Of a stretch of 64,000 nt of DNA, positions 1 to 64,000 are shown piece by piece. This DNA is from Pseudobdellovibrio exovorus JSS (GTDB taxonomy: Bacteria > Bdellovibrionota > Bdellovibrionia > Bdellovibrionales > Bdellovibrionaceae), in the NCBI RefSeq assembly GCF_000348725.1, contig NC_020813.1, forward strand, positions 2,171,058 to 2,235,057, written 5' to 3'. Below the pieces are notes generated by a model. That model had not been told where the DNA came from. It searched no databases and saw nothing but the letters and a program-made list of their open reading frames with translations. The stretch's first letter is position 1; every line of letters starts with the position of its first letter. The translations under genes were made by a program, and so were the position numbers.

Positions 1-309
1 TTGTGGTACGATCAGACTCGTATTGCTGCGATCTTGGATGAAAATAAAGAAACTAAGATTGTGTATCTTTATGGTCCCGAAATACAGCACGTACCAAGCT
101 ATGTCGTTAAGAATGGTGTCTCATATCGAATCTTACACGACCCAGGACTTGGTTCTATTCGTTATATCATCAATCCCTCTACTCGGGAAATCGTTCAAGA
201 GATAGAATATGATGAATACGGAAATATGATAAAAAACACGAACCCAGAATTTCAACCCTTAACTTTTGCTGGAGGTCTTTGGGACTCGGATACGAGGATA
301 AATAGATGA
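1..309 (+). CDS. RHS-repeat protein, 3' end only (truncated RHS core)
   Basis: The frame is open from the window edge, so the 5' part lies outside. The visible 102 residues contain YD-repeat style text (EYDEYGNMIKNTNPEF) followed by FAGGLWDSDT, which is the start of the conserved end of RHS cores (usually continued by an RFGxRDYDP-type segment). Here the frame stops four residues after DSDT, so the end of the core and any toxin tip are missing. The stop codon overlaps the start of the next gene (ATGA at 306-309), which couples translation. Residues 45-272 are repeated at DNA level at 1624-1851. RHS proteins are polymorphic toxin carriers; whether this one still works as a scaffold cannot be judged from the fragment. 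Confidence 0.7.
   Translation: MWYDQTRIAAILDENKETKIVYLYGPEIQHVPSYVVKNGVSYRILHDPGLGSIRYIINPSTREIVQEIEYDEYGNMIKNTNPEFQPLTFAGGLWDSDTRINR
45..272 (+). repeat. Direct repeat, RHS 3' end, copy 1
   Basis: About 228 nt that recur at 1624-1851 with roughly 17 mismatches over the best 212 nt (about 92% identity by hand alignment). Homology stops at the codons for FAG in the RHS core; the downstream sequences are unrelated. Confidence 0.85.
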
Positions 310-1376
310 AAAATATAACTATCTCTTTTATATCTCTATTCTTTATGTTCCAAAGCATAGCATTTGCATTTAATGACAAAAAAACAAATCCACTTTTGAC
401 AGATAATTACATAAAAATTTGTTCTTCTGGAACTATGGACCCATTCGTTGCAAAAGACGAAGTTGAACAGCTATTAATCGGATTAATCTCGACTGTAACT
501 AAAGTCGGCCAAATTGAACAGTTAAATAAAGCTCAAGCCCTTAAAGAAAACTTAACGAAAATGTCTTTTTCCGAAAGAATTCTTGCCGCGAATATTTTAA
601 TGATGGCTCGCAGTAATAATTTAAAAGAGATACGACAGTTCCTATCTTTTTCATCTGAGAATCGTATTATTGAGAGTTACAGAATGTATTATGATGGAGT
701 CCTAGATTCATATATGGGAAATCTAGAAAATGGATACAAACAGATCGAATTAGCCATCGATAATTTGCCTTTTATTGATGAAGGAATGATTCTGTCTTTA
801 ATTAGTCTCGCAATTAAACTACCTGAACCTCCCAACACAATAAATAAATCATTAAGTTTAATAAACAATCTGCAAGACTCTAACCCCATGAAATATCTTC
901 TATTAGCCAATAAAGAGATGTTCTTATATGGCTGGGAAAGTAAATCATCGAAAATCACTGAATTAATCCAGAAAGCATACCAGTTATGCCCAAAAGATAT
1001 AGCTGTTGTTTTTAGTTTTGCTGCTATTGAAGATAGTCACTTTAAAATAGAGCTTGCTAAAGATTTATACTTAGAAATTTCAAGCGACAATGTGCTTTAT
1101 TACCCAGAAATCGATGTTAGGTTACTACAGTATTATTACTATGACGCTCAAGATATGACCAACGCTAAAATTTATCTAACAAAATCACAAGCCAGCTGGC
1201 CCTATCTTACCATTGAAGATAAAAATATTGTTAAAGAAGTAACAGACTCTCTCGAAGAAAGATCATTTCAAACTCCATATAGCAATGTTTTAGTATACAT
1301 CTCTGTTCCACTAATTGGCCTCATCCTAGGACTAATAGTCTTTATAAAAAGATTTAAGAAGCATAAAAATACTTAG
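306..1376 (+). CDS. Unknown exported helical-repeat protein with C-terminal membrane anchor
   Basis: 356 residues. The N-terminus is a signal peptide (basic KN, hydrophobic run, cleavage probably after AFA near residue 22). The body is helix-rich and reads like degenerate TPR repeats. The C-terminus has a membrane segment (about residues 325-347) followed by a basic tail RFKKHKN, so the protein would sit in the periplasm anchored to the inner membrane. The start overlaps the stop of the truncated RHS gene by 4 nt and lacks a strong Shine-Dalgarno, so it is probably translationally coupled. Its position right behind an RHS core is where a toxin tip or immunity gene normally lies, so an immunity-type role is possible, but I recognise no family. 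Composition is visibly AT-rich compared with the genes after 2.6 kb. Confidence 0.7.
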   Translation: MKNITISFISLFFMFQSIAFAFNDKKTNPLLTDNYIKICSSGTMDPFVAKDEVEQLLIGLISTVTKVGQIEQLNKAQALKENLTKMSFSERILAANILMMARSNNLKEIRQFLSFSSENRIIESYRMYYDGVLDSYMGNLENGYKQIELAIDNLPFIDEGMILSLISLAIKLPEPPNTINKSLSLINNLQDSNPMKYLLLANKEMFLYGWESKSSKITELIQKAYQLCPKDIAVVFSFAAIEDSHFKIELAKDLYLEISSDNVLYYPEIDVRLLQYYYYDAQDMTNAKIYLTKSQASWPYLTIEDKNIVKEVTDSLEERSFQTPYSNVLVYISVPLIGLILGLIVFIKRFKKHKNT

Positions 1377-1461
1377 TTATACTAACTACTTCTAAAAGAT
1401 TCCAAAGAGCCGCAACATCCCTGACCTATGTCTAAAATCTAATTAATGAAACACCATAGAG

Positions 1462-1614
1462 TTAAGATAACGCCCTCACATCTTGCGCTTTTTCAAGAAA
1501 ACCTCGCATGTGAAATAGATCTTGTGCATCGTAAAAATTATTTTCTTCAAAATCAGTAAGAATCATTTCGATAATTGTACTTAGGTGTATTATAAACCCA
1601 ATCGCCGTACGCAT
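1462..1614 (-). CDS. Possible 50-residue ORF or gene remnant, antisense to the RHS cassettes
   Basis: An ATG at 1614-1612 opens a 50-codon frame ending in TAA at 1462. The product starts MRTAIGFIIHLSTI and continues with an acidic, amphipathic stretch (ILTDFEENNFYDAQDLFHM), which looks like real protein rather than noise. There is no clear Shine-Dalgarno, and the frame is open upstream into the antisense of RHS copy 2, so it could equally be the 3' end of a displaced gene. Confidence 0.3.
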   Translation of the reverse strand: MRTAIGFIIHLSTIIEMILTDFEENNFYDAQDLFHMRGFLEKAQDVRALS

Positions 1615-1623
1615 ATTATATTC

Positions 1624-1851
1624 TAAAAAAACTAAGCTTGTGTATCTTTATGGCCCCGAAATACAGCACGTACCAAGCTATGTCGTTAAAAATGGTGTCT
1701 CATATCGAATCTTACACGACCCAGTGCTTGGCTCTATTCGCTATGTAATCAATCCCACTACTCGCCAGACAGTTGAAGAGATAGAATATGATGAGTACGG
1801 AAATATGATAAAAAACACGAATCCAGAATTTCAACCCTTAACTTTTGCTGG
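1624..1851 (+). repeat. Direct repeat, RHS 3' end, copy 2
   Basis: Second copy of the segment at 45-272. The left boundary falls in the run of A residues before AACTAAG and the right boundary is after the codons for FAG. Substitutions are mostly silent or conservative, so the copies diverged while under, or shortly after, coding constraint. Confidence 0.85.
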
Positions 1852-1873
1852 CAGTACCATAGGGATTATATAA
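1640..1873 (+). pseudogene. RHS core fragment (second, orphan 3' end)
   Basis: Codons from a GTG at 1640 give YLYGPEIQHVPSYVV and the same YD-repeat text as the fragment at the left window edge, ending FAGSTIGII. The frame has no RHS sequence upstream of the repeat boundary, so this is an orphan 3' end and not a full gene. It stops with TAA at 1871-1873, overlapping the next start codon by 1 nt (TAATG). The six residues after FAG are unrelated to the RHS core and belong to the sequence brought in with the downstream gene. Confidence 0.7.
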
Positions 1874-2382
1874 TGAGCATACCAATATTATGCATATTAA
1901 GAACAACTACAAAGATGAATCCAAATAATATCGCCAATGAAGTCTTTTGTTCAGCTCTTAATTTTATGGGTAAGATTATTGTTACTAATGATTTTAACAA
2001 TAAAAAAATTTCAGAAATCTTGACTACTCTTAGTAAAAATAACTCTAAAATAGCATTACTTGATGTCTGTGTTATACCATCATATTCCGAAAATGAAGTT
2101 ATTATTAAATATCCTTTAGCTTCAAAAGAGTCTCGAATATTTTATAATATGACTAAGCTAGCTTTTCTGACCCCAGGCTTCAAATACATAGAGCAGCACT
2201 GTAACGAATTAACAGTTTTCGATAAGCCTAATATTGGACAATATTGTATGGCTATTGAAGTTAACGAACTTTTATTCTCTGAACCAAAGAATGGATTAGA
2301 TTCAGAAAATCGAATACAAAAAGCTATGGCAATGTTAACTCAAGCCCTTGAAGTAATCATCAAATCTACTGAAAAAATTTAA
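1873..2382 (+). CDS. Unknown 169-residue protein coupled to the RHS fragment; immunity-like position
   Basis: 169 residues with no signal peptide, beginning MSIPILCILRTTTKMNPNN; mixed alpha/beta with a helical C-terminus. Its ATG overlaps the TAA of the RHS fragment. I do not recognise a family. Cytoplasmic size and placement behind an RHS 3' end resemble immunity proteins of polymorphic toxin loci, but no toxin is present next to it. It is AT-rich and unlike the downstream genes in codon use, which suggests acquisition. Confidence 0.65.
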   Translation: MSIPILCILRTTTKMNPNNIANEVFCSALNFMGKIIVTNDFNNKKISEILTTLSKNNSKIALLDVCVIPSYSENEVIIKYPLASKESRIFYNMTKLAFLTPGFKYIEQHCNELTVFDKPNIGQYCMAIEVNELLFSEPKNGLDSENRIQKAMAMLTQALEVIIKSTEKI

Positions 2383-2408
2383 TACATTACGAGGGTGTTG
2401 AACGGCCC

Positions 2409-2439
2409 AAGACCCCACATACTCAAAAGAAAGGGTCTT
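2409..2439 (+). terminator. Weak hairpin after the RHS-linked gene
   Basis: AAGACCC (2409-2415) pairs with GGGTCTT (2433-2439) across a 17-nt loop, 27 nt after the stop codon. Only two further T residues follow, so it is a poor intrinsic terminator. Confidence 0.3.
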
Positions 2440-2518
2440 TGAAGAAACTTTAATTTTTGCTGACCTCGCAATAACGAAAAAAATTAACGCCATTTAGAAT
2501 TGACCAAAACTGATTTCC

Positions 2519-2641
2519 CTGTATGCTTTGGGACTTTTGAAACGAGTTCTGCAAGCTGAAAAATCCTGAACAACATCATCTGCACACACGACAACTTCAG
2601 CTTGCAGCTGTCTGAGCTTTCAAAAGCCCCAAAGTACACAG
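2519..2641. repeat. Long imperfect inverted repeat, about 123 nt
   Basis: The left arm (2519-2560) and the reverse complement of the right arm (2596-2641) share two blocks: a 24-nt outer block with three mismatches containing CTTTTGAAA, and a perfect 12-nt inner block CTGCAAGCTGAA. They are separated by short non-matching sequence and a loop of about 35 nt. The outer end touches the stop codon of macB. It could be a very large 3' hairpin of the exporter mRNA or a palindromic mobile-element relic; no transposase is present. Confidence 0.75.
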
Positions 2642-2644
2642 AGA

Positions 2645-4591
2645 TTAGTCCGACCTCAACGCATCAATCGGATTCAACCTCGCCGCTTTCAACGCCGGAT
2701 AAACTCCGAAGACAACGCCGATAGATGAGGAAAAAACCATGGCAAGGACAACAGACTGAAGAGTGATACTGGTCGCCCAACCGCCGAAGATGTTAATGCC
2801 CATCGAGATAATTCCCGCGAGCAATACTCCCATCAATCCACCGGTCACACTGACCACAACGGATTCAGAAAGGAACTGTGACAGGATATCGTTGGCGCGT
2901 GCCCCTAAGGCTTTACGCAAACCAATCTCGCGCGTGCGCTCGGTGACCGAAACCAACATAATATTCATAATACCGATACCACCCACCAAAAGTGAAATCG
3001 CCGCAATCGACGATAGCAACAACGAGATGGCTCCGATGGTGCTTTCCATTGCCTCTTGAATATCCGCCATATTACGCACTTCAAAAGCAGGCTCTGCGCG
3101 CGTATCGGGAATGCGATGGGCGGTGTTCAAGGCAGACACAATCGAATCTTGGGCCTGTACCATATTTTCAGGTTTATCCACTTCCACTTCGATATAACTG
3201 ACACTGGTTGTTCCCATTAAGCGAAACATCGCCGTCTTCAGTGGCACTAAAATAATATCGTCTTGATCACGCCAGCCCGAAGCCCCTTTTGCCGGAAGTA
3301 CTCCGATCACATTAAAAATGACCTTGTTGATTTTAATCATTTCACCAAGTGCATTTTGATCACCGAAAAGTTCATTCTTAACCGTGGCCCCAATAACAGC
3401 TACGCGGGCCCGTTGATCATCCTCATCTGTGGTAAAGAATCGTCCCACCAACGGAACCGAGCTGTGCATTTCAGCCCAATCCGACGAGTTCCCCTGAACA
3501 GTGGTATTCCAGTTTTTAGCAGAAAAAGTAACTTGCGCCCGAGTGCTGACCACAGCCGAAACACGATGGGCCGATTCAATTTTATCTTTAATCACATCGG
3601 CATCACTATAAAGTAACCGGTTGGCCGCACCTGTGGACTGAGCAATTCCCCCAACCCGCGTGACTCCGGGACGCACCATCAACAAATTAGTCCCTAGGGA
3701 CGATAGATTTTCTTTGATCTGAGCCTCGGCTCCTTTGCCTAGTGCTAAGATCGTCACAACCGCCGCCACACCAATCAGAACGCCGAGCATAGAAAGCACT
3801 GTGCGCACCTTGTTGGCTAATAGTGTTTTGAAGCCCTGATTGAAATAGACCCAAAAATCCTTGATCGAGTTTTTGGTTTCAATCCATGCTCCCGACGAAC
3901 TGTTATCAGCCTTTTGATAATCTTCAATTCGTTCATCTGAAAGAATTTGACCATCACGCATACGAATCAGGCGCTTAGCTTGATGCCCGATTTCTTCTTC
4001 GTGAGTCACGATAACCACAGTAATTCCCGAAGCATTGAGCTTTTTTAGAATCTCCATGATTTCTTTTTCACTTTTAGAATCTAGATTTCCCGTAGGCTCA
4101 TCGGCCAAAATCATGCGGGGATTGTTAATCAAAGCACGTGCAATCGCCACACGCTGTTGCTGACCGCCCGAAAGTTCATTGGGTTTATGATCCAAGCGGG
4201 ACTCTAATCCGACATCCGTTAGAAGTTTGTGAGCTCGCTCAAATCCCACCGCCTGCTTCGAATACAGCAGTGGAAGGGACACGTTTTCAGCGGCGGTCAT
4301 CCGCGATAACAGATTGAACTGTTGAAAGATAAAGCCAATTTCACGACGGCGAACAATGGCCAATTCGTCTTCGCTCATGTGTGCGGTTTCAATTTCATTA
4401 AACTTATACGAACCATCAGAGGGTACATCAAGTAATCCCAGTATATTCATCAAGGTCGATTTACCCGAACCCGACGGGCCCATGATCGCCACAAACTCAC
4501 CATCGTCAATACGCAAATCAATCCCCTTAAGAATCTCAAGGGTTGAATCGCCCATCACATAGGATTTTTTGATCTGACGTAGTTCAATCAT
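2645..4591 (-). CDS. macB: MacB-type ABC transporter, fused ATPase and FtsX-like permease
   Basis: 648 residues, the usual MacB length. The N-terminal ATPase domain has Walker A GPSGSGKST (about residue 39), signature LSGGQQQRVAIARAL and Walker B ILADEPTG followed by the conserved switch His (VIVTHE). The permease half has a first membrane segment near residue 270, a large periplasmic domain (about 300-520), then three C-terminal helices with the FtsX motif TRTREIGLRKALGA. MacB is a mechanotransmission pump that works with a MacA-type adaptor and a TolC-type channel to export peptides, toxins or lipids from the periplasm. Both partners lie directly upstream. The macA stop is 3 nt before this start. 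Substrate cannot be predicted. Confidence 0.93.
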   Translation of the reverse strand: MIELRQIKKSYVMGDSTLEILKGIDLRIDDGEFVAIMGPSGSGKSTLMNILGLLDVPSDGSYKFNEIETAHMSEDELAIVRRREIGFIFQQFNLLSRMTAAENVSLPLLYSKQAVGFERAHKLLTDVGLESRLDHKPNELSGGQQQRVAIARALINNPRMILADEPTGNLDSKSEKEIMEILKKLNASGITVVIVTHEEEIGHQAKRLIRMRDGQILSDERIEDYQKADNSSSGAWIETKNSIKDFWVYFNQGFKTLLANKVRTVLSMLGVLIGVAAVVTILALGKGAEAQIKENLSSLGTNLLMVRPGVTRVGGIAQSTGAANRLLYSDADVIKDKIESAHRVSAVVSTRAQVTFSAKNWNTTVQGNSSDWAEMHSSVPLVGRFFTTDEDDQRARVAVIGATVKNELFGDQNALGEMIKINKVIFNVIGVLPAKGASGWRDQDDIILVPLKTAMFRLMGTTSVSYIEVEVDKPENMVQAQDSIVSALNTAHRIPDTRAEPAFEVRNMADIQEAMESTIGAISLLLSSIAAISLLVGGIGIMNIMLVSVTERTREIGLRKALGARANDILSQFLSESVVVSVTGGLMGVLLAGIISMGINIFGGWATSITLQSVVLAMVFSSSIGVVFGVYPALKAARLNPIDALRSD

Positions 4592-4594
4592 ACT

Positions 4595-5539
4595 TTACCT
4601 TCTACGGCCACCAGGGGGACCGCCAAAGCTAATCCCACCACTAGAGGTATTTTTCTTCTCGGCCACGATGGCTTCGACAACGATATCTCCGGCATTTAAG
4701 CCAGACAGCACCTCTGTCTGTTTTCCATCGGTAATGCCAAGACGAATGGGACGATTTTCTGGCTCTTTCCCCGTCTTCACTAGAACATAGGGCCGTCCCG
4801 CTTCATATTTCACAAAGGCATTGGGAACAACAGTGATATCTTGCTTAGATTCTCCGATAAAGTTCACATTCGCTGTCATACCGCTTCGTAAGAAATCAAT
4901 TTCTTCCAGTGGCAACACATAGACAGTGTAAGTGGTGACGTTATTCACTGTCTTGGCTTCGTAGGCAATGTGACTCACCACCGCCTCTAGAGGTTTATTT
5001 AAGTAAGCATCTAAAACCACTTCGGCTTTTTGCTTCACAAAGATTTGCGCCAGATCCGTTTCATCCACCTGAGCTTGGATCGTCAGACGATCTGCCATCA
5101 CCAAAATAGCATCGGCAGTAGTAAAGGTCTGTCCTGGTTCAATACTGCGCAGAATAATCGTTCCTGCCAGCGGAGCAATAATCGGTGTGGGTTTATAGAT
5201 CTCTTCCCATTTGCGGACCTCCGCCTCACCTTGAGCGCGCGCGCCGTCTAATAGCACAGCACGCTCTGTTGAGCTGACCCATGCCAAGATTTCGCCTTTC
5301 TTAACTTTTTGGCCTTCGCGTACATTGATACTTTCGGCGCGGCCTGCTAGCGGAGACTTAATTTGCAAGCGGTTCTCGGGCTGTACTGTACCCGTGGCTA
5401 AAATTTTTAATGCGATATCGGATTTTTTGATTTCGGCTTCGCGATACTGCGTTGGTTTCGCTTTAAAAAAGAAAAACCACACGCCACCGGCGATCAGAAT
5501 GGCTAAAACAAGGGAAATAATAACATACTTCTTATTCAT
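4595..5539 (-). CDS. macA: MacA-type periplasmic adaptor (HlyD/RND membrane fusion protein)
   Basis: 314 residues from the ATG at 5539, which has GGAG six nt upstream; a longer frame exists but would bury the membrane anchor. Residues about 4-24 form an N-terminal transmembrane helix. They are followed by a lipoyl/barrel-sandwich region (RLQIKSPLAGRAESINVREGQKVKKGE), a very short hairpin, a beta-barrel and a membrane-proximal domain. The coiled-coil hairpin is clearly shorter than in enteric MacA, so docking to TolC may differ. The C-terminus is Gly/Arg-rich (SFGGPPGGRRR). It overlaps the tolC-like gene by 8 nt and precedes macB by 3 nt, so the three are one operon. Confidence 0.9.
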   Translation of the reverse strand: MNKKYVIISLVLAILIAGGVWFFFFKAKPTQYREAEIKKSDIALKILATGTVQPENRLQIKSPLAGRAESINVREGQKVKKGEILAWVSSTERAVLLDGARAQGEAEVRKWEEIYKPTPIIAPLAGTIILRSIEPGQTFTTADAILVMADRLTIQAQVDETDLAQIFVKQKAEVVLDAYLNKPLEAVVSHIAYEAKTVNNVTTYTVYVLPLEEIDFLRSGMTANVNFIGESKQDITVVPNAFVKYEAGRPYVLVKTGKEPENRPIRLGITDGKQTEVLSGLNAGDIVVEAIVAEKKNTSSGGISFGGPPGGRRR

Positions 5540-6779
5540 GTAAGACTCCAATACCCTGAGCTTGCTCCCACTGTGCTTGCTTGATGATACGATTGCGTTC
5601 GCTTGATAAATTTTCTTTTTGTCTGTTGATAAGATCGGTTTCAACAATGTCCCACTCTTCGAAATTGATAAAACCATTTTTATATTTATTACGCGCAACT
5701 TCAGCACGCATAATAGCGGCCTTATCGAAATTTCGGTCTATCTTTTCCTTTTGTAGCGCTTGCATATAGTCATAGTAAGACTTTTTGATCTCGCTTGAGA
5801 CTTTCAAAAATACATTACGCGCACTCAATCTATTACTTTCATAAGTCGACGAAGACGAGCGATAACTGGAATAGGTTCGCAATCCATCAAATAAAGGAAT
5901 CGACAAAGTCAGTCCCACAGACCACGAGTCTTTTTCTGGAAAAAACCTATTATCCGAATAACCATAGCTGCCTGATAAGTCCAGCTTCGGTAAAAAATCA
6001 GCCCGTGTAATTTTAAGGCTATGCAAAGACATCGTTTCATCGTACTGAGCTGTTAAAACATCAGGGTGACGATTCGCTATTTGTTCGAAGTCCACTGATT
6101 TAATGTCTTCATTCCCCCGTGGCACATTGCTGTCGACCGTGATCTCTTCAGATGTCGGAAGACCCAAAATACGTTTGAGGTTATCAAGGGCAAGATCCGA
6201 GCTATTTTCGGCGCTCATCACATCGTAACTCGCCATCTCAACATAAGACTCAGATAGTAAGAGGGAACCCTTATTTTCACGTCCCATGTTGTACTGTAGC
6301 TTTACATTCTCATAGTTTTCTTTACGACGTCTTAAGATGTCAGACGTCAGCCGTTTAAAATCCTGCATGTAATACACTTCAGCGTAGGCCTGCTTCAGTT
6401 CACTGCTTAAACGCGATAACGTCGAATCCAAGCTGGCCTTAGCTTGCTGAGTTTTTGTATTTGATAGATAATACGAGTTGATATCGGCAAACCCTGCGAA
6501 CAGGTTTTGGCTTACTGAAAGTTGAGCGCTATAGCCGTGAGTACTTGGGCTACCGATCACTTGTCCATGTGAAGCCCCCATAGAAGCGCTCACTCGTGGT
6601 AGAAACCCACTCATGCCTGCTGTCTGAGCTTCTTTGACTGACTCATAATTTTTTAATGCTGATTGGTATTCAAGACTATTTTGCTTCGCCATCTGAATGG
6701 CATCACTCCAATTGAGAGTGCGAGCCTCAAGCGTCATGGTCGCGATCAATACAGTTAAAGCGCTTACTAAAATCCTCAT
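5532..6779 (-). CDS. tolC: TolC-family outer-membrane efflux channel
   Basis: 415 residues with a signal peptide (cleavage near LEA-RT, residue 20). It shows the two-fold repeated long-helix/strand layout of outer membrane factors: helices rich in Q, S and A (QMAKQNSLEYQSALKNYESV), and two GLTLSIPLFDGLRTYSSYR / SVSQNLFAGFADINSYYLS type strand segments, one per repeat. It would trimerise in the outer membrane and form the exit duct of the MacA/MacB pump encoded next. First gene of the operon; no Shine-Dalgarno, but a promoter whose -10 ends 7 nt before the ATG (6787-6816). Confidence 0.9.
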   Translation of the reverse strand: MRILVSALTVLIATMTLEARTLNWSDAIQMAKQNSLEYQSALKNYESVKEAQTAGMSGFLPRVSASMGASHGQVIGSPSTHGYSAQLSVSQNLFAGFADINSYYLSNTKTQQAKASLDSTLSRLSSELKQAYAEVYYMQDFKRLTSDILRRRKENYENVKLQYNMGRENKGSLLLSESYVEMASYDVMSAENSSDLALDNLKRILGLPTSEEITVDSNVPRGNEDIKSVDFEQIANRHPDVLTAQYDETMSLHSLKITRADFLPKLDLSGSYGYSDNRFFPEKDSWSVGLTLSIPLFDGLRTYSSYRSSSSTYESNRLSARNVFLKVSSEIKKSYYDYMQALQKEKIDRNFDKAAIMRAEVARNKYKNGFINFEEWDIVETDLINRQKENLSSERNRIIKQAQWEQAQGIGVLHE

Positions 6780-6816
6780 GTTGATTAGTTTAGTGGGGGC
6801 CCGACTTAAATTTCAA
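6780..6816 (-). promoter_or_regulatory. Sigma70-type promoter of tolC-macA-macB, leaderless geometry
   Basis: On the minus strand TTGAAA (6816-6811), an 18-nt spacer, TAAACT (6792-6787), then 7 nt before the tolC ATG at 6779. Transcription would begin at or next to the A of the start codon. No Shine-Dalgarno lies in those 7 nt. Confidence 0.5.
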
Positions 6817-6920
6817 CTCATTAATTTTTTTTAATTTATCTATACAGAGTGGCCTCTCCATATTGTTTCAACATTTGTTTTTTACACTGCTGTAACGACT
6901 CTGCTCTGAAATAAAAAAAA

Positions 6921-6943
6921 GCCCACAGTTTAAAACTGTGGGC
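6921..6943 (-). terminator. Intrinsic terminator of the flagellar operon
   Basis: A perfect 10-bp stem, GCCCACAGTT against AACTGTGGGC, with a 3-nt loop. On the minus strand it is followed by eight T residues (6920-6913), and on the plus strand by TTTT. It lies 70 nt after the flgE stop and shields the tolC promoter from flagellar read-through. Confidence 0.9.
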
Positions 6944-7013
6944 TTTTCCGACATGTTGTTTATTATGGAGTTATCTTTAGAGCTATTGAACTAGTTAAAT
7001 TAACTAGCTCTTA

Positions 7014-8300
7014 CTATCTTTTCATTTGAATGACTTCAGCTAGCAACTCATCAGAAGTTGAAACTGTTTTAGCATTCGCTTGGAAGGCTCTTTGGCTCGT
7101 GATCATATTCACGAATTCAGAAGCGATATCCACAGTTGATCTTTCAAGAGACTTCGCCATGATTGTACCGCGACCAGATGAACCTGGAGAACCTACTGAA
7201 GGGCTGCCAGAGTCTCTTGATTCTTTAAACATGTTTCCACCTGTTTTGAATAATTTCTCTGGATTTTCAAATTTTGCTACTAGGATTTGACCTAGGCTCA
7301 AGATTTGACCGTTCGTGTAAGAAGCTGTTAAAACACCGTCATCATTGAACGCTAAGCTAGTTACTGTACCAGCAGAGTATCCATCTTGATCCCAACGGAT
7401 AACATCTGACTCTTTACCGTATTGCTTAGTACCTTCACCGCGGCCACCAGTTGCAATAGCATCACCGAAGCTTAAGTTAATTTGTTGGTTTTGTTGTGCA
7501 CCACCAGCAAAGTTGAAGTTAGATGTCGTTGTTTCTTGAGATTGTAACAATCCATCTTCAGTAAATTGTAGACGACCTTCTATCACTTGAGCCATTTCTT
7601 GTCCAAGTGGAGTTCCTTCTACTTCTTTACCATCTACTAAACCGCGGAATGTCCATGTACGATCTTGACCTTTGTTGAAGAACAAGTTCATTACGTGTTT
7701 GTTACCTTGAGAGTCAAAGATTTCTACCGCTGTAGCGTAATCTGAAGTTCTGTACGGATCATTAGCATCAAATACTTTTGCATCAGCAACCGCACGAGAG
7801 TCTAAGTTTAATTCTAAATTGATTTCTTTAGTCGCAGAAGCATTGATCAACGCGCGAGGGAATTTGATATCGCCAACACGGTTTTCAATTCTACCTTTTT
7901 CATCAGCCATGTAACCTTGAACTTTTTGACCGCTTTGAGTTACTAAGTGACCTGATTTATCGAATAAGAAAGAACCATCACGAGTATAGTTAACACCTTG
8001 GCTTCCTTTAACTTGGAAGTAGCCATCACCGCTGATAGCAAGGTCAGTACCGCGATCTGTATGATCAATGTTACCTTGTAAAAGGATAGGGTTTACTGCA
8101 GCTAAGCGAACACCGCGACCTAATTGGTTACCACCATCGATACCTTTTAAGTTGCGAGACATAATGTCTGTGAATTCTGCGCGAGATGCTTTGAAACCTG
8201 TTGTGCCTGAGTTGGCAATGTTATCTGCTACTACACTTAAGCCTTCGCCTTGTGCTTTTAAACCAGATACACCTGTCCACATTGATCCTAGAACGCTCAT
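7014..8300 (-). CDS. flgE: Flagellar hook protein FlgE
   Basis: 428 residues. The N-terminus has the rod/hook signature LSVVADNIANSGTTGFKASRAEF; the middle has hook domains with DRGTDLAISGDGYFQV; the C-terminus ends with the heptad-rich ERSTVDIASEFVNMITSQRAFQANAKTVSTSDELL typical of axial proteins. FlgE polymerises into the universal joint between rod and filament and is exported by the flagellar type III apparatus. Strong Shine-Dalgarno GGAGG before the ATG. It is the last gene of the operon, separated from the preceding gene by a 116-nt leader containing two hairpins, which fits separate tuning of a highly expressed structural protein. Confidence 0.95.
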   Translation of the reverse strand: MSVLGSMWTGVSGLKAQGEGLSVVADNIANSGTTGFKASRAEFTDIMSRNLKGIDGGNQLGRGVRLAAVNPILLQGNIDHTDRGTDLAISGDGYFQVKGSQGVNYTRDGSFLFDKSGHLVTQSGQKVQGYMADEKGRIENRVGDIKFPRALINASATKEINLELNLDSRAVADAKVFDANDPYRTSDYATAVEIFDSQGNKHVMNLFFNKGQDRTWTFRGLVDGKEVEGTPLGQEMAQVIEGRLQFTEDGLLQSQETTTSNFNFAGGAQQNQQINLSFGDAIATGGRGEGTKQYGKESDVIRWDQDGYSAGTVTSLAFNDDGVLTASYTNGQILSLGQILVAKFENPEKLFKTGGNMFKESRDSGSPSVGSPGSSGRGTIMAKSLERSTVDIASEFVNMITSQRAFQANAKTVSTSDELLAEVIQMKR

Positions 8301-8321
8301 ATGACCTCCATGTCATGTTAG

Positions 8322-8342
8322 GTCAGCCTGTCGTTAGCTGAC
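8322..8342 (-). promoter_or_regulatory. Hairpin in the flgE leader (proximal)
   Basis: GTCAGC (8322-8327) pairs with GCTGAC (8337-8342) over a 9-nt loop, about 20 nt upstream of the flgE start on the minus-strand transcript. There is no T-run, so it is not a terminator. Confidence 0.4.
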
Positions 8343-8352
8343 ACTGTTATGA

Positions 8353-8379
8353 AGGGCCCCCTCTACGAGGACCAGCCCT
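8353..8379 (-). promoter_or_regulatory. Hairpin in the flgE leader (distal)
   Basis: Outer pairs AGGGC (8353-8357) with GCCCT (8375-8379), inner pairs CCTC (8360-8363) with GAGG (8367-8370) over a 3-nt loop, separated by a small internal loop. No T-run follows on either strand. It may act as a processing or stabilising stem between the distal genes of the operon. Confidence 0.4.
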
Positions 8380-8416
8380 AATATTCTTTTTTAAAACTAA
8401 CTACAGAGATGCAAGT

Positions 8417-8878
8417 CTACATCACTATAGTGCTGTCGATGTTGGTGAACACATTTTCTTTTAATGCATTCTTATCCATCACCGTCACGACCGTGTTGTT
8501 CTTCACACTCACGATCAAGGCTGAATGATCCATTAACACTAATGTATCCTTCGAACCCTTAGCCGCGGCCTTTTGAACCGCTTCACCCAATCTTGTCAGA
8601 TCCTGAGGCGAGTAGGAAATCCCTCGCGACTGCATCCGCTCGATAGCGTGATTAGAAAACTTAAGCTGAGGCCCGTCTGCTTTCGCGGCACCTGTCTTCA
8701 GAGCTGCCGTTTCATTCGCTGAGTTCGCCTCTTTCAAAGCATCTTTGAAGGTGTCCTTAAAAGATACTTCGCCTTCACCACCGGATTTTTTAATTTCCGT
8801 CGGCTTGGTCGGGATCAGATTCTGTATTCTATCCAACCCATTCATCAGGGCAGGATTATTCAACTTCATCTTTTCCAT
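8417..8878 (-). CDS. Flagellar operon protein of the FlgD/FlgE-linked family (TIGR02530-like)
   Basis: 153 residues. The diagnostic part is LKFSNHAIERMQSRGI followed by a helix and the segment DTLVLMDHSALIVSVKNNTVVTVMD, as in the small uncharacterised protein usually encoded between flgD and flgE in Bacillus, spirochaetes and related bacteria. No signal peptide. Known of the family: present in hook operons, role not settled, possibly hook export or assembly. The gene begins 1 nt after the flgD stop with GGAG in the flgD 3' end. Confidence 0.8.
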   Translation of the reverse strand: MEKMKLNNPALMNGLDRIQNLIPTKPTEIKKSGGEGEVSFKDTFKDALKEANSANETAALKTGAAKADGPQLKFSNHAIERMQSRGISYSPQDLTRLGEAVQKAAAKGSKDTLVLMDHSALIVSVKNNTVVTVMDKNALKENVFTNIDSTIVM

Positions 8879-8879
8879 G

Positions 8880-9875
8880 CTACTTTATCTCCTTCTGTAA
8901 CTGTTCCATTAATTCTGGTGCCATCGCTACATCCGTCATCACGTTGCCCTTCTGAGAGAAGCGGGGCACCGTTGATAAAGTGTCTTCTGCTGTAAGATTA
9001 GTTTGCGATGCATCACCTGTGTTTTTCAAGTCAAGGCTAGTAGAGTTTTTTAAATTCTGGTCGTTCTGCTTAGCACTTGAGTCTGTAATCTGACTTACGT
9101 CCTTCATTTTTATGCTCTGATTTCCCACCTGAAGTACAGGTCCTTCAGACGAAAAGCTAATACCAGTGATCGTTCCCTTGAACTCAGTACGCACAGGAAT
9201 ACGATTTCCAACATTATTTTTCGCATCTACTTGGAAGAAATATTCACCAGCAGTTTGCGGAGCACCTTTATCATTTTGTCCATTCCAAGTGATTTTATTT
9301 TCACCGGCTTTTAAGTTCGTCATGTTAAACTCACGAACTAATTCACCTTGCGCAGAAAATAATTTCACACTGACATCGCCTGCATCTTGTACAAGATTGA
9401 AATTGAAATCGTGTTCTTTATCGAATTGTGTTCTAACAACTCGTGAAGAGTCACCAGCAACAGTTTTTCCAATTAAGTTTAAAGCTTGGAAATCCTGCGG
9501 CTGTGAGCCACGTGCTTCGATCTTACCAAGAGTCGTATTCATGTTCGTCATTTGCTCTAAGCTCGAGAATTGCGCCAACTGCGCCGCCATCTCGTGATTT
9601 TTAAGCGGGTTCATCGGATCTTGATGTTTCAACTGAGTTAACATCAATTTGAAAAATGCATCTTTATCCATTTTTTCATTCCCGTGTCCTGCAACTCGCT
9701 TAGAGTTGTCGACCCAATTTTTATCGGCAGCGCGATTCAACAATGCACTTAAATCTTCAGAGCCAATTTTTTGTTTCTGCTCATCAGTTAAAGACTGAAC
9801 TTCTTTTGGATTGACCATTTCAGTTGACTGATCATTCCAAGTTTTCGTTCCGACTTTCATTCCCATTGTTGACAT
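8880..9875 (-). CDS. flgD: Flagellar hook assembly (cap) protein FlgD
   Basis: 331 residues. The N-terminal FlgD signature is clear (KDAFFKLMLTQLKHQDPMNPL, then AAQLAQFSSLEQMTNMN at about 65-105), followed by the FlgD Ig-like/tudor domain with NKITWNGQNDKGAPQTAGEYFFQV. It caps the growing hook so that FlgE subunits fold at the tip, and is discarded later. A C-terminal extension of about 80 residues (KMKDVSQITDSSAKQNDQ onward) is low-complexity and longer than in enteric FlgD. Shine-Dalgarno GAGGAG is present. Confidence 0.93.
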   Translation of the reverse strand: MSTMGMKVGTKTWNDQSTEMVNPKEVQSLTDEQKQKIGSEDLSALLNRAADKNWVDNSKRVAGHGNEKMDKDAFFKLMLTQLKHQDPMNPLKNHEMAAQLAQFSSLEQMTNMNTTLGKIEARGSQPQDFQALNLIGKTVAGDSSRVVRTQFDKEHDFNFNLVQDAGDVSVKLFSAQGELVREFNMTNLKAGENKITWNGQNDKGAPQTAGEYFFQVDAKNNVGNRIPVRTEFKGTITGISFSSEGPVLQVGNQSIKMKDVSQITDSSAKQNDQNLKNSTSLDLKNTGDASQTNLTAEDTLSTVPRFSQKGNVMTDVAMAPELMEQLQKEIK

Positions 9876-9908
9876 TCTGTCTCCTCGGTTATTTTGTTAA
9901 ACCATTAC

Positions 9909-11459
9909 TTAAGCCACTCTGTTCAGAGTTGCGCCTTTAGTTCCACCATAAGTTCTTAAAGCTTGTGCGGATTGCGCACGATTGCCAGCTTGAAGATCTA
10001 CAGATGACCCTGACCATTCACGTTGCCCTGAAGAGCTACCAGATGAGTTACCAGAAAAACCCTGCTGAGAGTTTTGCTGCATATCATTCCAGAATTCACG
10101 CGCTTGGTGTTGCGAGTTACCCTGATTTAAGTTTGACTGATTCTGAGCCGTATTGTCAGCATTTGTCGCACCTACAGTGTCAATTTTAACATGTTCTAAA
10201 CTTAAACGCTGAGCAGCTAGACCCGACTTTAGATCAGATAAACTCTCTTCAAGAAGCTTTTTTGCTTCATGAGTCTGAGTTTGCATCTCAACATTCAGTT
10301 TTCCATTCTGTAGAAGAACTCTTAACTGAACCTCGCCCATACCTTCAGGAGTCATCTTCACGTTAACTTCACCACCACCGCGTCTTACCAAGAACTGTGC
10401 TTGATTCATAATTTCGCGGATGCTGGCGTCACCCACATCGGCATTGACATCAGCATTCGCCATTGCTGTCGAAGTGCTTGCTGTCGCTTGCAAATGAGTT
10501 TTAAATTCGCCATGAGACTGTCCTGCAGCTTGATGTAATCCATTATTTCCCATCAGGTCAGATCTTAGATCTTTCATCTGCTCGAAACTTTTTTGTTCGA
10601 ACTGACTTTGTTCTGAAAATCCTTTGCTTTGAGCCTGAGGTACACTAAATGTTTTATCTTGCTGAAGCTTACTTAAAATATCTTGCTCGAATTGCTGCGC
10701 TTTCTGAGCCCCTTGTGCTTGCACCTCATTCAAAGGCTTAGCTTGCGCATTCAACCCCTCTGAAACAAGAGATTTAGAACCCTCTGTGAAATCCACAGCC
10801 GCTTCTAAGTCAGCTTGTAAAGAAGACGATGACGCCAACTTCGATGACAACGCTTTATCCTGCTGTTGCAAAGCCGCTTCTTCTAAAGCTTGCTCTGGCG
10901 ACAAAGAGGCCACTTCGCCCTCTAACGTCGGCATCTGGTCTGACAGTTGTGCTAAAGACAGCTCTGCATCTGCAGACACGGTCTGAGCCATAACATCAGA
11001 TCCCTCTGCCGCAGGCAATGAAGCCTTGGCTAGTAGATCAGCTAATTGAGCATTTTCTGTGATTCCAACTTCGATCTTCGCCAGTCCGTCTATCTTCGAC
11101 TCTGGAGTTTCAATATTATTCTCGATTGAGGCCATAACATTTGAAACTATCTTGTCTTCATCTTCCGTCACTCTCTTTTTTGTTCCCCCAAGTGACTTTT
11201 TATTTTGCCCTTCTGAATCCTTTTCAGCTCTTGACCCTTCTTGCCTTTGTGCTGCGTTTCTTCGTTCTTCTTCCCGTTTCGCCGCCAGATCGTCTTTTCT
11301 TTGTTCCAATCGCCGATCTAGTTTGTCTTGTAGTGCTTTTTCGAAGTCTTTTCGATAGTCACCACCGGAAGTATCACGAAACCGCTTGCTCTCTGCAAGT
11401 TTGGTTTCTAGAGCCTCTCCCTTTTGTGGGGGGCTGACACCTATCATTTTATCGAGCAT
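9909..11459 (-). CDS. fliK: Flagellar hook-length control protein FliK
   Basis: 516 residues. A long, charged then Gln/Ala/Ser-rich disordered N-terminal ruler (about 1-340) precedes the globular Flg_hook domain (about 350-425: GGGEVNVKMTPEGMGEVQLRV, then LLEESLSDLKSGLAAQRLS). FliK measures the hook and switches the export gate to filament substrates through its C-terminal domain. The tail after about 430 is Gln/Asn/Ser-rich. Strong Shine-Dalgarno (GGAGGG). Position between the motE-like gene and flgD is standard for this cluster type. Confidence 0.9.
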   Translation of the reverse strand: MLDKMIGVSPPQKGEALETKLAESKRFRDTSGGDYRKDFEKALQDKLDRRLEQRKDDLAAKREEERRNAAQRQEGSRAEKDSEGQNKKSLGGTKKRVTEDEDKIVSNVMASIENNIETPESKIDGLAKIEVGITENAQLADLLAKASLPAAEGSDVMAQTVSADAELSLAQLSDQMPTLEGEVASLSPEQALEEAALQQQDKALSSKLASSSSLQADLEAAVDFTEGSKSLVSEGLNAQAKPLNEVQAQGAQKAQQFEQDILSKLQQDKTFSVPQAQSKGFSEQSQFEQKSFEQMKDLRSDLMGNNGLHQAAGQSHGEFKTHLQATASTSTAMANADVNADVGDASIREIMNQAQFLVRRGGGEVNVKMTPEGMGEVQLRVLLQNGKLNVEMQTQTHEAKKLLEESLSDLKSGLAAQRLSLEHVKIDTVGATNADNTAQNQSNLNQGNSQHQAREFWNDMQQNSQQGFSGNSSGSSSGQREWSGSSVDLQAGNRAQSAQALRTYGGTKGATLNRVA

Positions 11460-11502
11460 TTCCCTCCTTGTTGCCGTTCTTGTTACTCATTTACCGATCC
11501 AG

Positions 11503-12246
11503 CTACTTGCTTGCTGGAGCTCTATATCCCGTATAGCGCTCTGCAAACACCTGAGCTTTCTCAGGAGCAATTAAATTTAAAATATCTGCCGCATTTTTCT
11601 TTTTCATGCGACCTAAAATTTCGATAACTAAATCTTCATCCAATGTCTCGAAAACTTTTGCCGCCTGTTGCGGTTTCATGTTCGAGTACATTTGCACCAG
11701 CGTATCCACTTTCGTATCGTCGTCGCGAATTTTTTCTTCTAGTGCCGTCGAAATACGTGCACGCGTTTCTTCTAGCTTTTGCAATTTTTCAGCGATCTCT
11801 ACTTTTTGTTTTTCGATTTTTTCAGCTAGTTTATTCAACTCTTCTTCACGTTGATCTAACTGCTTTTTTCGTTCTGCTAGTTTAAATAGATAATCCGTAT
11901 CATCTACTTTTTTCGCATCTACAGTCGGAACTTTATCCACTGTTCCGGCAGGAACAACCGGAGTCGCCTCGACAGGCTGGGCATTTGTCGTTTCATTCGC
12001 CTGCGCTGTGCCCACACTGATTTCAATTTTTTTAAAATAAGATTCAACCGAGTCAAAGTTTTCTAAAAACAATAATCCGGCAGCGGCAATCAACATAAAA
12101 CTAAAAAGAGGCATCACTGGAAAAGATTTCTTTTCCTTTCTTCTGTTATTTGCCACAGAAGATGAACTCTTAGTTTTTACCTGAGTAGCAGACGTCTGAG
12201 GCGTCTGTTTCATTTTTTTGAAGTGTTGATCATATCCCGTCTTCAT
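11503..12246 (-). CDS. MotE-like flagellar protein (MgtE-N domain, coiled coil)
   Basis: 247 residues: a basic cytoplasmic N-terminus, one membrane helix (about residues 45-62: FPVMPLFSFMLIAAAGLLFL), a linker, a coiled coil (about 115-165, rich in E, K, L) and an MgtE-N-like C-terminal domain (DDTKVDTLVQMYSNMKPQQAAKVF). This layout matches MotE, a periplasmic chaperone for the stator protein MotC known in alphaproteobacteria, and the same architecture is common between fliJ and fliK in other phyla. It overlaps fliJ by 17 nt and has AAGGAAG upstream. Role in stator or rod assembly is inferred. Confidence 0.7.
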   Translation of the reverse strand: MKTGYDQHFKKMKQTPQTSATQVKTKSSSSVANNRRKEKKSFPVMPLFSFMLIAAAGLLFLENFDSVESYFKKIEISVGTAQANETTNAQPVEATPVVPAGTVDKVPTVDAKKVDDTDYLFKLAERKKQLDQREEELNKLAEKIEKQKVEIAEKLQKLEETRARISTALEEKIRDDDTKVDTLVQMYSNMKPQQAAKVFETLDEDLVIEILGRMKKKNAADILNLIAPEKAQVFAERYTGYRAPASK

Positions 12247-12709
12247 GACTTCCTTTTATTAGATTTTCCTTCCTAGAAAACCTCAATACAGCTAACTCAT
12301 CCATATCCGCTTGTTGTTCGCGATCAGTCTGTGCTTTATGCTCAGCCCGCTGCTTTTCTTCAAGCTTCTCTAATATCTTAACCTCAGAAACGGCTTGTCG
12401 CAAAATTTCACGTTTCAACTCGACCAATTTTTCGAATTCCAGTAGACGTAGGTTCTGGTTTTTAATTCTTAAGTCTTGCCCGATTACAAATTCATTAATT
12501 TGTTCAACAGAATTAACCCAACCAGAGCCCTGTTGGATCATAGTCGCCCTTTGATCAAGCGAACTATTTTTAACATGAACCATTTCGTCCCTTTTAGCCA
12601 CTTCCTCGTCATAAGCCGCCTGTGCCTCGGCAAAGCCCTTCTGGGCCATGTCCGCAGCGATTTGGCGCTGTTTGAGTACTTTTTCTAAAGTGAACTTAAA
12701 CTTCTTCAT
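12230..12709 (-). CDS. fliJ: Flagellar export chaperone FliJ
   Basis: 159 residues, almost entirely a helical coiled coil (KFKFTLEKVLKQRQIAADMAQK at the N-terminus, then E/K/Q/L heptads), the signature of FliJ. FliJ is the central stalk of the FliI/FliH export ATPase and links it to FlhA. Sequence is always weakly conserved in this family, so assignment leans on size, coiled coil and its place directly after fliI. Confidence 0.85.
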   Translation of the reverse strand: MKKFKFTLEKVLKQRQIAADMAQKGFAEAQAAYDEEVAKRDEMVHVKNSSLDQRATMIQQGSGWVNSVEQINEFVIGQDLRIKNQNLRLLEFEKLVELKREILRQAVSEVKILEKLEEKQRAEHKAQTDREQQADMDELAVLRFSRKENLIKGSHEDGI

Positions 12710-12748
12710 CTTTTGGCTTCCGTATTATCTTCAGCTTGTTCTGTGGTC

Positions 12749-14068
12749 TTAGGCACCAGCTACGATTTGGGACAGCTTACGCATACACTGCTCCATATTC
12801 GAGTGGTCCTCTGTTCTTTGACGTAAGAACTCATTAATTGGGTCAATGAGCTTAATCGCTTTATCGATCTTAGGGTTAGCTCCAGCTTTATAGGCTCCCA
12901 CATTGATAAGATCCTCGGCATCACGATAGGTCGCTAGAATCTCGCGTAGTTTTTGCGCCATACGCACGTGATCTGGGTCTGTCACCGCTTTCATTACACG
13001 GCTTGCACTTTGTAAGACGTCAATCGCGGGGAAATGCCCTTTATGAGCAATAGCACGGCTTAAAACAATATGCCCGTCCACAATAGAGCGGACTGCATCC
13101 CCGATAGGGTCATTCATATCATCACCCTCAACAAGGGTGGTGTAAAAACCTGTAATAGAACCAGAACCTTCAAAGTTTCCGGCGCGCTCTAAAAGCTTTG
13201 GTAAAGTTGAAAATACAGAAGGTGTATAACCTTTTGTGCTCGGTGGCTCACCGATACTCAATCCGATTTCACGCATGGCCATGGCAAAACGAGTTACGGA
13301 ATCCATCACCAGCAACACGCTTTTGCCTGTGTGAGCAAAGTACTCAGCAATAGCTGTTGCGACAAAGGCTCCACGCATACGTAATAGAGGACTTTGATCA
13401 CTGGTCACGCAAACAACCACTGTTTTGCGCATACCCTCTTCACCCAATTCATTTTCAATAAATTCACGGACCTCGCGGCCCCGCTCGCCGATCAGTGCGA
13501 TCACATTCACATCGGCTTCGGTCTGTTTCGCCATCATTCCCATCAGAACGGACTTACCCACACCTGAACCGGCCATAATCGCCACACGCTGCCCGCGGCC
13601 TGCGGTGATGGCCGCATTGATGGCGCGCACGCCCACATCTAAAGACTCGCGAATTGGAGCCCGCATCAGTGGATTAACGACTTCGCCATATAAAGAAACT
13701 TCATTGGTGATTTCGATTTCAGGGCCGTTATCTAACGCTTTTCCCATACCATCAACAACACGTCCAAGTAGTTCTTCACTGACTTTAACTGTCGCTATAG
13801 ATTTACTAAGAGTAATTTTTGAGCCCATGGAAATACCCTGTTGGCTTCCCAAACTCATCATCAAGACATGGCGATCACGAAATCCTACGACCTCAGCCAA
13901 CACCGGCTTATCAGAGGCCGCAGTCTGAATTTCACAGATACTGCCGACACTTACACCTGGAATGTAGCCTTTAATAATGAGGCCCGTTACTTCCGTTACC
14001 TTACCACTGTCATTAGTAAGGTGAGTGTTGTTAATTAAATTTTGATATTTATCAAAGTTAATAATCAT
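12749..14068 (-). CDS. fliI: Flagellar type III export ATPase FliI
   Basis: 439 residues, normal FliI length. Walker A is GSGVGKS (about 167-173), followed by VIALIGERGREVREF, Walker B VLLVMDSVTRFAMAMREIGLS, and the FliI/SctN hallmark GEPPSTKGYTPSVFSTLPKLLERAG. Hexameric ATPase at the base of the export apparatus; it unfolds and delivers substrates. The start overlaps the fliH stop by 4 nt (ATGA). Confidence 0.97.
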   Translation of the reverse strand: MIINFDKYQNLINNTHLTNDSGKVTEVTGLIIKGYIPGVSVGSICEIQTAASDKPVLAEVVGFRDRHVLMMSLGSQQGISMGSKITLSKSIATVKVSEELLGRVVDGMGKALDNGPEIEITNEVSLYGEVVNPLMRAPIRESLDVGVRAINAAITAGRGQRVAIMAGSGVGKSVLMGMMAKQTEADVNVIALIGERGREVREFIENELGEEGMRKTVVVCVTSDQSPLLRMRGAFVATAIAEYFAHTGKSVLLVMDSVTRFAMAMREIGLSIGEPPSTKGYTPSVFSTLPKLLERAGNFEGSGSITGFYTTLVEGDDMNDPIGDAVRSIVDGHIVLSRAIAHKGHFPAIDVLQSASRVMKAVTDPDHVRMAQKLREILATYRDAEDLINVGAYKAGANPKIDKAIKLIDPINEFLRQRTEDHSNMEQCMRKLSQIVAGA

Positions 14069-14853
14069 GAGGGCTCGATTGGCGATTTCACCTTAGGTAC
14101 GGCCTGTTTTAATTCAGCCCATAATTTACTGACCCGTTCTTCAATTCGAGAATCGATCACACCATAGTTAGTTTCGACAACACAGCTACCAACAGAGACA
14201 CTGTCAGACGCGACAAATTTAATTTTTTTCAAAAAGTCATTTTGACGTCCCGCTGATTGCTGAACATGTTCTAGGAAAGCCAATTGTTCAGGAGCTACCA
14301 GAACATTCACATTCTCGTCAGCTTGGGCATCTTCAATTGATTTTTTGATAACTTTTAGAACTAAATCTTGATTTTCATTTACATGGTCAAAAGCTAAACG
14401 AGTCGCCACTTCATAGATCATTTTCATGATATGAGCTTCATTTTGGCGAACCATTTCTTCTTTGATCTGCTGCATGTTTTCTAGCAACTGATCTAACATC
14501 TGACTTTTTTGTTGCAGCTCTGCCGAAGTGTCTCCGACAGCTTGCTTGCGTCCTTCTTCCAAACCCAATTCATAGGCTTTTTGGTAAGCTTCTTCTTGAA
14601 GGACCGAAACTTTTTCAAGAACTTTTAATTCGATAGTCTGTTCTTCAGTTTTACGTTCGATATCTTCAACACCAGTTAAAACACGAAGAACATCATTCAT
14701 CACGAAATCAGATCCACGCGCTTTTTCCTGCAAGTATTGCAAAGCAGAATCTGGAGTTTGTAGATCGAATTGCTTCGGAACGTAACTCATTACGGTTACG
14801 TCCGATTGCTCGATTTCCTCATCATTTGTTTTAACTATACTAGACCATCGCAT
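14065..14853 (-). CDS. fliH: Flagellar export regulator FliH
   Basis: 262 residues from the ATG at 14853 (MRWSSIVKTND), which has a GGTGGT upstream; a GTG five codons earlier is possible. The protein is acidic and helical, with a long central coiled coil (AYQKAYELGLEEGRKQAVGD) and a C-terminal FliH/SctL domain ending NYGVIDSRIEERVSKLWAEL. FliH holds FliI near the C-ring and restrains its ATPase. It overlaps fliG by 14 nt and fliI by 4 nt. Confidence 0.9.
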   Translation of the reverse strand: MRWSSIVKTNDEEIEQSDVTVMSYVPKQFDLQTPDSALQYLQEKARGSDFVMNDVLRVLTGVEDIERKTEEQTIELKVLEKVSVLQEEAYQKAYELGLEEGRKQAVGDTSAELQQKSQMLDQLLENMQQIKEEMVRQNEAHIMKMIYEVATRLAFDHVNENQDLVLKVIKKSIEDAQADENVNVLVAPEQLAFLEHVQQSAGRQNDFLKKIKFVASDSVSVGSCVVETNYGVIDSRIEERVSKLWAELKQAVPKVKSPIEPS

Positions 14854-15874
14854 CTTCTGAACCACCACGTGCTATGATAATTTTACCTTCAGCTTCTAAC
14901 CTACGAGCCGCATTAACGATCTCTTGCTGAGCGGACTCAACATCTGATAAACGAGCAGGTCCCATATTCGATAAGTCCTCACGCAACATTTCTGCCGCAC
15001 GAGCCGAGATATTTTTGAAGATTTTTCCACGAATATCTTCGTTTGCTGTTTTAAGAGCCAACAACAATTTATCATTTGGAACTTCTTTAAGAAGAATTTG
15101 AATACCACGATCATCAATTTTCGCGATGTCTTCAAATACGAACATCAACTTACGAATCTCTTCCGCTAAAAGAGGATCTTTCTCTTCTAGGCGAGACATA
15201 ATAGATTGCTCTGTATTTTTATCCATAACGTTCAGCATTTCGGCCACTGGCTGTACACCACCCAATGAAGCTTGCTCAACAGTATGGCTGTTCGACAATT
15301 GATTCTTTAACACTTTGTCGATCTCTGAAATCAACTCTGGATCCACGTTATCTAAGTTCGCCATTCTTAGAACCACTTCTGCCTGTAGACTTTCAGGAAG
15401 TCTTCTTAAAACTTCACCTTTTTTCTCTGGCTCTAAGTGAGCTAAAATAACAGCTACAGTTTGCGGATGCTCATTCACTAAGAATGTCGACAGTGATTTC
15501 GCATCCACCATTTCTAATGACTCTAATGTACGACCAGAACCTGAGTTAATATTCAAACCACCCAAGATTCCACGGGCACGCTCTTCACCCAAAGCATCTA
15601 CGATATTTTCTTTACTGCCCATTTGTTCAGAGAAAATGAACTCTTCCGACTCGCTTACTAGCTCGTAGTACTCTTCTAGAACGCGTTTAGTAATACTTAC
15701 AGGAACAATTTTAAACTTCGACATCAAGTGAAGTAACTTACGAATATCGCCATCTTCCATCTTCTGAAAAAGCACCTTAATGGCATCTTTACCCAGATAA
15801 TTCACCAATATCGCAGCTTTATCCACACCACGTAATTGATCGTAATCTAAGTTTTCAAAGCGACTGATTCTCAT
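14840..15874 (-). CDS. fliG: Flagellar motor switch protein FliG
   Basis: 344 residues. N-terminal domain binds FliF (LRGVDKAAILVNYLGKDAIK); middle domain has LVNEHPQTVAVILAHLEPEK with the conserved EHPQ; the C-terminal torque domain contains the charged-residue helix FVFEDIAKIDDRGIQILLKE and MLREDLSNMGPARLSDVE. FliG forms the upper ring of the rotor switch and contacts the stator. The start is 3 nt after the fliF stop with GGAAGGAA upstream. Confidence 0.97.
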   Translation of the reverse strand: MRISRFENLDYDQLRGVDKAAILVNYLGKDAIKVLFQKMEDGDIRKLLHLMSKFKIVPVSITKRVLEEYYELVSESEEFIFSEQMGSKENIVDALGEERARGILGGLNINSGSGRTLESLEMVDAKSLSTFLVNEHPQTVAVILAHLEPEKKGEVLRRLPESLQAEVVLRMANLDNVDPELISEIDKVLKNQLSNSHTVEQASLGGVQPVAEMLNVMDKNTEQSIMSRLEEKDPLLAEEIRKLMFVFEDIAKIDDRGIQILLKEVPNDKLLLALKTANEDIRGKIFKNISARAAEMLREDLSNMGPARLSDVESAQQEIVNAARRLEAEGKIIIARGGSEDAMV

Positions 15875-15877
15875 TAA

Positions 15878-17527
15878 CTATTCCTTCCTCGCAACCCACA
15901 TATTGATAGCACTTGACGCTTTTTCTTCATCTTTTTGCATCAAGGCTAAAATTCTATCTTTCAACAGTTCACTTTCTGCTTTTTCAGGGTCTATCGACTC
16001 TTGTAAAATCGGTAACACTGAAGAAAGGCCCGGAAGGGAATTATCCACAGAGTGAAGCTCTTCCAGCTCTTCTAAAGTTCTTGGTAACATCTCTTCGACA
16101 GAGTCTGTGAATGAATCGGTTATCCATTGCATGAATGGACGTACCACCATGAAGAAGAATAACAATAACGAGAATCCAAGTAAGCCCCATTTCATTAAAG
16201 ACTGTACTAATTTTTTCTTTTCGATATTTGTTAACAGTCTTTCGCTATCACTGAAGTCTTCAACTTGGAACTGAATCGACTCAATTTTAACACTGTCACC
16301 ACGTTGAGGCGAAAAGCCCACTGCATTTTTTACTAGTGATTCGTACTTAGCGATTTCTTCTGCTGTGCGAGGAGCCCATGAGTTTGTGCTTGTTCCGTCA
16401 GCGTTCGTCACAGTCGTATTAACACCATCAATCAACACAGCTACTGTGATTTTTTCAACAGCACCTGCAGCTTCTTTGATATTTTTTACTGTTTTAGGAA
16501 CATCGTAGTTTACTGTTTTAAGCTCTTTTTTTACATCTTGCTTAAAGCCAACTTGTCCACTGCCGTCTTCAGCACCAGGGATATTAGAACGAGAACCTGG
16601 AATACCCACTGGATTCGTACGCGCTCCGTCTAAAGACTCTTCCTGTGTCGTCTGCGAGCGAATCGCTGTACGATCTGGATCAACGCTTTCTTCAACCGAA
16701 GTGATCACTTTGTGATTCACTGTCGCATCCACTTTAGCAACGACTTTGCCGTGACCGACAACCTTAGATAAAATCGACTCGATACGACTTTCGAAATCAC
16801 GCTCGACTCTAGCTTTGTGTTCCATGATTTCGCTAGAGGCACCTGTCACACCTTCAGATACACGACTGATCATTTTTCCACGATCATCTAAAATGGTAAC
16901 ACGCTCAGCATCCATACCTTCCACTGCATTCGCCACTAAATAACGAATACCGCGAACTTGATCCTGAGATAACTCTTTACCTGCATGCAATTCAACAACC
17001 ACCGAAGCCGATGGTGGAGCCGATTCTTCCAACATTGTTTTCTTTGCTGGTAAAGCCAAGATAACTTTTGACTGCTTAACTGCAGAAAGAGTGTTGATCG
17101 CACGGATCAACTCACCTTGTAGGGCACGTTGATAATTGATTTTTTGAGTGTAAGAGTTCACACCGAACTCTTGCTTATCAAAAATCTCAAGTCCCATACT
17201 GCCCATTTTTGATGAGCCCACTTCTGACATCAACTGCATTTGAGTTGCATGTAAGAAGTCTTTTGGGACTGTTACTGTTTTTCCATCATCACGCAATTGA
17301 TACGGGATGTTTTTTGAATTTAATTTCTCGATGATAACTGGAACTTGCTCTGGAGGGACATTCGTCAACAATACAGCGTAGTCTTTGCCTGACGCCATAA
17401 ATACAACTGCACCAATAGCAATAATACCGATGAAAACCGATGTAACCAAAGCCATACGCTTGGTCGGACCAAGCGATTTATAGAACTCTTGAAATTGACC
17501 AACAATCCCGCCAAAGAACTTATTCAC
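15878..17527 (-). CDS. fliF: Flagellar MS-ring protein FliF
   Basis: 549 residues with a GTG start 1 nt after the fliE stop. Membrane helices at about 20-45 and near 455-475 flank the periplasmic ring-building domains: VPPEQVPVIIEKLNSKNIPYQL, then VNYQRAL-type and VVVELHAGKELSQDQVRGI. The C-terminal cytoplasmic tail that binds FliG is present (ALMQKDEEKASSAINMWV). FliF is the first-assembled platform of the basal body. There is no sign of disruption. Confidence 0.97.
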   Translation of the reverse strand: MNKFFGGIVGQFQEFYKSLGPTKRMALVTSVFIGIIAIGAVVFMASGKDYAVLLTNVPPEQVPVIIEKLNSKNIPYQLRDDGKTVTVPKDFLHATQMQLMSEVGSSKMGSMGLEIFDKQEFGVNSYTQKINYQRALQGELIRAINTLSAVKQSKVILALPAKKTMLEESAPPSASVVVELHAGKELSQDQVRGIRYLVANAVEGMDAERVTILDDRGKMISRVSEGVTGASSEIMEHKARVERDFESRIESILSKVVGHGKVVAKVDATVNHKVITSVEESVDPDRTAIRSQTTQEESLDGARTNPVGIPGSRSNIPGAEDGSGQVGFKQDVKKELKTVNYDVPKTVKNIKEAAGAVEKITVAVLIDGVNTTVTNADGTSTNSWAPRTAEEIAKYESLVKNAVGFSPQRGDSVKIESIQFQVEDFSDSERLLTNIEKKKLVQSLMKWGLLGFSLLLFFFMVVRPFMQWITDSFTDSVEEMLPRTLEELEELHSVDNSLPGLSSVLPILQESIDPEKAESELLKDRILALMQKDEEKASSAINMWVARKE

Positions 17528-17528
17528 A

Positions 17529-17852
17529 TTACACCTGCATTCTCATGATTTCTTGGTAAGCATCGATAATTTTATTGCGGACTTGAACCATAGTTCTTAA
17601 AGCGATGTCCGCTTTTTCCGTCGCAATCATGACACCCGCGATGTCATCTGTTTTACCTGTTGCTAACTCTTGCGCTTTGCGATCTGCATCGAGGTGCAAT
17701 TGGTTCACATTGCCCACAGCTTCTTTCAAAGTGTCTGCGAAAGACGGTCCAGATGTTCCCGCTGTAGGGGCTGAATCAATCTTGATTGATTTTGAATCCA
17801 GACTTCCTGTTTCTAGAAATCTGTTTGCATTTGAGATTGTTAAACCGTCCAT
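17529..17852 (-). CDS. fliE: Hook-basal body protein FliE
   Basis: 107 residues. The C-terminal half carries the FliE signature ATEKADIALRTMVQVRNKIIDAYQEIMRMQV. FliE joins the MS ring to the proximal rod and is needed early for export. Shine-Dalgarno AGGAG at a good distance. It lies 46 nt after the flgC stop, the usual flgB-flgC-fliE order. Confidence 0.95.
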   Translation of the reverse strand: MDGLTISNANRFLETGSLDSKSIKIDSAPTAGTSGPSFADTLKEAVGNVNQLHLDADRKAQELATGKTDDIAGVMIATEKADIALRTMVQVRNKIIDAYQEIMRMQV

Positions 17853-17898
17853 GGTCTATACTCCTCTTAAAAATGTACCAAATGATTCTTACTCTTAA

Positions 17899-18342
17899 TT
17901 ATCTACCAATTTCCAGTGCACTTAAAGCCATATCTTTGGTTGCCTGCACGGCCTGTACGTTAGCCTCGTAAGCCCGCGTAGCCTGTATCATATTCGTCAT
18001 TTCTTCCATGATGTTGATATTCGGGTAAGCCACATAGCCTTCCTCGTTTGCATCTGGATGCCCTGGCTCATATTTCAAGATAGGCGCTTTCGTGTCGTGA
18101 ACAATATCCGTGACCTGAACTCGATTAAAGTCTGCCTTCGGATCATTGACACCCATGATATCTCCAAAAGATTTAGCATCGGGCATGGCCTCGAAAACCA
18201 CATCCTTACGACGATACGGCCCCCCTTCAGGAGTACGCGTTGTATTGATGTTGGCAATATTAGACGAAATCGTGTTTTGACGAGCTCTTTGAGCCGCCAT
18301 ACCACTTGAGCCGATTCTGAAACCAGATAAAAAGTCACTCAT
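17899..18342 (-). CDS. flgC: Flagellar proximal rod protein FlgC
   Basis: 147 residues. N-terminal axial motif RQNTISSNIANINTTRTPEGGPYRRK with the FlgC-specific GGPYRRK; C-terminal EEMTNMIQATRAYEANVQAVQATKDMALSALEIGR. Exported through the flagellar type III system to form the rod. Preceded by AGGAG; 12 nt after flgB. Confidence 0.96.
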   Translation of the reverse strand: MSDFLSGFRIGSSGMAAQRARQNTISSNIANINTTRTPEGGPYRRKDVVFEAMPDAKSFGDIMGVNDPKADFNRVQVTDIVHDTKAPILKYEPGHPDANEEGYVAYPNINIMEEMTNMIQATRAYEANVQAVQATKDMALSALEIGR

Positions 18343-18354
18343 TCCCTATACTCC

Positions 18355-18762
18355 TTATTTCGTTTCGCTGATGGCGTATTTCATCGCTGCCATTTTTTTG
18401 TTAATCAACTGCAGAGCCGCTTTGTACATAATCGAGTTTTCAGCCAAAGCTGCCATTTCTTTATCACGATCCACTGTGTTTCCGTCATTGCTGACCGCCA
18501 CATCTGGGTTTTCATAAATTCCTGGTGTCACTTCCATTTTTCCACCGACGGCATAGTGATCCATGTGAGAAGTCGTCAAAGAATTATTACCATCCATGTC
18601 CAGAGCGCGAGACAAAGCATCTTCAAAGTCGACCTTTTTAGCGTGATAATTCGGCGTATCTGCATTGGCGATGTTAGCAGCAGTCACATTGTGACGGATC
18701 TGCCTCATGGCCAACGATGTTGCTAGAGCGGCCGTTGTTTTATCAAATAGGTTACTGCTCAT
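18355..18762 (-). CDS. flgB: Flagellar proximal rod protein FlgB
   Basis: 135 residues. Contains MRQIRHNVTAANIANADTPNYHAKKVDFEDAL near the N-terminus and a C-terminal helix (MAALAENSIMYKAALQLINKK), both typical of FlgB. Its ATG overlaps the stop of the preceding regulator-like gene (ATGA), so rod gene translation is coupled to it. Confidence 0.95.
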   Translation of the reverse strand: MSSNLFDKTTAALATSLAMRQIRHNVTAANIANADTPNYHAKKVDFEDALSRALDMDGNNSLTTSHMDHYAVGGKMEVTPGIYENPDVAVSNDGNTVDRDKEMAALAENSIMYKAALQLINKKMAAMKYAISETK

Positions 18763-19481
18763 AAGTACCCCTCTTCTCTGTATTGGTTGATTTTATTTCT
18801 TAATGTCCGGATAGAGATTCCCAAAATCTCAGCGGCGCGCGTGCGATTTTGGTGTACGAAGTAAAGCGTCTGCAAGATGTACTTACGTTCGATTTCATCC
18901 AGCTTTTGTCCAATAGTGAATTCCAGCTCTTTGGTTTGTAAGTTCAGCTCGATGTGTTCTGGCTCAACGACCGATTTGGCTTCAACTCCGTTTAGTGCGT
19001 TAAAAAATGCTTTCTCCAGCGTTGACTCCAACTCATGAAAGTTCCCCGGCCAATTGTACTGTAAGAGCTTTTCCGCTGCCTTTTCGGTTAATTTAACCGC
19101 TGTACTGTTGTTCATAAGCCCTAAAACCTCAGTGAAGAAGTTCGCAAAGCCTACAATATCAGCTTTTCTGTCCTCTAAATTCGGTAACTCGACCACGCAC
19201 GTTTTCTGGCGATCAAACATCTTCATCACATCATAGGCCATCTCTTTAGACGTCACGACAATAGCTGAATCCAAACCTGCAGGTGGCATCACTTCATCAA
19301 AAAGATTCTCTTGCACATTACCAAACGCTACGCGGTTTATATAATTCATCATCGTGGTTTTTCCAGAACCATCTTGACCAACGATGATGAAAAAAGATTT
19401 GTCCAACTGAGCGTGCAATGATTCCAGAACATTGAGCATCACTGGGCTTGTAATTTCAAATGAGCCGTACTGATATTTCAT
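18759..19481 (-). CDS. Truncated sigma54-activator-like protein (AAA+ remnant plus Fis-type HTH)
   Basis: 240 residues. Walker A (GQDGSGKTT, about 36-44) is kept, and the C-terminal part reads like an NtrC-family activator: QYNWPGNFHELESTLEKAF (sensor II region, about 143-161), then a Fis-like helix-turn-helix ending NRTRAAEILGISIRTLRNKI. Missing are the receiver domain, the GAFTGA sigma54-contacting loop, a recognisable Walker B and the arginine-finger block. It therefore should not open sigma54 promoters alone; it may bind DNA as an enhancer-site partner, antagonist or anchor for a full activator. Second gene of the sigma54-type flagellar operon: its ATG shares one base with the upstream stop (TAATG) and its stop overlaps flgB. 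Confidence 0.8.
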   Translation of the reverse strand: MKYQYGSFEITSPVMLNVLESLHAQLDKSFFIIVGQDGSGKTTMMNYINRVAFGNVQENLFDEVMPPAGLDSAIVVTSKEMAYDVMKMFDRQKTCVVELPNLEDRKADIVGFANFFTEVLGLMNNSTAVKLTEKAAEKLLQYNWPGNFHELESTLEKAFFNALNGVEAKSVVEPEHIELNLQTKELEFTIGQKLDEIERKYILQTLYFVHQNRTRAAEILGISIRTLRNKINQYREEGYL

Positions 19482-22228
19482 TATTGTTGCTCCCCGAATT
19501 GAGACATTGCAGGAATACGTTTCAGATGTTTTTTATAGTCCACATCCCAAGACGCCTGCTTCATTTTCTCGTCAGCTAATTGTTTCCAAACGCCGCCTTT
19601 ATCCGCTTCGATAAAGCTCCATGCATTTTCAGCCTTTTTGATTTCACCGGCTTTGAAATGCAAATCACCGAGTAAATAACGCTCTTGATTCATGCCGTAT
19701 TTCGCCCCGTGCTTTTTCAAAAGCGAAGAGAGCATATCAATAGCTTGTGCACTTTTTCCTTGGGAAATCAGCAATTGCGAGTACTCATTCGCCAATTTTA
19801 CTAAATCTGATTTCTGAGGATTTTCATCAGCTAACAAAGCCGTACGACACTTTTCATATGTACCAATAGCTTCATTGAACTCGCTTTTGCCCACTTGCAT
19901 TTCAGCCAGTTTAAAATTCACTGGTAATGCTAAGCTGGCATTGCCTTGCCATAATCCTGATAAATCCTTCAGATAACGAGCCGATGTAGAACTGTCGCCA
20001 CGCTGTTCATATAAATGCGATGCTAATTGCACACGCTCCACTTGCTCGCTTTCAGAAAGTTTTAAAGGATTCTGAATTTTATCTAAAAAGTGATACGCAT
20101 CTTGGTAGGCTACATTGTTGTAGCTTCCATTCGCTAACTTCAAATAAAGGCTATCAAAAGATGGCAAATATTGATTTACGCGGGCCACTTTCTCTTCCGG
20201 TTTACCTGAAATTTGATTTAAGTTTCCTAAAACTTTGCGATACTTTTCTAAAGCCACTTCGTAGGCTCCAGCGCTGTCATACGCTAAACCTAAGAAATAA
20301 TCGGTATCAATGCGGCTATGAGTTTTTAGCCATGTATCTGCATATTGTCTGTATGTCTTTAACAGCGAGTGAAACTGTTGGTTATCTGCCAACTGCTTGA
20401 TTTCATCACTGATGTTTTTAGCAATTCTGTTCGTAACTTGTTTAACATCTGGTCTGTTGGGATTCTGCTGATAGAATTTTGACAAAATATCAATAGCTTT
20501 TAAGTAGTTCTGTCTTCTGGCAAAACCATCCGCCACCATAACCACTTTAAATTGATCGATATTAGGTAAATCACTTTTTTCAGCTAGCTCATCCATTTTT
20601 TTCAATGTAGGTTCTAGCTCTTCATTCTTCATAGACTTCATCTTGGTACTTAATAGATGCAATCTTGCTACGATAGTTTTAGGGCTATCACCATAGCGGA
20701 AGTGAGTTTCTAAATAAGCACCCACAGATTTTGTCTGTTCTGCCCCCATAATGTCTAAAAGCTCACCGACACGAGTTAAAGCATACGGAGCAAAATCATG
20801 TGTTGGGAAATTTTGGGCAAAATCCAAAGCTGACTGATGAGATTCGCGATACTTTTCCTTCCAAAATTGCGCTTCCATTTTATTAAAATATGCACTTGGA
20901 AATAACTGTGAAACGAGCGGATGCTTTTTGATCGCTTGATCGTAAGCACCTGTGGCCTCATCAAACTTCTTACCAAAGAAGTTAAAGTCACCGCGTCTAA
21001 CAGCGACTTCAGCTAAAACTAATTTATCTTTTGTGTTTTTTTCAACTTCGTTCAGTACCGCTAAGGCATCTGGCAGCTTATTAATTCTAGAATAGCCATA
21101 AGACAACCCCAACTGAGCGTACAATTTAGAAATTTTATTCGCATATTTTTTATTTTCGATATGCAAATTCAATCGTCTAATCGCTGACATATAATCAGCT
21201 TTATCAATAGCTAACATTCCCGTTAATAACGACGTGCGCTCACTCAATTGAGACTCTGGATACTGTGTTAGCGCTTCACGATATGCATTTTGCGCTTGCT
21301 CGTAAAAAGCATCATTTTGTTCTTCTTTCCACAACTCGACAAAGGCATCACCTTTCATAAAGGCCACCATTTCGTGATAGCGCGATTGTGGATATTTTTG
21401 AGCAAACCAGTCTGCTGTCTGTAAAAATACTAAGTATTTTTTTCTATTAAATAATGTGCGCAGAAGCCTAGCCTGTTTATTTTCTTCTGTTTTTTCTGGC
21501 TGAACTTCGTAAACCGGTGGATTTTCTTTCATTTTCTTCCAAAAAGAAAATTCAGACTCTAAAATTGGAAACTTTAAATAGTAGTTGCTGCGACTTTTGA
21601 TAATCGCATCTTCATTATATTCCGATTCTTTCATCGCAAAACGGGCAAACTTCGCATCACCCGCATCGTATAATCCCGCTTTGGCTAAAACAGAGGTCTC
21701 GATTCCTGCTGGATCATCAATTCTTAAAATATCAACGTCAGCAGGGCGGCGATCTGCGGCTTTGTCTGTAGCTTCTGACTTAGTCGTTGCTGCCGTCTTC
21801 GCTGTGGCCTTTGGTTTTTCTTCCTGAGCTGCTATCGGAGCCTCTGACTTATAGAAATCTACTATTAACTTAGAGGGTTGATCTGTTAAGTAATCAAAAG
21901 TTTCAACGCGGTCATTTTTTAAGATGAATTCAACAAGCCATTTTTTCTTATCTGGGCTTTCCGCAATCTGTATAGATTCAACAAATGGATTTTTGACGTT
22001 ACGAATCTGCTCTAAGGCTTGCTGGTCGGCACTTTTGACCTCTAGCTGGACTTTAGTTTGTCCCTTAGATTTTACACGTTTTAAATCATAGTCCCAACTT
22101 TGCTGACCAGAAAGCTCAAAGCTTAAAGTTTCACCTTCAAAGTTAACGGCTCCTTTTACGTTAGAAGCACTAGACTCAGAGACATCAACCAATAAAAAAC
22201 AGACTGCTAAAAAAAAGATCTTTTTCAT
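19481..22228 (-). CDS. Large exported TPR protein heading the flagellar operon
   Basis: 915 residues from the ATG at 22228 (MKKIFFLAVCFLLV); a TTG eight codons earlier is less likely because it would lie upstream of the predicted transcript start. A signal peptide is followed by a beta-rich region (about 20-135) that resembles AMIN-type peptidoglycan/pilus-binding modules (FSVKLIVDFYKSE-like ending), an Ala/Lys/Thr linker, then TPR-like helical pairs over most of the remaining length. Likely periplasmic, possibly a scaffold for basal body or cell-wall coupling. I recognise no named family. Being the first gene of a flagellar operon points to a motility or envelope role. Confidence 0.75.
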   Translation of the reverse strand: MKKIFFLAVCFLLVDVSESSASNVKGAVNFEGETLSFELSGQQSWDYDLKRVKSKGQTKVQLEVKSADQQALEQIRNVKNPFVESIQIAESPDKKKWLVEFILKNDRVETFDYLTDQPSKLIVDFYKSEAPIAAQEEKPKATAKTAATTKSEATDKAADRRPADVDILRIDDPAGIETSVLAKAGLYDAGDAKFARFAMKESEYNEDAIIKSRSNYYLKFPILESEFSFWKKMKENPPVYEVQPEKTEENKQARLLRTLFNRKKYLVFLQTADWFAQKYPQSRYHEMVAFMKGDAFVELWKEEQNDAFYEQAQNAYREALTQYPESQLSERTSLLTGMLAIDKADYMSAIRRLNLHIENKKYANKISKLYAQLGLSYGYSRINKLPDALAVLNEVEKNTKDKLVLAEVAVRRGDFNFFGKKFDEATGAYDQAIKKHPLVSQLFPSAYFNKMEAQFWKEKYRESHQSALDFAQNFPTHDFAPYALTRVGELLDIMGAEQTKSVGAYLETHFRYGDSPKTIVARLHLLSTKMKSMKNEELEPTLKKMDELAEKSDLPNIDQFKVVMVADGFARRQNYLKAIDILSKFYQQNPNRPDVKQVTNRIAKNISDEIKQLADNQQFHSLLKTYRQYADTWLKTHSRIDTDYFLGLAYDSAGAYEVALEKYRKVLGNLNQISGKPEEKVARVNQYLPSFDSLYLKLANGSYNNVAYQDAYHFLDKIQNPLKLSESEQVERVQLASHLYEQRGDSSTSARYLKDLSGLWQGNASLALPVNFKLAEMQVGKSEFNEAIGTYEKCRTALLADENPQKSDLVKLANEYSQLLISQGKSAQAIDMLSSLLKKHGAKYGMNQERYLLGDLHFKAGEIKKAENAWSFIEADKGGVWKQLADEKMKQASWDVDYKKHLKRIPAMSQFGEQQ

Positions 22229-22231
22229 CGG

Positions 22232-22258
22232 AGTATTCAAAAAGCATTTCAAGTGCCA
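22232..22258 (-). promoter_or_regulatory. Sigma54 promoter of the flagellar operon
   Basis: On the minus strand CTGGCAC (22259-22253) and TGCT (22246-22243) place GG and GC exactly 10 nt apart, the fixed -24/-12 spacing of RpoN promoters; the match to the consensus is strong at TGGCAC and TGC. Predicted start is near 22232, only about 4 nt before the ATG at 22228. Confidence 0.75.
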
Positions 22259-22343
22259 GAAAATATCGAGGCTCAGATGCCTTTATTTTTTAGGCTAGGA
22301 AAAAAAATCCAACTTTTTTGGCTCGTCCAGCCAAATCAATGAC

Positions 22344-22387
22344 AGTCGAGTCCAGTGTCCTCAGTTTAATTTGAACTAGACTCGACT
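22344..22387. promoter_or_regulatory. Inverted repeat between the flagellar and Mla operons
   Basis: AGTCGAGTCCAGT (22344-22356) and ACTAGACTCGACT (22375-22387) are inverted with one mismatch over 13 bp, loop of 18 nt. It lies upstream of both divergent operons, about 85 nt upstream of the sigma54 -24 element, the usual distance of an activator site, and about 17 nt before a CATACT box for the other operon. Confidence 0.5.
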
Positions 22388-22421
22388 GAGTTAATAAGTC
22401 CCGACATACTTAAAAAACATC

Positions 22422-22919
22422 ATGCAAAAACAACTTGTTGCCACCATTCTTATTGTGTTCATGCCATTTCTATTTGTGTCTTGTGTTTCTTCTATATTAA
22501 AGGACAAGCCGCCGACTTTTAGTTCTGAGATCACTTTAAAAGATCCGTCGTCTCCTTTTACAAGAACACGCACCTCTGTTTTTCCTTCTTGGAAAAGCAG
22601 TCAATCAGGCAATGTTATTTCTATCGTATCTGACTGTAATGAAAACTCTCCGGCAACACTTTCGTCATTACATCAACTTATTGAAAGCAGCTTAGAAAGC
22701 CCTCAAATCATCTCTGAAGAAAATATCACGATCCAAGATCGCCCCTCTTTATTAAAAGTAGTGAACGCACAATTAGATGGCTATCCAATCGAAGTTCGAT
22801 CTGTATCATTCAGAAAAAAATCTTGTGGTTACGTCAGTTCTTTATCTGGAAAAAAAGGAACTCTTGAAGCCGATCGTGCCTCTTTCGAGCAGTTTTTAAA
22901 TAATTTGAGTTTTAAATGA
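22422..22919 (+). CDS. Lipoprotein of the Mla operon
   Basis: 165 residues. Lipobox LFVSC (Cys at about residue 21) after a hydrophobic signal; the mature part has no family I recognise, with a C-terminal beta-type region (IEVRSVSFRKKSCGYVSSLSG). The next residues after Cys are VS, which favours outer-membrane sorting. The stop overlaps the mlaE start (ATGA), so it belongs to the lipid-transport operon and may play the periplasmic or outer-membrane part that MlaA/MlaC play elsewhere. No Shine-Dalgarno; a CATACT box lies 11 nt before the ATG. Confidence 0.75.
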   Translation: MQKQLVATILIVFMPFLFVSCVSSILKDKPPTFSSEITLKDPSSPFTRTRTSVFPSWKSSQSGNVISIVSDCNENSPATLSSLHQLIESSLESPQIISEENITIQDRPSLLKVVNAQLDGYPIEVRSVSFRKKSCGYVSSLSGKKGTLEADRASFEQFLNNLSFK

Positions 22920-23707
22920 TCAGACAGACCGCCTTGCCCCTTAAAGACTGGATCGAAGAGCAGCTTTATTTCTTAGGCGGAATCACTCTTTTAATGCGCG
23001 ATTGTATACGTGAAGGGTTTAAGCGCCCTTTCTATGGCAATCTCTTAGTTGAACAAATTTATCAAATCGGTGTCCGCTCATTTCCTCTTATATTAGTGAC
23101 TTCAGGGACTATTGGGATGGTGATGGCTTTGCAGTTTGGTTTCGGTCTGGAAAAGTTTGGTGGCAAACCCTATGTTCCCCGCCTTGTGGCTTCGACTATT
23201 TTTCGCGAAATTGGTCCGATGTTCACCAGCCTGATGCTAGCAGCCCGCGTGGGAGCCGGTATGGCCAGTGAAATTGGATCTATGGTGGTCACACAACAAA
23301 TTGATGCTATTCGCGCCTTAGGGACCTCACCGATAAAAAAGATTGTCCTTCCCCGTATCTTAGCCTGCTTAATTATTCTTCCGCTTTTAGCGGCTATGGC
23401 CAATGTTATCGGTAATGCCGGTGGATGGCTGATCGGTGTCTCTGAATTAGGATTAGATCCTCAGTTTTATTATCGTCGTATCTTAGATACAGCCAATATT
23501 CGTGACTACCTTTCTGGTTTCGGAAAGACATTCTTCTTTGCTTTATTTATCGCGGTTCCTTCCTGTTATTTCGGACTCAATGTGAAGAATGGTACTCAAG
23601 AAGTAGGAATGGCGACTCGTAAAGCCGTGGTGACCTCTTCTTTATTGATCTTATTGGGTGACTTCTTCTTAGCTAAACTATTCTGGATATTAGAAAAATG
23701 GCTGTAA
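22916..23707 (+). CDS. mlaE: MlaE-type phospholipid ABC permease
   Basis: 263 residues, usual MlaE length. Family motifs visible: FPLILVTSGTIGMVMALQFG, the long conserved EIGPMFTSLMLAARVGAGMASEIGSM, and QIDAIRALGTSPIKKIVLPR. Five to six membrane segments. It forms the inner-membrane permease dimer of the MCE/Mla transporter that moves phospholipids between membranes and supports outer-membrane asymmetry. It overlaps the lipoprotein gene by 4 nt and mlaF by 10 nt. Confidence 0.95.
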   Translation: MIRQTALPLKDWIEEQLYFLGGITLLMRDCIREGFKRPFYGNLLVEQIYQIGVRSFPLILVTSGTIGMVMALQFGFGLEKFGGKPYVPRLVASTIFREIGPMFTSLMLAARVGAGMASEIGSMVVTQQIDAIRALGTSPIKKIVLPRILACLIILPLLAAMANVIGNAGGWLIGVSELGLDPQFYYRRILDTANIRDYLSGFGKTFFFALFIAVPSCYFGLNVKNGTQEVGMATRKAVVTSSLLILLGDFFLAKLFWILEKWL

Positions 23708-24429
23708 TTGAAGTAAAAGACTTTCGTAAATCCTTTGGTCCCAAAGTCGTCCATGACGGCGTGAGTTTTTACGTCCGAAAAGGTGAATGCCTTGGCCTTG
23801 TCGGCGGCTCTGGAACTGGGAAATCTGTTTTACTACGCAGTTTGATCGGACTTGAAATACCTAACTCAGGTAGTATCGCCATCAACGGAGAAGAAATCAC
23901 AAAATTCAATGAGTCGCAGTGGCTTCGACTACGTAAAAAAGTCGCCTATGCTTTTCAAGGCGGCGCCCTATTCGATTCAATGACCGTTTTTCAAAATCTT
24001 TCTTATCCTCTAGCTGAACACACGAAAATGTCCAAAGAGGAAATCAAACAGCGCATTGCCAATCAGTTGGCTGATTTCGGTCTTGCGGGAACAGAATCCC
24101 TGTATCCCAATGAGCTTTCAGGTGGAATGCAAAAGCGCGTAGGGTTAGCGCGCGCTATGATGCTAGAGCCAGAAGTTCTTCTGTATGATGAACCCACAGC
24201 TGGCTTAGATCCTTACAATACAAAACGCATTCAGGAGCTTATCCTGAATTTAAAAACTAAAGGTGTAACATCCATCCTTGTAACTCACGATATGCCAACG
24301 GCGTTGGCTGTCTGTGACAAGTTCGCTTTCTTGAAAGATAAAGTGATTAAAGAGCAAGGTACAATTGATCAGTTAAAAAACCGAACTGACAGTTTGATTC
24401 ATCAATTCATCGAAGGAAATATCTTATGA
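23698..24429 (+). CDS. mlaF: MlaF-type ATP-binding protein
   Basis: 243 residues. Walker A GGSGTGKS (about 36-43), Q-loop AYAFQGGALFDSMTVFQNL (the GGALFDS text is specific to the MlaF/Ttg2A group), signature LSGGMQKRVGLARAM, Walker B VLLYDEPTAGLDP and switch His (LVTHDM). Drives the MlaE permease. Overlaps both neighbours. Confidence 0.95.
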   Translation: MAVIEVKDFRKSFGPKVVHDGVSFYVRKGECLGLVGGSGTGKSVLLRSLIGLEIPNSGSIAINGEEITKFNESQWLRLRKKVAYAFQGGALFDSMTVFQNLSYPLAEHTKMSKEEIKQRIANQLADFGLAGTESLYPNELSGGMQKRVGLARAMMLEPEVLLYDEPTAGLDPYNTKRIQELILNLKTKGVTSILVTHDMPTALAVCDKFAFLKDKVIKEQGTIDQLKNRTDSLIHQFIEGNIL

Positions 24430-25190
24430 CACAAATCAAAGTCGGAGCCTTTCTATTTGCTGGTATCATGATTTTACTGGTAACCGTTTTCACAATCGGT
24501 TCTAACAGTTCACTTTTTCAAGAAGTTATTGAAGTACAAAGCTATTTTGACTCTGTTCAAGGCCTCAATAAAGGAGCTGTTGTTTCTTTAGCCGGAGTAA
24601 AAATTGGCAACGTAGAAAATATTGCTTTTGATGAAAATCGCAATTTGGTGCGTGTCACCTCTGTTATTGACAGTTCTTTCCGTAGCAAATTACGCACAGA
24701 CAGCCGTGTAGAAATCAGAACGCAAGGAGCTTTAGGAGATAAATATCTGTACGTTACACCGGGAAGTAGTGAAGAGTTCGTAACCAATGACTCAGAACTT
24801 GTTGCCGACTACGGCAATGATATTTTGTCGGTGATCTCAAAACGTGGAAATGAAAGTGAACATATCTTTGATATCCTCAAAGACTTAAAGACAATCACTC
24901 ACGCACTTGCTGAAAACAACAAGGTCGGTCACGTTACAAATAACTTAGAAAAGGCGTCTGCTAATCTTGTGCAATTGACAGAGCAACTGAACAAAACTGT
25001 TAAATCTGGAAGTCTAGATCGCTCGGCTGCTAAACTAGAAAAAATCTTAGATAAAGTCGATCGTGGTGAAGGCACTTTAGGCGCCTTGATCAATGACAAT
25101 TCTGTACACGAAAGAATTAAGAGCATTCTAGGAGCTGGACAAAAAAGTCAGCAAGTCCGCAGCATCTTAAAATCATCCGTTGAAGAGTAG
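24426..25190 (+). CDS. mlaD: MlaD-type MCE-domain protein
   Basis: 254 residues. An N-terminal membrane anchor (about 5-25) is followed by the MCE domain (YFDSVQGLNKGAVVSLAGVKIGNVENI, then RTQGALGDKYLYVTPG) and a helical C-terminal tail (KASANLVQLTEQLNKTVKSG, then LDKVDRGEGTLGALINDNSVH), a tail common in non-enteric MCE proteins. Hexamers of MlaD form the periplasmic lipid channel of the complex. Last gene of the operon. Confidence 0.93.
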   Translation: MTQIKVGAFLFAGIMILLVTVFTIGSNSSLFQEVIEVQSYFDSVQGLNKGAVVSLAGVKIGNVENIAFDENRNLVRVTSVIDSSFRSKLRTDSRVEIRTQGALGDKYLYVTPGSSEEFVTNDSELVADYGNDILSVISKRGNESEHIFDILKDLKTITHALAENNKVGHVTNNLEKASANLVQLTEQLNKTVKSGSLDRSAAKLEKILDKVDRGEGTLGALINDNSVHERIKSILGAGQKSQQVRSILKSSVEE

Positions 25191-25210
25191 TTTTATTATT
25201 ACTTAATATA

Positions 25211-25591
25211 TTACTTAATAAATTTTTTCAGATTGGTTTTGAACTTTTCGTCATTCGTTGATGGCGTCATTTTACGATCCAAAGTCAATCGCACTTCTTT
25301 AACAAAACCCGCACGAAACTTCTGATTTACCGAGTGTTTAATTGGCTCTAGCATGAAGCTCATCTGCTGCATCCATACGGAGTTACGCACCCACAGCCAC
25401 AGGACACCTTGGTGATACGAAATCGGCTCTGCATGTTCAGATACAGTGGGACCCACCACATCCTTCCAGCTTAGCCACAACTTCCAGCGCAAGTATTGAT
25501 CCGAAACAGGCCCAGCTTTATCCTCTAAGAGCTTGTGTAGCACTTCAGCGCTGGTATTGAATTTAGATTTAAAATCCTGTTCGGAAGACAT
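25211..25591 (-). CDS. DciA-like protein (DUF721)
   Basis: 126 residues from the ATG at 25591. The DUF721/DciA core is visible: WKDVVGPTVSEHAEPISYHQGVLWLWVRNSVWMQQMSFM. DciA is the ancestral loader of the replicative helicase DnaB in bacteria without DnaC or DnaI. Standalone gene, convergent with mlaD and divergent from trmFO (58 nt between starts). The assignment rests on this one conserved core. Confidence 0.75.
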   Translation of the reverse strand: MSSEQDFKSKFNTSAEVLHKLLEDKAGPVSDQYLRWKLWLSWKDVVGPTVSEHAEPISYHQGVLWLWVRNSVWMQQMSFMLEPIKHSVNQKFRAGFVKEVRLTLDRKMTPSTNDEKFKTNLKKFIK

Positions 25592-25648
25592 ACCTACAAG
25601 TACCACAAAGCCTTGCTTTTTTCATTAATAAAGTCTACTGATAACCCG

Positions 25649-26971
25649 ATGATATCTGAATCTACGTCTAAAAACATTACAGTGGTTGGAGCCGGCCTGG
25701 CTGGCAGCGAATGTGCTTTACAGTTAGCTCAGTTTGGCTTTGACGTGGTTCTTTATGAAATGCGCGGAGTAAAAAATACACCGGCCCATAAGACAGATCA
25801 TTTTGCTGAGCTCGTCTGCTCGAACTCGTTCGGTAGCCTTTCTGAAGTTTCAGCACCAGGTCAGTTGAAGTGGGAAGCAGAACACCTCGGATCATTCATC
25901 TTAAAGGCAGCTAAAGAATTCGCCGTTCCCGCAGGGCAAGCTCTGGGAATTGACCGCGAACGCTTTGCCGCAAAAGTTACAGAGCTCGTCAATAGTCATC
26001 CTAAAATTACAGTCAAACGAGATGTCGTAACTTCGCTAGATCAAATTCCGCGCCCTGCTGTTATTGCCACCGGTCCATTAACTGACGAGGGCTTAGCTGC
26101 CAGTTTACAACAACACTTCGGGGATGAGTTTCTTTACTTCTTCGATGCCATTGCCCCAATCATTGATGCAGACTCGATCAACACAGATATTGCGTGGAAG
26201 GCCGATCGTTACGATAAAGGGACTCCTGATTACTACAATTGTCCCCTTGATAAAGAACAGTACTTCAATTTCATTAACGAAATCAAAGCGGCGCGAAAAA
26301 TTGAACCGAAGCATTTCGAAAGCACCGAGTTCTTTGAAGGCTGTATGCCCATCGAGGCCATGATTGATCGCGGAGATCAAACCCTACGCTTCGGTCCCAT
26401 GAAGCCTGTGGGACTTACTAATCCAAAGACAGGACGCTATCCATTTGCCGCTGTTCAATTACGTCAGGACAATAAAGAGGGCACCGCCTATAACATCGTG
26501 GGATTTCAAACCCGAATGGCTTACGGCGAACAAACACGTATCTTCCGTATGATTCCAGGTCTTGAAAATGCGGAGTTCCTAAAACTCGGTAGCATCCATC
26601 GCAATATGTATATTAATTCCCCGAAGCGATTGAATCGTGATCTTTCGAGTAAGAATGACCCTTGGTTGTTTTTTGCAGGTCAAATCACTGGCGTCGAAGG
26701 TTATTTTGAATCCACTTGTATCGGTCTGTTAGTGGCTCGCTTCCTGCGTCAAAAGTTACAGGACCAAAGCTTCAGTCCGCCACCGCGCACCAGTGCTATG
26801 GGATCGCTGTTAGAAGCCATAACTGATCCATTTCGAGAAAAAAACTTTCAGCCGACCAATATCAACTTTGGACTGCTGCCCCCGTTAGCTGACTCGATTA
26901 AAGACAAAAAAGAAAAAAAGACGCAACAAGTTCGTTTAGCACAAGAAGCTTTGCGGTCTTGGTCTAACTGA
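25649..26971 (+). CDS. trmFO: TrmFO, folate/FAD-dependent tRNA (uracil-54-C5) methyltransferase
   Basis: 440 residues from the ATG at 25649; a longer frame starts in the dciA-like promoter region and is unlikely. N-terminal FAD-binding VVGAGLAGSECALQLA, then LYEMRGVKNTPAHKTDHFAELVCSNS, the TrmFO hallmark that carries the catalytic Cys, and further conserved FFEGCMPIEAM and FFAGQITGVEGYFES. It makes ribothymidine at tRNA position 54 using methylene-THF and FADH2, the alternative to SAM-dependent TrmA. Length is normal. Confidence 0.95.
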   Translation: MISESTSKNITVVGAGLAGSECALQLAQFGFDVVLYEMRGVKNTPAHKTDHFAELVCSNSFGSLSEVSAPGQLKWEAEHLGSFILKAAKEFAVPAGQALGIDRERFAAKVTELVNSHPKITVKRDVVTSLDQIPRPAVIATGPLTDEGLAASLQQHFGDEFLYFFDAIAPIIDADSINTDIAWKADRYDKGTPDYYNCPLDKEQYFNFINEIKAARKIEPKHFESTEFFEGCMPIEAMIDRGDQTLRFGPMKPVGLTNPKTGRYPFAAVQLRQDNKEGTAYNIVGFQTRMAYGEQTRIFRMIPGLENAEFLKLGSIHRNMYINSPKRLNRDLSSKNDPWLFFAGQITGVEGYFESTCIGLLVARFLRQKLQDQSFSPPPRTSAMGSLLEAITDPFREKNFQPTNINFGLLPPLADSIKDKKEKKTQQVRLAQEALRSWSN

Positions 26972-26978
26972 TTATAAT
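26951..26978 (+). promoter_or_regulatory. Promoter of the PilZ gene, leaderless geometry
   Basis: TTGCGG (26951-26956), 16-nt spacer, perfect TATAAT (26973-26978); the ATG follows after 9 nt with no Shine-Dalgarno. The -35 lies inside the 3' end of trmFO. Confidence 0.6.
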
Positions 26979-26987
26979 ATCTGAGAT

Positions 26988-27680
26988 ATGTCATCGAATG
27001 CATCAGGTGGAATTAGCGAATTTTTAAATGAGCTTGGGGAATCAGAATCTCTGGCGGCTTTACGAGAAGCTCACAGCCAGCAATCCCCTTTTGTCTTCAA
27101 GATTGATGAGTTTCCCACTCCGCAAAAAGTCAGCATTGCTAACTTCCTCGATAAGCGCGCTATTTTGGATGCGGAAACTTCAAAAATTCAACTGCCTGAA
27201 AATCGCGAGATTTCATTTAAGTTCAACATCGGAACCGAAGTTTACTTTGTTAAGACCGCATTGAAGTCACACCTGAATCGCTACTATTTCGATATGTCGT
27301 CGAAAGTGATTCAGCTTAAAAGACGTAAAGAGCCTCGCTTTATGATTCCTAAAAAATGGAATCAGACCGCTTCGATTGTGAACTTACAAATCAAGGGCAC
27401 CTCTTTTAAATGCCTAGTGCATGATATCTCGTTATCAGGTATCCGCTTTGAGATGCTTGAAGGCGTTTGCTCTTACAAACGCGATGACATTATTCATATC
27501 AAATTCCAAATCTATAAACGCGGCGAAGTGAGCACCTCGGCCATCGTGAGATTTGTATTAGTTCGCCCCAATGCGAATCCTCTTTTAGGAATTGAATTTG
27601 CACAGATTTCTGATGTGAACAGTCAGCGTGTGGCGGATATCATCGAAGATATCCGCATCTATCACGCAACCACCAAGTAA
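26988..27680 (+). CDS. PilZ-domain protein (predicted c-di-GMP receptor)
   Basis: 230 residues. The C-terminal PilZ domain has both ligand motifs: RxxxR in RRKEPR (residues 112-117) and DxSxxG in DISLSG (146-151). The N-terminal 100 residues (EISFKFNIGTEVYFVKTAL) form a YcgR-N-like beta region, so the layout resembles YcgR-type flagellar brakes. Cytoplasmic. c-di-GMP control of motility and predation is established in Bdellovibrio; the role of this particular protein is inference. Confidence 0.88.
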   Translation: MSSNASGGISEFLNELGESESLAALREAHSQQSPFVFKIDEFPTPQKVSIANFLDKRAILDAETSKIQLPENREISFKFNIGTEVYFVKTALKSHLNRYYFDMSSKVIQLKRRKEPRFMIPKKWNQTASIVNLQIKGTSFKCLVHDISLSGIRFEMLEGVCSYKRDDIIHIKFQIYKRGEVSTSAIVRFVLVRPNANPLLGIEFAQISDVNSQRVADIIEDIRIYHATTK

Positions 27681-27695
27681 AACCAAGTAAATCAA

Positions 27696-28286
27696 TTAGA
27701 TAGTCAAAGTCATTTCAGCGCGAGATGACTCATCTAACGCTTCGACCACAGGTCTGAAGTGAAGACGGCAACGGGCTTCATAGAACTGTTGTGATCCCAC
27801 TTCAATTTGTGAGTCTGCAGAACCACCAATTTTTTGTGTGTAGGTGGCTAGCTCACCACACTTAGTGCAAATCGCACGATGTTTTGTCACATCTTCTGCA
27901 ATCGCCATCAATGTTGGAATGGGCTCAAAGGGTTGACCTTTCCAGTCCATATCCAATCCCGAGATGATCACACGCACTCCACGCGCCGCTAAGTCACGGC
28001 AAACAGGTACAAGCTCCATTGTGAAGAATTGTCCTTCGTCAAAAGCGACAACTTTCGTGTCATCTGCCAAATGATCCCAAACATCATGGATATTCGCCAA
28101 AGGAGTGGCTTCCACTTGGTTTTGATTATGAGATGTCACATTCGTTTGGTGATAGCGCTGATCGATAATAGGTTTAAAAACTTGTACTTTTAATTTAGCG
28201 TATTGAGCGCGACGCACACGTCTGATCAGCTCTTCTGTTTTTCCACTGTACATAGAACCCGCTACAACTTCGATCCAACCGCTCAT
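27696..28286 (-). CDS. tdk: Thymidine kinase
   Basis: 196 residues. P-loop GSMYSGKTEELIRR (about 11-24), Walker B VVAFDEGQFF with catalytic Glu, lasso region and a CTKCG zinc-ribbon half-site (CTKC near 142-145; the second pair is only partly kept, with a single C near the end). Type II thymidine kinase phosphorylates thymidine to dTMP in the salvage pathway, which suits growth on host nucleosides. Clear Shine-Dalgarno GGAGGGG. Confidence 0.95.
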   Translation of the reverse strand: MSGWIEVVAGSMYSGKTEELIRRVRRAQYAKLKVQVFKPIIDQRYHQTNVTSHNQNQVEATPLANIHDVWDHLADDTKVVAFDEGQFFTMELVPVCRDLAARGVRVIISGLDMDWKGQPFEPIPTLMAIAEDVTKHRAICTKCGELATYTQKIGGSADSQIEVGSQQFYEARCRLHFRPVVEALDESSRAEMTLTI

Positions 28287-28472
28287 CTATTCCCCCTCCG
28301 AAATGCAGTCTGCGCGCCACTCTTAACCAAAATGGCACTACTAAATGATGTTCAGATTTTGGACCTTTGTCTTGAAAAAAATTTCACGCTACGCAGAATT
28401 TTACACTTCGATAGCCGCTATATTCGAGTACAAAAAAAAGCCGTCCCTTTTTTAATGACCCAGACAAAAGCC

Positions 28473-28478
28473 TATACT
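28473..28478 (+). promoter_or_regulatory. -10 box before the lytic transglycosylase gene
   Basis: TATACT at 28473-28478, 15 nt before the chosen ATG; no good -35 at 16-18 nt and no Shine-Dalgarno. Confidence 0.3.
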
Positions 28479-28493
28479 ACAGAAACTCCAGCC

Positions 28494-29198
28494 ATGAGGA
28501 AAAAGACAGCACTGGTGCTTTTTTTAGCACTTTTATCATCTTCAGTTTCTGGCACGCCGGAAAAGACTTCAGAGTCTATGTTTCGTCCTGTATTTGTTCG
28601 GGATGGGCATATGAATGCCTATGAATTTAGGAAGTTCCAAGATCACACCTTGGATCGTCTGCCTAGTTATAAAAAGATCTTTAAAAAGTACTCTCAAAAA
28701 TATAACGTGCCGTGGACTCTGTTAGCCGCAGTGGCTTACCAAGAGTCGAAGTGGGATGAAAAAGCCGTCAGCTATACGGGCGTTAAAGGCCTGATGCAGT
28801 TAACCCTACAAACAGCCCTCCACGTTGGTATATCGGACCGTGAAGACCCTTATGAAAGCATCCGTGGTGGTGCCTATTATCTTCAATACCTCTATGGGAA
28901 GACCTCTAAGAAGCTAAAACCACACCAGCGCTGGACACAGGCTCTAGCCGCTTACAATATCGGCTGGGGACATTTACGAGACGCCCACCGCCTAGCAGCC
29001 AAGCTTAAAAAGAATCCTTACCAATGGAATGATCTAAAAGAAGTTTTACCTTTCCTAGAAGACGAAACTTACGCCTTAGATCTACGCTACGGCATGGCCC
29101 GTGGAAATGAGACTGTCGATTTTGTCGATAATGTTTTTAGATATTATAAAATTCTGAACACCACATTCAGTGTGGAAACAACTATCGCCGGCCTGTAA
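28494..29198 (+). CDS. Exported lytic transglycosylase (SLT domain)
   Basis: 234 residues from the ATG at 28494, chosen because MRKKTALVLFLALLSSSVSG is a clean signal peptide; earlier in-frame starts would bury it. The SLT domain starts near residue 65: WTLLAAVAYQESKWDEKAVS with catalytic Glu in the YQES motif, followed by GVKGLMQLT and the AAYNIGWGHLRDA motif, which resemble the MltF/Slt group. It cleaves peptidoglycan glycan strands to anhydro-muropeptides, the substrates of AmpG-type import. Confidence 0.9.
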   Translation: MRKKTALVLFLALLSSSVSGTPEKTSESMFRPVFVRDGHMNAYEFRKFQDHTLDRLPSYKKIFKKYSQKYNVPWTLLAAVAYQESKWDEKAVSYTGVKGLMQLTLQTALHVGISDREDPYESIRGGAYYLQYLYGKTSKKLKPHQRWTQALAAYNIGWGHLRDAHRLAAKLKKNPYQWNDLKEVLPFLEDETYALDLRYGMARGNETVDFVDNVFRYYKILNTTFSVETTIAGL

Positions 29199-29227
29199 TC
29201 ACAAACCGGCAACTTCTAATAAAATAA

Positions 29228-31072
29228 CTACTCAACTGTTACTGACTTCGCCAAGTTACGTGGTTGATCCACGTCATAACCTAAACTGTCGGCTAAGTGA
29301 TATGCCATTAGCTGCAATGGCACCACTGATAGAAGTGGACTTGTCATCCAGCTTGTTGCCGGAATCGAAAGATAGTACTCACTCATAGATTTCAACGATG
29401 GATTTTCATCTGTACCGATTGAGATAATCTTTCCGCCGCGAGCCTTAGCTTCCTGTAAATTACTGATCGTCTTTTCAATCAACTCATCTGTTGGCGCCAC
29501 CACAACAATCGCCATACGGGCATCAATCAACGCTAAAGGCCCATGCTTCATTTCCCCTGCGGCATAACCTTCTGCGTGCATATAGGCTAATTCTTTCAGT
29601 TTTAAAGCGCCCTCAAGGGCAATCGGATAGCTAACACCACGGCCAAGATATAAGAACCCTTTGAAATCCTGTAACTTCTTAGAAGCCTCAGAGAAATACT
29701 TATCGAAGGCCAAAACCACTTCGATCTGACTTGGAATGGCTAAAAGACTTTTCACATACTCTTGCTCTTGAGCGCGGCTTAAAGTTCCGCGAGCTTTTGC
29801 AATTTGCAAAGCTAATAAGTTGGCTAAAGCCAAGGTGCTAGTAAACGCTTTCGTACTCGCCACACCGACTTCCACACCTGAGTTCATGTAAAGATGCCCG
29901 TGCGCCTCGCGGTCAATTGAAGAGCGCTGAACATTTGTAATACTTAAAGTCAGCGCGCCTTTTTCTTTCGCCATACGAATAGCGGCTAAGGTATCAGCTG
30001 TTTCACCACTTTGTGAAATCGTGATCACTAAAGTATTTTTAGGGATAATCGGCTTACGGTAGCGGAACTCACTGGCAATATCCACTTGTACAGGAATACC
30101 ACTCACTTGTTCGATCAAGTACTGAGCCACATTTCCGGCATAGAAACTGGTACCACATGCCACGAAAATAATACGCTCGATAGATTTAAAAACTTCATCT
30201 ACTGGCTTATCGAAACCCAAGTTCTTTAAGTTTACTTCATGTTTATCAGTATCTATGTGTGGCTGAATCGCCATCGCCACTGCACGCGGCTGCTCGTAGA
30301 TTTCTTTTAACATGAAGTGTTTGAAACCCATCTTCTCGATCTGTTCAGGGTTCCAATCCAATGTGACCACTTGTTTTTTTAGCGGAGCTCCTAAGGCAGA
30401 ATAGTACTTCACATCTTTATTTTGGATATGAACCACTTCGCGATCTTCAAGATAGACATAGTCTTTCGTGTGCTGAAGAGCCGCTTGCACGTCACTGACA
30501 ACAAAGTATTCATTTTTATCAGCATTAAGTCCCACGATTAATGGTGGACCATCTTTAAAAGCTACTAACTCATCCGGAGATTTTTCCCACATCACCACAA
30601 CCGAGAACGCACCGATCAATTTTGACAAGGTTGTCTGTACCGCTTGCAAAAGGTTTTGTGTTTTTTTAATTTCTTCATTGATCAAGTGAGCCACTAATTC
30701 AGAATCTGTATCGGAGCTGATGTCAGCACCACGTGATAAAAGCTCTTGTTTGATCTCAAGGTAGTTTTCGATGATACCATTATGGACAATACTGATTTCA
30801 CCCACTTGGTGAGGATGCGCATTTCTTTCCACCGCCGCACCATGAGTCGCCCAACGTGTGTGTCCAATACCTAGATGTCCATTGAATTTTTCGCCAGCTA
30901 GTTTTTCTTCTAGATTTTTTAATTTACCTTCGGCGCGAACTCGTTTTGTTTTGCCATCATTCAAGATAGCTACTCCCGCGCTGTCGTAACCGCGATATTC
31001 TAATTTTTTTAGACCTTCAACAATAATATTTTTAGGATCTTGCGGCCCTAAGTAACCTACGATTCCACACAT
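29228..31072 (-). CDS. glmS: Glutamine-fructose-6-phosphate aminotransferase GlmS
   Basis: 614 residues. N-terminal nucleophile Cys2 (MCGIVGYLG), glutaminase motifs GHTRWATHG and NGIIENY, two SIS domains (CGTSFYAG, then SQSGETADTLAA) and the conserved C-terminal DQPRNLAKSVTVE. Makes glucosamine-6-phosphate for peptidoglycan and LPS. Starts 3 nt after the glmU stop with GGAG in the glmU 3' end. No glmS ribozyme-like leader is visible. Confidence 0.98.
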   Translation of the reverse strand: MCGIVGYLGPQDPKNIIVEGLKKLEYRGYDSAGVAILNDGKTKRVRAEGKLKNLEEKLAGEKFNGHLGIGHTRWATHGAAVERNAHPHQVGEISIVHNGIIENYLEIKQELLSRGADISSDTDSELVAHLINEEIKKTQNLLQAVQTTLSKLIGAFSVVVMWEKSPDELVAFKDGPPLIVGLNADKNEYFVVSDVQAALQHTKDYVYLEDREVVHIQNKDVKYYSALGAPLKKQVVTLDWNPEQIEKMGFKHFMLKEIYEQPRAVAMAIQPHIDTDKHEVNLKNLGFDKPVDEVFKSIERIIFVACGTSFYAGNVAQYLIEQVSGIPVQVDIASEFRYRKPIIPKNTLVITISQSGETADTLAAIRMAKEKGALTLSITNVQRSSIDREAHGHLYMNSGVEVGVASTKAFTSTLALANLLALQIAKARGTLSRAQEQEYVKSLLAIPSQIEVVLAFDKYFSEASKKLQDFKGFLYLGRGVSYPIALEGALKLKELAYMHAEGYAAGEMKHGPLALIDARMAIVVVAPTDELIEKTISNLQEAKARGGKIISIGTDENPSLKSMSEYYLSIPATSWMTSPLLSVVPLQLMAYHLADSLGYDVDQPRNLAKSVTVE

Positions 31073-31075
31073 AAA

Positions 31076-32452
31076 TTAAGACTCCGATTTTTTTTGAAAT
31101 TTTTTAGCGTAACCTTCTTTGTTCACTTGCGGAGATCTAGACAGAGCCAGTGCTCCCGCCGGAACATTTTTCGTAACTGTCGTACCCGACGCAATTAACG
31201 AATCACTTTCAACTGTTACAGGTGCGACCAACTGAGTATCACTTCCCACAAACACACGATCACCGATAACTGTTTTATATTTCTTTTTATCAGCTGCGTA
31301 GTTGCAGGTGATTGTGCCACAGCCGATGTTTACATCTTCGCCAATCTCAGCATCACCTAAGTAAGTTAAATGCCCTGCTTTAGACTTATTGCCGAAATTT
31401 ACTTTTTTCATTTCAACAAAGTTACCCACATGAGCTGATTCACCAATAGTGGTTTCAGGACGTAAGCGTGCGTAAGGACCAACACTTGCTTTGTTCTTGA
31501 TGATGACTTGTTCAATGTAACTGCCCGCTTTCATGTGAACACTGTCGCCAATGATTGAATCTGAAATAAAACAATTTGGTTCAATCACAGTAAAGGCGCC
31601 GATAGCTGTTTTTCCACGAATAAAAGCACCGGGGTAGATCACACTACCAGCGCCGATGATCACACCTTCTTCAACATGAGTCGCTTGCGGATCAATAAAG
31701 ATCACTCCGTTTTCCATCAATTTTTTAGTCTTACTTTGGAAAACTTTTTTTGTAGCCTCTGCTAGCTCCGCTTGATTGTTCACACCATGAGCCACATCAG
31801 TATTTTTGCTTAATAGCGCTTGTACTTTTAGGCGATCCGTCAGTGCTAGGTCGATCAAGTCAGTTAGGTAGAATTCTTTCTTCGAATTGTTATTTTTAAT
31901 CAATGGAATATATTTTTTCAGAACTGAAGCTTTTGCTAAATAGATACCCGTATTCACTTCACGAATTTTCAGAGTTTCCATAGAGGCGTCTTTCGCTTCC
32001 ACAATAGAAACCAACTGATCGTGCTTTCTAACGATACGTCCAAACTCTGCAGGATTGTCTAGCTCGACAGTGATAACAGCTAAGTCCAATTGTTGTTCTT
32101 TGAAATCAGAAATAAAATTTTTCAAATCCTGATCTGTAATCAAAGGGTGATCACCATTCATAATGATGACGTCTGTTTCTAATGATTCCAGATTTGCAGA
32201 TTGCACAGCATTTGCTGTTCCCAATTGTTGCTCTTGGACATGTGTTGAAACATTCAGAGGTTCTAAAACAGTTTTAACCAAACTCTGTCCGTGCCCCACA
32301 ACAACACGCACTTGTGTGATCCCTGCTTGACGACAAGTACCGATCACACGGGCAATCATCGGCTGACCAGCAACTGGATGTAAAACTTTTGGCAAAGGAC
32401 TCTTCATACGGGTGCCTTGCCCGCCTGCAAGTATAATAGCTGTAAATTCCAT
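31076..32452 (-). CDS. glmU: Bifunctional GlmU (GlcN-1-P acetyltransferase / UDP-GlcNAc pyrophosphorylase)
   Basis: 458 residues. N-terminal uridyltransferase motif LAGGQGTRMKSPLPKVLHPVAG, then GDHPLI and EVNTGIYL; C-terminal left-handed beta helix with hexapeptide repeats and acetyltransferase residues (RLRPETTIGESAHVGNFVEMKK, GHLTYLGDAEIG, NYDG replaced by NYAADKKKY). Makes UDP-GlcNAc from GlcN-1-P. First gene of glmU-glmS. No Shine-Dalgarno; the promoter's -10 is 6 nt from the ATG. Confidence 0.97.
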   Translation of the reverse strand: MEFTAIILAGGQGTRMKSPLPKVLHPVAGQPMIARVIGTCRQAGITQVRVVVGHGQSLVKTVLEPLNVSTHVQEQQLGTANAVQSANLESLETDVIIMNGDHPLITDQDLKNFISDFKEQQLDLAVITVELDNPAEFGRIVRKHDQLVSIVEAKDASMETLKIREVNTGIYLAKASVLKKYIPLIKNNNSKKEFYLTDLIDLALTDRLKVQALLSKNTDVAHGVNNQAELAEATKKVFQSKTKKLMENGVIFIDPQATHVEEGVIIGAGSVIYPGAFIRGKTAIGAFTVIEPNCFISDSIIGDSVHMKAGSYIEQVIIKNKASVGPYARLRPETTIGESAHVGNFVEMKKVNFGNKSKAGHLTYLGDAEIGEDVNIGCGTITCNYAADKKKYKTVIGDRVFVGSDTQLVAPVTVESDSLIASGTTVTKNVPAGALALSRSPQVNKEGYAKKFQKKSES

Positions 32453-32488
32453 GCTCTGATAGTAATCAAACTAGAGGTTTTTCGTCAG
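32453..32488 (-). promoter_or_regulatory. Promoter of glmU-glmS, leaderless geometry
   Basis: Minus strand: CTGACG (32488-32483), 18-nt spacer, TACTAT (32464-32459), then 6 nt to the ATG. The -35 is a moderate match. Coordinates may be off by one base. Confidence 0.4.
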
Positions 32489-32541
32489 TTGTTTTCTTTT
32501 TAAGTCTGGTCAAATTGTGACTTTAGCGGCACACTAAAAAC

Positions 32542-33216
32542 ATGATAAAAGCTATCGCTCTTGATCTTGATGACACCCTTTTGGACACCTCGGGCCTTTT
32601 AGCCCCAAAGGCCACACTGGATGCATTCAATCACTTGATTAAGAATGGACTCAACCTTTCGGTAGACCAGTGCGAAGAAATGCGCCTACAGCTGATTCAA
32701 AGCATGTCCCATCGCGATGTTTTCGAAAAGTTAGCCACCGAGCATGGCACAGAACAGACGCTAGCTCATCTACCTGAAACCATCCGCCTTTTCTATCATC
32801 CTGAAATTCCGCAAAAGCTGCCTTTGATGGAAGGGGCCAGACAAAACCTAGATTACCTCAAGGGAAAGTACCCTCTATTCTTGGTTACGGCGGGCACAGA
32901 AAAGGCGCAATTACAGAAAGCTCAGGCTTTGGGCATCCAGTCTGATTTTCAAAAAATTTATATCGTCGACAGTATTTCTAAAAAACGCAAAAAAGATGTT
33001 TTTTTAGATATTGTTCAGAATCTCTCTATTCCACCAGAGTCGCTTCTATGTGTAGGCAACTCTATTCTTTCAGAAATTTCGGATGCATTACAAGTTGGAG
33101 CCATCGCGTGCTATTTTGAGTTTGGCGAAAGTCGCGGAACTGTTGAGCAGCTTCCAAGACCTCCTCACTACCACATCCATCATCATTCTGAGTTGATCCC
33201 GACATGCCAATTATAA
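32542..33216 (+). CDS. HAD-family hydrolase
   Basis: 224 residues. HAD motif I DLDDTLLDT (about 8-16), motif II FLVTAGTEK, conserved Lys in KKRKKDVF and motif IV region LLCVGNSILSEISDALQVGA, where the usual DxxxD pattern reads NSILSE-D. Cytoplasmic phosphatase of the HAD-IA group; substrate unknown. Divergent from glmU (89 nt); no Shine-Dalgarno, with TGGTCA and CACACT boxes spaced 17 nt and ending 6 nt before the ATG. It overlaps the next gene by 13 nt. Confidence 0.85.
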   Translation: MIKAIALDLDDTLLDTSGLLAPKATLDAFNHLIKNGLNLSVDQCEEMRLQLIQSMSHRDVFEKLATEHGTEQTLAHLPETIRLFYHPEIPQKLPLMEGARQNLDYLKGKYPLFLVTAGTEKAQLQKAQALGIQSDFQKIYIVDSISKKRKKDVFLDIVQNLSIPPESLLCVGNSILSEISDALQVGAIACYFEFGESRGTVEQLPRPPHYHIHHHSELIPTCQL

Positions 33217-35006
33217 AATCACAGCTCGCTATTCTGTCAGCAGATCAAAATTTGATTCTGAATTTGGCCGAGCATGACCCCGTGGTTCTTTCTGCAGAAG
33301 ATCTAACTTCACACACATTTGACGTACATATTTTAGTTTATGACAGCCGATTAGAGTTAGCTGCTGATCAACTCAGCGCTTTATCCAATAAGAAGAATCG
33401 CGAATTTAAAAAGACGCTATTGCTTCTAGAAAAAGGCAGCTCGCTTCCTGCGCGTGTCCTGAGTCAGGCCAAAAGTGATCAGTACCTTTATATTGAAGAT
33501 TTGCAGCCCTCTATTCTTCATCAAATTTGGCAAGATATCTCACAGAAAGAACAAGAAGAAGTCTATCTGAATTTATCAAGCGAACTGAATCAACAATACG
33601 AAATTATTAAAAACGAATTGCAGCGAAAACTAAAAGAAGAGTCAAAAAATCTTCAAGAAAGTCGCCGACAAATTTCAGAAATCACCACGCGTGTAGAAGT
33701 ACTACGAAAATCACTATTCGCAACGACAGAGGTCAAAAGCCTACAGGAAGCTGAAGTCGCCTTGAATAAACTGTTAATTGGTTTCGATATGGTGTCTTGG
33801 CTTAAGATTGTGCCGGAAGAACAAGTGGCGGCCTTCGAAATAGATTTAGATAAATCGCAAGAATCCCATTGCTATAACAACCAACTGACCATTGGCGAAG
33901 ACTCTTATACTTTGTATTTTTATAAAAAAGACCGACGGGCTTTTAAAAAACAAGATTTGAACTATTTCGACAAACTCGCCGAAGCTCTTGAGATCAATTT
34001 GAATCGCTACAACAATTTACTGTCGCTGCAGCAGAACGAGCGTCTGTTTGACTTAGCCTTTCACTCGTCACCTTACCCTATTATTATTATCAATAGCGAT
34101 TACACTGTTTCACAAGCCAATCTGGCGGCGGAAAAGAAAGCCAGTACAGATTCGGATAAATGTTACCAGTTGTTATTTGGACGCAATAAACCATGTGCCG
34201 GTTGCCAGTTAGGTTCGCGCTTTGAAGTGCAGCACGATGTGCGCACTTACGCGGTACAATCCAGTAAATTCAACAATTTGTTAGACAGTGAACGAAACTA
34301 TTGGATTCACATGTACGAAGATATCTCGGAACAAAAAGCGCTGGAAAGTAAGTTCCAGCAGACCGCACGTCTTTCTGAGTTAGGCCTTATTTCAAGCTCT
34401 ATCGCCCACGAGTTAAATAATCCGCTCGGTGGAATTATTTCGTATCTACAGATTATGAAAATGGAATTACCTGCAGATCATCCTTTTCAAAGTGACTTAC
34501 AGTTTTTGATGGATGCAGCCAACCGCATGAAAAAACATATCGAAGATCTTCTGTTCTTTTCACGCAAAGATGATCCTATTAAATTAGAGACAGTAAATTT
34601 AGCCGAAGTCTTTCGCAAAAACCTTGATCTTTTACAGATGCAGTTAAAGAAAGAACATCTGATGGTTTCTTTCCAAGAACCCGCAACACCAGTACCACAC
34701 GCGGTTTCCGTGTTGCATTTTAGAAACATCATCCACTTAGCTTTTCAATTCTTTCTGTACAAACTTAAGTTCAGACGTCAAAGCAAACCCAGCTTCAACG
34801 GCCTAGTCGAGGTTAAAATTTCCCAAGACCAAATCAGTTCTTATTTAAGTCTTGCCGCTAATTTGGGCCCACACGATTTAAAACTGAATACTAATGATCT
34901 GAGTCTGATCACTTTAGAAAAGAGTATTTTAGATCAAGGATTTCAACTTGTTATCTCGGAACCGCAAGCTCAATGGATTCAACTTTTAATCAAAATTCCC
35001 CGCTAA
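33204..35006 (+). CDS. Sensor histidine kinase-like protein with degenerate ATPase domain
   Basis: 600 residues, no membrane segment. Regions: a pseudo-receiver-like N-terminus (about 1-105), coiled coil (115-172), GAF-like region (175-270), PAS domain (280-375) with a Cys cluster CYQLLFGRNKPCAGC (320-334), and a HisKA helix with phospho-acceptor His402 in SSSIAHELNNPLGGII. The stretch 460-600, where the HATPase_c domain belongs, lacks the N-box Asn, the DxGxG and GxGL boxes and is shortened. It may therefore be phosphorylated in trans or act as a scaffold or phosphatase for the response regulator encoded next. The Cys cluster could sense redox or bind metal. Confidence 0.8.
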   Translation: MPIIKSQLAILSADQNLILNLAEHDPVVLSAEDLTSHTFDVHILVYDSRLELAADQLSALSNKKNREFKKTLLLLEKGSSLPARVLSQAKSDQYLYIEDLQPSILHQIWQDISQKEQEEVYLNLSSELNQQYEIIKNELQRKLKEESKNLQESRRQISEITTRVEVLRKSLFATTEVKSLQEAEVALNKLLIGFDMVSWLKIVPEEQVAAFEIDLDKSQESHCYNNQLTIGEDSYTLYFYKKDRRAFKKQDLNYFDKLAEALEINLNRYNNLLSLQQNERLFDLAFHSSPYPIIIINSDYTVSQANLAAEKKASTDSDKCYQLLFGRNKPCAGCQLGSRFEVQHDVRTYAVQSSKFNNLLDSERNYWIHMYEDISEQKALESKFQQTARLSELGLISSSIAHELNNPLGGIISYLQIMKMELPADHPFQSDLQFLMDAANRMKKHIEDLLFFSRKDDPIKLETVNLAEVFRKNLDLLQMQLKKEHLMVSFQEPATPVPHAVSVLHFRNIIHLAFQFFLYKLKFRRQSKPSFNGLVEVKISQDQISSYLSLAANLGPHDLKLNTNDLSLITLEKSILDQGFQLVISEPQAQWIQLLIKIPR

Positions 35007-35064
35007 ATAATTCATTTATTTAATTAACCATCTAAGGTCCTGAAATCGTCTGAACTATGCAGAT

Positions 35065-35098
35065 TTTTTGACACCTCCGTCAAAAATTAGGGTAATCT
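35065..35098 (+). promoter_or_regulatory. Promoter with overlapping inverted repeat before the NtrC-type regulator
   Basis: TTGACA (35068-35073), 17-nt spacer, GGTAAT (35091-35096). The -35 sits in a perfect 8-bp inverted repeat TTTTTGAC/GTCAAAAA (35065-35072, 35079-35086) with a 6-nt centre, a plausible operator. Confidence 0.45.
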
Positions 35099-35154
35099 TA
35101 AGACAAAGGTCATTTGGTATAAAACGACCGGAACTTACCATGGAAGGAAGGTTC

Positions 35155-36558
35155 ATGAAGCCTACACGCGTACTTATTTTAGACGATGAGTCAACCCTGA
35201 GAACAGCCCTATTTCGCTTACTCGATCGCAAAGGCTACCAAGTTGTAACCGCTCAACGTCTAGATGAAGCTCGCAGCTTTATGTCTCCTGAAAAACCTTT
35301 TGATATCGCCATCATTGATATGAATCTTCCAGATGGTAATGGTTTAGATTTTCTAACTGAAATTAAACGTGTATCCCCTGCGACTCAAGTGATCGTGCTG
35401 ACTGGCTTTGCTTCTATTGATAGCGCTGTTCAAGCAACACAAAAAGGGGCTTACCACTTTTTAACAAAACCTTTCAACGTAGAAGAGTTAATGAGCTTAC
35501 TTGATAAAGCCCTTACGCAAAAAAATCTAGAGCAGGAAAATAAGCAACTGCGTACAGAGTTGGGCTCTCGCTATCAATTCAACCAAATCATTGGTGAAAG
35601 TGAAGGAATCAAGCATTGTCTTTCTTTAGTAGAGCGAGTGGCTGACTCAGATTCAACAGTCCTTATTATGGGCGAATCCGGCACAGGGAAAGAGTTGATC
35701 GCACGCGCGATTCACTACAACTCAAACCGCGCTAAAGGCCCCTTCATTGCTATCAACTGTGGAGCTATCCCAAGTGAACTTCTAGAAAGTGAACTTTTTG
35801 GTCACGTAAAAGGAGCTTTTACAGGAGCGATCTCTAATCGTATTGGCCGTTTTGAAATGGCCGATGAAGGCACATTATTCCTAGATGAAATCGGCGATCT
35901 TGACCCAAGTATGCAAGTTAAAATTTTACGTGCATTGCAAGAGCGTATTTTCGAACCCGTGGGTTCAACAAAATCAGTACAGGTTAATGTCCGTGTCATC
36001 ACTGCAACCAATGTCGATTTAGACAAAGCAGTAAAAGATGGACGGTTCCGTGAAGATCTTTACTATCGCCTGAACGTTATTCCAATTCAAATTCCAGCTC
36101 TTCGCGAAAGAAGAACTGACATCCCGCTTTTATTGAATCACTTTATGACTCAATTCAACCGCAACAAATCTAAAACCCTTACAGGTTTTTCTCACGATGC
36201 TATGAAATGCTTAGTGGGATACTCTTGGCCGGGAAATATCCGCGAATTGGAAAATCTGATCGAGCGTTTGAGTATTTTAAAAGGCTCTGGCTCTATCGAC
36301 GTAAATGACCTTCCAGCCAAATACAGATCTGCTGTGGCTAACTTTGCAGAAACCGGAGCCGTTGAAATCCCTGAAAATGGTTTAGATTTTAATTCAGCTG
36401 TCGATCAATTCGAAAATGCTTTGATCCTAAAAGCCCTAGAAAAAACTAGCTGGAATAAAAACCAAGCCGCACAGCTTTTACGCTTAAATCGTACGACTCT
36501 AGTGGAAAAGATGAAGAAAAAGGGCCTTAAATCGTCACTTCCTGAAGCTGAACTGTAG
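35155..36558 (+). CDS. NtrC-family sigma54-dependent response regulator
   Basis: 467 residues from the ATG at 35155, which has GGAAGGAAGG upstream. Receiver domain (about 5-120) with DDE, phospho-acceptor Asp in DIAIIDMNLPDGNG, Thr in VLTGFAS and Lys in FLTKPF. Full AAA+ domain: Walker A GESGTGKE, GAFTGA loop (ELFGHVKGAFTGAISNR), Walker B GTLFLDEIGDL, arginine-finger block FREDLYYRLNVIPI. Fis-type HTH at the C-terminus (NKNQAAQLLRLNRTTLVEKM). It is a complete activator and could drive the sigma54 flagellar promoter at 22.2 kb, though that link is not shown here. The likely partner kinase is upstream. Confidence 0.95.
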   Translation: MKPTRVLILDDESTLRTALFRLLDRKGYQVVTAQRLDEARSFMSPEKPFDIAIIDMNLPDGNGLDFLTEIKRVSPATQVIVLTGFASIDSAVQATQKGAYHFLTKPFNVEELMSLLDKALTQKNLEQENKQLRTELGSRYQFNQIIGESEGIKHCLSLVERVADSDSTVLIMGESGTGKELIARAIHYNSNRAKGPFIAINCGAIPSELLESELFGHVKGAFTGAISNRIGRFEMADEGTLFLDEIGDLDPSMQVKILRALQERIFEPVGSTKSVQVNVRVITATNVDLDKAVKDGRFREDLYYRLNVIPIQIPALRERRTDIPLLLNHFMTQFNRNKSKTLTGFSHDAMKCLVGYSWPGNIRELENLIERLSILKGSGSIDVNDLPAKYRSAVANFAETGAVEIPENGLDFNSAVDQFENALILKALEKTSWNKNQAAQLLRLNRTTLVEKMKKKGLKSSLPEAEL

Positions 36559-36662
36559 ACAATCCGGTAAAAACTATAGTCCGCGTAGAATCCTAACAGA
36601 TCCCTAACACAAAACGAGCTCGCTTCTGTTATATTGCCCAGCAAATAGCAGAGGAGCTCTTT

Positions 36663-36980
36663 ATGAAAAAACTTGCCGTTTTCGCCCTACTTCTTTCCCC
36701 TTTTGGACTAGCTCAAGCCAACTGCCTTGGTGAAGCCCAAATCATTGCAAAAGTTTCTGAAGTGACTAACTACTCAATCACGACATGTAAAGTGGCTATT
36801 GATTCATCATCAATTAAGCACTACAGCTCTAGCATGACTTGCCCCCTAGATATCGACGAAGTTTTAGCTAATGGTATTAGTGTAGGCTATATCAACGGAC
36901 ACGACTGCCCAGTGGGACGTGGTGATTCAATTTCGGGTATCGTAGTAAAAGATGCTCGCGGCAACTTGTATCTTGAGTAA
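36663..36980 (+). CDS. Small exported protein of unknown function
   Basis: 105 residues. Signal peptide with cleavage near AQA-N (residue 20); four Cys in the mature part (CLGEAQ, TTCKVA, MTCPLD, HDCPVG), enough for two disulfides. Strong Shine-Dalgarno AGAGGAG. It reads as a compact periplasmic beta protein. No family recognised. Confidence 0.75.
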   Translation: MKKLAVFALLLSPFGLAQANCLGEAQIIAKVSEVTNYSITTCKVAIDSSSIKHYSSSMTCPLDIDEVLANGISVGYINGHDCPVGRGDSISGIVVKDARGNLYLE

Positions 36981-36992
36981 AGATGCTCTGCT

Positions 36993-37985
36993 GTGAAGAC
37001 GCTTGAAGACTTCATTGCAAAATATCAAAGTTATCAAGACCTTGCCACTGTACGTGTGCATTCGCATGTACAGTATGGCGAACAGAGTTTTCCTTTAGTT
37101 TCACTCCATTATGGAAATCCCGAAGCTCCGACACTTTTATTTGTCGGAGGCATTCACGGACTCGAACGCATCGGCGCCCAATTGAGTCTATCTTTACTGA
37201 ATAGCTTCCACCAACGTCTGACATGGGACCAACCTTTAAAAGACATGCTTCAACATGTTCAGGTTGTTTTTATTCCTTTAGCTAATCCCTATGGTTATTT
37301 TGAAGTGATTCGTGGAAATGGTAACGGAGTAGATCTTATGCGAAATTCTCCGGTAGAAGCCGATGAAAAAGTTAATTTTCTTTTAGGTGGCCACCGCCTC
37401 AGTCGTAAAATTCATTGGTATCGTGGCAGCGAAATGCAACAGGAAACTCGCTTCATCACCGATACCGTTCAAGATATTTTAAAAAAATCTAACTGCCTGA
37501 TTTCAATCGACGCTCACTCTGGGTTTGGGTTCCGTGATCAGCTTTGGTTTCCCTTTGCAGGCAGCCGAAAAGAATTTCCCTTGCTGAATGAACTCTATCT
37601 TTTCTTTGAGCTTTTTCGTCAAAGCCATCCGTATCACATTTACAAGATTGAACCTCAATCTAAAAACTATCTAACTCACGGAGACATCTGGGATCATTGT
37701 TTCCTCAATATACGCCAGCCTCACCAAATCTTTCTGCCGCTGACTCTTGAAATGGGCTCTTGGATTTGGGTAAAGAAAAATCCTCTACAGCTTTTTTCTA
37801 AAACCGGATTATTTAATCCCATCAAAGAACATCGCTTAAATCGAACTTTACGTCGCCATCGTCCTTTTTTTGATTTTGTACTTCATAGCTTGGCCTCTAG
37901 CGATGTATGGACCTCACGCTCTGTTGCCCAGAGCTTTTTAACCAATGAACGTGCACGAATGAAATACTATGGCTCAAACAAATAA
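36993..37985 (+). CDS. M14-family zinc carboxypeptidase-like protein
   Basis: 330 residues with a GTG start 12 nt after the previous stop. Zinc motif HxxE in GGIHGLERIG (about 52-61), NPYGYFEVIRGNGNGVDLMRN, third ligand region SIDAHSGFGFRD, and catalytic Glu in LTLEMGSW. No signal peptide, so it probably acts in the cytoplasm, perhaps on peptides or muropeptide stems. The fold and catalytic residues match M14 DUF2817-like peptidases; exact substrate unknown. The next gene overlaps by 17 nt. Confidence 0.8.
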   Translation: MKTLEDFIAKYQSYQDLATVRVHSHVQYGEQSFPLVSLHYGNPEAPTLLFVGGIHGLERIGAQLSLSLLNSFHQRLTWDQPLKDMLQHVQVVFIPLANPYGYFEVIRGNGNGVDLMRNSPVEADEKVNFLLGGHRLSRKIHWYRGSEMQQETRFITDTVQDILKKSNCLISIDAHSGFGFRDQLWFPFAGSRKEFPLLNELYLFFELFRQSHPYHIYKIEPQSKNYLTHGDIWDHCFLNIRQPHQIFLPLTLEMGSWIWVKKNPLQLFSKTGLFNPIKEHRLNRTLRRHRPFFDFVLHSLASSDVWTSRSVAQSFLTNERARMKYYGSNK

Positions 37986-38790
37986 TCCTCATCATGCTCC
38001 GCAAATTTTTCCTCGTAAATGGGTTCTATTACGAGGACTGATGCGCAGCCAGTTTCACTGGTTGGATTTTGCAGAAAAAATTCAAACAGAACTTCAGCTT
38101 GAAGATGTTGTCAGTGTTGAACTCGCTGGAAATGGATTCCTTCATACAGAAGAAACACCCCACAGGATTGAGGTCGCCGTTGAACAGTTGCGCTCGCAGG
38201 TTTCTTTTCTGCAGCAAAAAATTTCAACCCAACAGCAAATGTCAGCAAGCCCCGAGATTGGGTTAATCGGCATTTCAATGGGCGGCATGATCGCTACGCG
38301 CTGGGCACAGATGTACCCACAAGAGGTAAGTTCATTAGTGCTGATCAACTCAAGTTCTTCGTTAAGTCCGTTTTACCAGCGCCTGCTTCCTCGTAACTAT
38401 TTTCCCTTGTTGAGGCAACTTTTAATCGGAGGAGCCGATGCCGCCGCGATTGAACACTTTGTTCTATCCCATACATCCAATGATTCAACTAAGTGGTCTA
38501 CGATACTTTCCAAATATATTGAATTTCAAAAACAGCATCCCGCTTCCTTTAAAAATTTCATTCGTCAACTGCGCCTGACATCGCAAGTAGATTTTAAAAT
38601 TGTTCCCAATGGCAAAAAGTTGGTCTTAGCCGCGAAGGAAGATCGCTTTGTCAGTGTTCAATGCAGTCAAAAAATAGCCGCGGCATGGAACTGCCCTGTC
38701 GCCTATCATACCACAGCAGGACACGATTTGCCCCTAGATGCTCCTGATTGGATTATTCAACAAATAAAGAAATGGTCACAAATCACATAG
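37969..38790 (+). CDS. Alpha/beta hydrolase
   Basis: 273 residues. Nucleophile elbow GISMGG (about residues 99-104), oxyanion region LLRGLMRSQFHW at the N-terminus, Asp near KEDRFVS and His in TTAGHDLPLDAP, giving a full Ser-Asp-His triad. No signal peptide. Overlaps the M14 peptidase gene by 17 nt, so the two are co-translated; substrate unknown. Confidence 0.85.
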   Translation: MAQTNNPHHAPQIFPRKWVLLRGLMRSQFHWLDFAEKIQTELQLEDVVSVELAGNGFLHTEETPHRIEVAVEQLRSQVSFLQQKISTQQQMSASPEIGLIGISMGGMIATRWAQMYPQEVSSLVLINSSSSLSPFYQRLLPRNYFPLLRQLLIGGADAAAIEHFVLSHTSNDSTKWSTILSKYIEFQKQHPASFKNFIRQLRLTSQVDFKIVPNGKKLVLAAKEDRFVSVQCSQKIAAAWNCPVAYHTTAGHDLPLDAPDWIIQQIKKWSQIT

Positions 38791-38828
38791 CCTGAACTGC
38801 GAAAGTACAACTAATAGTTATTACTGTC

Positions 38829-39641
38829 TTAGCGAGTGTGATAGGCCTGCTCAAAATCCACTGGCGATTTAGGTCTATATTTCTTCGTCTGCTGCGACAT
38901 CAACAGATCCGATTCCGCTTGGGTCACCGTCAGCAAATCATCCCATGCTTTTTTTCGTGGTGCGGATTTAAAATCTTTTTGTGATTTCCAATTGGTATAA
39001 ATCACCTCGTAATTTTCATTGACGAGGACAATACACCCTTGAATACCGACGTAGGCACCGAACTCCTGTATACGTTGCAAACGAGACTTTAGATTTTTTA
39101 AATAGACGTCTGAAGCTAACGATGCACGACGTGTTCTGATTTCGACATAATTGACCCCTTGAGCCCAATTAATAGGTGTGGGTAACACCTCATAGGCCGT
39201 GTTCGAAATCAGTGTCTCTTCCGCTTTCAAATCAGCGAGCTTAACGAAAGGTGCACTTTTCGAATTTGCACGATTGAAGACATCCCAATGGGCATCGCTG
39301 TACGACTTTCCCTCGGCCGTTTCGCGGATACGTCTGTAATCCGATTCACTGCTTAAGGCCACTAAGGCCAATTCATGTGGTATGTAGCTAGGACTTTCTT
39401 TAGGCGGAATAATGACGATGTAATTACTCAAAGCTTTATTCTTTACGTACAAATCGACAGTGCCTGTCATAAATACAGGTAAAGCCGACAGCATCTGCTC
39501 GGGAGTGTCTTTTGAAAACCCCTGCCAAACTCGAAAGTAATTCGCTTTAAAATATTTCTGAGTATTCCCAGTTCCTTGGGCTTGTGCGCACACACTGCCA
39601 AACAAAACGAAAAGAGTCCAAAATAGTGGTGATATTTTCAT
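38829..39641 (-). CDS. Exported protein of unknown function
   Basis: 270 residues with a signal peptide (cleavage near AQA-QG, residue 22). The mature part is mixed alpha/beta with repeated short motifs around VNYVEIRTRRASLASDVYLKNLKSR and GCIVLVNENYEVIYTNW. I recognise no family. It lies 24 nt after the N-acyltransferase gene on the same strand and is probably co-transcribed. Confidence 0.65.
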   Translation of the reverse strand: MKISPLFWTLFVLFGSVCAQAQGTGNTQKYFKANYFRVWQGFSKDTPEQMLSALPVFMTGTVDLYVKNKALSNYIVIIPPKESPSYIPHELALVALSSESDYRRIRETAEGKSYSDAHWDVFNRANSKSAPFVKLADLKAEETLISNTAYEVLPTPINWAQGVNYVEIRTRRASLASDVYLKNLKSRLQRIQEFGAYVGIQGCIVLVNENYEVIYTNWKSQKDFKSAPRKKAWDDLLTVTQAESDLLMSQQTKKYRPKSPVDFEQAYHTR

Positions 39642-39665
39642 CTCTTTATTTTCGGCATTTTAATT

Positions 39666-40499
39666 CTATAAATTGAATTTTTTCACAAGCTTCTGATCTA
39701 AATTCTGGCGTTCCAAAATGGTTACAAAATCCAGACACTTGAAATCATTATCTAATGCTGGATAACTGGCTACTTTCGCACCCGACTTAATATAGGATTT
39801 AAGCAAAGAGGGAATCAAGTCTTCAGCCTCTTGCATTTGCTCTGGATTAAGACCTTTAGCGAAAGCCATCAGCCAAAATAGTAAATCCGGCATTTGATAC
39901 TTTTCATGGGGATAAAAAATCTCTGCAGAAAGCATCTGCTGAGCTTCAAAATATTTAAATAGTAGCGCCGCAGAACGGGCATCCGTCACTTTAACACTCG
40001 AACAACCGATGAGCTTTGCCGCTCCCATGAGTTTCATATAATCGGCAATACCTCGCCACAATAAACTTAGTACCACGCCACGGCGATGTTCCCGATGAAT
40101 ACAAGCTCGGCCTAGCTCTACAAATGAATCCCGTTGATTCGATAGCCACTCGGTCAACTCAAACTCGGACTCGGTGTAAAGACTTTCTGATGTTTCAGAA
40201 AAATTCATACGATAAGTTCCGATCACCTTTTGTGTCGGCTGATGAATAATAATTAAGTGATCACAATAGTGATCATATTTATCGAAATCCAATCCGCTTT
40301 TTTTAGGGAGGCCAGCCATTTCATGGCAAAAAACTTCATAGCGTAAGCGAAAGCACTCTAGAACCTGCGATTGGTTTTGCGCGACTTGTAGTTTATAAGG
40401 TCCGACTTCAATGTTCAGCTCGGCCTTACTCTTCCAATTGGAAAGACCGGTGTAATAAACGCGTCCCTTTTTCACTAATTGATCGATCATTGAAACCAT
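39666..40499 (-). CDS. GNAT-fold N-acyltransferase, OlsB/hemolysin-like
   Basis: 277 residues from the ATG at 40499, which has AGGGGG six nt upstream; an earlier ATG lacks one. The family text CFRLRYEVFCHEMAGL, then LDFDKYDHYCDHLIII, GTYRMNF and FVELGRACIHREHRRGVVLSLLWRGIADYM fits the acyl-ACP-dependent N-acyltransferases that start ornithine-lipid synthesis or acylate related amines. The gene overlaps the arginase gene by 74 nt. Since arginase makes ornithine, an arginine-to-ornithine-lipid route is an attractive reading. Confidence 0.75.
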   Translation of the reverse strand: MVSMIDQLVKKGRVYYTGLSNWKSKAELNIEVGPYKLQVAQNQSQVLECFRLRYEVFCHEMAGLPKKSGLDFDKYDHYCDHLIIIHQPTQKVIGTYRMNFSETSESLYTESEFELTEWLSNQRDSFVELGRACIHREHRRGVVLSLLWRGIADYMKLMGAAKLIGCSSVKVTDARSAALLFKYFEAQQMLSAEIFYPHEKYQMPDLLFWLMAFAKGLNPEQMQEAEDLIPSLLKSYIKSGAKVASYPALDNDFKCLDFVTILERQNLDQKLVKKFNL

Positions 40500-41358
40500 G
40501 AATTGCCCCCTGTGTTTTGTACCCATTTAAAATTTCTTTAAATAACTCGATGCCGATTTGTGCTGTGGCCATCACGTCGTGGGCCTGTTGAAAAATCTGT
40601 GGATTGAGTTCGACATACTCGTAACTGACGATTTGTGACTGAGATTGCACCTGACATATTAAATCGCGTACCACTTGATACTGTAATCCCTGCGCCACAG
40701 GAACTCCTGTCGACGGAGCAATCATCGGATCAAAGCCATCGCAATCAACACTGAAATGCACCTTGGCTCCTTTAACTGCACAGGAAACTTTTTGTATGAT
40801 GGTCTCTGGAGTCTTATGAATCTGCTCGGCGGTATAATACGTGATGCCCTGCTGATCTAGATACTCTTGTTCCGCCTGATCTAAATCACGCACTCCAAAA
40901 TAAATTAGATTTTGTGGTTTCAGGCGCTCTGTGAACCACGGTAGATGATCTGCATTTTCTGCCCCTAACAAATACGCCAATGGCATTCCGTGATAGGACC
41001 CTGTCATGGAACTGGCACGGGTGTTGACATCCCCATGGGCATCCACCCAAATCACTTTTAAATCGGGCTCTGCTCGTAGCAGCCCTTGCACAGAACCAAT
41101 CGACAGCGAATGGTCCCCACCAGCAATAAAGATCGGATTCGCGCGACGTAACTCACGTTCCGTCAACCAACTCAGTTCTTCATAAATGGAAAATGGCATG
41201 TGCTTCTGAGATTGAGATACTTGCACGGAGTACGTGTTAAATTGAAATCCCTGATCCAGCAATGACTGCCGTAGAAAGGCAGGTCCCAGTGCTGTGCCAA
41301 AATTCTTCTGACCTTGATAAACCGGAGCCTCTATGTACGAAAAGCGGTGATCTAACAT
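40426..41358 (-). CDS. rocF: Arginase-family ureohydrolase
   Basis: 310 residues. Metal motifs GGDHS, DAHGD (VIWVDAHGDVNT) and SVDCDGFDP, followed by the substrate loop PSTGVPVAQGL and the late Glu in VELNP. TGVP and VSYEYVELNPQI are closer to arginase than to agmatinase. It hydrolyses arginine to ornithine and urea. The last 25 residues are an extension that overlaps the start of the acyltransferase gene. Confidence 0.85.
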   Translation of the reverse strand: MLDHRFSYIEAPVYQGQKNFGTALGPAFLRQSLLDQGFQFNTYSVQVSQSQKHMPFSIYEELSWLTERELRRANPIFIAGGDHSLSIGSVQGLLRAEPDLKVIWVDAHGDVNTRASSMTGSYHGMPLAYLLGAENADHLPWFTERLKPQNLIYFGVRDLDQAEQEYLDQQGITYYTAEQIHKTPETIIQKVSCAVKGAKVHFSVDCDGFDPMIAPSTGVPVAQGLQYQVVRDLICQVQSQSQIVSYEYVELNPQIFQQAHDVMATAQIGIELFKEILNGYKTQGAIHGFNDRSISEKGTRLLHRSFQLEE

Positions 41359-41577
41359 TGAATCCAGTTAAACATCAAACCGAACCAGACCGAAGTCAGG
41401 ATTCGGTTAAGGGGCCCATCTTGACAGAATCCTGTTAGTTGCCATTTAGTCTTTGATCTAGTTTCTTATTTTCCTATTTAAAGCCGTTGATCTTCACTTT
41501 AATTTACATATTATATACATATATAAGTTATATGTAATTTTATAGCTTATAAAATCAAAATATATAGAGGGGTCTAT
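41359..41577. other. AT-rich intergenic region
   Basis: No long frame. 41500-41577 is strikingly AT-rich with several ATAT/TATA steps and a loose inverted ACATAT/ATATGT pair, probably promoter DNA of the small ORF that follows. Together with that ORF it separates the arginase operon from the pab operon by 440 nt. Confidence 0.4.
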
Positions 41578-41697
41578 ATGAAGTCCATCATCAGCTCGAG
41601 GGGTTTTGTTTCTAAAAAAAGAAATTATTTCGATAAGTTAAACCTTATTATCTGGTTCGCCCAGCTTCTTTTAAGTCTGGCTGTGGCCATGAGCTGA
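41578..41697 (+). CDS. Small single-pass membrane protein (39 residues)
   Basis: ATG at 41578 preceded by GAGGGG at a proper distance, TGA at 41695-41697. Basic N-terminus (SSRGFVSKKRNYFDK) then one hydrophobic helix LNLIIWFAQLLLSLAVAM that runs to the end. The first 11 nt match the start of pabA 220 nt downstream, probably by chance. No family recognised. Confidence 0.5.
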   Translation: MKSIISSRGFVSKKRNYFDKLNLIIWFAQLLLSLAVAMS

Positions 41698-41798
41698 TTG
41701 TCATTTCAAGATAGCCCGCATCGCTCCTCCCTTAAACTTTCTGTGGGATCTGTCTATATGATTTTGTCCACTCTACTTTTATGCTAACTTGGGCTTCC

Positions 41799-42362
41799 AT
41801 GAAGTCCATACTGATTGATCACGATGATTCTTTTACCTACAACCTTCGGCATTGGCTTAAACCCTTAAGCTCTGAAGTGACTATTGTGAATCATCGCGAA
41901 CTATCTTCCGCACCCGATCTGCGTGCGGATTTTTTTATTCTGTCACCGGGACCCAAGAAGCCAGAGGACTATACCGACGTACTTCACTTTTTAGGACGTC
42001 TTTCCAGTAAGACTCCTGTGTTCGGAGTTTGCCTTGGACTACAACTGATGGTGCACAGTCATGGTGGAAAGGTGCAGCCGTATTCTCCTCCACTTCATGG
42101 AAAGAAATCAAAACTCAAAGTTCTTTCGGAAGAGCTTCACCTGCTACAGGGCAAAGAAGTCGCTCGTTATCATTCCCTATATTGCACGGACTATCCAGCA
42201 GAAGAGTTTGAAACTTTAGCTGTGGCTGAAGAGGATCAGTGCCCTATGTGGTTACGTCATCGTCAGAAAAAATGGCTCGGAGTTCAGTTTCACCCCGAAT
42301 CGTTTCTAACGGAAAAACCCGAACTGCATTTGCAAATTGTGAAAGACTGGCTGAACGCATGA
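41799..42362 (+). CDS. pabA: Aminodeoxychorismate/anthranilate synthase glutaminase subunit
   Basis: 187 residues from the ATG at 41799. Class I glutamine amidotransferase: LIDHDDSFTYNL, nucleophile Cys in FGVCLGLQLMV, then VARYHSLYC and VQFHPESFLTEK with the catalytic His-Glu. It feeds ammonia to PabB for p-aminobenzoate synthesis. No tryptophan gene is nearby and pabB and pabC follow, so PabA is preferred to TrpG. Overlaps pabB by 4 nt. Confidence 0.9.
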   Translation: MKSILIDHDDSFTYNLRHWLKPLSSEVTIVNHRELSSAPDLRADFFILSPGPKKPEDYTDVLHFLGRLSSKTPVFGVCLGLQLMVHSHGGKVQPYSPPLHGKKSKLKVLSEELHLLQGKEVARYHSLYCTDYPAEEFETLAVAEEDQCPMWLRHRQKKWLGVQFHPESFLTEKPELHLQIVKDWLNA

Positions 42363-43453
42363 AACCAGTGGTTTGCTTTTATCAGGACGATGTCTTTATC
42401 TACAGCCAGAACTACAATCTGTTCCGCTGCCCACCAGAAAAAAGTATTTCTGACTTTTTGAATGAAATAGAACATTCCTTTAAAACTGATCTTAAAGTCG
42501 TGCAAGTTAACTTTGAATATGAAAACCAAGAGCTGTTCAAACATCAAAAAAATCTGTATCCCAGTGATAAGTGTTCGGTTTTTATTTTAACCCAACACGA
42601 AATGCTGTCGACCGACAAGCTCTTAGAAAAACTACGCAGCCATCAATCCGAATCAGCATTTGAACCACCGCTTTTAAAAAGTTTAGAATCGCAAGCTGAT
42701 TACGAACGCAAAGTCCACTTTATTAAAGAGCAGATAGCACAGGGTCGGTTGTATCAGGTCAACTTAACGGCTCCACTGGCAGGCTCTACGACTGCTAATG
42801 GTGCAGATATTTTTAGTCTTTATCAGAATCGGTTTTCGGCTCCCTATGCCGCGCTTCTACCTTTAGCAGAGTATGATCTGATTAGTTTTTCTCCGGAGCT
42901 GTTTTTAAAAAAGACTGGTACTAAATTAAAAACTCAGCCCATCAAAGGCAGTGCTTCGCTGGAAGATCCATCAGCCAAAGATCTGATCACAAGCAAAAAA
43001 GAAGAGGCCGAACTTTCCATGATCGTTGATCTTCTTCGCAATGATTTTAATCGCATCGAAGAAGATCATTCGGCTAAGGTTACGTCTCACCGCGCGCTGC
43101 TGAAACTCAAATACATCCAACACACCTATTCTGAAATCGAAATCGAAACCTCAAAAGGACTGGCAGAAATTCTGGAAGCCACAGCACCTGGGGGTTCTAT
43201 TTCTGGTTGTCCTAAAATAGAAAGCCTGAACCTGATAGCAGAACTAGAACCCTATCGCCGTCAGGCCTATACAGGATGCCTTGGTTGGTGGGCCCATAAC
43301 AGCTTCTGCTTAAACCTCAGTATCCGCTCTTTTATGAAGTATCAAGATCAGCTTTTCTATCATTCAGGTGGTGGAATTGTTTACGATTCTTCCCCAGAAA
43401 AAGAGTGGCAAGAATTTCTTTTAAAAACAGGAAGCCTGACAACCCATGAGTAA
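42359..43453 (+). CDS. pabB: Aminodeoxychorismate synthase component I
   Basis: 364 residues from the ATG at 42359 (a longer frame runs antisense-free into pabA but the ATGA overlap decides the start). Chorismate-binding domain with GRLYQVNLTAPL, PIKGSASLED, ELSMIVDLLRNDFNRI, the TAPGGSISGCPKIESLNLI motif and a C-terminal SIRSF region with GGGIVYDSSPEKEW. Shorter than E. coli PabB at the N-terminus. Converts chorismate and ammonia to aminodeoxychorismate. Confidence 0.92.
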   Translation: MKPVVCFYQDDVFIYSQNYNLFRCPPEKSISDFLNEIEHSFKTDLKVVQVNFEYENQELFKHQKNLYPSDKCSVFILTQHEMLSTDKLLEKLRSHQSESAFEPPLLKSLESQADYERKVHFIKEQIAQGRLYQVNLTAPLAGSTTANGADIFSLYQNRFSAPYAALLPLAEYDLISFSPELFLKKTGTKLKTQPIKGSASLEDPSAKDLITSKKEEAELSMIVDLLRNDFNRIEEDHSAKVTSHRALLKLKYIQHTYSEIEIETSKGLAEILEATAPGGSISGCPKIESLNLIAELEPYRRQAYTGCLGWWAHNSFCLNLSIRSFMKYQDQLFYHSGGGIVYDSSPEKEWQEFLLKTGSLTTHE

Positions 43454-44108
43454 GGTGTCTTCTGCTTTCGATATTTTAGATACGTTCAAAATTGAGCGAC
43501 AGAAAATCGCTTTAAAAGAATTCCATATCGAACGCAGTTGGGACGCCCTGAACTTCTTAAACTCAGCCGTAGCCTCTGAGAAAACAAAACAGCTTGAACA
43601 CATCTATTCAGAAATAGAAAAACAGAATCCAGAAGGCTGCTACCGCCTGATTTTTCACACACAAGGCCATCCAAAGCAGCACCTGCAATACACATTAGAG
43701 CCACGCGAGCTGGACCCATTGCCTTCCACAATTCGCCTGTATCCGTGGACAGATCAACGGCCACCGGAAGCTCTGGACCAATTTAAATGGAGCTCACGGG
43801 AGCGCTGGGCTGATCTGACAAGGCACCTGCCGGACTCAGCCGATGATCTTTTACTGGTAACACCGACCGGACACATTAAGGAAACGAGCCGTTTCAATGT
43901 ATTTTGTTTTTCCCCAGCCGAGAGCTGCTTTTATACTCCCACCTTACAGGTCGGCTGTCTGAATGGAGTCTTTCGCCGAGCTGTATTGAAAAATAAAGTA
44001 CTTCCATACCCTACCTACGAAAAAGATCTGACCTTATCCAGCACCTCAGAAATGCAGATTTTTGTGGGGAATGCCGTTCGCGGATTAATACCTGCAAAAA
44101 TTCTTTAG
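43446..44108 (+). CDS. pabC: Aminodeoxychorismate lyase-like class IV aminotransferase
   Basis: 220 residues, short for the family. The fold-type IV features are seen late: a Lys in FKWSSRERWADL as candidate PLP lysine, DDLLLVTPTGHIKETSRFNVFCF (the E-S/T-NxF motif) and NGVFRRAVL. It overlaps pabB by 8 nt, completing a pabABC operon for the folate pathway. The N-terminal domain is reduced but contains the FHIERSW motif equivalent of the usual F-HLxRL. Confidence 0.82.
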   Translation: MSKVSSAFDILDTFKIERQKIALKEFHIERSWDALNFLNSAVASEKTKQLEHIYSEIEKQNPEGCYRLIFHTQGHPKQHLQYTLEPRELDPLPSTIRLYPWTDQRPPEALDQFKWSSRERWADLTRHLPDSADDLLLVTPTGHIKETSRFNVFCFSPAESCFYTPTLQVGCLNGVFRRAVLKNKVLPYPTYEKDLTLSSTSEMQIFVGNAVRGLIPAKIL

Positions 44109-44171
44109 TTATTTTCTAAAAAAATGCCAATGACCTATTAAGTTTTTTCAGAATAATCCGAAAACAACTTT

Positions 44172-44258
44172 ATGATTATCAAATACTTTTCAGCACTTTT
44201 TTTGGCGTACATGTTAATTTTTGCGACGATTTCAGCTAATGCACATCTTTGGCAGTAG
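44172..44258 (+). CDS. Possible 28-residue signal-peptide-like ORF
   Basis: ATG at 44172, TAG at 44256-44258. The product is a textbook signal sequence ending ISANA-HLWQ, with only four residues after the predicted cleavage. No Shine-Dalgarno; overlaps the 3' end of plsC on the other strand by 23 nt. Could be the remnant of an exported protein. Confidence 0.2.
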   Translation: MIIKYFSALFLAYMLIFATISANAHLWQ

Positions 44259-45102
44259 TCGCCATTAGATTTTGTGGACGCACCCGAGTGGCATCCAGAT
44301 TCATTTCTGGGCGAAAGGGTTCAAATTTAGCACTGACCATTCCATGCAACATCTTCGCTAGCTCTGATCGATCATCTTCTGCTTTTGGATACACCATCGG
44401 TAAAAATTCAATTTCACATGTGACCGAATCTAATTTCAACGACCGCCAAATAGCAGGTAAGAACGTTTCACTTCCATACCAACAAACAGAATCACGATGT
44501 TCAAATAGGACTGGTTGGTGATTGATTTGTCTGAAGTTAAAAACAAATGGACGAATTGGCTTTTCCGCCAATCCAGCCGCCATGATCAACGTTTTTTTAA
44601 ATGGCAAAACTTGTTCGCCATCAGAAGCCACCGACTCAGCATAAAGCACAACACGGAAGCCCTCTTTTAAAACATTCACAATGTCTTGAAGTTCATGTTG
44701 AATCGACATTCTGTTCTTACGATTGACATAGGCGCAGCCACCAAGTTCAGCAATTTGCCCTAAGACAGGAGTCTGCTTCATTTCTAATGACGTAATAAAA
44801 ACATTACTTCTTAAAGCACATAGACAAACGATATCAATAAAACCCATGTGATTTCCGACCAATAAAGCGGACTCATCTTCTGAAATATTTTCGCGGCAGA
44901 TTAGCTCCACATTGAATGCCTTGATAATTTTTTTGCAGGTCATGTGAGCTTTGTTCGTTAACTGACGTCGGCGCTCGACAGGGTTCGGTGTTCTTTTGTA
45001 AATAATGGCGGCCTTTGCAAAGAAGACCAGTACCACAAAGGCAAATCGCAACAGGCGAAAAGCCGCTCGAATATTAAGGTAAAAAGAATGAAACACCTGC
45101 AT
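44236..45102 (-). CDS. 1-acylglycerol-3-phosphate acyltransferase-like protein (PlsC family)
   Basis: 288 residues. An N-terminal membrane segment (about 12-32) then the catalytic HX4D box (LLVGNHMGFIDIV), followed by the glycerolipid block YVNRKN and VLYAESVASDG in place of the usual FPEGTRS, so the substrate pocket is atypical. Makes phosphatidic acid or acylates a related lipid. It is 4 nt after the sua5 stop, last gene of a five-gene operon. Confidence 0.85.
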   Translation of the reverse strand: MQVFHSFYLNIRAAFRLLRFAFVVLVFFAKAAIIYKRTPNPVERRRQLTNKAHMTCKKIIKAFNVELICRENISEDESALLVGNHMGFIDIVCLCALRSNVFITSLEMKQTPVLGQIAELGGCAYVNRKNRMSIQHELQDIVNVLKEGFRVVLYAESVASDGEQVLPFKKTLIMAAGLAEKPIRPFVFNFRQINHQPVLFEHRDSVCWYGSETFLPAIWRSLKLDSVTCEIEFLPMVYPKAEDDRSELAKMLHGMVSAKFEPFRPEMNLDATRVRPQNLMATTAKDVH

Positions 45103-45106
45103 GTAT

Positions 45107-46126
45107 CTAGTCTAAAATTAAAGAGGCGGCTTTGTACAGCCTATCAAAGACACTTTCCCACATTTCACCCTGATGATGGGGCATTTGAATGAAACAAAGG
45201 GCATCTGGCATGCGCTGGCTGGCTGCTCGCAACTGCGAATACAGCTCGCGCGCGGCCTGTGCAGGGTCGTCGGAAAGCTTAAGAAACTCAATCTTGCTTA
45301 TAGGCTGCTTGGGTTTAACAATTTTAACCCCTTCCACCTCGTCCGGTAACTCTTTTAACTTTTGATTCAAATGGGATGTCAAATCTGAAAGCTTCATGCG
45401 AGAGTTACGACAAACCACCAAAGGTACCTGTGGCATATAATGATGTTTCATATGACCAGGGGATTCTTTTTTATCCACTGATTCTACCCATTGATATGTC
45501 AAATCACTATCGGCTAAAGCTTGCTCGATTTGGGATTGTAGGATTGCACCCTTACGCAAGATAGAAAGTTCGTAGCGGGCGTCGATATTTTTTACCAAAA
45601 GCACTGTCGACTCGATACCAATCTGACTGGAATCCCCATCTAGAACAAAGACCTTATTTTGGAACTCATCGCGCACGTGCTGAGCTGCTGTCGGACTAGT
45701 TCGCCCAAATAGATTCGCACTCGGTGCCGCTAAAGGAACACCCACACGGCTGATCAAGCTCTGAGCCACTGGATGTGCTGGCCAACGTAATCCCACATTA
45801 GGAAGTCCCGATGTAATCAGATCCGATATCAACGGCGACTTCGGCATCACTAAAGTCAAAGGGCCGGGCCAAAATTTTTTCACTAACAAATCACACATAG
45901 CATGCCACTGTTGCACACAACTTTGCGCTTGTTGAACTGAGGACACATGTACAATTAAGGGATCAAAAAAAGGACGCTTTTTAACACTGAAGATTTTTTT
46001 TATGGCGACTTCAGAGTCAATACGAGCTGCCAGTCCATAAACAGTTTCTGTCGGCATAGCCACAACCTCATTCTTCAGAATAAGGTTAACAGCCTGATCT
46101 AATTGTTCTGACATCTCTTTTTTCAT
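45107..46126 (-). CDS. Threonylcarbamoyl-AMP synthase, Sua5 type
   Basis: 339 residues, so the two-domain Sua5 form and not the shorter TsaC. YrdC domain: MPTETVYGLAARIDSEVAIKKIFSVKKRP, GPLTLVMPKS, VGLRWPAHPVAQSLI, APSANLFGRTSPT. C-terminal Sua5 domain with the linker SPGHMKHHYMPQVPL that closes the active site. Makes the precursor for t6A37 in ANN-decoding tRNAs. Overlaps ybbP by 4 nt. Confidence 0.93.
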   Translation of the reverse strand: MKKEMSEQLDQAVNLILKNEVVAMPTETVYGLAARIDSEVAIKKIFSVKKRPFFDPLIVHVSSVQQAQSCVQQWHAMCDLLVKKFWPGPLTLVMPKSPLISDLITSGLPNVGLRWPAHPVAQSLISRVGVPLAAPSANLFGRTSPTAAQHVRDEFQNKVFVLDGDSSQIGIESTVLLVKNIDARYELSILRKGAILQSQIEQALADSDLTYQWVESVDKKESPGHMKHHYMPQVPLVVCRNSRMKLSDLTSHLNQKLKELPDEVEGVKIVKPKQPISKIEFLKLSDDPAQAARELYSQLRAASQRMPDALCFIQMPHHQGEMWESVFDRLYKAASLILD

Positions 46127-48651
46127 ATTTGTCTTATCAAATCCATCGGATTTAATTTTTTCAGTGGTTTAAGGCCAATGTAAAGAGCCAAAGCACACAC
46201 AGGAATCAAAATCGCCCCTAACAAAAGCAGATATTGAATATCATAAACAGTTGTCAGATCAAAAGAAACTGTGATTACAATCCATGCCATTACAAGTCCT
46301 AATATGACACCAAAAACAATAGAAGTGGTCATCAACAGCACAAATTGAGTCAACACCACCTTCAAAACTTGCGCATTAGTGGAGCCCATAATCTGCAACA
46401 GGTTCATCTCTTGTAGGCGCTCTTTAATTTGTGTGTTGAGCAAAACAACGAAAACAAAGAGTCCCACAAGCACCGCTAACCATGCCATGAACTGCAAACC
46501 AATCGACATCTGCTCAATGTACTTTAGCGAATTTTCAACAGTAGACGTCACATCTATGATCGAGACATTTTTGTAGTTCGTCGCCACCCGTCTTTGAAAT
46601 TCTTTCACCACAGATCTTTGTTCACTCGAGATAGACGTTAGAAATATCTGAGGAGCCTCTTCTAAAACCCCTTTAGGGAATAAAATAAAGAAGTTAGGTT
46701 GAAAGCTCGTCCAGCGCACTTGGCGCAAAGAAGACACGATAGCTTTTAGTTCTACGCCCTGAACATCAAAGGTGACAATATCACCTATATCGATACCCAC
46801 TCGTCCAGCGTAGCGTTTTTCTAAAGATATCTGTGGTAGCGATTCTGGATTTTCTTCAGAAAAGTCCGTTTGAAATTTACCTTTGATCAGATCTTCAGAG
46901 GCTTGCAAGTGATCACGATACGTTAGGTTGATACCGCGATTTCTAAATCGCGCCTCATCATCGGCTTCACGTGTTTGAATTTCACCCGTCTGCACAGCAC
47001 GTTCGTAGTTCTCTTCGTTCACTTTTAAAATACGAGATCGGACCAGAGGACTTAACTCAAGATCTTGTTTCAATAGCTCTTGTGATATTGCCTGCAAACC
47101 CTGAACTTGCTCTGGCTGAATATCAAATAAAAACAAACTCGGTATCTGTGACGAAACATCCGGTCTGATTTCATTTATAATCGACGATTTCACATGAGGT
47201 AAAAGACTTAACACCAGAGTTGCAAGACTCATCGTGGTAAATACCAATCCCGCTGACGCTGGCTTACGCGTAAGTCCCCGCACCGAGTAGCGAGTCAACC
47301 AACCAAAACGAGAGCTCATCTTTTCAAGGAAGTATAAAATCACGCGATTGATAACTTGGAAGAAAATGATCAACCCCACTAAAGCGATCGAAAACAGACT
47401 GCCGACCTTGAACGAATTGCTCTGCCAAACAGACAATCCCCAAAAGACTAAAACAGAGGAAACCAACCAGAAAAAATAAGCCCAGCTTTTTTTAACTCGC
47501 GTTTCGACATTTTGGAACAACATCAAAGGGCGTAAATCCACAATCTGAATGATTTGAGGAACCACCATCAGCATTGGCCCCAGTACGGCAATTAAGCAGG
47601 TCACAATCAGAGCTTTCAAACTGAAGACTAAGTTAATCGGCAGATTAAACTCTTCTGTGATCACCCGTTGTAAGATAGGTAAGACGCCCTGAACTAGTAA
47701 ATATCCCAGAAAGCATGCCAGTAAAGACAGAATAAAGTTTTGCAATAAATAGATCCCAACGATCTTTTCATCGCTTAATCCTAGAGTTTTATATATGGCG
47801 ATACTTTTTTTCTTATTTAAGAACGTCCACTGCAAAAGATAGCTTCCACACAAAAAGCAAAGACCTAAAGCGACTAAGGCCACCAGTCCCAGATAATCTG
47901 TGAAGTACTTTAAAACACGATTAGAATCCTGCGCGCTGTCTTTGGTGTTTTCAATTCGAACAACAGGGTCCACGATCAATTTTTCTAAATTAGACTTAGC
48001 TGAAACCACATCATAAGTCGGCGCTGTTTTGTAGGACCAATACTCAGTGAATGTACTTCCTGGCTTTAGCAAACCCGCGTCTATCAAGAAGTTCTTGTGA
48101 ATTAAAACCCGCGGAGCAAATCCCGTCCCACGAAACAGACGGCTCGGGTCCTCAACAATCACACCGGAATAGGCAAAACTGCTTTCACCAATTTCGACTA
48201 AGTCCCCGATTTTAAGATCTAACATCTCTTGAATTTCAGGATCTACCCAAACACGAGCGCGATCACTAGCAAACGGCCCGTCGGATAATTTAAATTGTCC
48301 ATACAATGGGTAGTTGTCATCGAACACTCCGACGCTAGTCAGTTTTGAATCGGTCGGCGTTCGCAGCATCGAAAACATACTGTAAAAATGTGAACTCTTT
48401 TCGAATTGAATCTGTGATTCCCACGCCTGTCGTTCTTGCTCACCAAACGCTCGTCGCGCGCTGATAGAAAGGTCTCCGCCTAGAATAACCTGAGCCTTTT
48501 CGGCTGACTGCTGTAAAAGGCTTTGTTGGAATATCTGAAGTAAAAAGAATCCCACAATCCCTAAAGCTAAGTTCAGCACTAGAAATAAACTGATATTGCG
48601 ATAGCGAGCTAATTCCAAGAAAGCTAAGCGCAGTAGATTTTTTAAACTCAT
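46123..48651 (-). CDS. FtsX-like ABC permease (YbbP type)
   Basis: 842 residues. One N-terminal membrane helix, a large periplasmic domain, then two FtsX cores (about 255-380 and 710-840) with four plus four helices in total, and a closing motif KKLNPMDLIRQI. This is the ten-helix layout of YbbP/lolCE-related permeases. The ATPase and a TesA-like esterase lie directly upstream in the order seen in E. coli (tesA, ybbA, ybbP). Substrate uncertain; often linked to removal or transport of lipids or peptides at the envelope. Confidence 0.88.
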   Translation of the reverse strand: MSLKNLLRLAFLELARYRNISLFLVLNLALGIVGFFLLQIFQQSLLQQSAEKAQVILGGDLSISARRAFGEQERQAWESQIQFEKSSHFYSMFSMLRTPTDSKLTSVGVFDDNYPLYGQFKLSDGPFASDRARVWVDPEIQEMLDLKIGDLVEIGESSFAYSGVIVEDPSRLFRGTGFAPRVLIHKNFLIDAGLLKPGSTFTEYWSYKTAPTYDVVSAKSNLEKLIVDPVVRIENTKDSAQDSNRVLKYFTDYLGLVALVALGLCFLCGSYLLQWTFLNKKKSIAIYKTLGLSDEKIVGIYLLQNFILSLLACFLGYLLVQGVLPILQRVITEEFNLPINLVFSLKALIVTCLIAVLGPMLMVVPQIIQIVDLRPLMLFQNVETRVKKSWAYFFWLVSSVLVFWGLSVWQSNSFKVGSLFSIALVGLIIFFQVINRVILYFLEKMSSRFGWLTRYSVRGLTRKPASAGLVFTTMSLATLVLSLLPHVKSSIINEIRPDVSSQIPSLFLFDIQPEQVQGLQAISQELLKQDLELSPLVRSRILKVNEENYERAVQTGEIQTREADDEARFRNRGINLTYRDHLQASEDLIKGKFQTDFSEENPESLPQISLEKRYAGRVGIDIGDIVTFDVQGVELKAIVSSLRQVRWTSFQPNFFILFPKGVLEEAPQIFLTSISSEQRSVVKEFQRRVATNYKNVSIIDVTSTVENSLKYIEQMSIGLQFMAWLAVLVGLFVFVVLLNTQIKERLQEMNLLQIMGSTNAQVLKVVLTQFVLLMTTSIVFGVILGLVMAWIVITVSFDLTTVYDIQYLLLLGAILIPVCALALYIGLKPLKKLNPMDLIRQI

Positions 48652-49319
48652 GCTAAGCTCTGATCAAAGTTTCCATTTTTCAGAACAACAAGGCGATCAC
48701 ATCGCTTAGCTAATTCCATATCATGGGTAACAAGTACTGTAGTTGTTTTTGTCGATCTGACTTGTTCGAAAAACAGATTCATCACTTTTGCGCCAGTTTC
48801 ACTATCTAAGTTTCCTGATGGTTCATCCGCCAACAATAAGCTAGGACGAGCGATCAAACCTCGCGCTAACGCCAAACGCTGACACTCTCCACCACTCATT
48901 TCCGTTGGTTTATGAGTCACACGATGAGCTAATCCCACGTTATCTAATGCTGTTAAAATTTCTTCTTTATTAAAATCACGATCTAAAATTTCTAACGGCA
49001 GGCAAAGATTTTCGTAAGCTGTTAAATGGGAAACAAGATGAAATTGCTGAAAGACGAAACCTATATTCTGCGCGCGAAAGTGAGTCATCTGTACGCGATT
49101 TAATTTTTTGATCGACTGGTTATTAATCACGATATCACCATCATCAAAATAATCTAATCCTGCAACTAGGCTTAGAAAGGTCGACTTACCGCTACCTGAG
49201 GCTCCAACGACCGCTACGATTTCAGATGTTTTCACCTCTAAGTTAAGATGGCTTAAAATTGTTAGACTCTCTTGCCCTTGGCGATAGGTTTTCTTTAGAT
49301 CATTAATTAATAAACTCAT
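48648..49319 (-). CDS. ABC transporter ATP-binding protein (YbbA type)
   Basis: 223 residues. Walker A GASGSGKST (about 38-46), Q-loop FVFQQFHLVSHLTAYENLCLPLE, signature MSGGECQRLALARGL, Walker B LLLADEPSGNLD, switch His in VLVTHDM. MacB/LolD-like group. Overlaps tesA-like and ybbP-like genes by 4 nt each. Confidence 0.93.
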   Translation of the reverse strand: MSLLINDLKKTYRQGQESLTILSHLNLEVKTSEIVAVVGASGSGKSTFLSLVAGLDYFDDGDIVINNQSIKKLNRVQMTHFRAQNIGFVFQQFHLVSHLTAYENLCLPLEILDRDFNKEEILTALDNVGLAHRVTHKPTEMSGGECQRLALARGLIARPSLLLADEPSGNLDSETGAKVMNLFFEQVRSTKTTTVLVTHDMELAKRCDRLVVLKNGNFDQSLA

Positions 49320-49969
49320 TTCAACCTCGGTAATTCTTTCTTTAAGAACTTATAGATATTATCAGCGATGATCTGATGCCCTTTTTCATTCGGGTGAATT
49401 CCGTCCGGCTGATTCAGTTTAGCTTGTCCTGCAACATCATTTAATAAGAAAGGTGCTAAAAGCACCTTATGCTTCTTTGCTAGTTTTGGAAAAATAGCGG
49501 CGAACTGAGTGTCATAGTTCTTGCCGTAGTTCGGAGGAACATGAAGTTGCCCCAGAATGATTTTGATTTTTTGTTCTGCGGCCCAATCTAAAGCCACACT
49601 CAGATTCTTTTCAGTTTCTTCAACCTTTAATCCGCGCAGGCCATCGTTACTGCCCATAAGAATAAAGACGACATCCGGCTTTTCACGATTGATCCACTTG
49701 AGGCGACTCAGTGTTGAGGCACTGGTAGAACCACTGGAGCCTGAGGCTGTGATTTGCCATTCTGATTTATCCTCTTTGAACTTCTTCTGAATGATTTGCG
49801 GAAACGAAGCTTCTTGAGCCACGCCATAACCTTCAGTTAATGAATCCCCTAAGAAGATCAACTTCTTTGCGAGGCCCACTGAACTTTGTAAAATCAAAAA
49901 TAGAAAAAGAGAGATTTTAAGAGGAGTTAAAAACTTATCACGACGATAAAAAAATAAGATCCTAAGCAT
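49316..49969 (-). CDS. tesA: TesA-like exported SGNH esterase
   Basis: 217 residues. Signal peptide (basic RRDK, hydrophobic FLFLILQSSVGLA). SGNH blocks: I FLGDSLTEGYGV (catalytic Ser), II SGSSGSTSASTLSR region Gly, III LMGSNDGLRG, V DGIHPNEKGHQ (Asp and His). Multifunctional periplasmic thioesterase/lysophospholipase/arylesterase. Its only signal-peptide-bearing start (ATG at 49969) lies inside the terminator hairpin of the upstream RRM gene; there is no Shine-Dalgarno. Confidence 0.88.
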   Translation of the reverse strand: MLRILFFYRRDKFLTPLKISLFLFLILQSSVGLAKKLIFLGDSLTEGYGVAQEASFPQIIQKKFKEDKSEWQITASGSSGSTSASTLSRLKWINREKPDVVFILMGSNDGLRGLKVEETEKNLSVALDWAAEQKIKIILGQLHVPPNYGKNYDTQFAAIFPKLAKKHKVLLAPFLLNDVAGQAKLNQPDGIHPNEKGHQIIADNIYKFLKKELPRLK

Positions 49970-49985
49970 AGCCTAGGATCTTATT
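49953..49985 (-). terminator. Intrinsic terminator of the RRM gene, overlapping the tesA start
   Basis: 15-bp stem with one mismatch, AATAAGATCCTAAGC (49953-49967) against GCCTAGGATCTTATT (49971-49985), 3-nt loop. On the minus strand the stem is followed by a run of T (complement of AAAAAAA before 49955). It lies 52 nt after the RRM gene stop. The tesA ATG (49969-49967) is at the loop. Confidence 0.85.
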
Positions 49986-50037
49986 AGATTTTGTAGATAA
50001 AATCAGTAAACTTTGCCGTAATTACACGGCTAATCGA

Positions 50038-50385
50038 CTAGTAGTTACCACCGCCGAAGCCACCGCCGTCACGACGAGGACCACGACCGCCACCACCGAA
50101 ACCACCGCCATCACGACGAGGTCCACGAGGACGATCTTCTTGAGGCTTAGCTTCAGAAACACGCACTGGACGACCAGCGATTGTTTGACCGTTCATTTTG
50201 TTTACTGCTTCGTCAGCTTGAGAATCGTCTTCGATTTCTACGAATCCGAAACCTTTGCTACGACCAGTCATACGATCCATAACTACGCGTGCAGACGCGA
50301 TGTTACCGAAAGATGTGAATGCCTGCATTAATTCATCATCAGTTACAGAGAATGCTAAGTTCCCTACATAAAGTTTTTTTGCCAT
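50038..50385 (-). CDS. RRM RNA-binding protein with Gly-rich tail
   Basis: 115 residues. One RRM: RNP2 KLYVGNLAF (4-12) and RNP1 KGFGFVEI (about 44-51). The tail from about residue 85 has two near-identical blocks of GPRRDGGGFGGGG, which show up as a DNA repeat at 50041-50120. This is the layout of cyanobacterial and proteobacterial cold-inducible Rbp proteins, likely RNA chaperones. Strong Shine-Dalgarno GGAGGAA. Confidence 0.93.
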   Translation of the reverse strand: MAKKLYVGNLAFSVTDDELMQAFTSFGNIASARVVMDRMTGRSKGFGFVEIEDDSQADEAVNKMNGQTIAGRPVRVSEAKPQEDRPRGPRRDGGGFGGGGRGPRRDGGGFGGGNY

Positions 50386-50473
50386 TTCGTTCCTCCGAAG
50401 GCTGTTTTAGTTAAAACCCCGGACACGACGCAAGAAAGGTAACTCACTTACATAAAGACGGGATCTGAATATT

Positions 50474-50550
50474 AGGCTAATTTGGGCCCAATCTTCAGAC
50501 AAGAACTTGTCACAAAGCTGGACCAAGATCAAGAGGCCAATTTGGGCCTA
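50474..50550. promoter_or_regulatory. Paired 17-nt repeats flanking a palindrome, between slyD and the RRM gene
   Basis: AGGCTAATTTGGGCCCA (50474-50490) and AGGCCAATTTGGGCCTA (50534-50550) are direct repeats with 15 of 17 identical, exactly 60 nt apart. Between them is a perfect palindromic pair GACAAG-AA-CTTGTC (50498-50511). The second repeat can itself fold (AGGCC/GGCCT) and might serve as a slyD terminator without a T-run. Confidence 0.55.
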
Positions 50551-50558
50551 TTTTGGAA

Positions 50559-51038
50559 CTAGTGATGGTGGGCGTGGCCATGCAACCCATGGGCATGACC
50601 ATGCTGAATTTCTTCCGCCGTAGCTAGTCGAATCAGCATAACTTCCACATCAAACACTAAATCCACACCTGCTAACGGGTGGTTACCATCTAGCGTCACG
50701 TGCGTATCACCAATTTTAGTCACTTTAACCACTTTAACTTGATTCTGAAGTTGGAGTTGCAAATGGCTCCCCACATCAATTTTAAGGTGGGCTAGCTCTT
50801 CTTTTGGCACTTCCATGATCATATCTTGGCGGAAATCACCATAAGCATCTTTGGCAGCCAGAGTTACCTGTTGCTTATCACCCTCAGTCATTTTAACCAA
50901 AACCGCTTCTAAAGCTGGAATGATCTGCTGTTTGCCTTCTAAAAATGGCATCGGCTGATTCGGCTCTGACGCATCAATAAGCTCACCCTGAGCATTTTTA
51001 AGTACATAATTAAAAGCAATAACACGAGTTTCTGACAT
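50559..51038 (-). CDS. slyD: SlyD-type FKBP peptidyl-prolyl isomerase
   Basis: 159 residues. FKBP core with the inserted-in-flap (IF) chaperone domain: VIAFNYVLKNAQGELIDAS, AAKDAYGDFRQDMIMEVPKEEL, DGNHPLAGVDLVFDVEV. The C-terminus is a His-rich metal-binding tail HGHAHGLHGHAHHH. Prolyl isomerase and chaperone, able to bind nickel or zinc. Clear GGAG Shine-Dalgarno. Confidence 0.95.
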   Translation of the reverse strand: MSETRVIAFNYVLKNAQGELIDASEPNQPMPFLEGKQQIIPALEAVLVKMTEGDKQQVTLAAKDAYGDFRQDMIMEVPKEELAHLKIDVGSHLQLQLQNQVKVVKVTKIGDTHVTLDGNHPLAGVDLVFDVEVMLIRLATAEEIQHGHAHGLHGHAHHH

Positions 51039-51119
51039 GATTTCTCCGATTTGTATTTCGAGCCTAAGCTGTAGCGTGTATCAGCGACGGGTACAAGAAA
51101 AAATAACAAATACTGATGG

Positions 51120-52022
51120 CTAAGTTCCACAACGATCAAAGCTGATGCTCGATTGGGCTGTATCAAATTGTACAGTTGCCGTTCCACAACCTGTTAGCTG
51201 AATCGAACTACTATTTCCATCTGAACAACTTCCTGTCCACGTCCCCATTGTCGGACAATTACAATCTGCTACCCAAGTAATTGCACTTGGAACATAAGTA
51301 CAAGAAATCGAGCTGCGGTTATTCACTACACGCAACTCTCCCCCATTCAGGACACGACCGGGACGATCTGCTCCTGTAACCGTAATCGCAGAAGTCGTTT
51401 GTGAGGTTAAATCCATCAGAACAACCGCACTTGCACCCGTGAATTTACGATTGATGCCATCGCTTGATAAAGAAAAAACTTTTGGTGCTGCAGCAGAAAC
51501 AAGCGTCAATCTTTGCCCGACAGCTCCTGTTTTTGTAATACTAAGTGTAGCCCCCAAACGCCCCGTAGCTGTTATGCTAGGAACACTCGTAATAGTTTCT
51601 GATGCCGTCGCAAGCAAACAAGCTGAAGCCGATGCCCATTGCAAAGTGGATGTGCCTCCAAAAGTCATGCTACCAATTGTACAACCACTAAAATTTTTTC
51701 TTCGGGCATTCGCCGCCGTAGTTCCGCAGTTGGAAAAACTCATTGTTGAACAAGAGGCTGCCCATGCTTCAGGTAAAAGTAGGCGTGCAATTAACGTCGG
51801 CTCAATGTCCGCCGGTGAATACTGGCGAAAATGACGTTCTACAGATTTTTCAATAGAAGATATACTTGGAGTACCCGCTCCAAACTCATCTACGGATGCC
51901 ATGAAGTCCCCGACTTGCTGAGCCACTTCTAAACCATCAGGACTAATAAACTTGTCGGATGATGAATTACTGCAAGAAACAAAAAAAATCATCACGATGA
52001 TTCCACTTATCATCATCTTCAT
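51120..52022 (-). CDS. Lipoprotein of unknown function with Ser/Thr-rich, Cys-containing body
   Basis: 300 residues from the ATG at 52022, which has AGGAG 7 nt upstream. Lipobox FFVSC near residue 16 with SNSSSD after it. From about residue 90 the mature part is rich in Ser, Thr, Gly and Ala with paired Cys (SCSTMSFSNCG, CTIG, CNCPTMGTWTGSCSDG, then LTGCG) and short beta-strand-like repeats, suggesting a disulfide-stabilised surface protein. No family recognised. Confidence 0.7.
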   Translation of the reverse strand: MKMMISGIIVMIFFVSCSNSSSDKFISPDGLEVAQQVGDFMASVDEFGAGTPSISSIEKSVERHFRQYSPADIEPTLIARLLLPEAWAASCSTMSFSNCGTTAANARRKNFSGCTIGSMTFGGTSTLQWASASACLLATASETITSVPSITATGRLGATLSITKTGAVGQRLTLVSAAAPKVFSLSSDGINRKFTGASAVVLMDLTSQTTSAITVTGADRPGRVLNGGELRVVNNRSSISCTYVPSAITWVADCNCPTMGTWTGSCSDGNSSSIQLTGCGTATVQFDTAQSSISFDRCGT

Positions 52023-52206
52023 AAGCAACTCCTATGCTTGCGTTTACCCATTGCCTGCCGTATTTACAGAGCGCGAATTCTTTTATCCTATAGAATGATT
52101 GAGTGGCATAAAAGCCCCTTGGACCTAGGGCGATTTTATCTCAAAACGAAACAGTTGTTTTTTAGATTTCCCTAGACCTTTATACAGGGGCTGAAATCAT
52201 ATCTGC

Positions 52207-52236
52207 TTGAAAAATAATCACATTAAAACTTATACT
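52207..52236 (+). promoter_or_regulatory. Promoter of the HNH gene, leaderless geometry
   Basis: TTGAAA (52207-52212), 18-nt spacer, TATACT (52231-52236), then 7 nt to the ATG at 52244 (a second ATG follows immediately). The intervening TATATAT has no Shine-Dalgarno. Confidence 0.65.
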
Positions 52237-52243
52237 TATATAT

Positions 52244-52801
52244 ATGATGACGGCTGACGGTGTCCTCTCTATAAGCCTAAAAGCTCTGGTTCTAAATGCC
52301 AGCTACGAGCCCCTGCGAATCATCTCATGGCAAAAAGCGCTGCTGATGTGGTTCCAAGAAAAAGTAGAAATCTTAGAATATCACACGGCTATGGCTCGTT
52401 CTGTGACTAACTCTTTTCAATTGCCTAGCGTGCTCCGATTGAAAGCCTATGTGAAACCTAAAAAATTAGATGGCGTTCGTTTTTGCCGCGAAAATGTTTA
52501 CATTCGTGATAACTACACCTGTCAGTATTGCGCCGTGAAGTTCACTTACAAAGAGCTAACCATTGATCACGTATTACCGGCATCACAAGGTGGTCCGAAG
52601 ACATGGACCAATATTGTGACCGCCTGTCGTTGTTGCAATCAAACTAAGGCCAATCGCACCCCAGAAAAAGCTAAAATGCCTCTGCTGAAACAGCCCAAAG
52701 CGCCCCAATGGCTACCCGTCATTGACTTTCATTTGGATGAAGAAAAAGAGGCTAAGGCACCTCCGACATGGAAAGATTATTTGAGATTCAAAACAAATTA
52801 A
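52244..52801 (+). CDS. HNH endonuclease-family protein
   Basis: 185 residues. N-terminal region (LVLNASYEPLRIISWQKALLMWF) is typical of the bacterial HNH proteins often annotated as HNH endonuclease. The HNH zinc motif follows: YTCQYCAVKF, then ELTIDHVLPASQGGPKTWTNIVTACRCCNQTKANRTP, with catalytic DH and both CxxC pairs. Standalone nuclease of unknown role; could act in repair or mobile DNA. Followed by a GNAT gene 16-19 nt downstream. Confidence 0.9.
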   Translation: MMTADGVLSISLKALVLNASYEPLRIISWQKALLMWFQEKVEILEYHTAMARSVTNSFQLPSVLRLKAYVKPKKLDGVRFCRENVYIRDNYTCQYCAVKFTYKELTIDHVLPASQGGPKTWTNIVTACRCCNQTKANRTPEKAKMPLLKQPKAPQWLPVIDFHLDEEKEAKAPPTWKDYLRFKTN

Positions 52802-52820
52802 TTTGTGCTATCACTAAGTG

Positions 52821-53279
52821 ATGGGCACAACTGAATCTTATAAAACTCTACTTATCAGCACCGAACAAACATACGACTTACGCGACCGCGTTTTAAGAGG
52901 ACCGCGTCCACCAGAATCTATCTATTACCCAGGTGACGAGGTGGAAACCACATTCCATGTAGGCGTTGTGCAAGGTGATCGTGTTTTAAGTAATGGAACT
53001 TTCATGAAACAATCCCACCCTCACTTCCCCGATTCTAAATCTACTTATCGTCTACGAGGAATGGCCACTGATCCTGAATTCCAAGGACAAGGCTTCGGGC
53101 AATTGGTCATCAACGCCGCTTTAGAAGAGTTGAAACTGCGCAAAGCTGACTTAATTTGGTTTAATGGCCGCACAAGTGCGGAAGCTTTCTATCGCAAATT
53201 AGGATTTCTAGTGGAAGATGAAATTTTCGATATCCCTGGAGCCGGCCCACACAAAGTCATGTATAAATCGTTGGTGTAA
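52821..53279 (+). CDS. GNAT-family N-acetyltransferase
   Basis: 152 residues from the ATG at 52821. Acetyl-CoA loop in RGMATDPEFQGQGFGQLVINAALEEL (Q/RxxGxG as QGQGFG), and the final strand FNGRTSAEAFYRKLGF typical of ElaA/PhnO-like GNATs. Substrate unknown. Likely co-transcribed with the HNH gene; convergent with the DUF1365 gene 1 nt away. Confidence 0.85.
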   Translation: MGTTESYKTLLISTEQTYDLRDRVLRGPRPPESIYYPGDEVETTFHVGVVQGDRVLSNGTFMKQSHPHFPDSKSTYRLRGMATDPEFQGQGFGQLVINAALEELKLRKADLIWFNGRTSAEAFYRKLGFLVEDEIFDIPGAGPHKVMYKSLV

Positions 53280-53280
53280 T

Positions 53281-54057
53281 TTATTTATTTCTTGTCACTT
53301 CGTTCTGAGGCTTTTGCGGTTTTGTATAAAACTGAACTTTTTTAAACCAAAGCCTCAGAGCTTGATAGTGAATCCGCAAAACCACCAATGGAGTCATCCA
53401 TCCATAGCGAAGCAACAGTTGCAAACGACTTAAACTTTCAAGCGATTTTTTTTCACCTTTGATCCACGTATTCAGTCTTAATTTCCCATCGTGCTGCAAC
53501 AGCTTGATGTGGGATGAAATACGCTGTTTATCTAAAACAAAACAGAATTCATAGATCCCCTGAACATCAAAAAATGGGGAAACATGAAATTCTTTTTGCG
53601 CCTTTAATTTTTCTTTATTTAGGTCCGCGCCTTGCTGATGCAACCAATAATAGTGTTTTTCACCGAAGGTGTTATTCACTTCACACAAAACGGCATCCAG
53701 CTTTTGCCCACGAAAGAAATACCAAAAACTTACGGGATTAAAAACATAACCCCACATTCGAGGTAGAGTTTGCAAATAAACCGACTCGGCTTCGTAATCG
53801 AAACGACTTTTTACAAACTGATGAATTTCTTCCGCTAAACTCTGAGGTGATTTTTTATCCAGCGACAAGTAATCTGAGGATTTAAAACTCAGTAGCCATC
53901 CAAACTGATGTTTAAGCTTCTGTTTTAGTTCGGCTTCACGTGTAACATCAAAAAGAATATTTAAAACCGGATACTGAAAGCTGTTGGGCTGAGTCTCTTG
54001 TCTTGAGTGATAAACAAGGCTCTCTAAAAAAAATATCTGCTCCTGCACGGAACTCAT
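53281..54057 (-). CDS. DUF1365 protein
   Basis: 258 residues from the ATG at 54057, chosen because it overlaps the oxidase stop by 4 nt (ATGA). Conserved DUF1365 text: YHSRQ, LPRMWGYVFNPVSFWYFF, CEVNNTFGEKHYYWL and KEFHVSPFFDVQGIYEF. Known context: next to FAD-dependent oxidoreductase genes (and often cyclopropane synthase) in lipid-modification clusters. Function unproven. Confidence 0.88.
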   Translation of the reverse strand: MSSVQEQIFFLESLVYHSRQETQPNSFQYPVLNILFDVTREAELKQKLKHQFGWLLSFKSSDYLSLDKKSPQSLAEEIHQFVKSRFDYEAESVYLQTLPRMWGYVFNPVSFWYFFRGQKLDAVLCEVNNTFGEKHYYWLHQQGADLNKEKLKAQKEFHVSPFFDVQGIYEFCFVLDKQRISSHIKLLQHDGKLRLNTWIKGEKKSLESLSRLQLLLRYGWMTPLVVLRIHYQALRLWFKKVQFYTKPQKPQNEVTRNK

Positions 54058-55310
54058 GAAACCATCCACGGCGGGTTTACTTCTAAACGCTCGGCCACTT
54101 TAACGGCGCTCAGTAATCCATCTTCATGAAATCCATAGCGCGTCCATGCTCCTGCAAAATAAACGTCGTGCAATCCTTGTATATCACCAATATTGGCTTG
54201 AGCGTCTATAGCCGCTTGATCAAATATCGGGTGATGATAGGTAGCTTCTAACAGGTTAGCGTCTGGATTTCGCATTGGATTCAGTGTTAGCAAAATATTA
54301 TCTTTGGTCTTGAGCTCTTGTAAGCGATTCAGAAAATAGGTCAATGCCACTTTAGCATGGGGTGCGGATTTTAAGTTAGCCTGCACATTCCACGACGACC
54401 AACATTTTTTTGAGCTTGGCATGAATTGTTGATCTTTGTGTAAAACAGCTCTGTTCTTTTCAGACTTGAATGCACTCAGAATCTTTTCTGTTGCAGAACT
54501 TTCTGACTGATACATCTTTTGTGTCATCTGCGGTTGGGTCGCAAAAATAACTTTATCAAAAGTGTAAGTGTTGCGATTCGAAATAAGCTCTAACTGACCC
54601 GCACGGCGTTTAACACTGACAACTGGCTCACTCAGATGAATGTTTCGAATTTTCTGCGCTATTTTTTGCACATAGTTCACAGAACCATTTTTGACAGTCC
54701 TCCAAACAGGGCGATCATTCACTTGCAGCAATTTGTGATTGATAAAAAATGTCAGAAAGGTCTCGGCCGGAAAATCCAACATCGCCTTTTCTGGCGTGGA
54801 CCAAATTGCTGCGAGCATTGGCAGGATGTACCACTCCTGAAGCTCAGGGGAATAGCGTTGCTGCCGAAATAGCTCTTGCACTGTCCAGCGATGGCGACGG
54901 GCTAAATCCCGATTGGGTTCCGCCTGACGATGAAACCTGAGGATATCGTAGACCAATCTATAAAAACGAGGGTTGAAAATGTTTTTTCTTTGAGCAAAGA
55001 CCGTATTGAGGTTATCCCCCGCCCACTCTAAGCCCACATTGGGCTCTTGAATCGACAAAGACATATCCGAAGGAATCGTTTCAACGTCTAAATACTTAAA
55101 AAGCGATTTCAAGTGTGGATAAGTCAGATCATTGTAGACCAAAAATCCTGTATCGACATTAAAGCTTTCACCTTGGTTCTGAATAGACGAAGTGTGCGCA
55201 TGCCCACCTAAGCGGTTGTCCGCTTCGAACAAATGCACTTCGTATTTTTGCTCGAGCATCAAGGCACAGCCTAACCCGCTAATCCCCGAACCAACCACAG
55301 CTACTTTCAT
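54054..55310 (-). CDS. FAD-dependent amine-oxidase-fold oxidoreductase
   Basis: 418 residues. FAD Rossmann motif VVGSGISGLGCALML (4-18), GGHAHTSS, VDTGFLVYNDLTYPHLKSLF, and C-terminal FAD contact FAGAWTRYGFHEDGLLSAVKVAERL. This subfamily pairs with DUF1365 and is thought to act on membrane lipids or carotenoid-like chains; the reaction is unknown. Shine-Dalgarno GAGG present. Confidence 0.88.
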   Translation of the reverse strand: MKVAVVGSGISGLGCALMLEQKYEVHLFEADNRLGGHAHTSSIQNQGESFNVDTGFLVYNDLTYPHLKSLFKYLDVETIPSDMSLSIQEPNVGLEWAGDNLNTVFAQRKNIFNPRFYRLVYDILRFHRQAEPNRDLARRHRWTVQELFRQQRYSPELQEWYILPMLAAIWSTPEKAMLDFPAETFLTFFINHKLLQVNDRPVWRTVKNGSVNYVQKIAQKIRNIHLSEPVVSVKRRAGQLELISNRNTYTFDKVIFATQPQMTQKMYQSESSATEKILSAFKSEKNRAVLHKDQQFMPSSKKCWSSWNVQANLKSAPHAKVALTYFLNRLQELKTKDNILLTLNPMRNPDANLLEATYHHPIFDQAAIDAQANIGDIQGLHDVYFAGAWTRYGFHEDGLLSAVKVAERLEVNPPWMVS

Positions 55311-55453
55311 GAAAAACCCTCAAAACTGCTCTCAGATTAGTTATTTTTTTTAAGATTTCAATCGAGATGAGCGACTGCGTCTGCGTGCATAAAAAATATA
55401 TACATCGTTCGCAAGTAGCGCTAGCGTGGAATGAGCCACACAGAGGGAAATCC

Positions 55454-57094
55454 ATGACTACAACCTCCACTCATAATTTATTAGTTAAAGAATTTATAGA
55501 AATTGTATCTGAGACCAACGGCATAGCGCTGATTGACACTTTAGATCTGATGCTTTCATCTTCGCTTAAAGCAAAAAGTGCCGAAGCTTACAGATGTATT
55601 GCTGAATACCGCGAGCTTCTAGATAGTTTTATTATCAACAAAATCAGTATCAATGTTTTAAAGAAGCATGAATTCAACTTAGTTCTGGAAGAGTTCTTTC
55701 GCCGCTTCCCTTTAAAGTTTAAAGAAGAACACATCCATCTTTCAGGCTCATTGACTGCGGAATTTATCTGGAAAAAAATCCAGCCTCTTTTAAGCGGTCC
55801 TCATAAAGAGATCTACGAGAAAAAAATCAAGCGTGTCTATGGCGAGCAAGCATGGCCCATTCAATCCGCTGAAGATGTGGATAAATTAATCCGCTTGCAG
55901 GAAGACGAAGGGTTCACCACTTATTTGCGCATTCTTTTCTTAGCTAGCTTGATTTTTATTTCAAAAGAAGCCCACGCTGAGGCCGCTTATCATATGGCCA
56001 GTGAACTTTACTTGAAGCACAACGTGGGTTCTATTCGTCTGAAGTTTATGTTAAATCGTGCCACTTCAAAATCTGACGATCAAATTCCTGGTTTAGATCA
56101 GGTGACTTCAGAAGATGTTCTACTAGGCCTATTTGAAGGCTTCAAAAAATTCCAAAAGGAATACCCAGACTTCAAATTTATTCTGTCACCATCTTTCCGT
56201 AAAGAGAGTAACTACTTCGATAATTCACGATTTAATCACCGCAAAGAACATTTCATGCAACAGATCGATGAAATTCTGGGATTAATCGATAAATATCCAT
56301 TCTTAGCTGAGCACGTAAACGAAGTGGATACAGTGGGCGATGAAAAAGAGATGTACCGCAAAGAGCACTTCTTTGAATTGCAACACGGATTTCGTCGTCT
56401 GCAGTATCGTGGATTTAAAATTAAATCCCATCATGGCGAAACATGGCACACCTTAAAAAAGGGGATTCAAGCCGTCGACAATGCCATGAATATTTGGAAT
56501 ATCGATGCCTTAGAGCATGGGATCAGCTTAGGGATAAATCCTAACTTGTATTTTCACCAACTTTACCAACGCGTTGTTTTAAATAACCTATCAGGAATTC
56601 CTGTAGAGGTTGGAACTACGGATTACAAAGAACTTGTGGACCTACAGTGGAATCACAGCGCCCACGTCTTACAGAAAATCCTAAACGGAGAACTTCTGAG
56701 TGAAGCCGACCGCACATTGTTCTTAAAAACAAAATTCCATGCGGCCCGCGAGATTGAACAATATCAACATGATGTTTTAAATCGTCTGATCCAAAAAGGT
56801 GTTTCACTTATCACCCTGCCGTCTTCGAATAACAAGCTGACAGGTAAGTTTAAAGATTACAAAGATCACCCTTTTTCTTGGTGGGAGAAAAAGAACATCC
56901 ACCTTGGAGTCGGTACTGACAATTACATCACATTGAATACAAACTATGTTCAAGAAATGTTGATCTTATTGCTAACTGACCCTCATAATTTAAAGATAAC
57001 GAAGCTGTTAATGGTCACAACAGGGGAAACTCGCCGACCATTTATCAGTCAATTGCTTTGGAAAATGCGAAAGGACGTCAATTCCCATGTTTAA
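55454..57094 (+). CDS. Long adenosine/AMP-deaminase-superfamily protein
   Basis: 546 residues from the ATG at 55454 (AGAGGG upstream). Metal-dependent deaminase motifs in order: HIHLSGSL (HxH at 93-95), SHHGETWHT (HGE at 327-329, for HAGE), ALEHGISLG (354-356, for RIGHG), LPSSNNKLTG (457-460, for PTSN), and GVGTDNY (488-490), where the usual second Asp of TDDP is Asn. It is about 200 residues longer than classical Add; the extra part lies mainly between the first two motifs. Likely a purine-nucleoside or nucleotide deaminase. The overlap of 8 nt with the AmpG-like gene implies co-expression. Confidence 0.8.
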   Translation: MTTTSTHNLLVKEFIEIVSETNGIALIDTLDLMLSSSLKAKSAEAYRCIAEYRELLDSFIINKISINVLKKHEFNLVLEEFFRRFPLKFKEEHIHLSGSLTAEFIWKKIQPLLSGPHKEIYEKKIKRVYGEQAWPIQSAEDVDKLIRLQEDEGFTTYLRILFLASLIFISKEAHAEAAYHMASELYLKHNVGSIRLKFMLNRATSKSDDQIPGLDQVTSEDVLLGLFEGFKKFQKEYPDFKFILSPSFRKESNYFDNSRFNHRKEHFMQQIDEILGLIDKYPFLAEHVNEVDTVGDEKEMYRKEHFFELQHGFRRLQYRGFKIKSHHGETWHTLKKGIQAVDNAMNIWNIDALEHGISLGINPNLYFHQLYQRVVLNNLSGIPVEVGTTDYKELVDLQWNHSAHVLQKILNGELLSEADRTLFLKTKFHAAREIEQYQHDVLNRLIQKGVSLITLPSSNNKLTGKFKDYKDHPFSWWEKKNIHLGVGTDNYITLNTNYVQEMLILLLTDPHNLKITKLLMVTTGETRRPFISQLLWKMRKDVNSHV

Positions 57095-58676
57095 CCAGCT
57101 TAGCAACTTACGTAGCACTCCTGCATGGAGGCTTACTATCATCTTGATTCTGGGTTTTGCCAGCGGCCTTCCTTTAGCCTTAACAGGACAAAGTCTTCAG
57201 GCATGGCTAACTGTCGATAACATCGATATCGCCACTATCGGGTTCTTTAGCTTAGTGGGTTTACCTTACACGTTTAAATTCTTATGGGCGCCGTTGATGG
57301 ATCGCTTCGAGCCACCATGGCTAGGACGCCGTCGTGGTTGGTTACTGCTGACTCAATTAGCTTTGGCGGGAACTTTGGCGTTAATGTCTGGCCTGTCACC
57401 AAGTGCTCAGACTCAAGCTTTCGCTCTTGTTGCCGTTTTGATCGCGTTTCTATCCGCGTCTCAAGACGTGGTGATTGATGCCTACCGCACAGATGTTCTA
57501 GATCCAAAAGAACGCGGTATCGGAGCGTCTTTAACGGTATTTGGTTATCGTATGGCCATGATTATTTCCGGTGGTATTGCTTTCGTTTGGGCTGACCCCG
57601 TTAATGGCTATGGCTGGAGCTGGTCAAAAATTTATATGATCATGGCTGTGATTATGTTAATTGCTGCTGCGATTTCATTAGTCTTCTTACCTTCTGTACC
57701 AAAAAGTATGACGGCACCCAAAACCAATGCCAAGAATGACCTTATTGGTTTCTTTGCCTTAGTTATTGCCGTGGCTGTGGGTTACCAGTTCACTGTGCAT
57801 ATTGCGACTCCATTGGCAGAAAATTCGTTATTAAGCCTCTTCCCACCTGATGCAGATGGGGCCGCTAGCTCTAATGTTAAAAAGTGGGCTGATCTGATTT
57901 CATTACTTTTGGGAATCGGTTTTACTGTGCCTCTGGCATGGTGGGCTTCTAAAAAAGCAAAATTTGAAACACTTCATACCTCACTAGCCAACTACTTCAG
58001 TATGAAAGGGGCTATCAGCTTCTTAGCCCTGATTATCTTGTACAAACTTGGCGATGCCTTCGCCGGTTCACTGTTAACTCCGTTCTTGATCAAAGGTGCC
58101 GGTTACGCTCAGGCTGAAATTGGCGTCGTCAATAAAGTGATCGGAATGTGGTTAACGATTTTCGGAGCCATCTTTGGCGGGGCTTTAATGATGAAGCTCG
58201 GCCTCTATCGCTCGCTGTTCTTATTCGGTGTCCTTCAACTGCTTTCAAACTTAAGCTTCTGGTTAGTCGCTGTCTTAGGCAAAGGCTCTTGGGGTTCATT
58301 CCAACTACCCGCTTTTGATATTATGATTGTGGCTTTGAAAGAAGCGACCGAAGTGGATTGGCTACTTCTATTTGCTATCGGAAGTGAAAATGTGACCGGA
58401 GGAATGGGAACAGCTGCTTTTGTGGCCTTCTTGATGGCTCTGTGTAATCAAAAGTTCACAGCAACTCAGTACGCTCTTCTATCGGCCTTTTCGGCTGTGG
58501 GACGCGTGTGGGTGGGCCCATTAGCGGGAGTTCTGACAGGGACTATCGGATGGCCTATGTTCTTTATCTTTTCAACACTGATGGCACTTCCCGGTTTATT
58601 CATTCTTTACAAATTAAAGGATGTTATTAAACAGTTGGAAGCACCGAAGATATCACTAGCTGACGCTGACGACTAA
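57087..58676 (+). CDS. ampG: AmpG-like muropeptide permease (MFS)
   Basis: 529 residues, 12-14 membrane segments. N-terminal text ILGFASGLPLALTGQSLQAWLTVDNIDIATIGFFSLVGLPYTFKFLWAPLMDR closely follows AmpG, including the conserved LPLALTGxxL and Asp in APLMDRF, then GRRRGWLL and SQDVVIDAYRTDVL. It imports anhydro-muropeptides produced by lytic transglycosylases. It has an expanded central loop region compared with E. coli AmpG. Predatory lifestyle would make peptidoglycan recycling from prey valuable; this link is inference. Confidence 0.88.
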   Translation: MFNQLSNLRSTPAWRLTIILILGFASGLPLALTGQSLQAWLTVDNIDIATIGFFSLVGLPYTFKFLWAPLMDRFEPPWLGRRRGWLLLTQLALAGTLALMSGLSPSAQTQAFALVAVLIAFLSASQDVVIDAYRTDVLDPKERGIGASLTVFGYRMAMIISGGIAFVWADPVNGYGWSWSKIYMIMAVIMLIAAAISLVFLPSVPKSMTAPKTNAKNDLIGFFALVIAVAVGYQFTVHIATPLAENSLLSLFPPDADGAASSNVKKWADLISLLLGIGFTVPLAWWASKKAKFETLHTSLANYFSMKGAISFLALIILYKLGDAFAGSLLTPFLIKGAGYAQAEIGVVNKVIGMWLTIFGAIFGGALMMKLGLYRSLFLFGVLQLLSNLSFWLVAVLGKGSWGSFQLPAFDIMIVALKEATEVDWLLLFAIGSENVTGGMGTAAFVAFLMALCNQKFTATQYALLSAFSAVGRVWVGPLAGVLTGTIGWPMFFIFSTLMALPGLFILYKLKDVIKQLEAPKISLADADD

Positions 58677-58683
58677 GTTCAAA

Positions 58684-59748
58684 CTACGTTCCTAATGGAA
58701 TTCGACAATTGTATCCCGGCTTCAAGTAACTTGTTTTTTCCTGCGAAGCCGGCTTACGAAACTTAAATCCACTCATATCGTCTGTAAAATTTTGCAGACA
58801 TTTATCTAAGTCTTTAAGCTCTGCCGCATTCACACGATCATTTTCTACATTGTATGTAATATATAGATAGGTCACATCAGGAGCCTGCGGGTTTACCACT
58901 TGTGATACATCACGTGCATCCTCGACACGTACACCGGCTTTCAATTCGGTTTCATTGATGATCGCAAATAGCTGAATCAACTGAGCCTGAGAACTGTTTT
59001 TATGAATCTGCTGGAACCAATAGTTCATGTGCTGGTGAAATGGTTGCTTACTTTCATCCGCTAGGCGATTCAGTAACTCGACCAGAACATACTCACCTTG
59101 CGCGGTCTTTTCGAAAGACAGTTCATGGGAAAACTTCAAGATGGCTCCACGACTAGCTAGATAACCCAAGAAGTCCCGTGAAAATTGAAAACGAGAAACT
59201 TCTTTTCTTTCAGGTAAACTTTGTAAAACAGAGACAAACTTCTGCGAATCTGGAAATTCGTAATCTGTTTTAACAATACTTCTTCCCAAATACTCCGCAA
59301 CGGATGCATTACATGGCAACTGCGTTTGGAAAGAGACCTTGCCATGATTTTCGAATTTCACAAATTGAATCGAAATCGTCAAAGCATCGTCTAGATCTTT
59401 TTGAATTTTAACGTCTGCCGTATCACCCCGTTTTATTTCAATCACATGGATGCGCGACAATAGCTCAGGACGTCTACGGAACTCATTTAAATAAATAGAA
59501 AGCTTTGAAGACCAAAGAGGCTCTTCTGAACGGCGACATTTTGAATCGATCTCTGTTTTTTCAAATTCACGTGTCGTGGACTCAGGAACATGAACGACTA
59601 CCCCATTTTGAGCTAAAAGACTCAAGGCCTGTCTGACATCATTGTTGGAATAAACCTGATTCGCCGAGCTTGGCAAACGCACATAACTGGTCGTGCAACC
59701 TGAAATCAATAGAATTGCTAGAGCCATAAAGCCCAAACATTGTTTCAT
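58684..59748 (-). CDS. Lipoprotein of unknown function
   Basis: 354 residues, lipobox LISGC (Cys at 18), then TTSYVRLPSS. The body contains a VHVPESTTREFEKTEID stretch and a long beta/alpha region; three further Cys (SKCRRS, LPCNAS, and two late) are spread along the chain. Preceded by GGGGAGG. No family recognised. It follows the TPR lipoprotein gene on the same strand after 107 nt. Confidence 0.7.
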   Translation of the reverse strand: MKQCLGFMALAILLISGCTTSYVRLPSSANQVYSNNDVRQALSLLAQNGVVVHVPESTTREFEKTEIDSKCRRSEEPLWSSKLSIYLNEFRRRPELLSRIHVIEIKRGDTADVKIQKDLDDALTISIQFVKFENHGKVSFQTQLPCNASVAEYLGRSIVKTDYEFPDSQKFVSVLQSLPERKEVSRFQFSRDFLGYLASRGAILKFSHELSFEKTAQGEYVLVELLNRLADESKQPFHQHMNYWFQQIHKNSSQAQLIQLFAIINETELKAGVRVEDARDVSQVVNPQAPDVTYLYITYNVENDRVNAAELKDLDKCLQNFTDDMSGFKFRKPASQEKTSYLKPGYNCRIPLGT

Positions 59749-59855
59749 GTGTGTCCTCCCCGAGCTTCCAGTTTAAAATAAACTGTACTCATAATCCATC
59801 GCCATCTTTTCTGATAAAAAATACTAACCTCATATTAAGACCATCAGTCAGTATT

Positions 59856-61628
59856 TTATTTTTGTTTAGCTCCCTCAGGTTGAGTTTGCGCTGGCATACG
59901 TGATGGCGTAGATCCATACAAAGGTGCGAACTCAATTCTTTGTCCTACAGATTTACCTTGAGCTTTAGTATTCCAATCTAAAGCTGCGGCAACCCGAAAA
60001 AACTGTTGTGCTTTATCTTGTATATTAGCAGCTGCATATACCTTAGCCAAGGCTCTTGCATAAAAAGCATCCTGTGGATTTTGATCGTATACATCTTCCA
60101 TCAAAGCCACAGCTTTGTCTGTGTGATTCTGCTGCAGCAAAAGCCACGCTAACATTGGTTTTAAATTTTTATTCTGAGACTTATATTCCAAAGCTTTTGT
60201 CAGCAAGTAGGTCGTATCTTCTATTTTTTTGCCATCTTGATACCAAAGCTCTGCTAATAGAGCGTACATTCCTGCACTTTCAGGATTAAGCTTTTCTACA
60301 GTGCGAATTTGCTGATTAAAATTATCAAACTGACCTAGCTTGTAATACGAATAGGCCGCGTTTAAACGCAGTTCTTCATTGTATGGAAATTCCTTTAGAC
60401 CTGTTTCTGCCACTTTTGCTGCTGTCACATATTTCTGCTCTTTCACTAAGAGTTCAGAGTAAGTGCGCGCAATCGACTCTTGATCTGGACGCAACTCATA
60501 GGCCTGCGCCATGATAGCTAACGCTTTTTCACTGTTATCTTTTCTAAGTTCTTCAAATGCTAAAGCCGATCTGGCATCGCCAAAGTATTCCGAAGAATAA
60601 GGAACTTTTTCAAAGAGCTTAAACGCCGATCTTCTGTTTTTCTGTTCAAGTAAAATTTGCGCTAAATGATATTGCGCCTCTGAAGACTCTGTATAATTTA
60701 AAATCTCGCGATAGTTTTTTTCTGCGTTTTTCTGATCGCCTTTAACGAAGTATGTCCCCGCTATGCGAAGATCTAACTTTAGGGGCTCTTCATCACCTTG
60801 ATTTTTAATTTTATTGTATTCGACTAAAGCGCGATCATAAAGACCCGCTTGATAGGCTCGATCCGCAATTTGCCATGAAATCTCGCGATCATAATCCTGT
60901 GTTTCGGCGTAACGACTTAGAGCCTCCGTCGCACGAATATAGCGATACTGACTAGCTGACCAATTTGCATAGGCCTGAGTGATCTGACGATCACGCGGGT
61001 TTGCACTGTAGGCTTTCTGAATAAACTCATCAAACTTATCTTGATTCTTTAGCTGTTGGAAAAGCTGTGCCTGCTCGAAAAATACTTGGGCCCTATTTTC
61101 TTGTGTAAGCTCGATATCTTCTAGCTCATCCAAAGCACCTTGATAGTTATTTTCAAATTTATAAATTTCAACTAAAGCCCATTTTGCAGGATCGTACTGA
61201 GGCTGTAAGTTAAGAATGTGCGCATAGACTTCACGGGCTTTCGAGTAAACCCGAGTTTCCACATAAAGTTCTCCAAGTCGACTCAGAGCTAATAAACTAT
61301 CTGGCTTTTGTTCTAAGACTTGGTTGTACTCAACCAACGCCAAATGTGTACGGGAACTATTTCGATACTCGTCGGCTAAGCCAATACGGGCCTCTAAAGA
61401 GCGAGGATTGTGGAGCAAAGCCAGTCGATAGTTTTCAATAGACTGAGCTGTGTTGCCTTCTTGCCCATAAGAAACCGCCAGTTGTCGGTAGTATTCGGAG
61501 CGGGACAAATCGTCCGTTGAAAAATCTGTACTTCGTGTGGCTACAGGCTTAACCGCAACTGTCTGTAGACTTGAACATCCGGCCAAATACGAACCCAATA
61601 AAATTAGAAATACGATTTTTGCTTTCAC
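59856..61628 (-). CDS. TPR-repeat lipoprotein
   Basis: 590 residues with a GTG start. Lipobox LAGC (Cys near 18) then SSLQTVAVKP. From about residue 45 to 560 it is a series of TPR units (SRSEYYRQLAVSYGQEGNTA, then PDSLLALSRLGELYVETRVY, and so on), giving about 14 repeats. Likely an outer-membrane-anchored scaffold in the periplasm, comparable in layout to gliding-motility or secretion TPR lipoproteins, but I cannot name an orthologue. Confidence 0.8.
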   Translation of the reverse strand: MKAKIVFLILLGSYLAGCSSLQTVAVKPVATRSTDFSTDDLSRSEYYRQLAVSYGQEGNTAQSIENYRLALLHNPRSLEARIGLADEYRNSSRTHLALVEYNQVLEQKPDSLLALSRLGELYVETRVYSKAREVYAHILNLQPQYDPAKWALVEIYKFENNYQGALDELEDIELTQENRAQVFFEQAQLFQQLKNQDKFDEFIQKAYSANPRDRQITQAYANWSASQYRYIRATEALSRYAETQDYDREISWQIADRAYQAGLYDRALVEYNKIKNQGDEEPLKLDLRIAGTYFVKGDQKNAEKNYREILNYTESSEAQYHLAQILLEQKNRRSAFKLFEKVPYSSEYFGDARSALAFEELRKDNSEKALAIMAQAYELRPDQESIARTYSELLVKEQKYVTAAKVAETGLKEFPYNEELRLNAAYSYYKLGQFDNFNQQIRTVEKLNPESAGMYALLAELWYQDGKKIEDTTYLLTKALEYKSQNKNLKPMLAWLLLQQNHTDKAVALMEDVYDQNPQDAFYARALAKVYAAANIQDKAQQFFRVAAALDWNTKAQGKSVGQRIEFAPLYGSTPSRMPAQTQPEGAKQK

Positions 61629-61635
61629 CTTGTTC

Positions 61636-61643
61636 TTATCGGA
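61636..61643 (-). promoter_or_regulatory. Possible sigma28-like -10 box before the TPR lipoprotein gene
   Basis: TCCGATAA on the minus strand resembles the FliA -10 GCCGATAA at 7 of 8 positions (all but the first) and ends 7 nt before the GTG start. The -35 region (TAAGGAAG, 10 nt further up) is only a partial match, so this stays tentative. Confidence 0.3.
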
Positions 61644-61668
61644 ATTTTGGGGCCTTCCTTAACTAGAC

Positions 61669-61697
61669 TGGACAAAGATACGGGTTCTTCGCATACT
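61669..61697 (+). promoter_or_regulatory. Promoter of the racemase-like gene, leaderless geometry
   Basis: TGGACA (61669-61674), 17-nt spacer, CATACT (61692-61697), then 7 nt to the ATG at 61705, with no Shine-Dalgarno. Confidence 0.55.
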
Positions 61698-61704
61698 GGC
61701 ATCT

Positions 61705-62895
61705 ATGAGTTCAGAATATCGTGCCCTATTAAAAAAGCTGAAACTGACTGGCCCGTTAGCCTTTGTGGATCTACACAAATTTGATCGCAATGCAAAAAAG
61801 ATGGCGGATCTGGTTCGCCCCTCTGGACTTCATATCCGCGTTGCAACGAAATCGCTACGTGTACCCGAGCTGATTCAACGAGTTCTTAACTCTGATCCTA
61901 TCTATCGTGGGCTTATGTGCTTCAGTGCTCAAGAGGCGTTATTTTTATCAGAGCAGGGTTTTAATGATTTTCTGATTGCCTATCCGACAGTCTGTCCACA
62001 GGATCTTTCGGCCCTTAAGAAAATTCACGATCAAGGCAAAGAGGTCTACCTTGTTGTCGATAGCATCGCACACTTAGAAGCTCTGTCCTCAATTTTTCAA
62101 AATAGCTCGCGGCCTTTCCGCGTACTTTTTGAAGTTGATCTTTCTTTAAGACTTGGACCTTTAGTTGTCGGTGTGCGCCGTAGTCCACTCAGAACTACAG
62201 AACAAGTTTTGGAACTGGTTCGCCATATTCAAAGCATTTCCTCTTTAAAGTTCAGTGGTTTTATGGCTTATGAAGCGCAAGTGGCCGGAGTCGGGGACCG
62301 CAACCCGTTCAAACCTTTACTCAGTAAGTTGCTCAAACCACTTCGCCATTTCTCGGCAAAGAAAATTGCGCAGAAACGTGAACAACTCAAGTCACGCATC
62401 CTAGCTGAGTTCCCACAAACAGAATTTCTGTTCAACGGAGGAGGCACAGGAAGTTTAAGTTTTAATCTTCCTGAAAATCAAACTCTGACAGAGCTTACTG
62501 CTGGCAGTGGTTTTTACTGTCCCCATCTTTTTGATTACTACAGCAATTTCAATCTAGAGGCGGCTGCCTTTTTTGCACTGCAAGTTGTGCGACAACCGGA
62601 ACCCCATTGGTTCACCTGCCTCGGCGGCGGATTCATCGCCTCGGGCGAGCCTAACTGGGACCGCATTCCCCGTCCTGAAGCGAATATGAAGCTTTCTGGC
62701 TTTGAAGCCGCAGGAGAAGTGCAAACACCTGTGTACAGCCGCACTGAAAATTTAGCCATTGGGGACTCTGTTATTTTTCGCCATGCTAAAGCCGGCGAAC
62801 TGATGGAGCGTTTTAACGATGTGGTGTTAATTCAAGATGGCAAAGTCACAGCCAATGCCAAAACCTATCGAGGGTTTGGACAGTGTTACTTCTAG
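61705..62895 (+). CDS. PLP-dependent alanine-racemase-fold enzyme (D-threonine aldolase/DSD1-like)
   Basis: 396 residues. N-terminal barrel with the PLP lysine motif VATKSLRVPELI (Lys near residue 49), preceded by FVDLHKFDRNAKKMADLV, as in D-threonine aldolases and D-serine dehydratases. The C-terminal domain has FTCLGGGFIASGEPNWDRIPRPE and a metal-type HAKAGELMERF (His and the following Glu). It therefore acts on a beta-hydroxy D-amino acid or similar; exact reaction unknown. Divergent from the TPR lipoprotein gene. Confidence 0.8.
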   Translation: MSSEYRALLKKLKLTGPLAFVDLHKFDRNAKKMADLVRPSGLHIRVATKSLRVPELIQRVLNSDPIYRGLMCFSAQEALFLSEQGFNDFLIAYPTVCPQDLSALKKIHDQGKEVYLVVDSIAHLEALSSIFQNSSRPFRVLFEVDLSLRLGPLVVGVRRSPLRTTEQVLELVRHIQSISSLKFSGFMAYEAQVAGVGDRNPFKPLLSKLLKPLRHFSAKKIAQKREQLKSRILAEFPQTEFLFNGGGTGSLSFNLPENQTLTELTAGSGFYCPHLFDYYSNFNLEAAAFFALQVVRQPEPHWFTCLGGGFIASGEPNWDRIPRPEANMKLSGFEAAGEVQTPVYSRTENLAIGDSVIFRHAKAGELMERFNDVVLIQDGKVTANAKTYRGFGQCYF

Positions 62896-62920
62896 CACAC
62901 TAGATTTATTCGCGCGCTGG

Positions 62921-63319
62921 CTAGCGATTCATCTGAACGTGATATCCCACCACATCCACCGGAGTCTGAGTCACTTGCGACTTGGCTCCTTTTAAACCCG
63001 AATAATATAAAGAAAAAATAATCCCTCGAAGTCCAAAGCGAACCATACGAATCAATGTTCCCACTTCGCCGTTCATATCCGCTTTCGCTTCAATAAAATT
63101 CATCATGGCACGTAAAACAAAAGACGGCATGAAACCTAACAATAACAGCAACAGTTTTAAATCAGCCAAATCACTCGGCGGAATTTCTTCTAATAATAAA
63201 TCCACATGCTCCACTGCTCCCAAGTTCGAAAACGAGGGGAACTCTTCGTTCGCTGGACACATGACATCACCTAGGCGATTCAGTGCGCTTATTTGTAATC
63301 CATTTAAAATACGTGACAT
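62921..63319 (-). CDS. Small subunit-like partner of the GMC oxidoreductase
   Basis: 132 residues, starting on the last base of the oxidoreductase stop codon (TAATG), so translation is coupled. It begins SRILNGLQISALNRLGDVMCP, resembling the small helical subunit (gluconate 2-dehydrogenase subunit 3-like) that often accompanies GMC enzymes. No clear signal peptide at the N-terminus; a hydrophobic LLLLLLGFMPSFVL stretch sits in the middle. Assignment is contextual. Confidence 0.55.
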   Translation of the reverse strand: MSRILNGLQISALNRLGDVMCPANEEFPSFSNLGAVEHVDLLLEEIPPSDLADLKLLLLLLGFMPSFVLRAMMNFIEAKADMNGEVGTLIRMVRFGLRGIIFSLYYSGLKGAKSQVTQTPVDVVGYHVQMNR

Positions 63320-64000
63320 TACATAGCTCCCTTCAGAATGTGGGGAACAGCCTGATGACTTAAAGCCATCACAGTTAAGGAAGGATTAATCCCCGGAGCC
63401 GATGGGAAGACACTTGAGTCCGCAATAAAAATTCTTTTATTGGCGTGCATAGAAAATTCTGGATTCACCACGGATTTTCTAGGATCAGTTCCCAGCGCAC
63501 AGCCTCCCATCAGATGAAGGCCAAATGCTTGCTTACAGCGAATGATTTCTTTCGCTTCCACGCTTTCAAACATGTCCGCAATCATTTCCATTCCCTGATT
63601 CATGCGATGTTGGTCACGGGATGTAAGTGACTTGCGGACGACCATCTTGCCTTTTTTATCTAAGCTCATCTGCCCCGTGGCTTCATCGCGAATGGCCACT
63701 TCCATCGAAGCCATATAGCGGAACTTCTTCATGTTGCCTTGATGTTGCTTTCCGAAACCATTGAATAGCATCGATGTGGCTATCGGTGGGGCAAAGACAT
63801 TTTCAAATTTAAAACCAGCCTCGCGTAATTTAGGATCGTAAGACTTCACCGCTTGAAACGCTCCTTTGAAAGCATCAATCGGTTGGTCAAACAAAGCATA
63901 AGTCATGTATTGCGGATGACAGCTAATATTTTTTCCCAATGCCTGCGACTTTTCACCATATCCTGATTGTAATAAAATTTTCGTTGTACCAAAACTTCCA
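63319..64000 (-). CDS. GMC-family oxidoreductase, C-terminal part (runs off the window)
   Basis: The frame is open to the window edge, so at least 227 residues are seen and the N-terminal FAD domain lies outside. The C-terminal GMC signature is clear: HLMGGCALGTDPRKSVVNPEF, then FIADSSVFPSAPGINPSLTVMALS, which includes the active-site His region and the FAD-contacting Asp. Upstream text GTTKILLQSGYG confirms the frame continues. Family oxidises alcohols or sugars; with its small partner it may be a periplasmic dehydrogenase. Confidence 0.88.
   Translation of the reverse strand, partial: GSFGTTKILLQSGYGEKSQALGKNISCHPQYMTYALFDQPIDAFKGAFQAVKSYDPKLREAGFKFENVFAPPIATSMLFNGFGKQHQGNMKKFRYMASMEVAIRDEATGQMSLDKKGKMVVRKSLTSRDQHRMNQGMEMIADMFESVEAKEIIRCKQAFGLHLMGGCALGTDPRKSVVNPEFSMHANKRIFIADSSVFPSAPGINPSLTVMALSHQAVPHILKGAM

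Follow-up and report, generated by a model that had tools for sequence, protein, structure and literature searches.

Promoter elements at the start codons of the HNH gene and of five other genes

The window (the whole 64,000-nt stretch of DNA analysed) corresponds to positions 2,171,058–2,235,057 on the single 2,657,893-bp contig of Pseudobdellovibrio exovorus JSS (~42% GC), an epibiotic predator. It includes a gene of the HNH endonuclease family with promoter elements lying directly upstream of its start codon:

52207..52212, + strand: -35 element TTGAAA of the HNH gene; TTGAAA is kept in several orthologues of the same and other genera
52231..52236, + strand: -10 element TATACT of the HNH gene, after an 18-nt spacer and 7 nt before the ATG; posterior 0.99
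52244..52801, + strand: HNH endonuclease-family gene (Pfam HNH), with a tandem ATGATG start

The first-pass annotation had described this arrangement as TTGAAA-18-TATACT ending 7 nt before the ATG, and measurement of the segment 52207–52249 returned exactly these values. From the preceding stop codon up to the conserved region of the protein, the reading frame contains no ATG, GTG or TTG other than the two adjacent ATGs (52244 and 52247), so that the start is forced to one of these two positions. A leaderless or near-leaderless HNH mRNA, as the sequence suggests, could start translation at either of them. The closest species (G035, locus L063) shares the tandem ATGATG (52244–52249).

A comparable geometry had been proposed for five other genes of the window:

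6787..6816, - strand: TTGAAA-18-TAAACT, 7 nt before ATG 6779 of the TolC/OEP gene (5532–6779); posterior 0.99
61669..61697, + strand: TGGACA-17-CATACT, 7 nt before ATG 61705 of an alanine-racemase-N-like gene; posterior 0.99
32459..32488, - strand: CTGACG-18-TACTAT, 6 nt before ATG 32452 of glmU; posterior 0.95
32507..32535, + strand: TGGTCA-17-CACACT, 6 nt before ATG 32542 of a HAD-family gene divergent from glmU; posterior 0.98
26973..26980, + strand: TATAAT at 9 nt and an overlapping TAATAT at 7 nt before ATG 26988 of the PilZ gene; posterior 0.91

The gene names agree with Pfam (HNH, OEP/TolC, Ala_racemase_N, GlmU-type, HAD, PilZ). The distances given earlier for tolC (7 nt), the racemase-like gene (7 nt), glmU (6 nt) and the HAD gene (6 nt) were all found again on re-measurement, and the absence of a Shine-Dalgarno (SD) sequence was borne out for the six genes, each with an SD posterior of 0.00 in the fitted model described below. 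For PilZ, the TATAAT proposed at 9 nt is present, but the overlapping TAATAT sits at 7 nt. This gene had also been taken as an operon head; it follows a GidA/TrmFO-type gene at a distance of only 16 nt and is therefore no clear operon head. All six genes thus fit the leaderless class, HNH being the cleanest case and PilZ, which fits least cleanly, the weakest.

An acyltransferase gene (start 45102, - strand) was also scored as leaderless. Its promoter-like stretch (45102–45140) runs into the 3′ end of the sua5-type gene that precedes it, and the TTGAC-17/18-TTAAAT-6..9-GTG arrangement at its start is kept in many genera. Since this conservation probably reflects the coding sequence of the sua5-type gene, although a dual role is conceivable, the acyltransferase gene was left uncounted.

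The alanine-racemase-N-like gene (61705–62895) had no match among 24 other genomes of the family and was possibly acquired by transfer.

A distance peak at operon heads across the genome

To go beyond the window, we sampled 1.264 Mb of the P. exovorus JSS genome in evenly spread stretches. Our own coding-potential caller, which takes the 5′-most compatible ATG as the start and whose start choice is approximate, returned 1164 genes, including 712 operon heads and 372 operon-internal genes. Three relatives, one from the same genus (G028), one from the genus Bdellovibrio (G034) and one from another family of the phylum (G069), were compared, with E. coli K-12 as the outside genome.

Among the 712 heads, a TANNNT hexamer occurred exactly 6 nt before the start in 54 cases against a background of 18.1 per position (P ~8e-12). 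When a -35 element was required in addition (at least 4 of 6 matches at 16–18 nt spacing), the counts at 6, 7, 8 and 9 nt were 22, 15, 9 and 5, respectively, compared to 3.6 expected. A genome-wide peak at 6–9 nt had been anticipated; on the 1.26-Mb sample its maximum stood at 6 nt, flanked by shoulders at 7 and 8 nt, while 9 nt was not significant (P 0.3). The peak at 6 nt was absent from operon-internal genes (8 vs 5.9 background, n=372), from internal ATGs and from E. coli K-12. In the relatives, the corresponding counts were 11 vs 5.3 (G028), 14 vs 3.3 (G034) and 17 vs 8.2 (G069).

One could argue that TATA-like hexamers fall near starts by chance in AT-rich upstream DNA and that the fitting ones were picked. 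Indeed, TANNNT has a background rate of ~2.5% per position, and some single cases are weak, in particular the CACACT and CATACT -10 boxes and the PilZ promoter at 9 nt. Nevertheless, the peak persisted once the window was removed (52 vs 17.6 per position, Poisson P ~2e-11), it is missing in the three control sets, and -35 and -10 elements are enriched jointly. Chance is thus scarcely credible as an explanation.

Two further features, neither of which was used in defining the peak, accompany it. A -35 element (at least 4 of 6) was found near 48% of the hexamers ending 5–8 nt before the start vs 18% elsewhere, and an SD sequence was present at 29% of the starts with such hexamers vs 66% elsewhere. 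These observations also bear on a second possibility, namely that the promoters are real but the start codons were wrongly assigned and lie further downstream, on ordinary leadered mRNAs. In its favour stand the approximate start choice of the caller, the Bdellovibrio HNH orthologues, in which a strong SD precedes a start located 5 codons downstream, and the mis-annotated starts near -10 motifs discussed for Deinococcus (PMC12340547). Wrong starts, however, would not produce a position-exact peak at 6 nt, the SD is depleted at these very start codons and the HNH gene offers no alternative start before its conserved part. We consider misplacement very unlikely.

Raw whole-genome counts of TATAATN6ATG were not decisive (22 vs 17 at N10). 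Because reading frame and codon use confound such counts, a distance of 6 being in frame and one of 10 not, we make no phylum-wide claim from the raw counts over 94 genomes.

Size of the leaderless class

To estimate how many genes are concerned, upstream regions were fitted with a three-component mixture (nothing, SD, or a promoter at the start codon) with flat distance priors; a two-component EM was abandoned after converging on the SD motif. The fit recovered a -10 TAaaaT, a -35 TTGAca, a spacer of 17/18 nt and distances of 6 (48%), 7 (19%) and 8 nt (13%). The likelihood gain was 237 nats, with 80 and 72 nats on held-out stretches.

Among heads, the share of the leaderless component was 0.277 and that of SD ~55%. 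The leaderless share was 0.349 for divergent heads and 0.19 for genes after gaps of at least 80 nt, and fell to 0.019 for overlapping internal genes. Controls gave 0.000 at 6421 internal in-frame ATGs, 0.025–0.033 in shifted upstream regions and 0.008 in E. coli K-12. Shuffling within columns, which preserves the positional base bias and is thus only partly a null, still yielded a component (gain 79–99 nats), so the 28% share is to be taken as an estimate whose upper side is uncertain; AT-rich background and non-SD genes may inflate it. Counted directly, the surplus of TANNNT at 6 nt sets a floor of ~5%. By the mixture fit, we estimate the class at about a quarter of head genes and a third of divergent heads. 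The division drawn earlier between heads and internal genes holds statistically (0.35 for divergent heads vs 0.02 for overlapping internal genes) but is not absolute, as about 55% of heads carry an SD.

Orthologues of HNH and glmU

A similar HNH promoter occurs across the family; four genera show the leaderless geometry, and Bdellovibrio and three more genera have an SD leader. A -10 box lies 6–7 nt before the start in every one of the six members sampled from the genus, and in three other genera represented by one member each. In Bdellovibrio and three further genera (loci L069, L071, L073–L081), the TTGAAA/TATAAT-like promoter is kept while an SD (often GAGGGGGG, or GGAGG), a leader and the start codon all lie downstream of it. 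On the HNH protein tree, two changes between the leaderless-geometry and SD states suffice. The picture for glmU is less uniform: the model scores it as leaderless in three species of the genus, P. exovorus JSS included, and as SD-led in most others. Two species of the genus carry CTGACT-17-TAAAAT or TAAATT at 6 nt. The geometry at orthologues is thus clear for HNH and partial for glmU within the genus.

Concordance of the leaderless class with the relative of the same genus (4/16 vs 7/34) was not significant in this small orthologue sample, and neither was that with the orthologues of G034 and G069. The class may turn over rapidly, or else the calls for individual genes are noisy, and we do not claim a general conservation of the geometry.

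Sigma28-type promoters

A promoter of another type was found in the window:

61637..61662, - strand: sigma28-type TTAAG-15-CCGATA, 8 nt before GTG 61628 of a TPR protein gene (59856–61628)

The TPR gene forms a divergent pair with the racemase-like gene (61628–61705), in which the sigma28-type promoter of the former and the sigma70-type promoter of the latter are packed into the 76 nt between the two starts. CCGATA is the attack-phase -10 element of Bdellovibrio (PMC3627812). In three genomes pooled, CCGATA-like boxes peaked 8 nt before the start (12 vs 1.9, P ~1e-6), a smaller peak than that of sigma70. The TPR-gene promoter is possibly a short- or no-leader attack-phase promoter.

A combined scenario can be drawn from these observations, in which orthologues in the family switch between leaderless and SD-led states as the start codon moves relative to a conserved promoter, as suggested for HNH, and in which attack-phase sigma28 promoters include a leaderless subclass. 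As a whole it is rather doubtful and is offered tentatively.

Leaderless initiation as the preferred reading

Leaderless mRNAs are translated through recognition of the 5′-AUG by a 70S route, without SD. In P. exovorus, a sizeable minority of operon heads would use sigma70-type promoters (TTGACA-like -35, 17–18 nt spacer, TAaaaT -10) with 6–8 nt between the end of the -10 box and the start codon. With transcription beginning ~7 nt after the -10, the first base of the mRNA would be the A of the AUG (6–7 nt) or lie 1–3 nt before it (8–9 nt). Such mRNAs would lack an SD and ribosomes would recognise the 5′-terminal AUG, while internal operon genes would mostly use SD sites. Where these transcripts begin and how they are translated is inferred here from DNA sequence.

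The shoulders at 7–8 nt would permit leaders of 1–2 nt, and an AT-rich upstream bias has been discussed as a possible S1 signal (PMC5397173). One may thus suppose that the mRNAs carry very short leaders (3–10 nt), or start from another upstream promoter, and are translated without SD through an AT-rich or S1-type signal. Against this, the 6-nt mode together with a -35 at 17–18 nt spacing is the signature of a promoter. To our knowledge, no S1 signal with such spacing is known. We regard very short leaders or another promoter as unlikely.

Taken together, the sharp head-specific peak, its link with a -35, the depletion of SD and the absence from E. coli support the earlier proposal that leaderless initiation is a regular mode in this lineage. 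The chance reading being rejected, the observation is confirmed, and leaderless-type promoter placement is very probably regular in the Bdellovibrio lineage. That start-codon recognition would differ between first and internal genes, as also proposed, follows by analogy from established knowledge of leaderless mRNAs.

Relation to known systems and significance

In its geometry the class matches leaderless mRNA, which bacteria are known to use and to which these data appear to add, with good support, a case from the Bdellovibrionota. According to Zheng 2011 (PMC3160421), leaderless genes with a TA-like -10 occur in 207 of 953 bacterial genomes, and in 8 of 33 delta-proteobacterial genomes with a mean of 15.8% (range 5.7–20.6%); the GeneMarkS-2 work, as cited in PMC9581028, predicted 21.6% of bacterial species to be leaderless users. 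The Zheng 2011 class shares with ours a -10 next to the start, the lack of SD, a minority status beside SD genes and a share of the same order. Unlike in that study, we separated heads from internal genes, found a clear -35, studied Bdellovibrionota directly and compared orthologues. Our literature search found no description of leaderless genes in Bdellovibrio; the main text of Zheng 2011 names no Bdellovibrio, though its supplement may list it.

In Deinococcus-Thermus (PMC12340547), TANNNT also lies ~6–7 bp before the ORF and gives leaderless mRNA, experimentally there and by sequence inference here. The share in Deinococcus radiodurans is higher, almost 1/3 of all ORFs, as opposed to a minority of heads with a TTGACA-like -35 here. 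Mycobacteria (PMC3898074, PMC4633059) likewise mix leaderless and SD genes in one genome, but these were mapped by RNA sequencing and ribosome profiling, while ours are predicted. The attack-phase map of Bdellovibrio bacteriovorus, of the same order (Karunker 2013, PMC3627812), gives a sigma28 consensus TTAAG-N16-CCGATA that recurs here. It mapped attack-phase starts only, and neither "leader" nor "leaderless" came up in a term search of it.

These results imply that gene-start annotation in the phylum should add a promoter model to the SD model, and a ribosome-binding site might be left out of expression vectors or reporters for Bdellovibrio-like predators. Antibiotics that block leadered but not leaderless initiation (PMC9581028) may affect these genes to unequal degrees. 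The HNH orthologues, in which the start is displaced relative to a retained promoter, provide a natural series for studying a change of initiation mode. If the tentative scenario of state switching and of a sigma28 subclass is true, leaderless initiation could help predators to choose which mRNAs to translate in their non-growing and growing phases.
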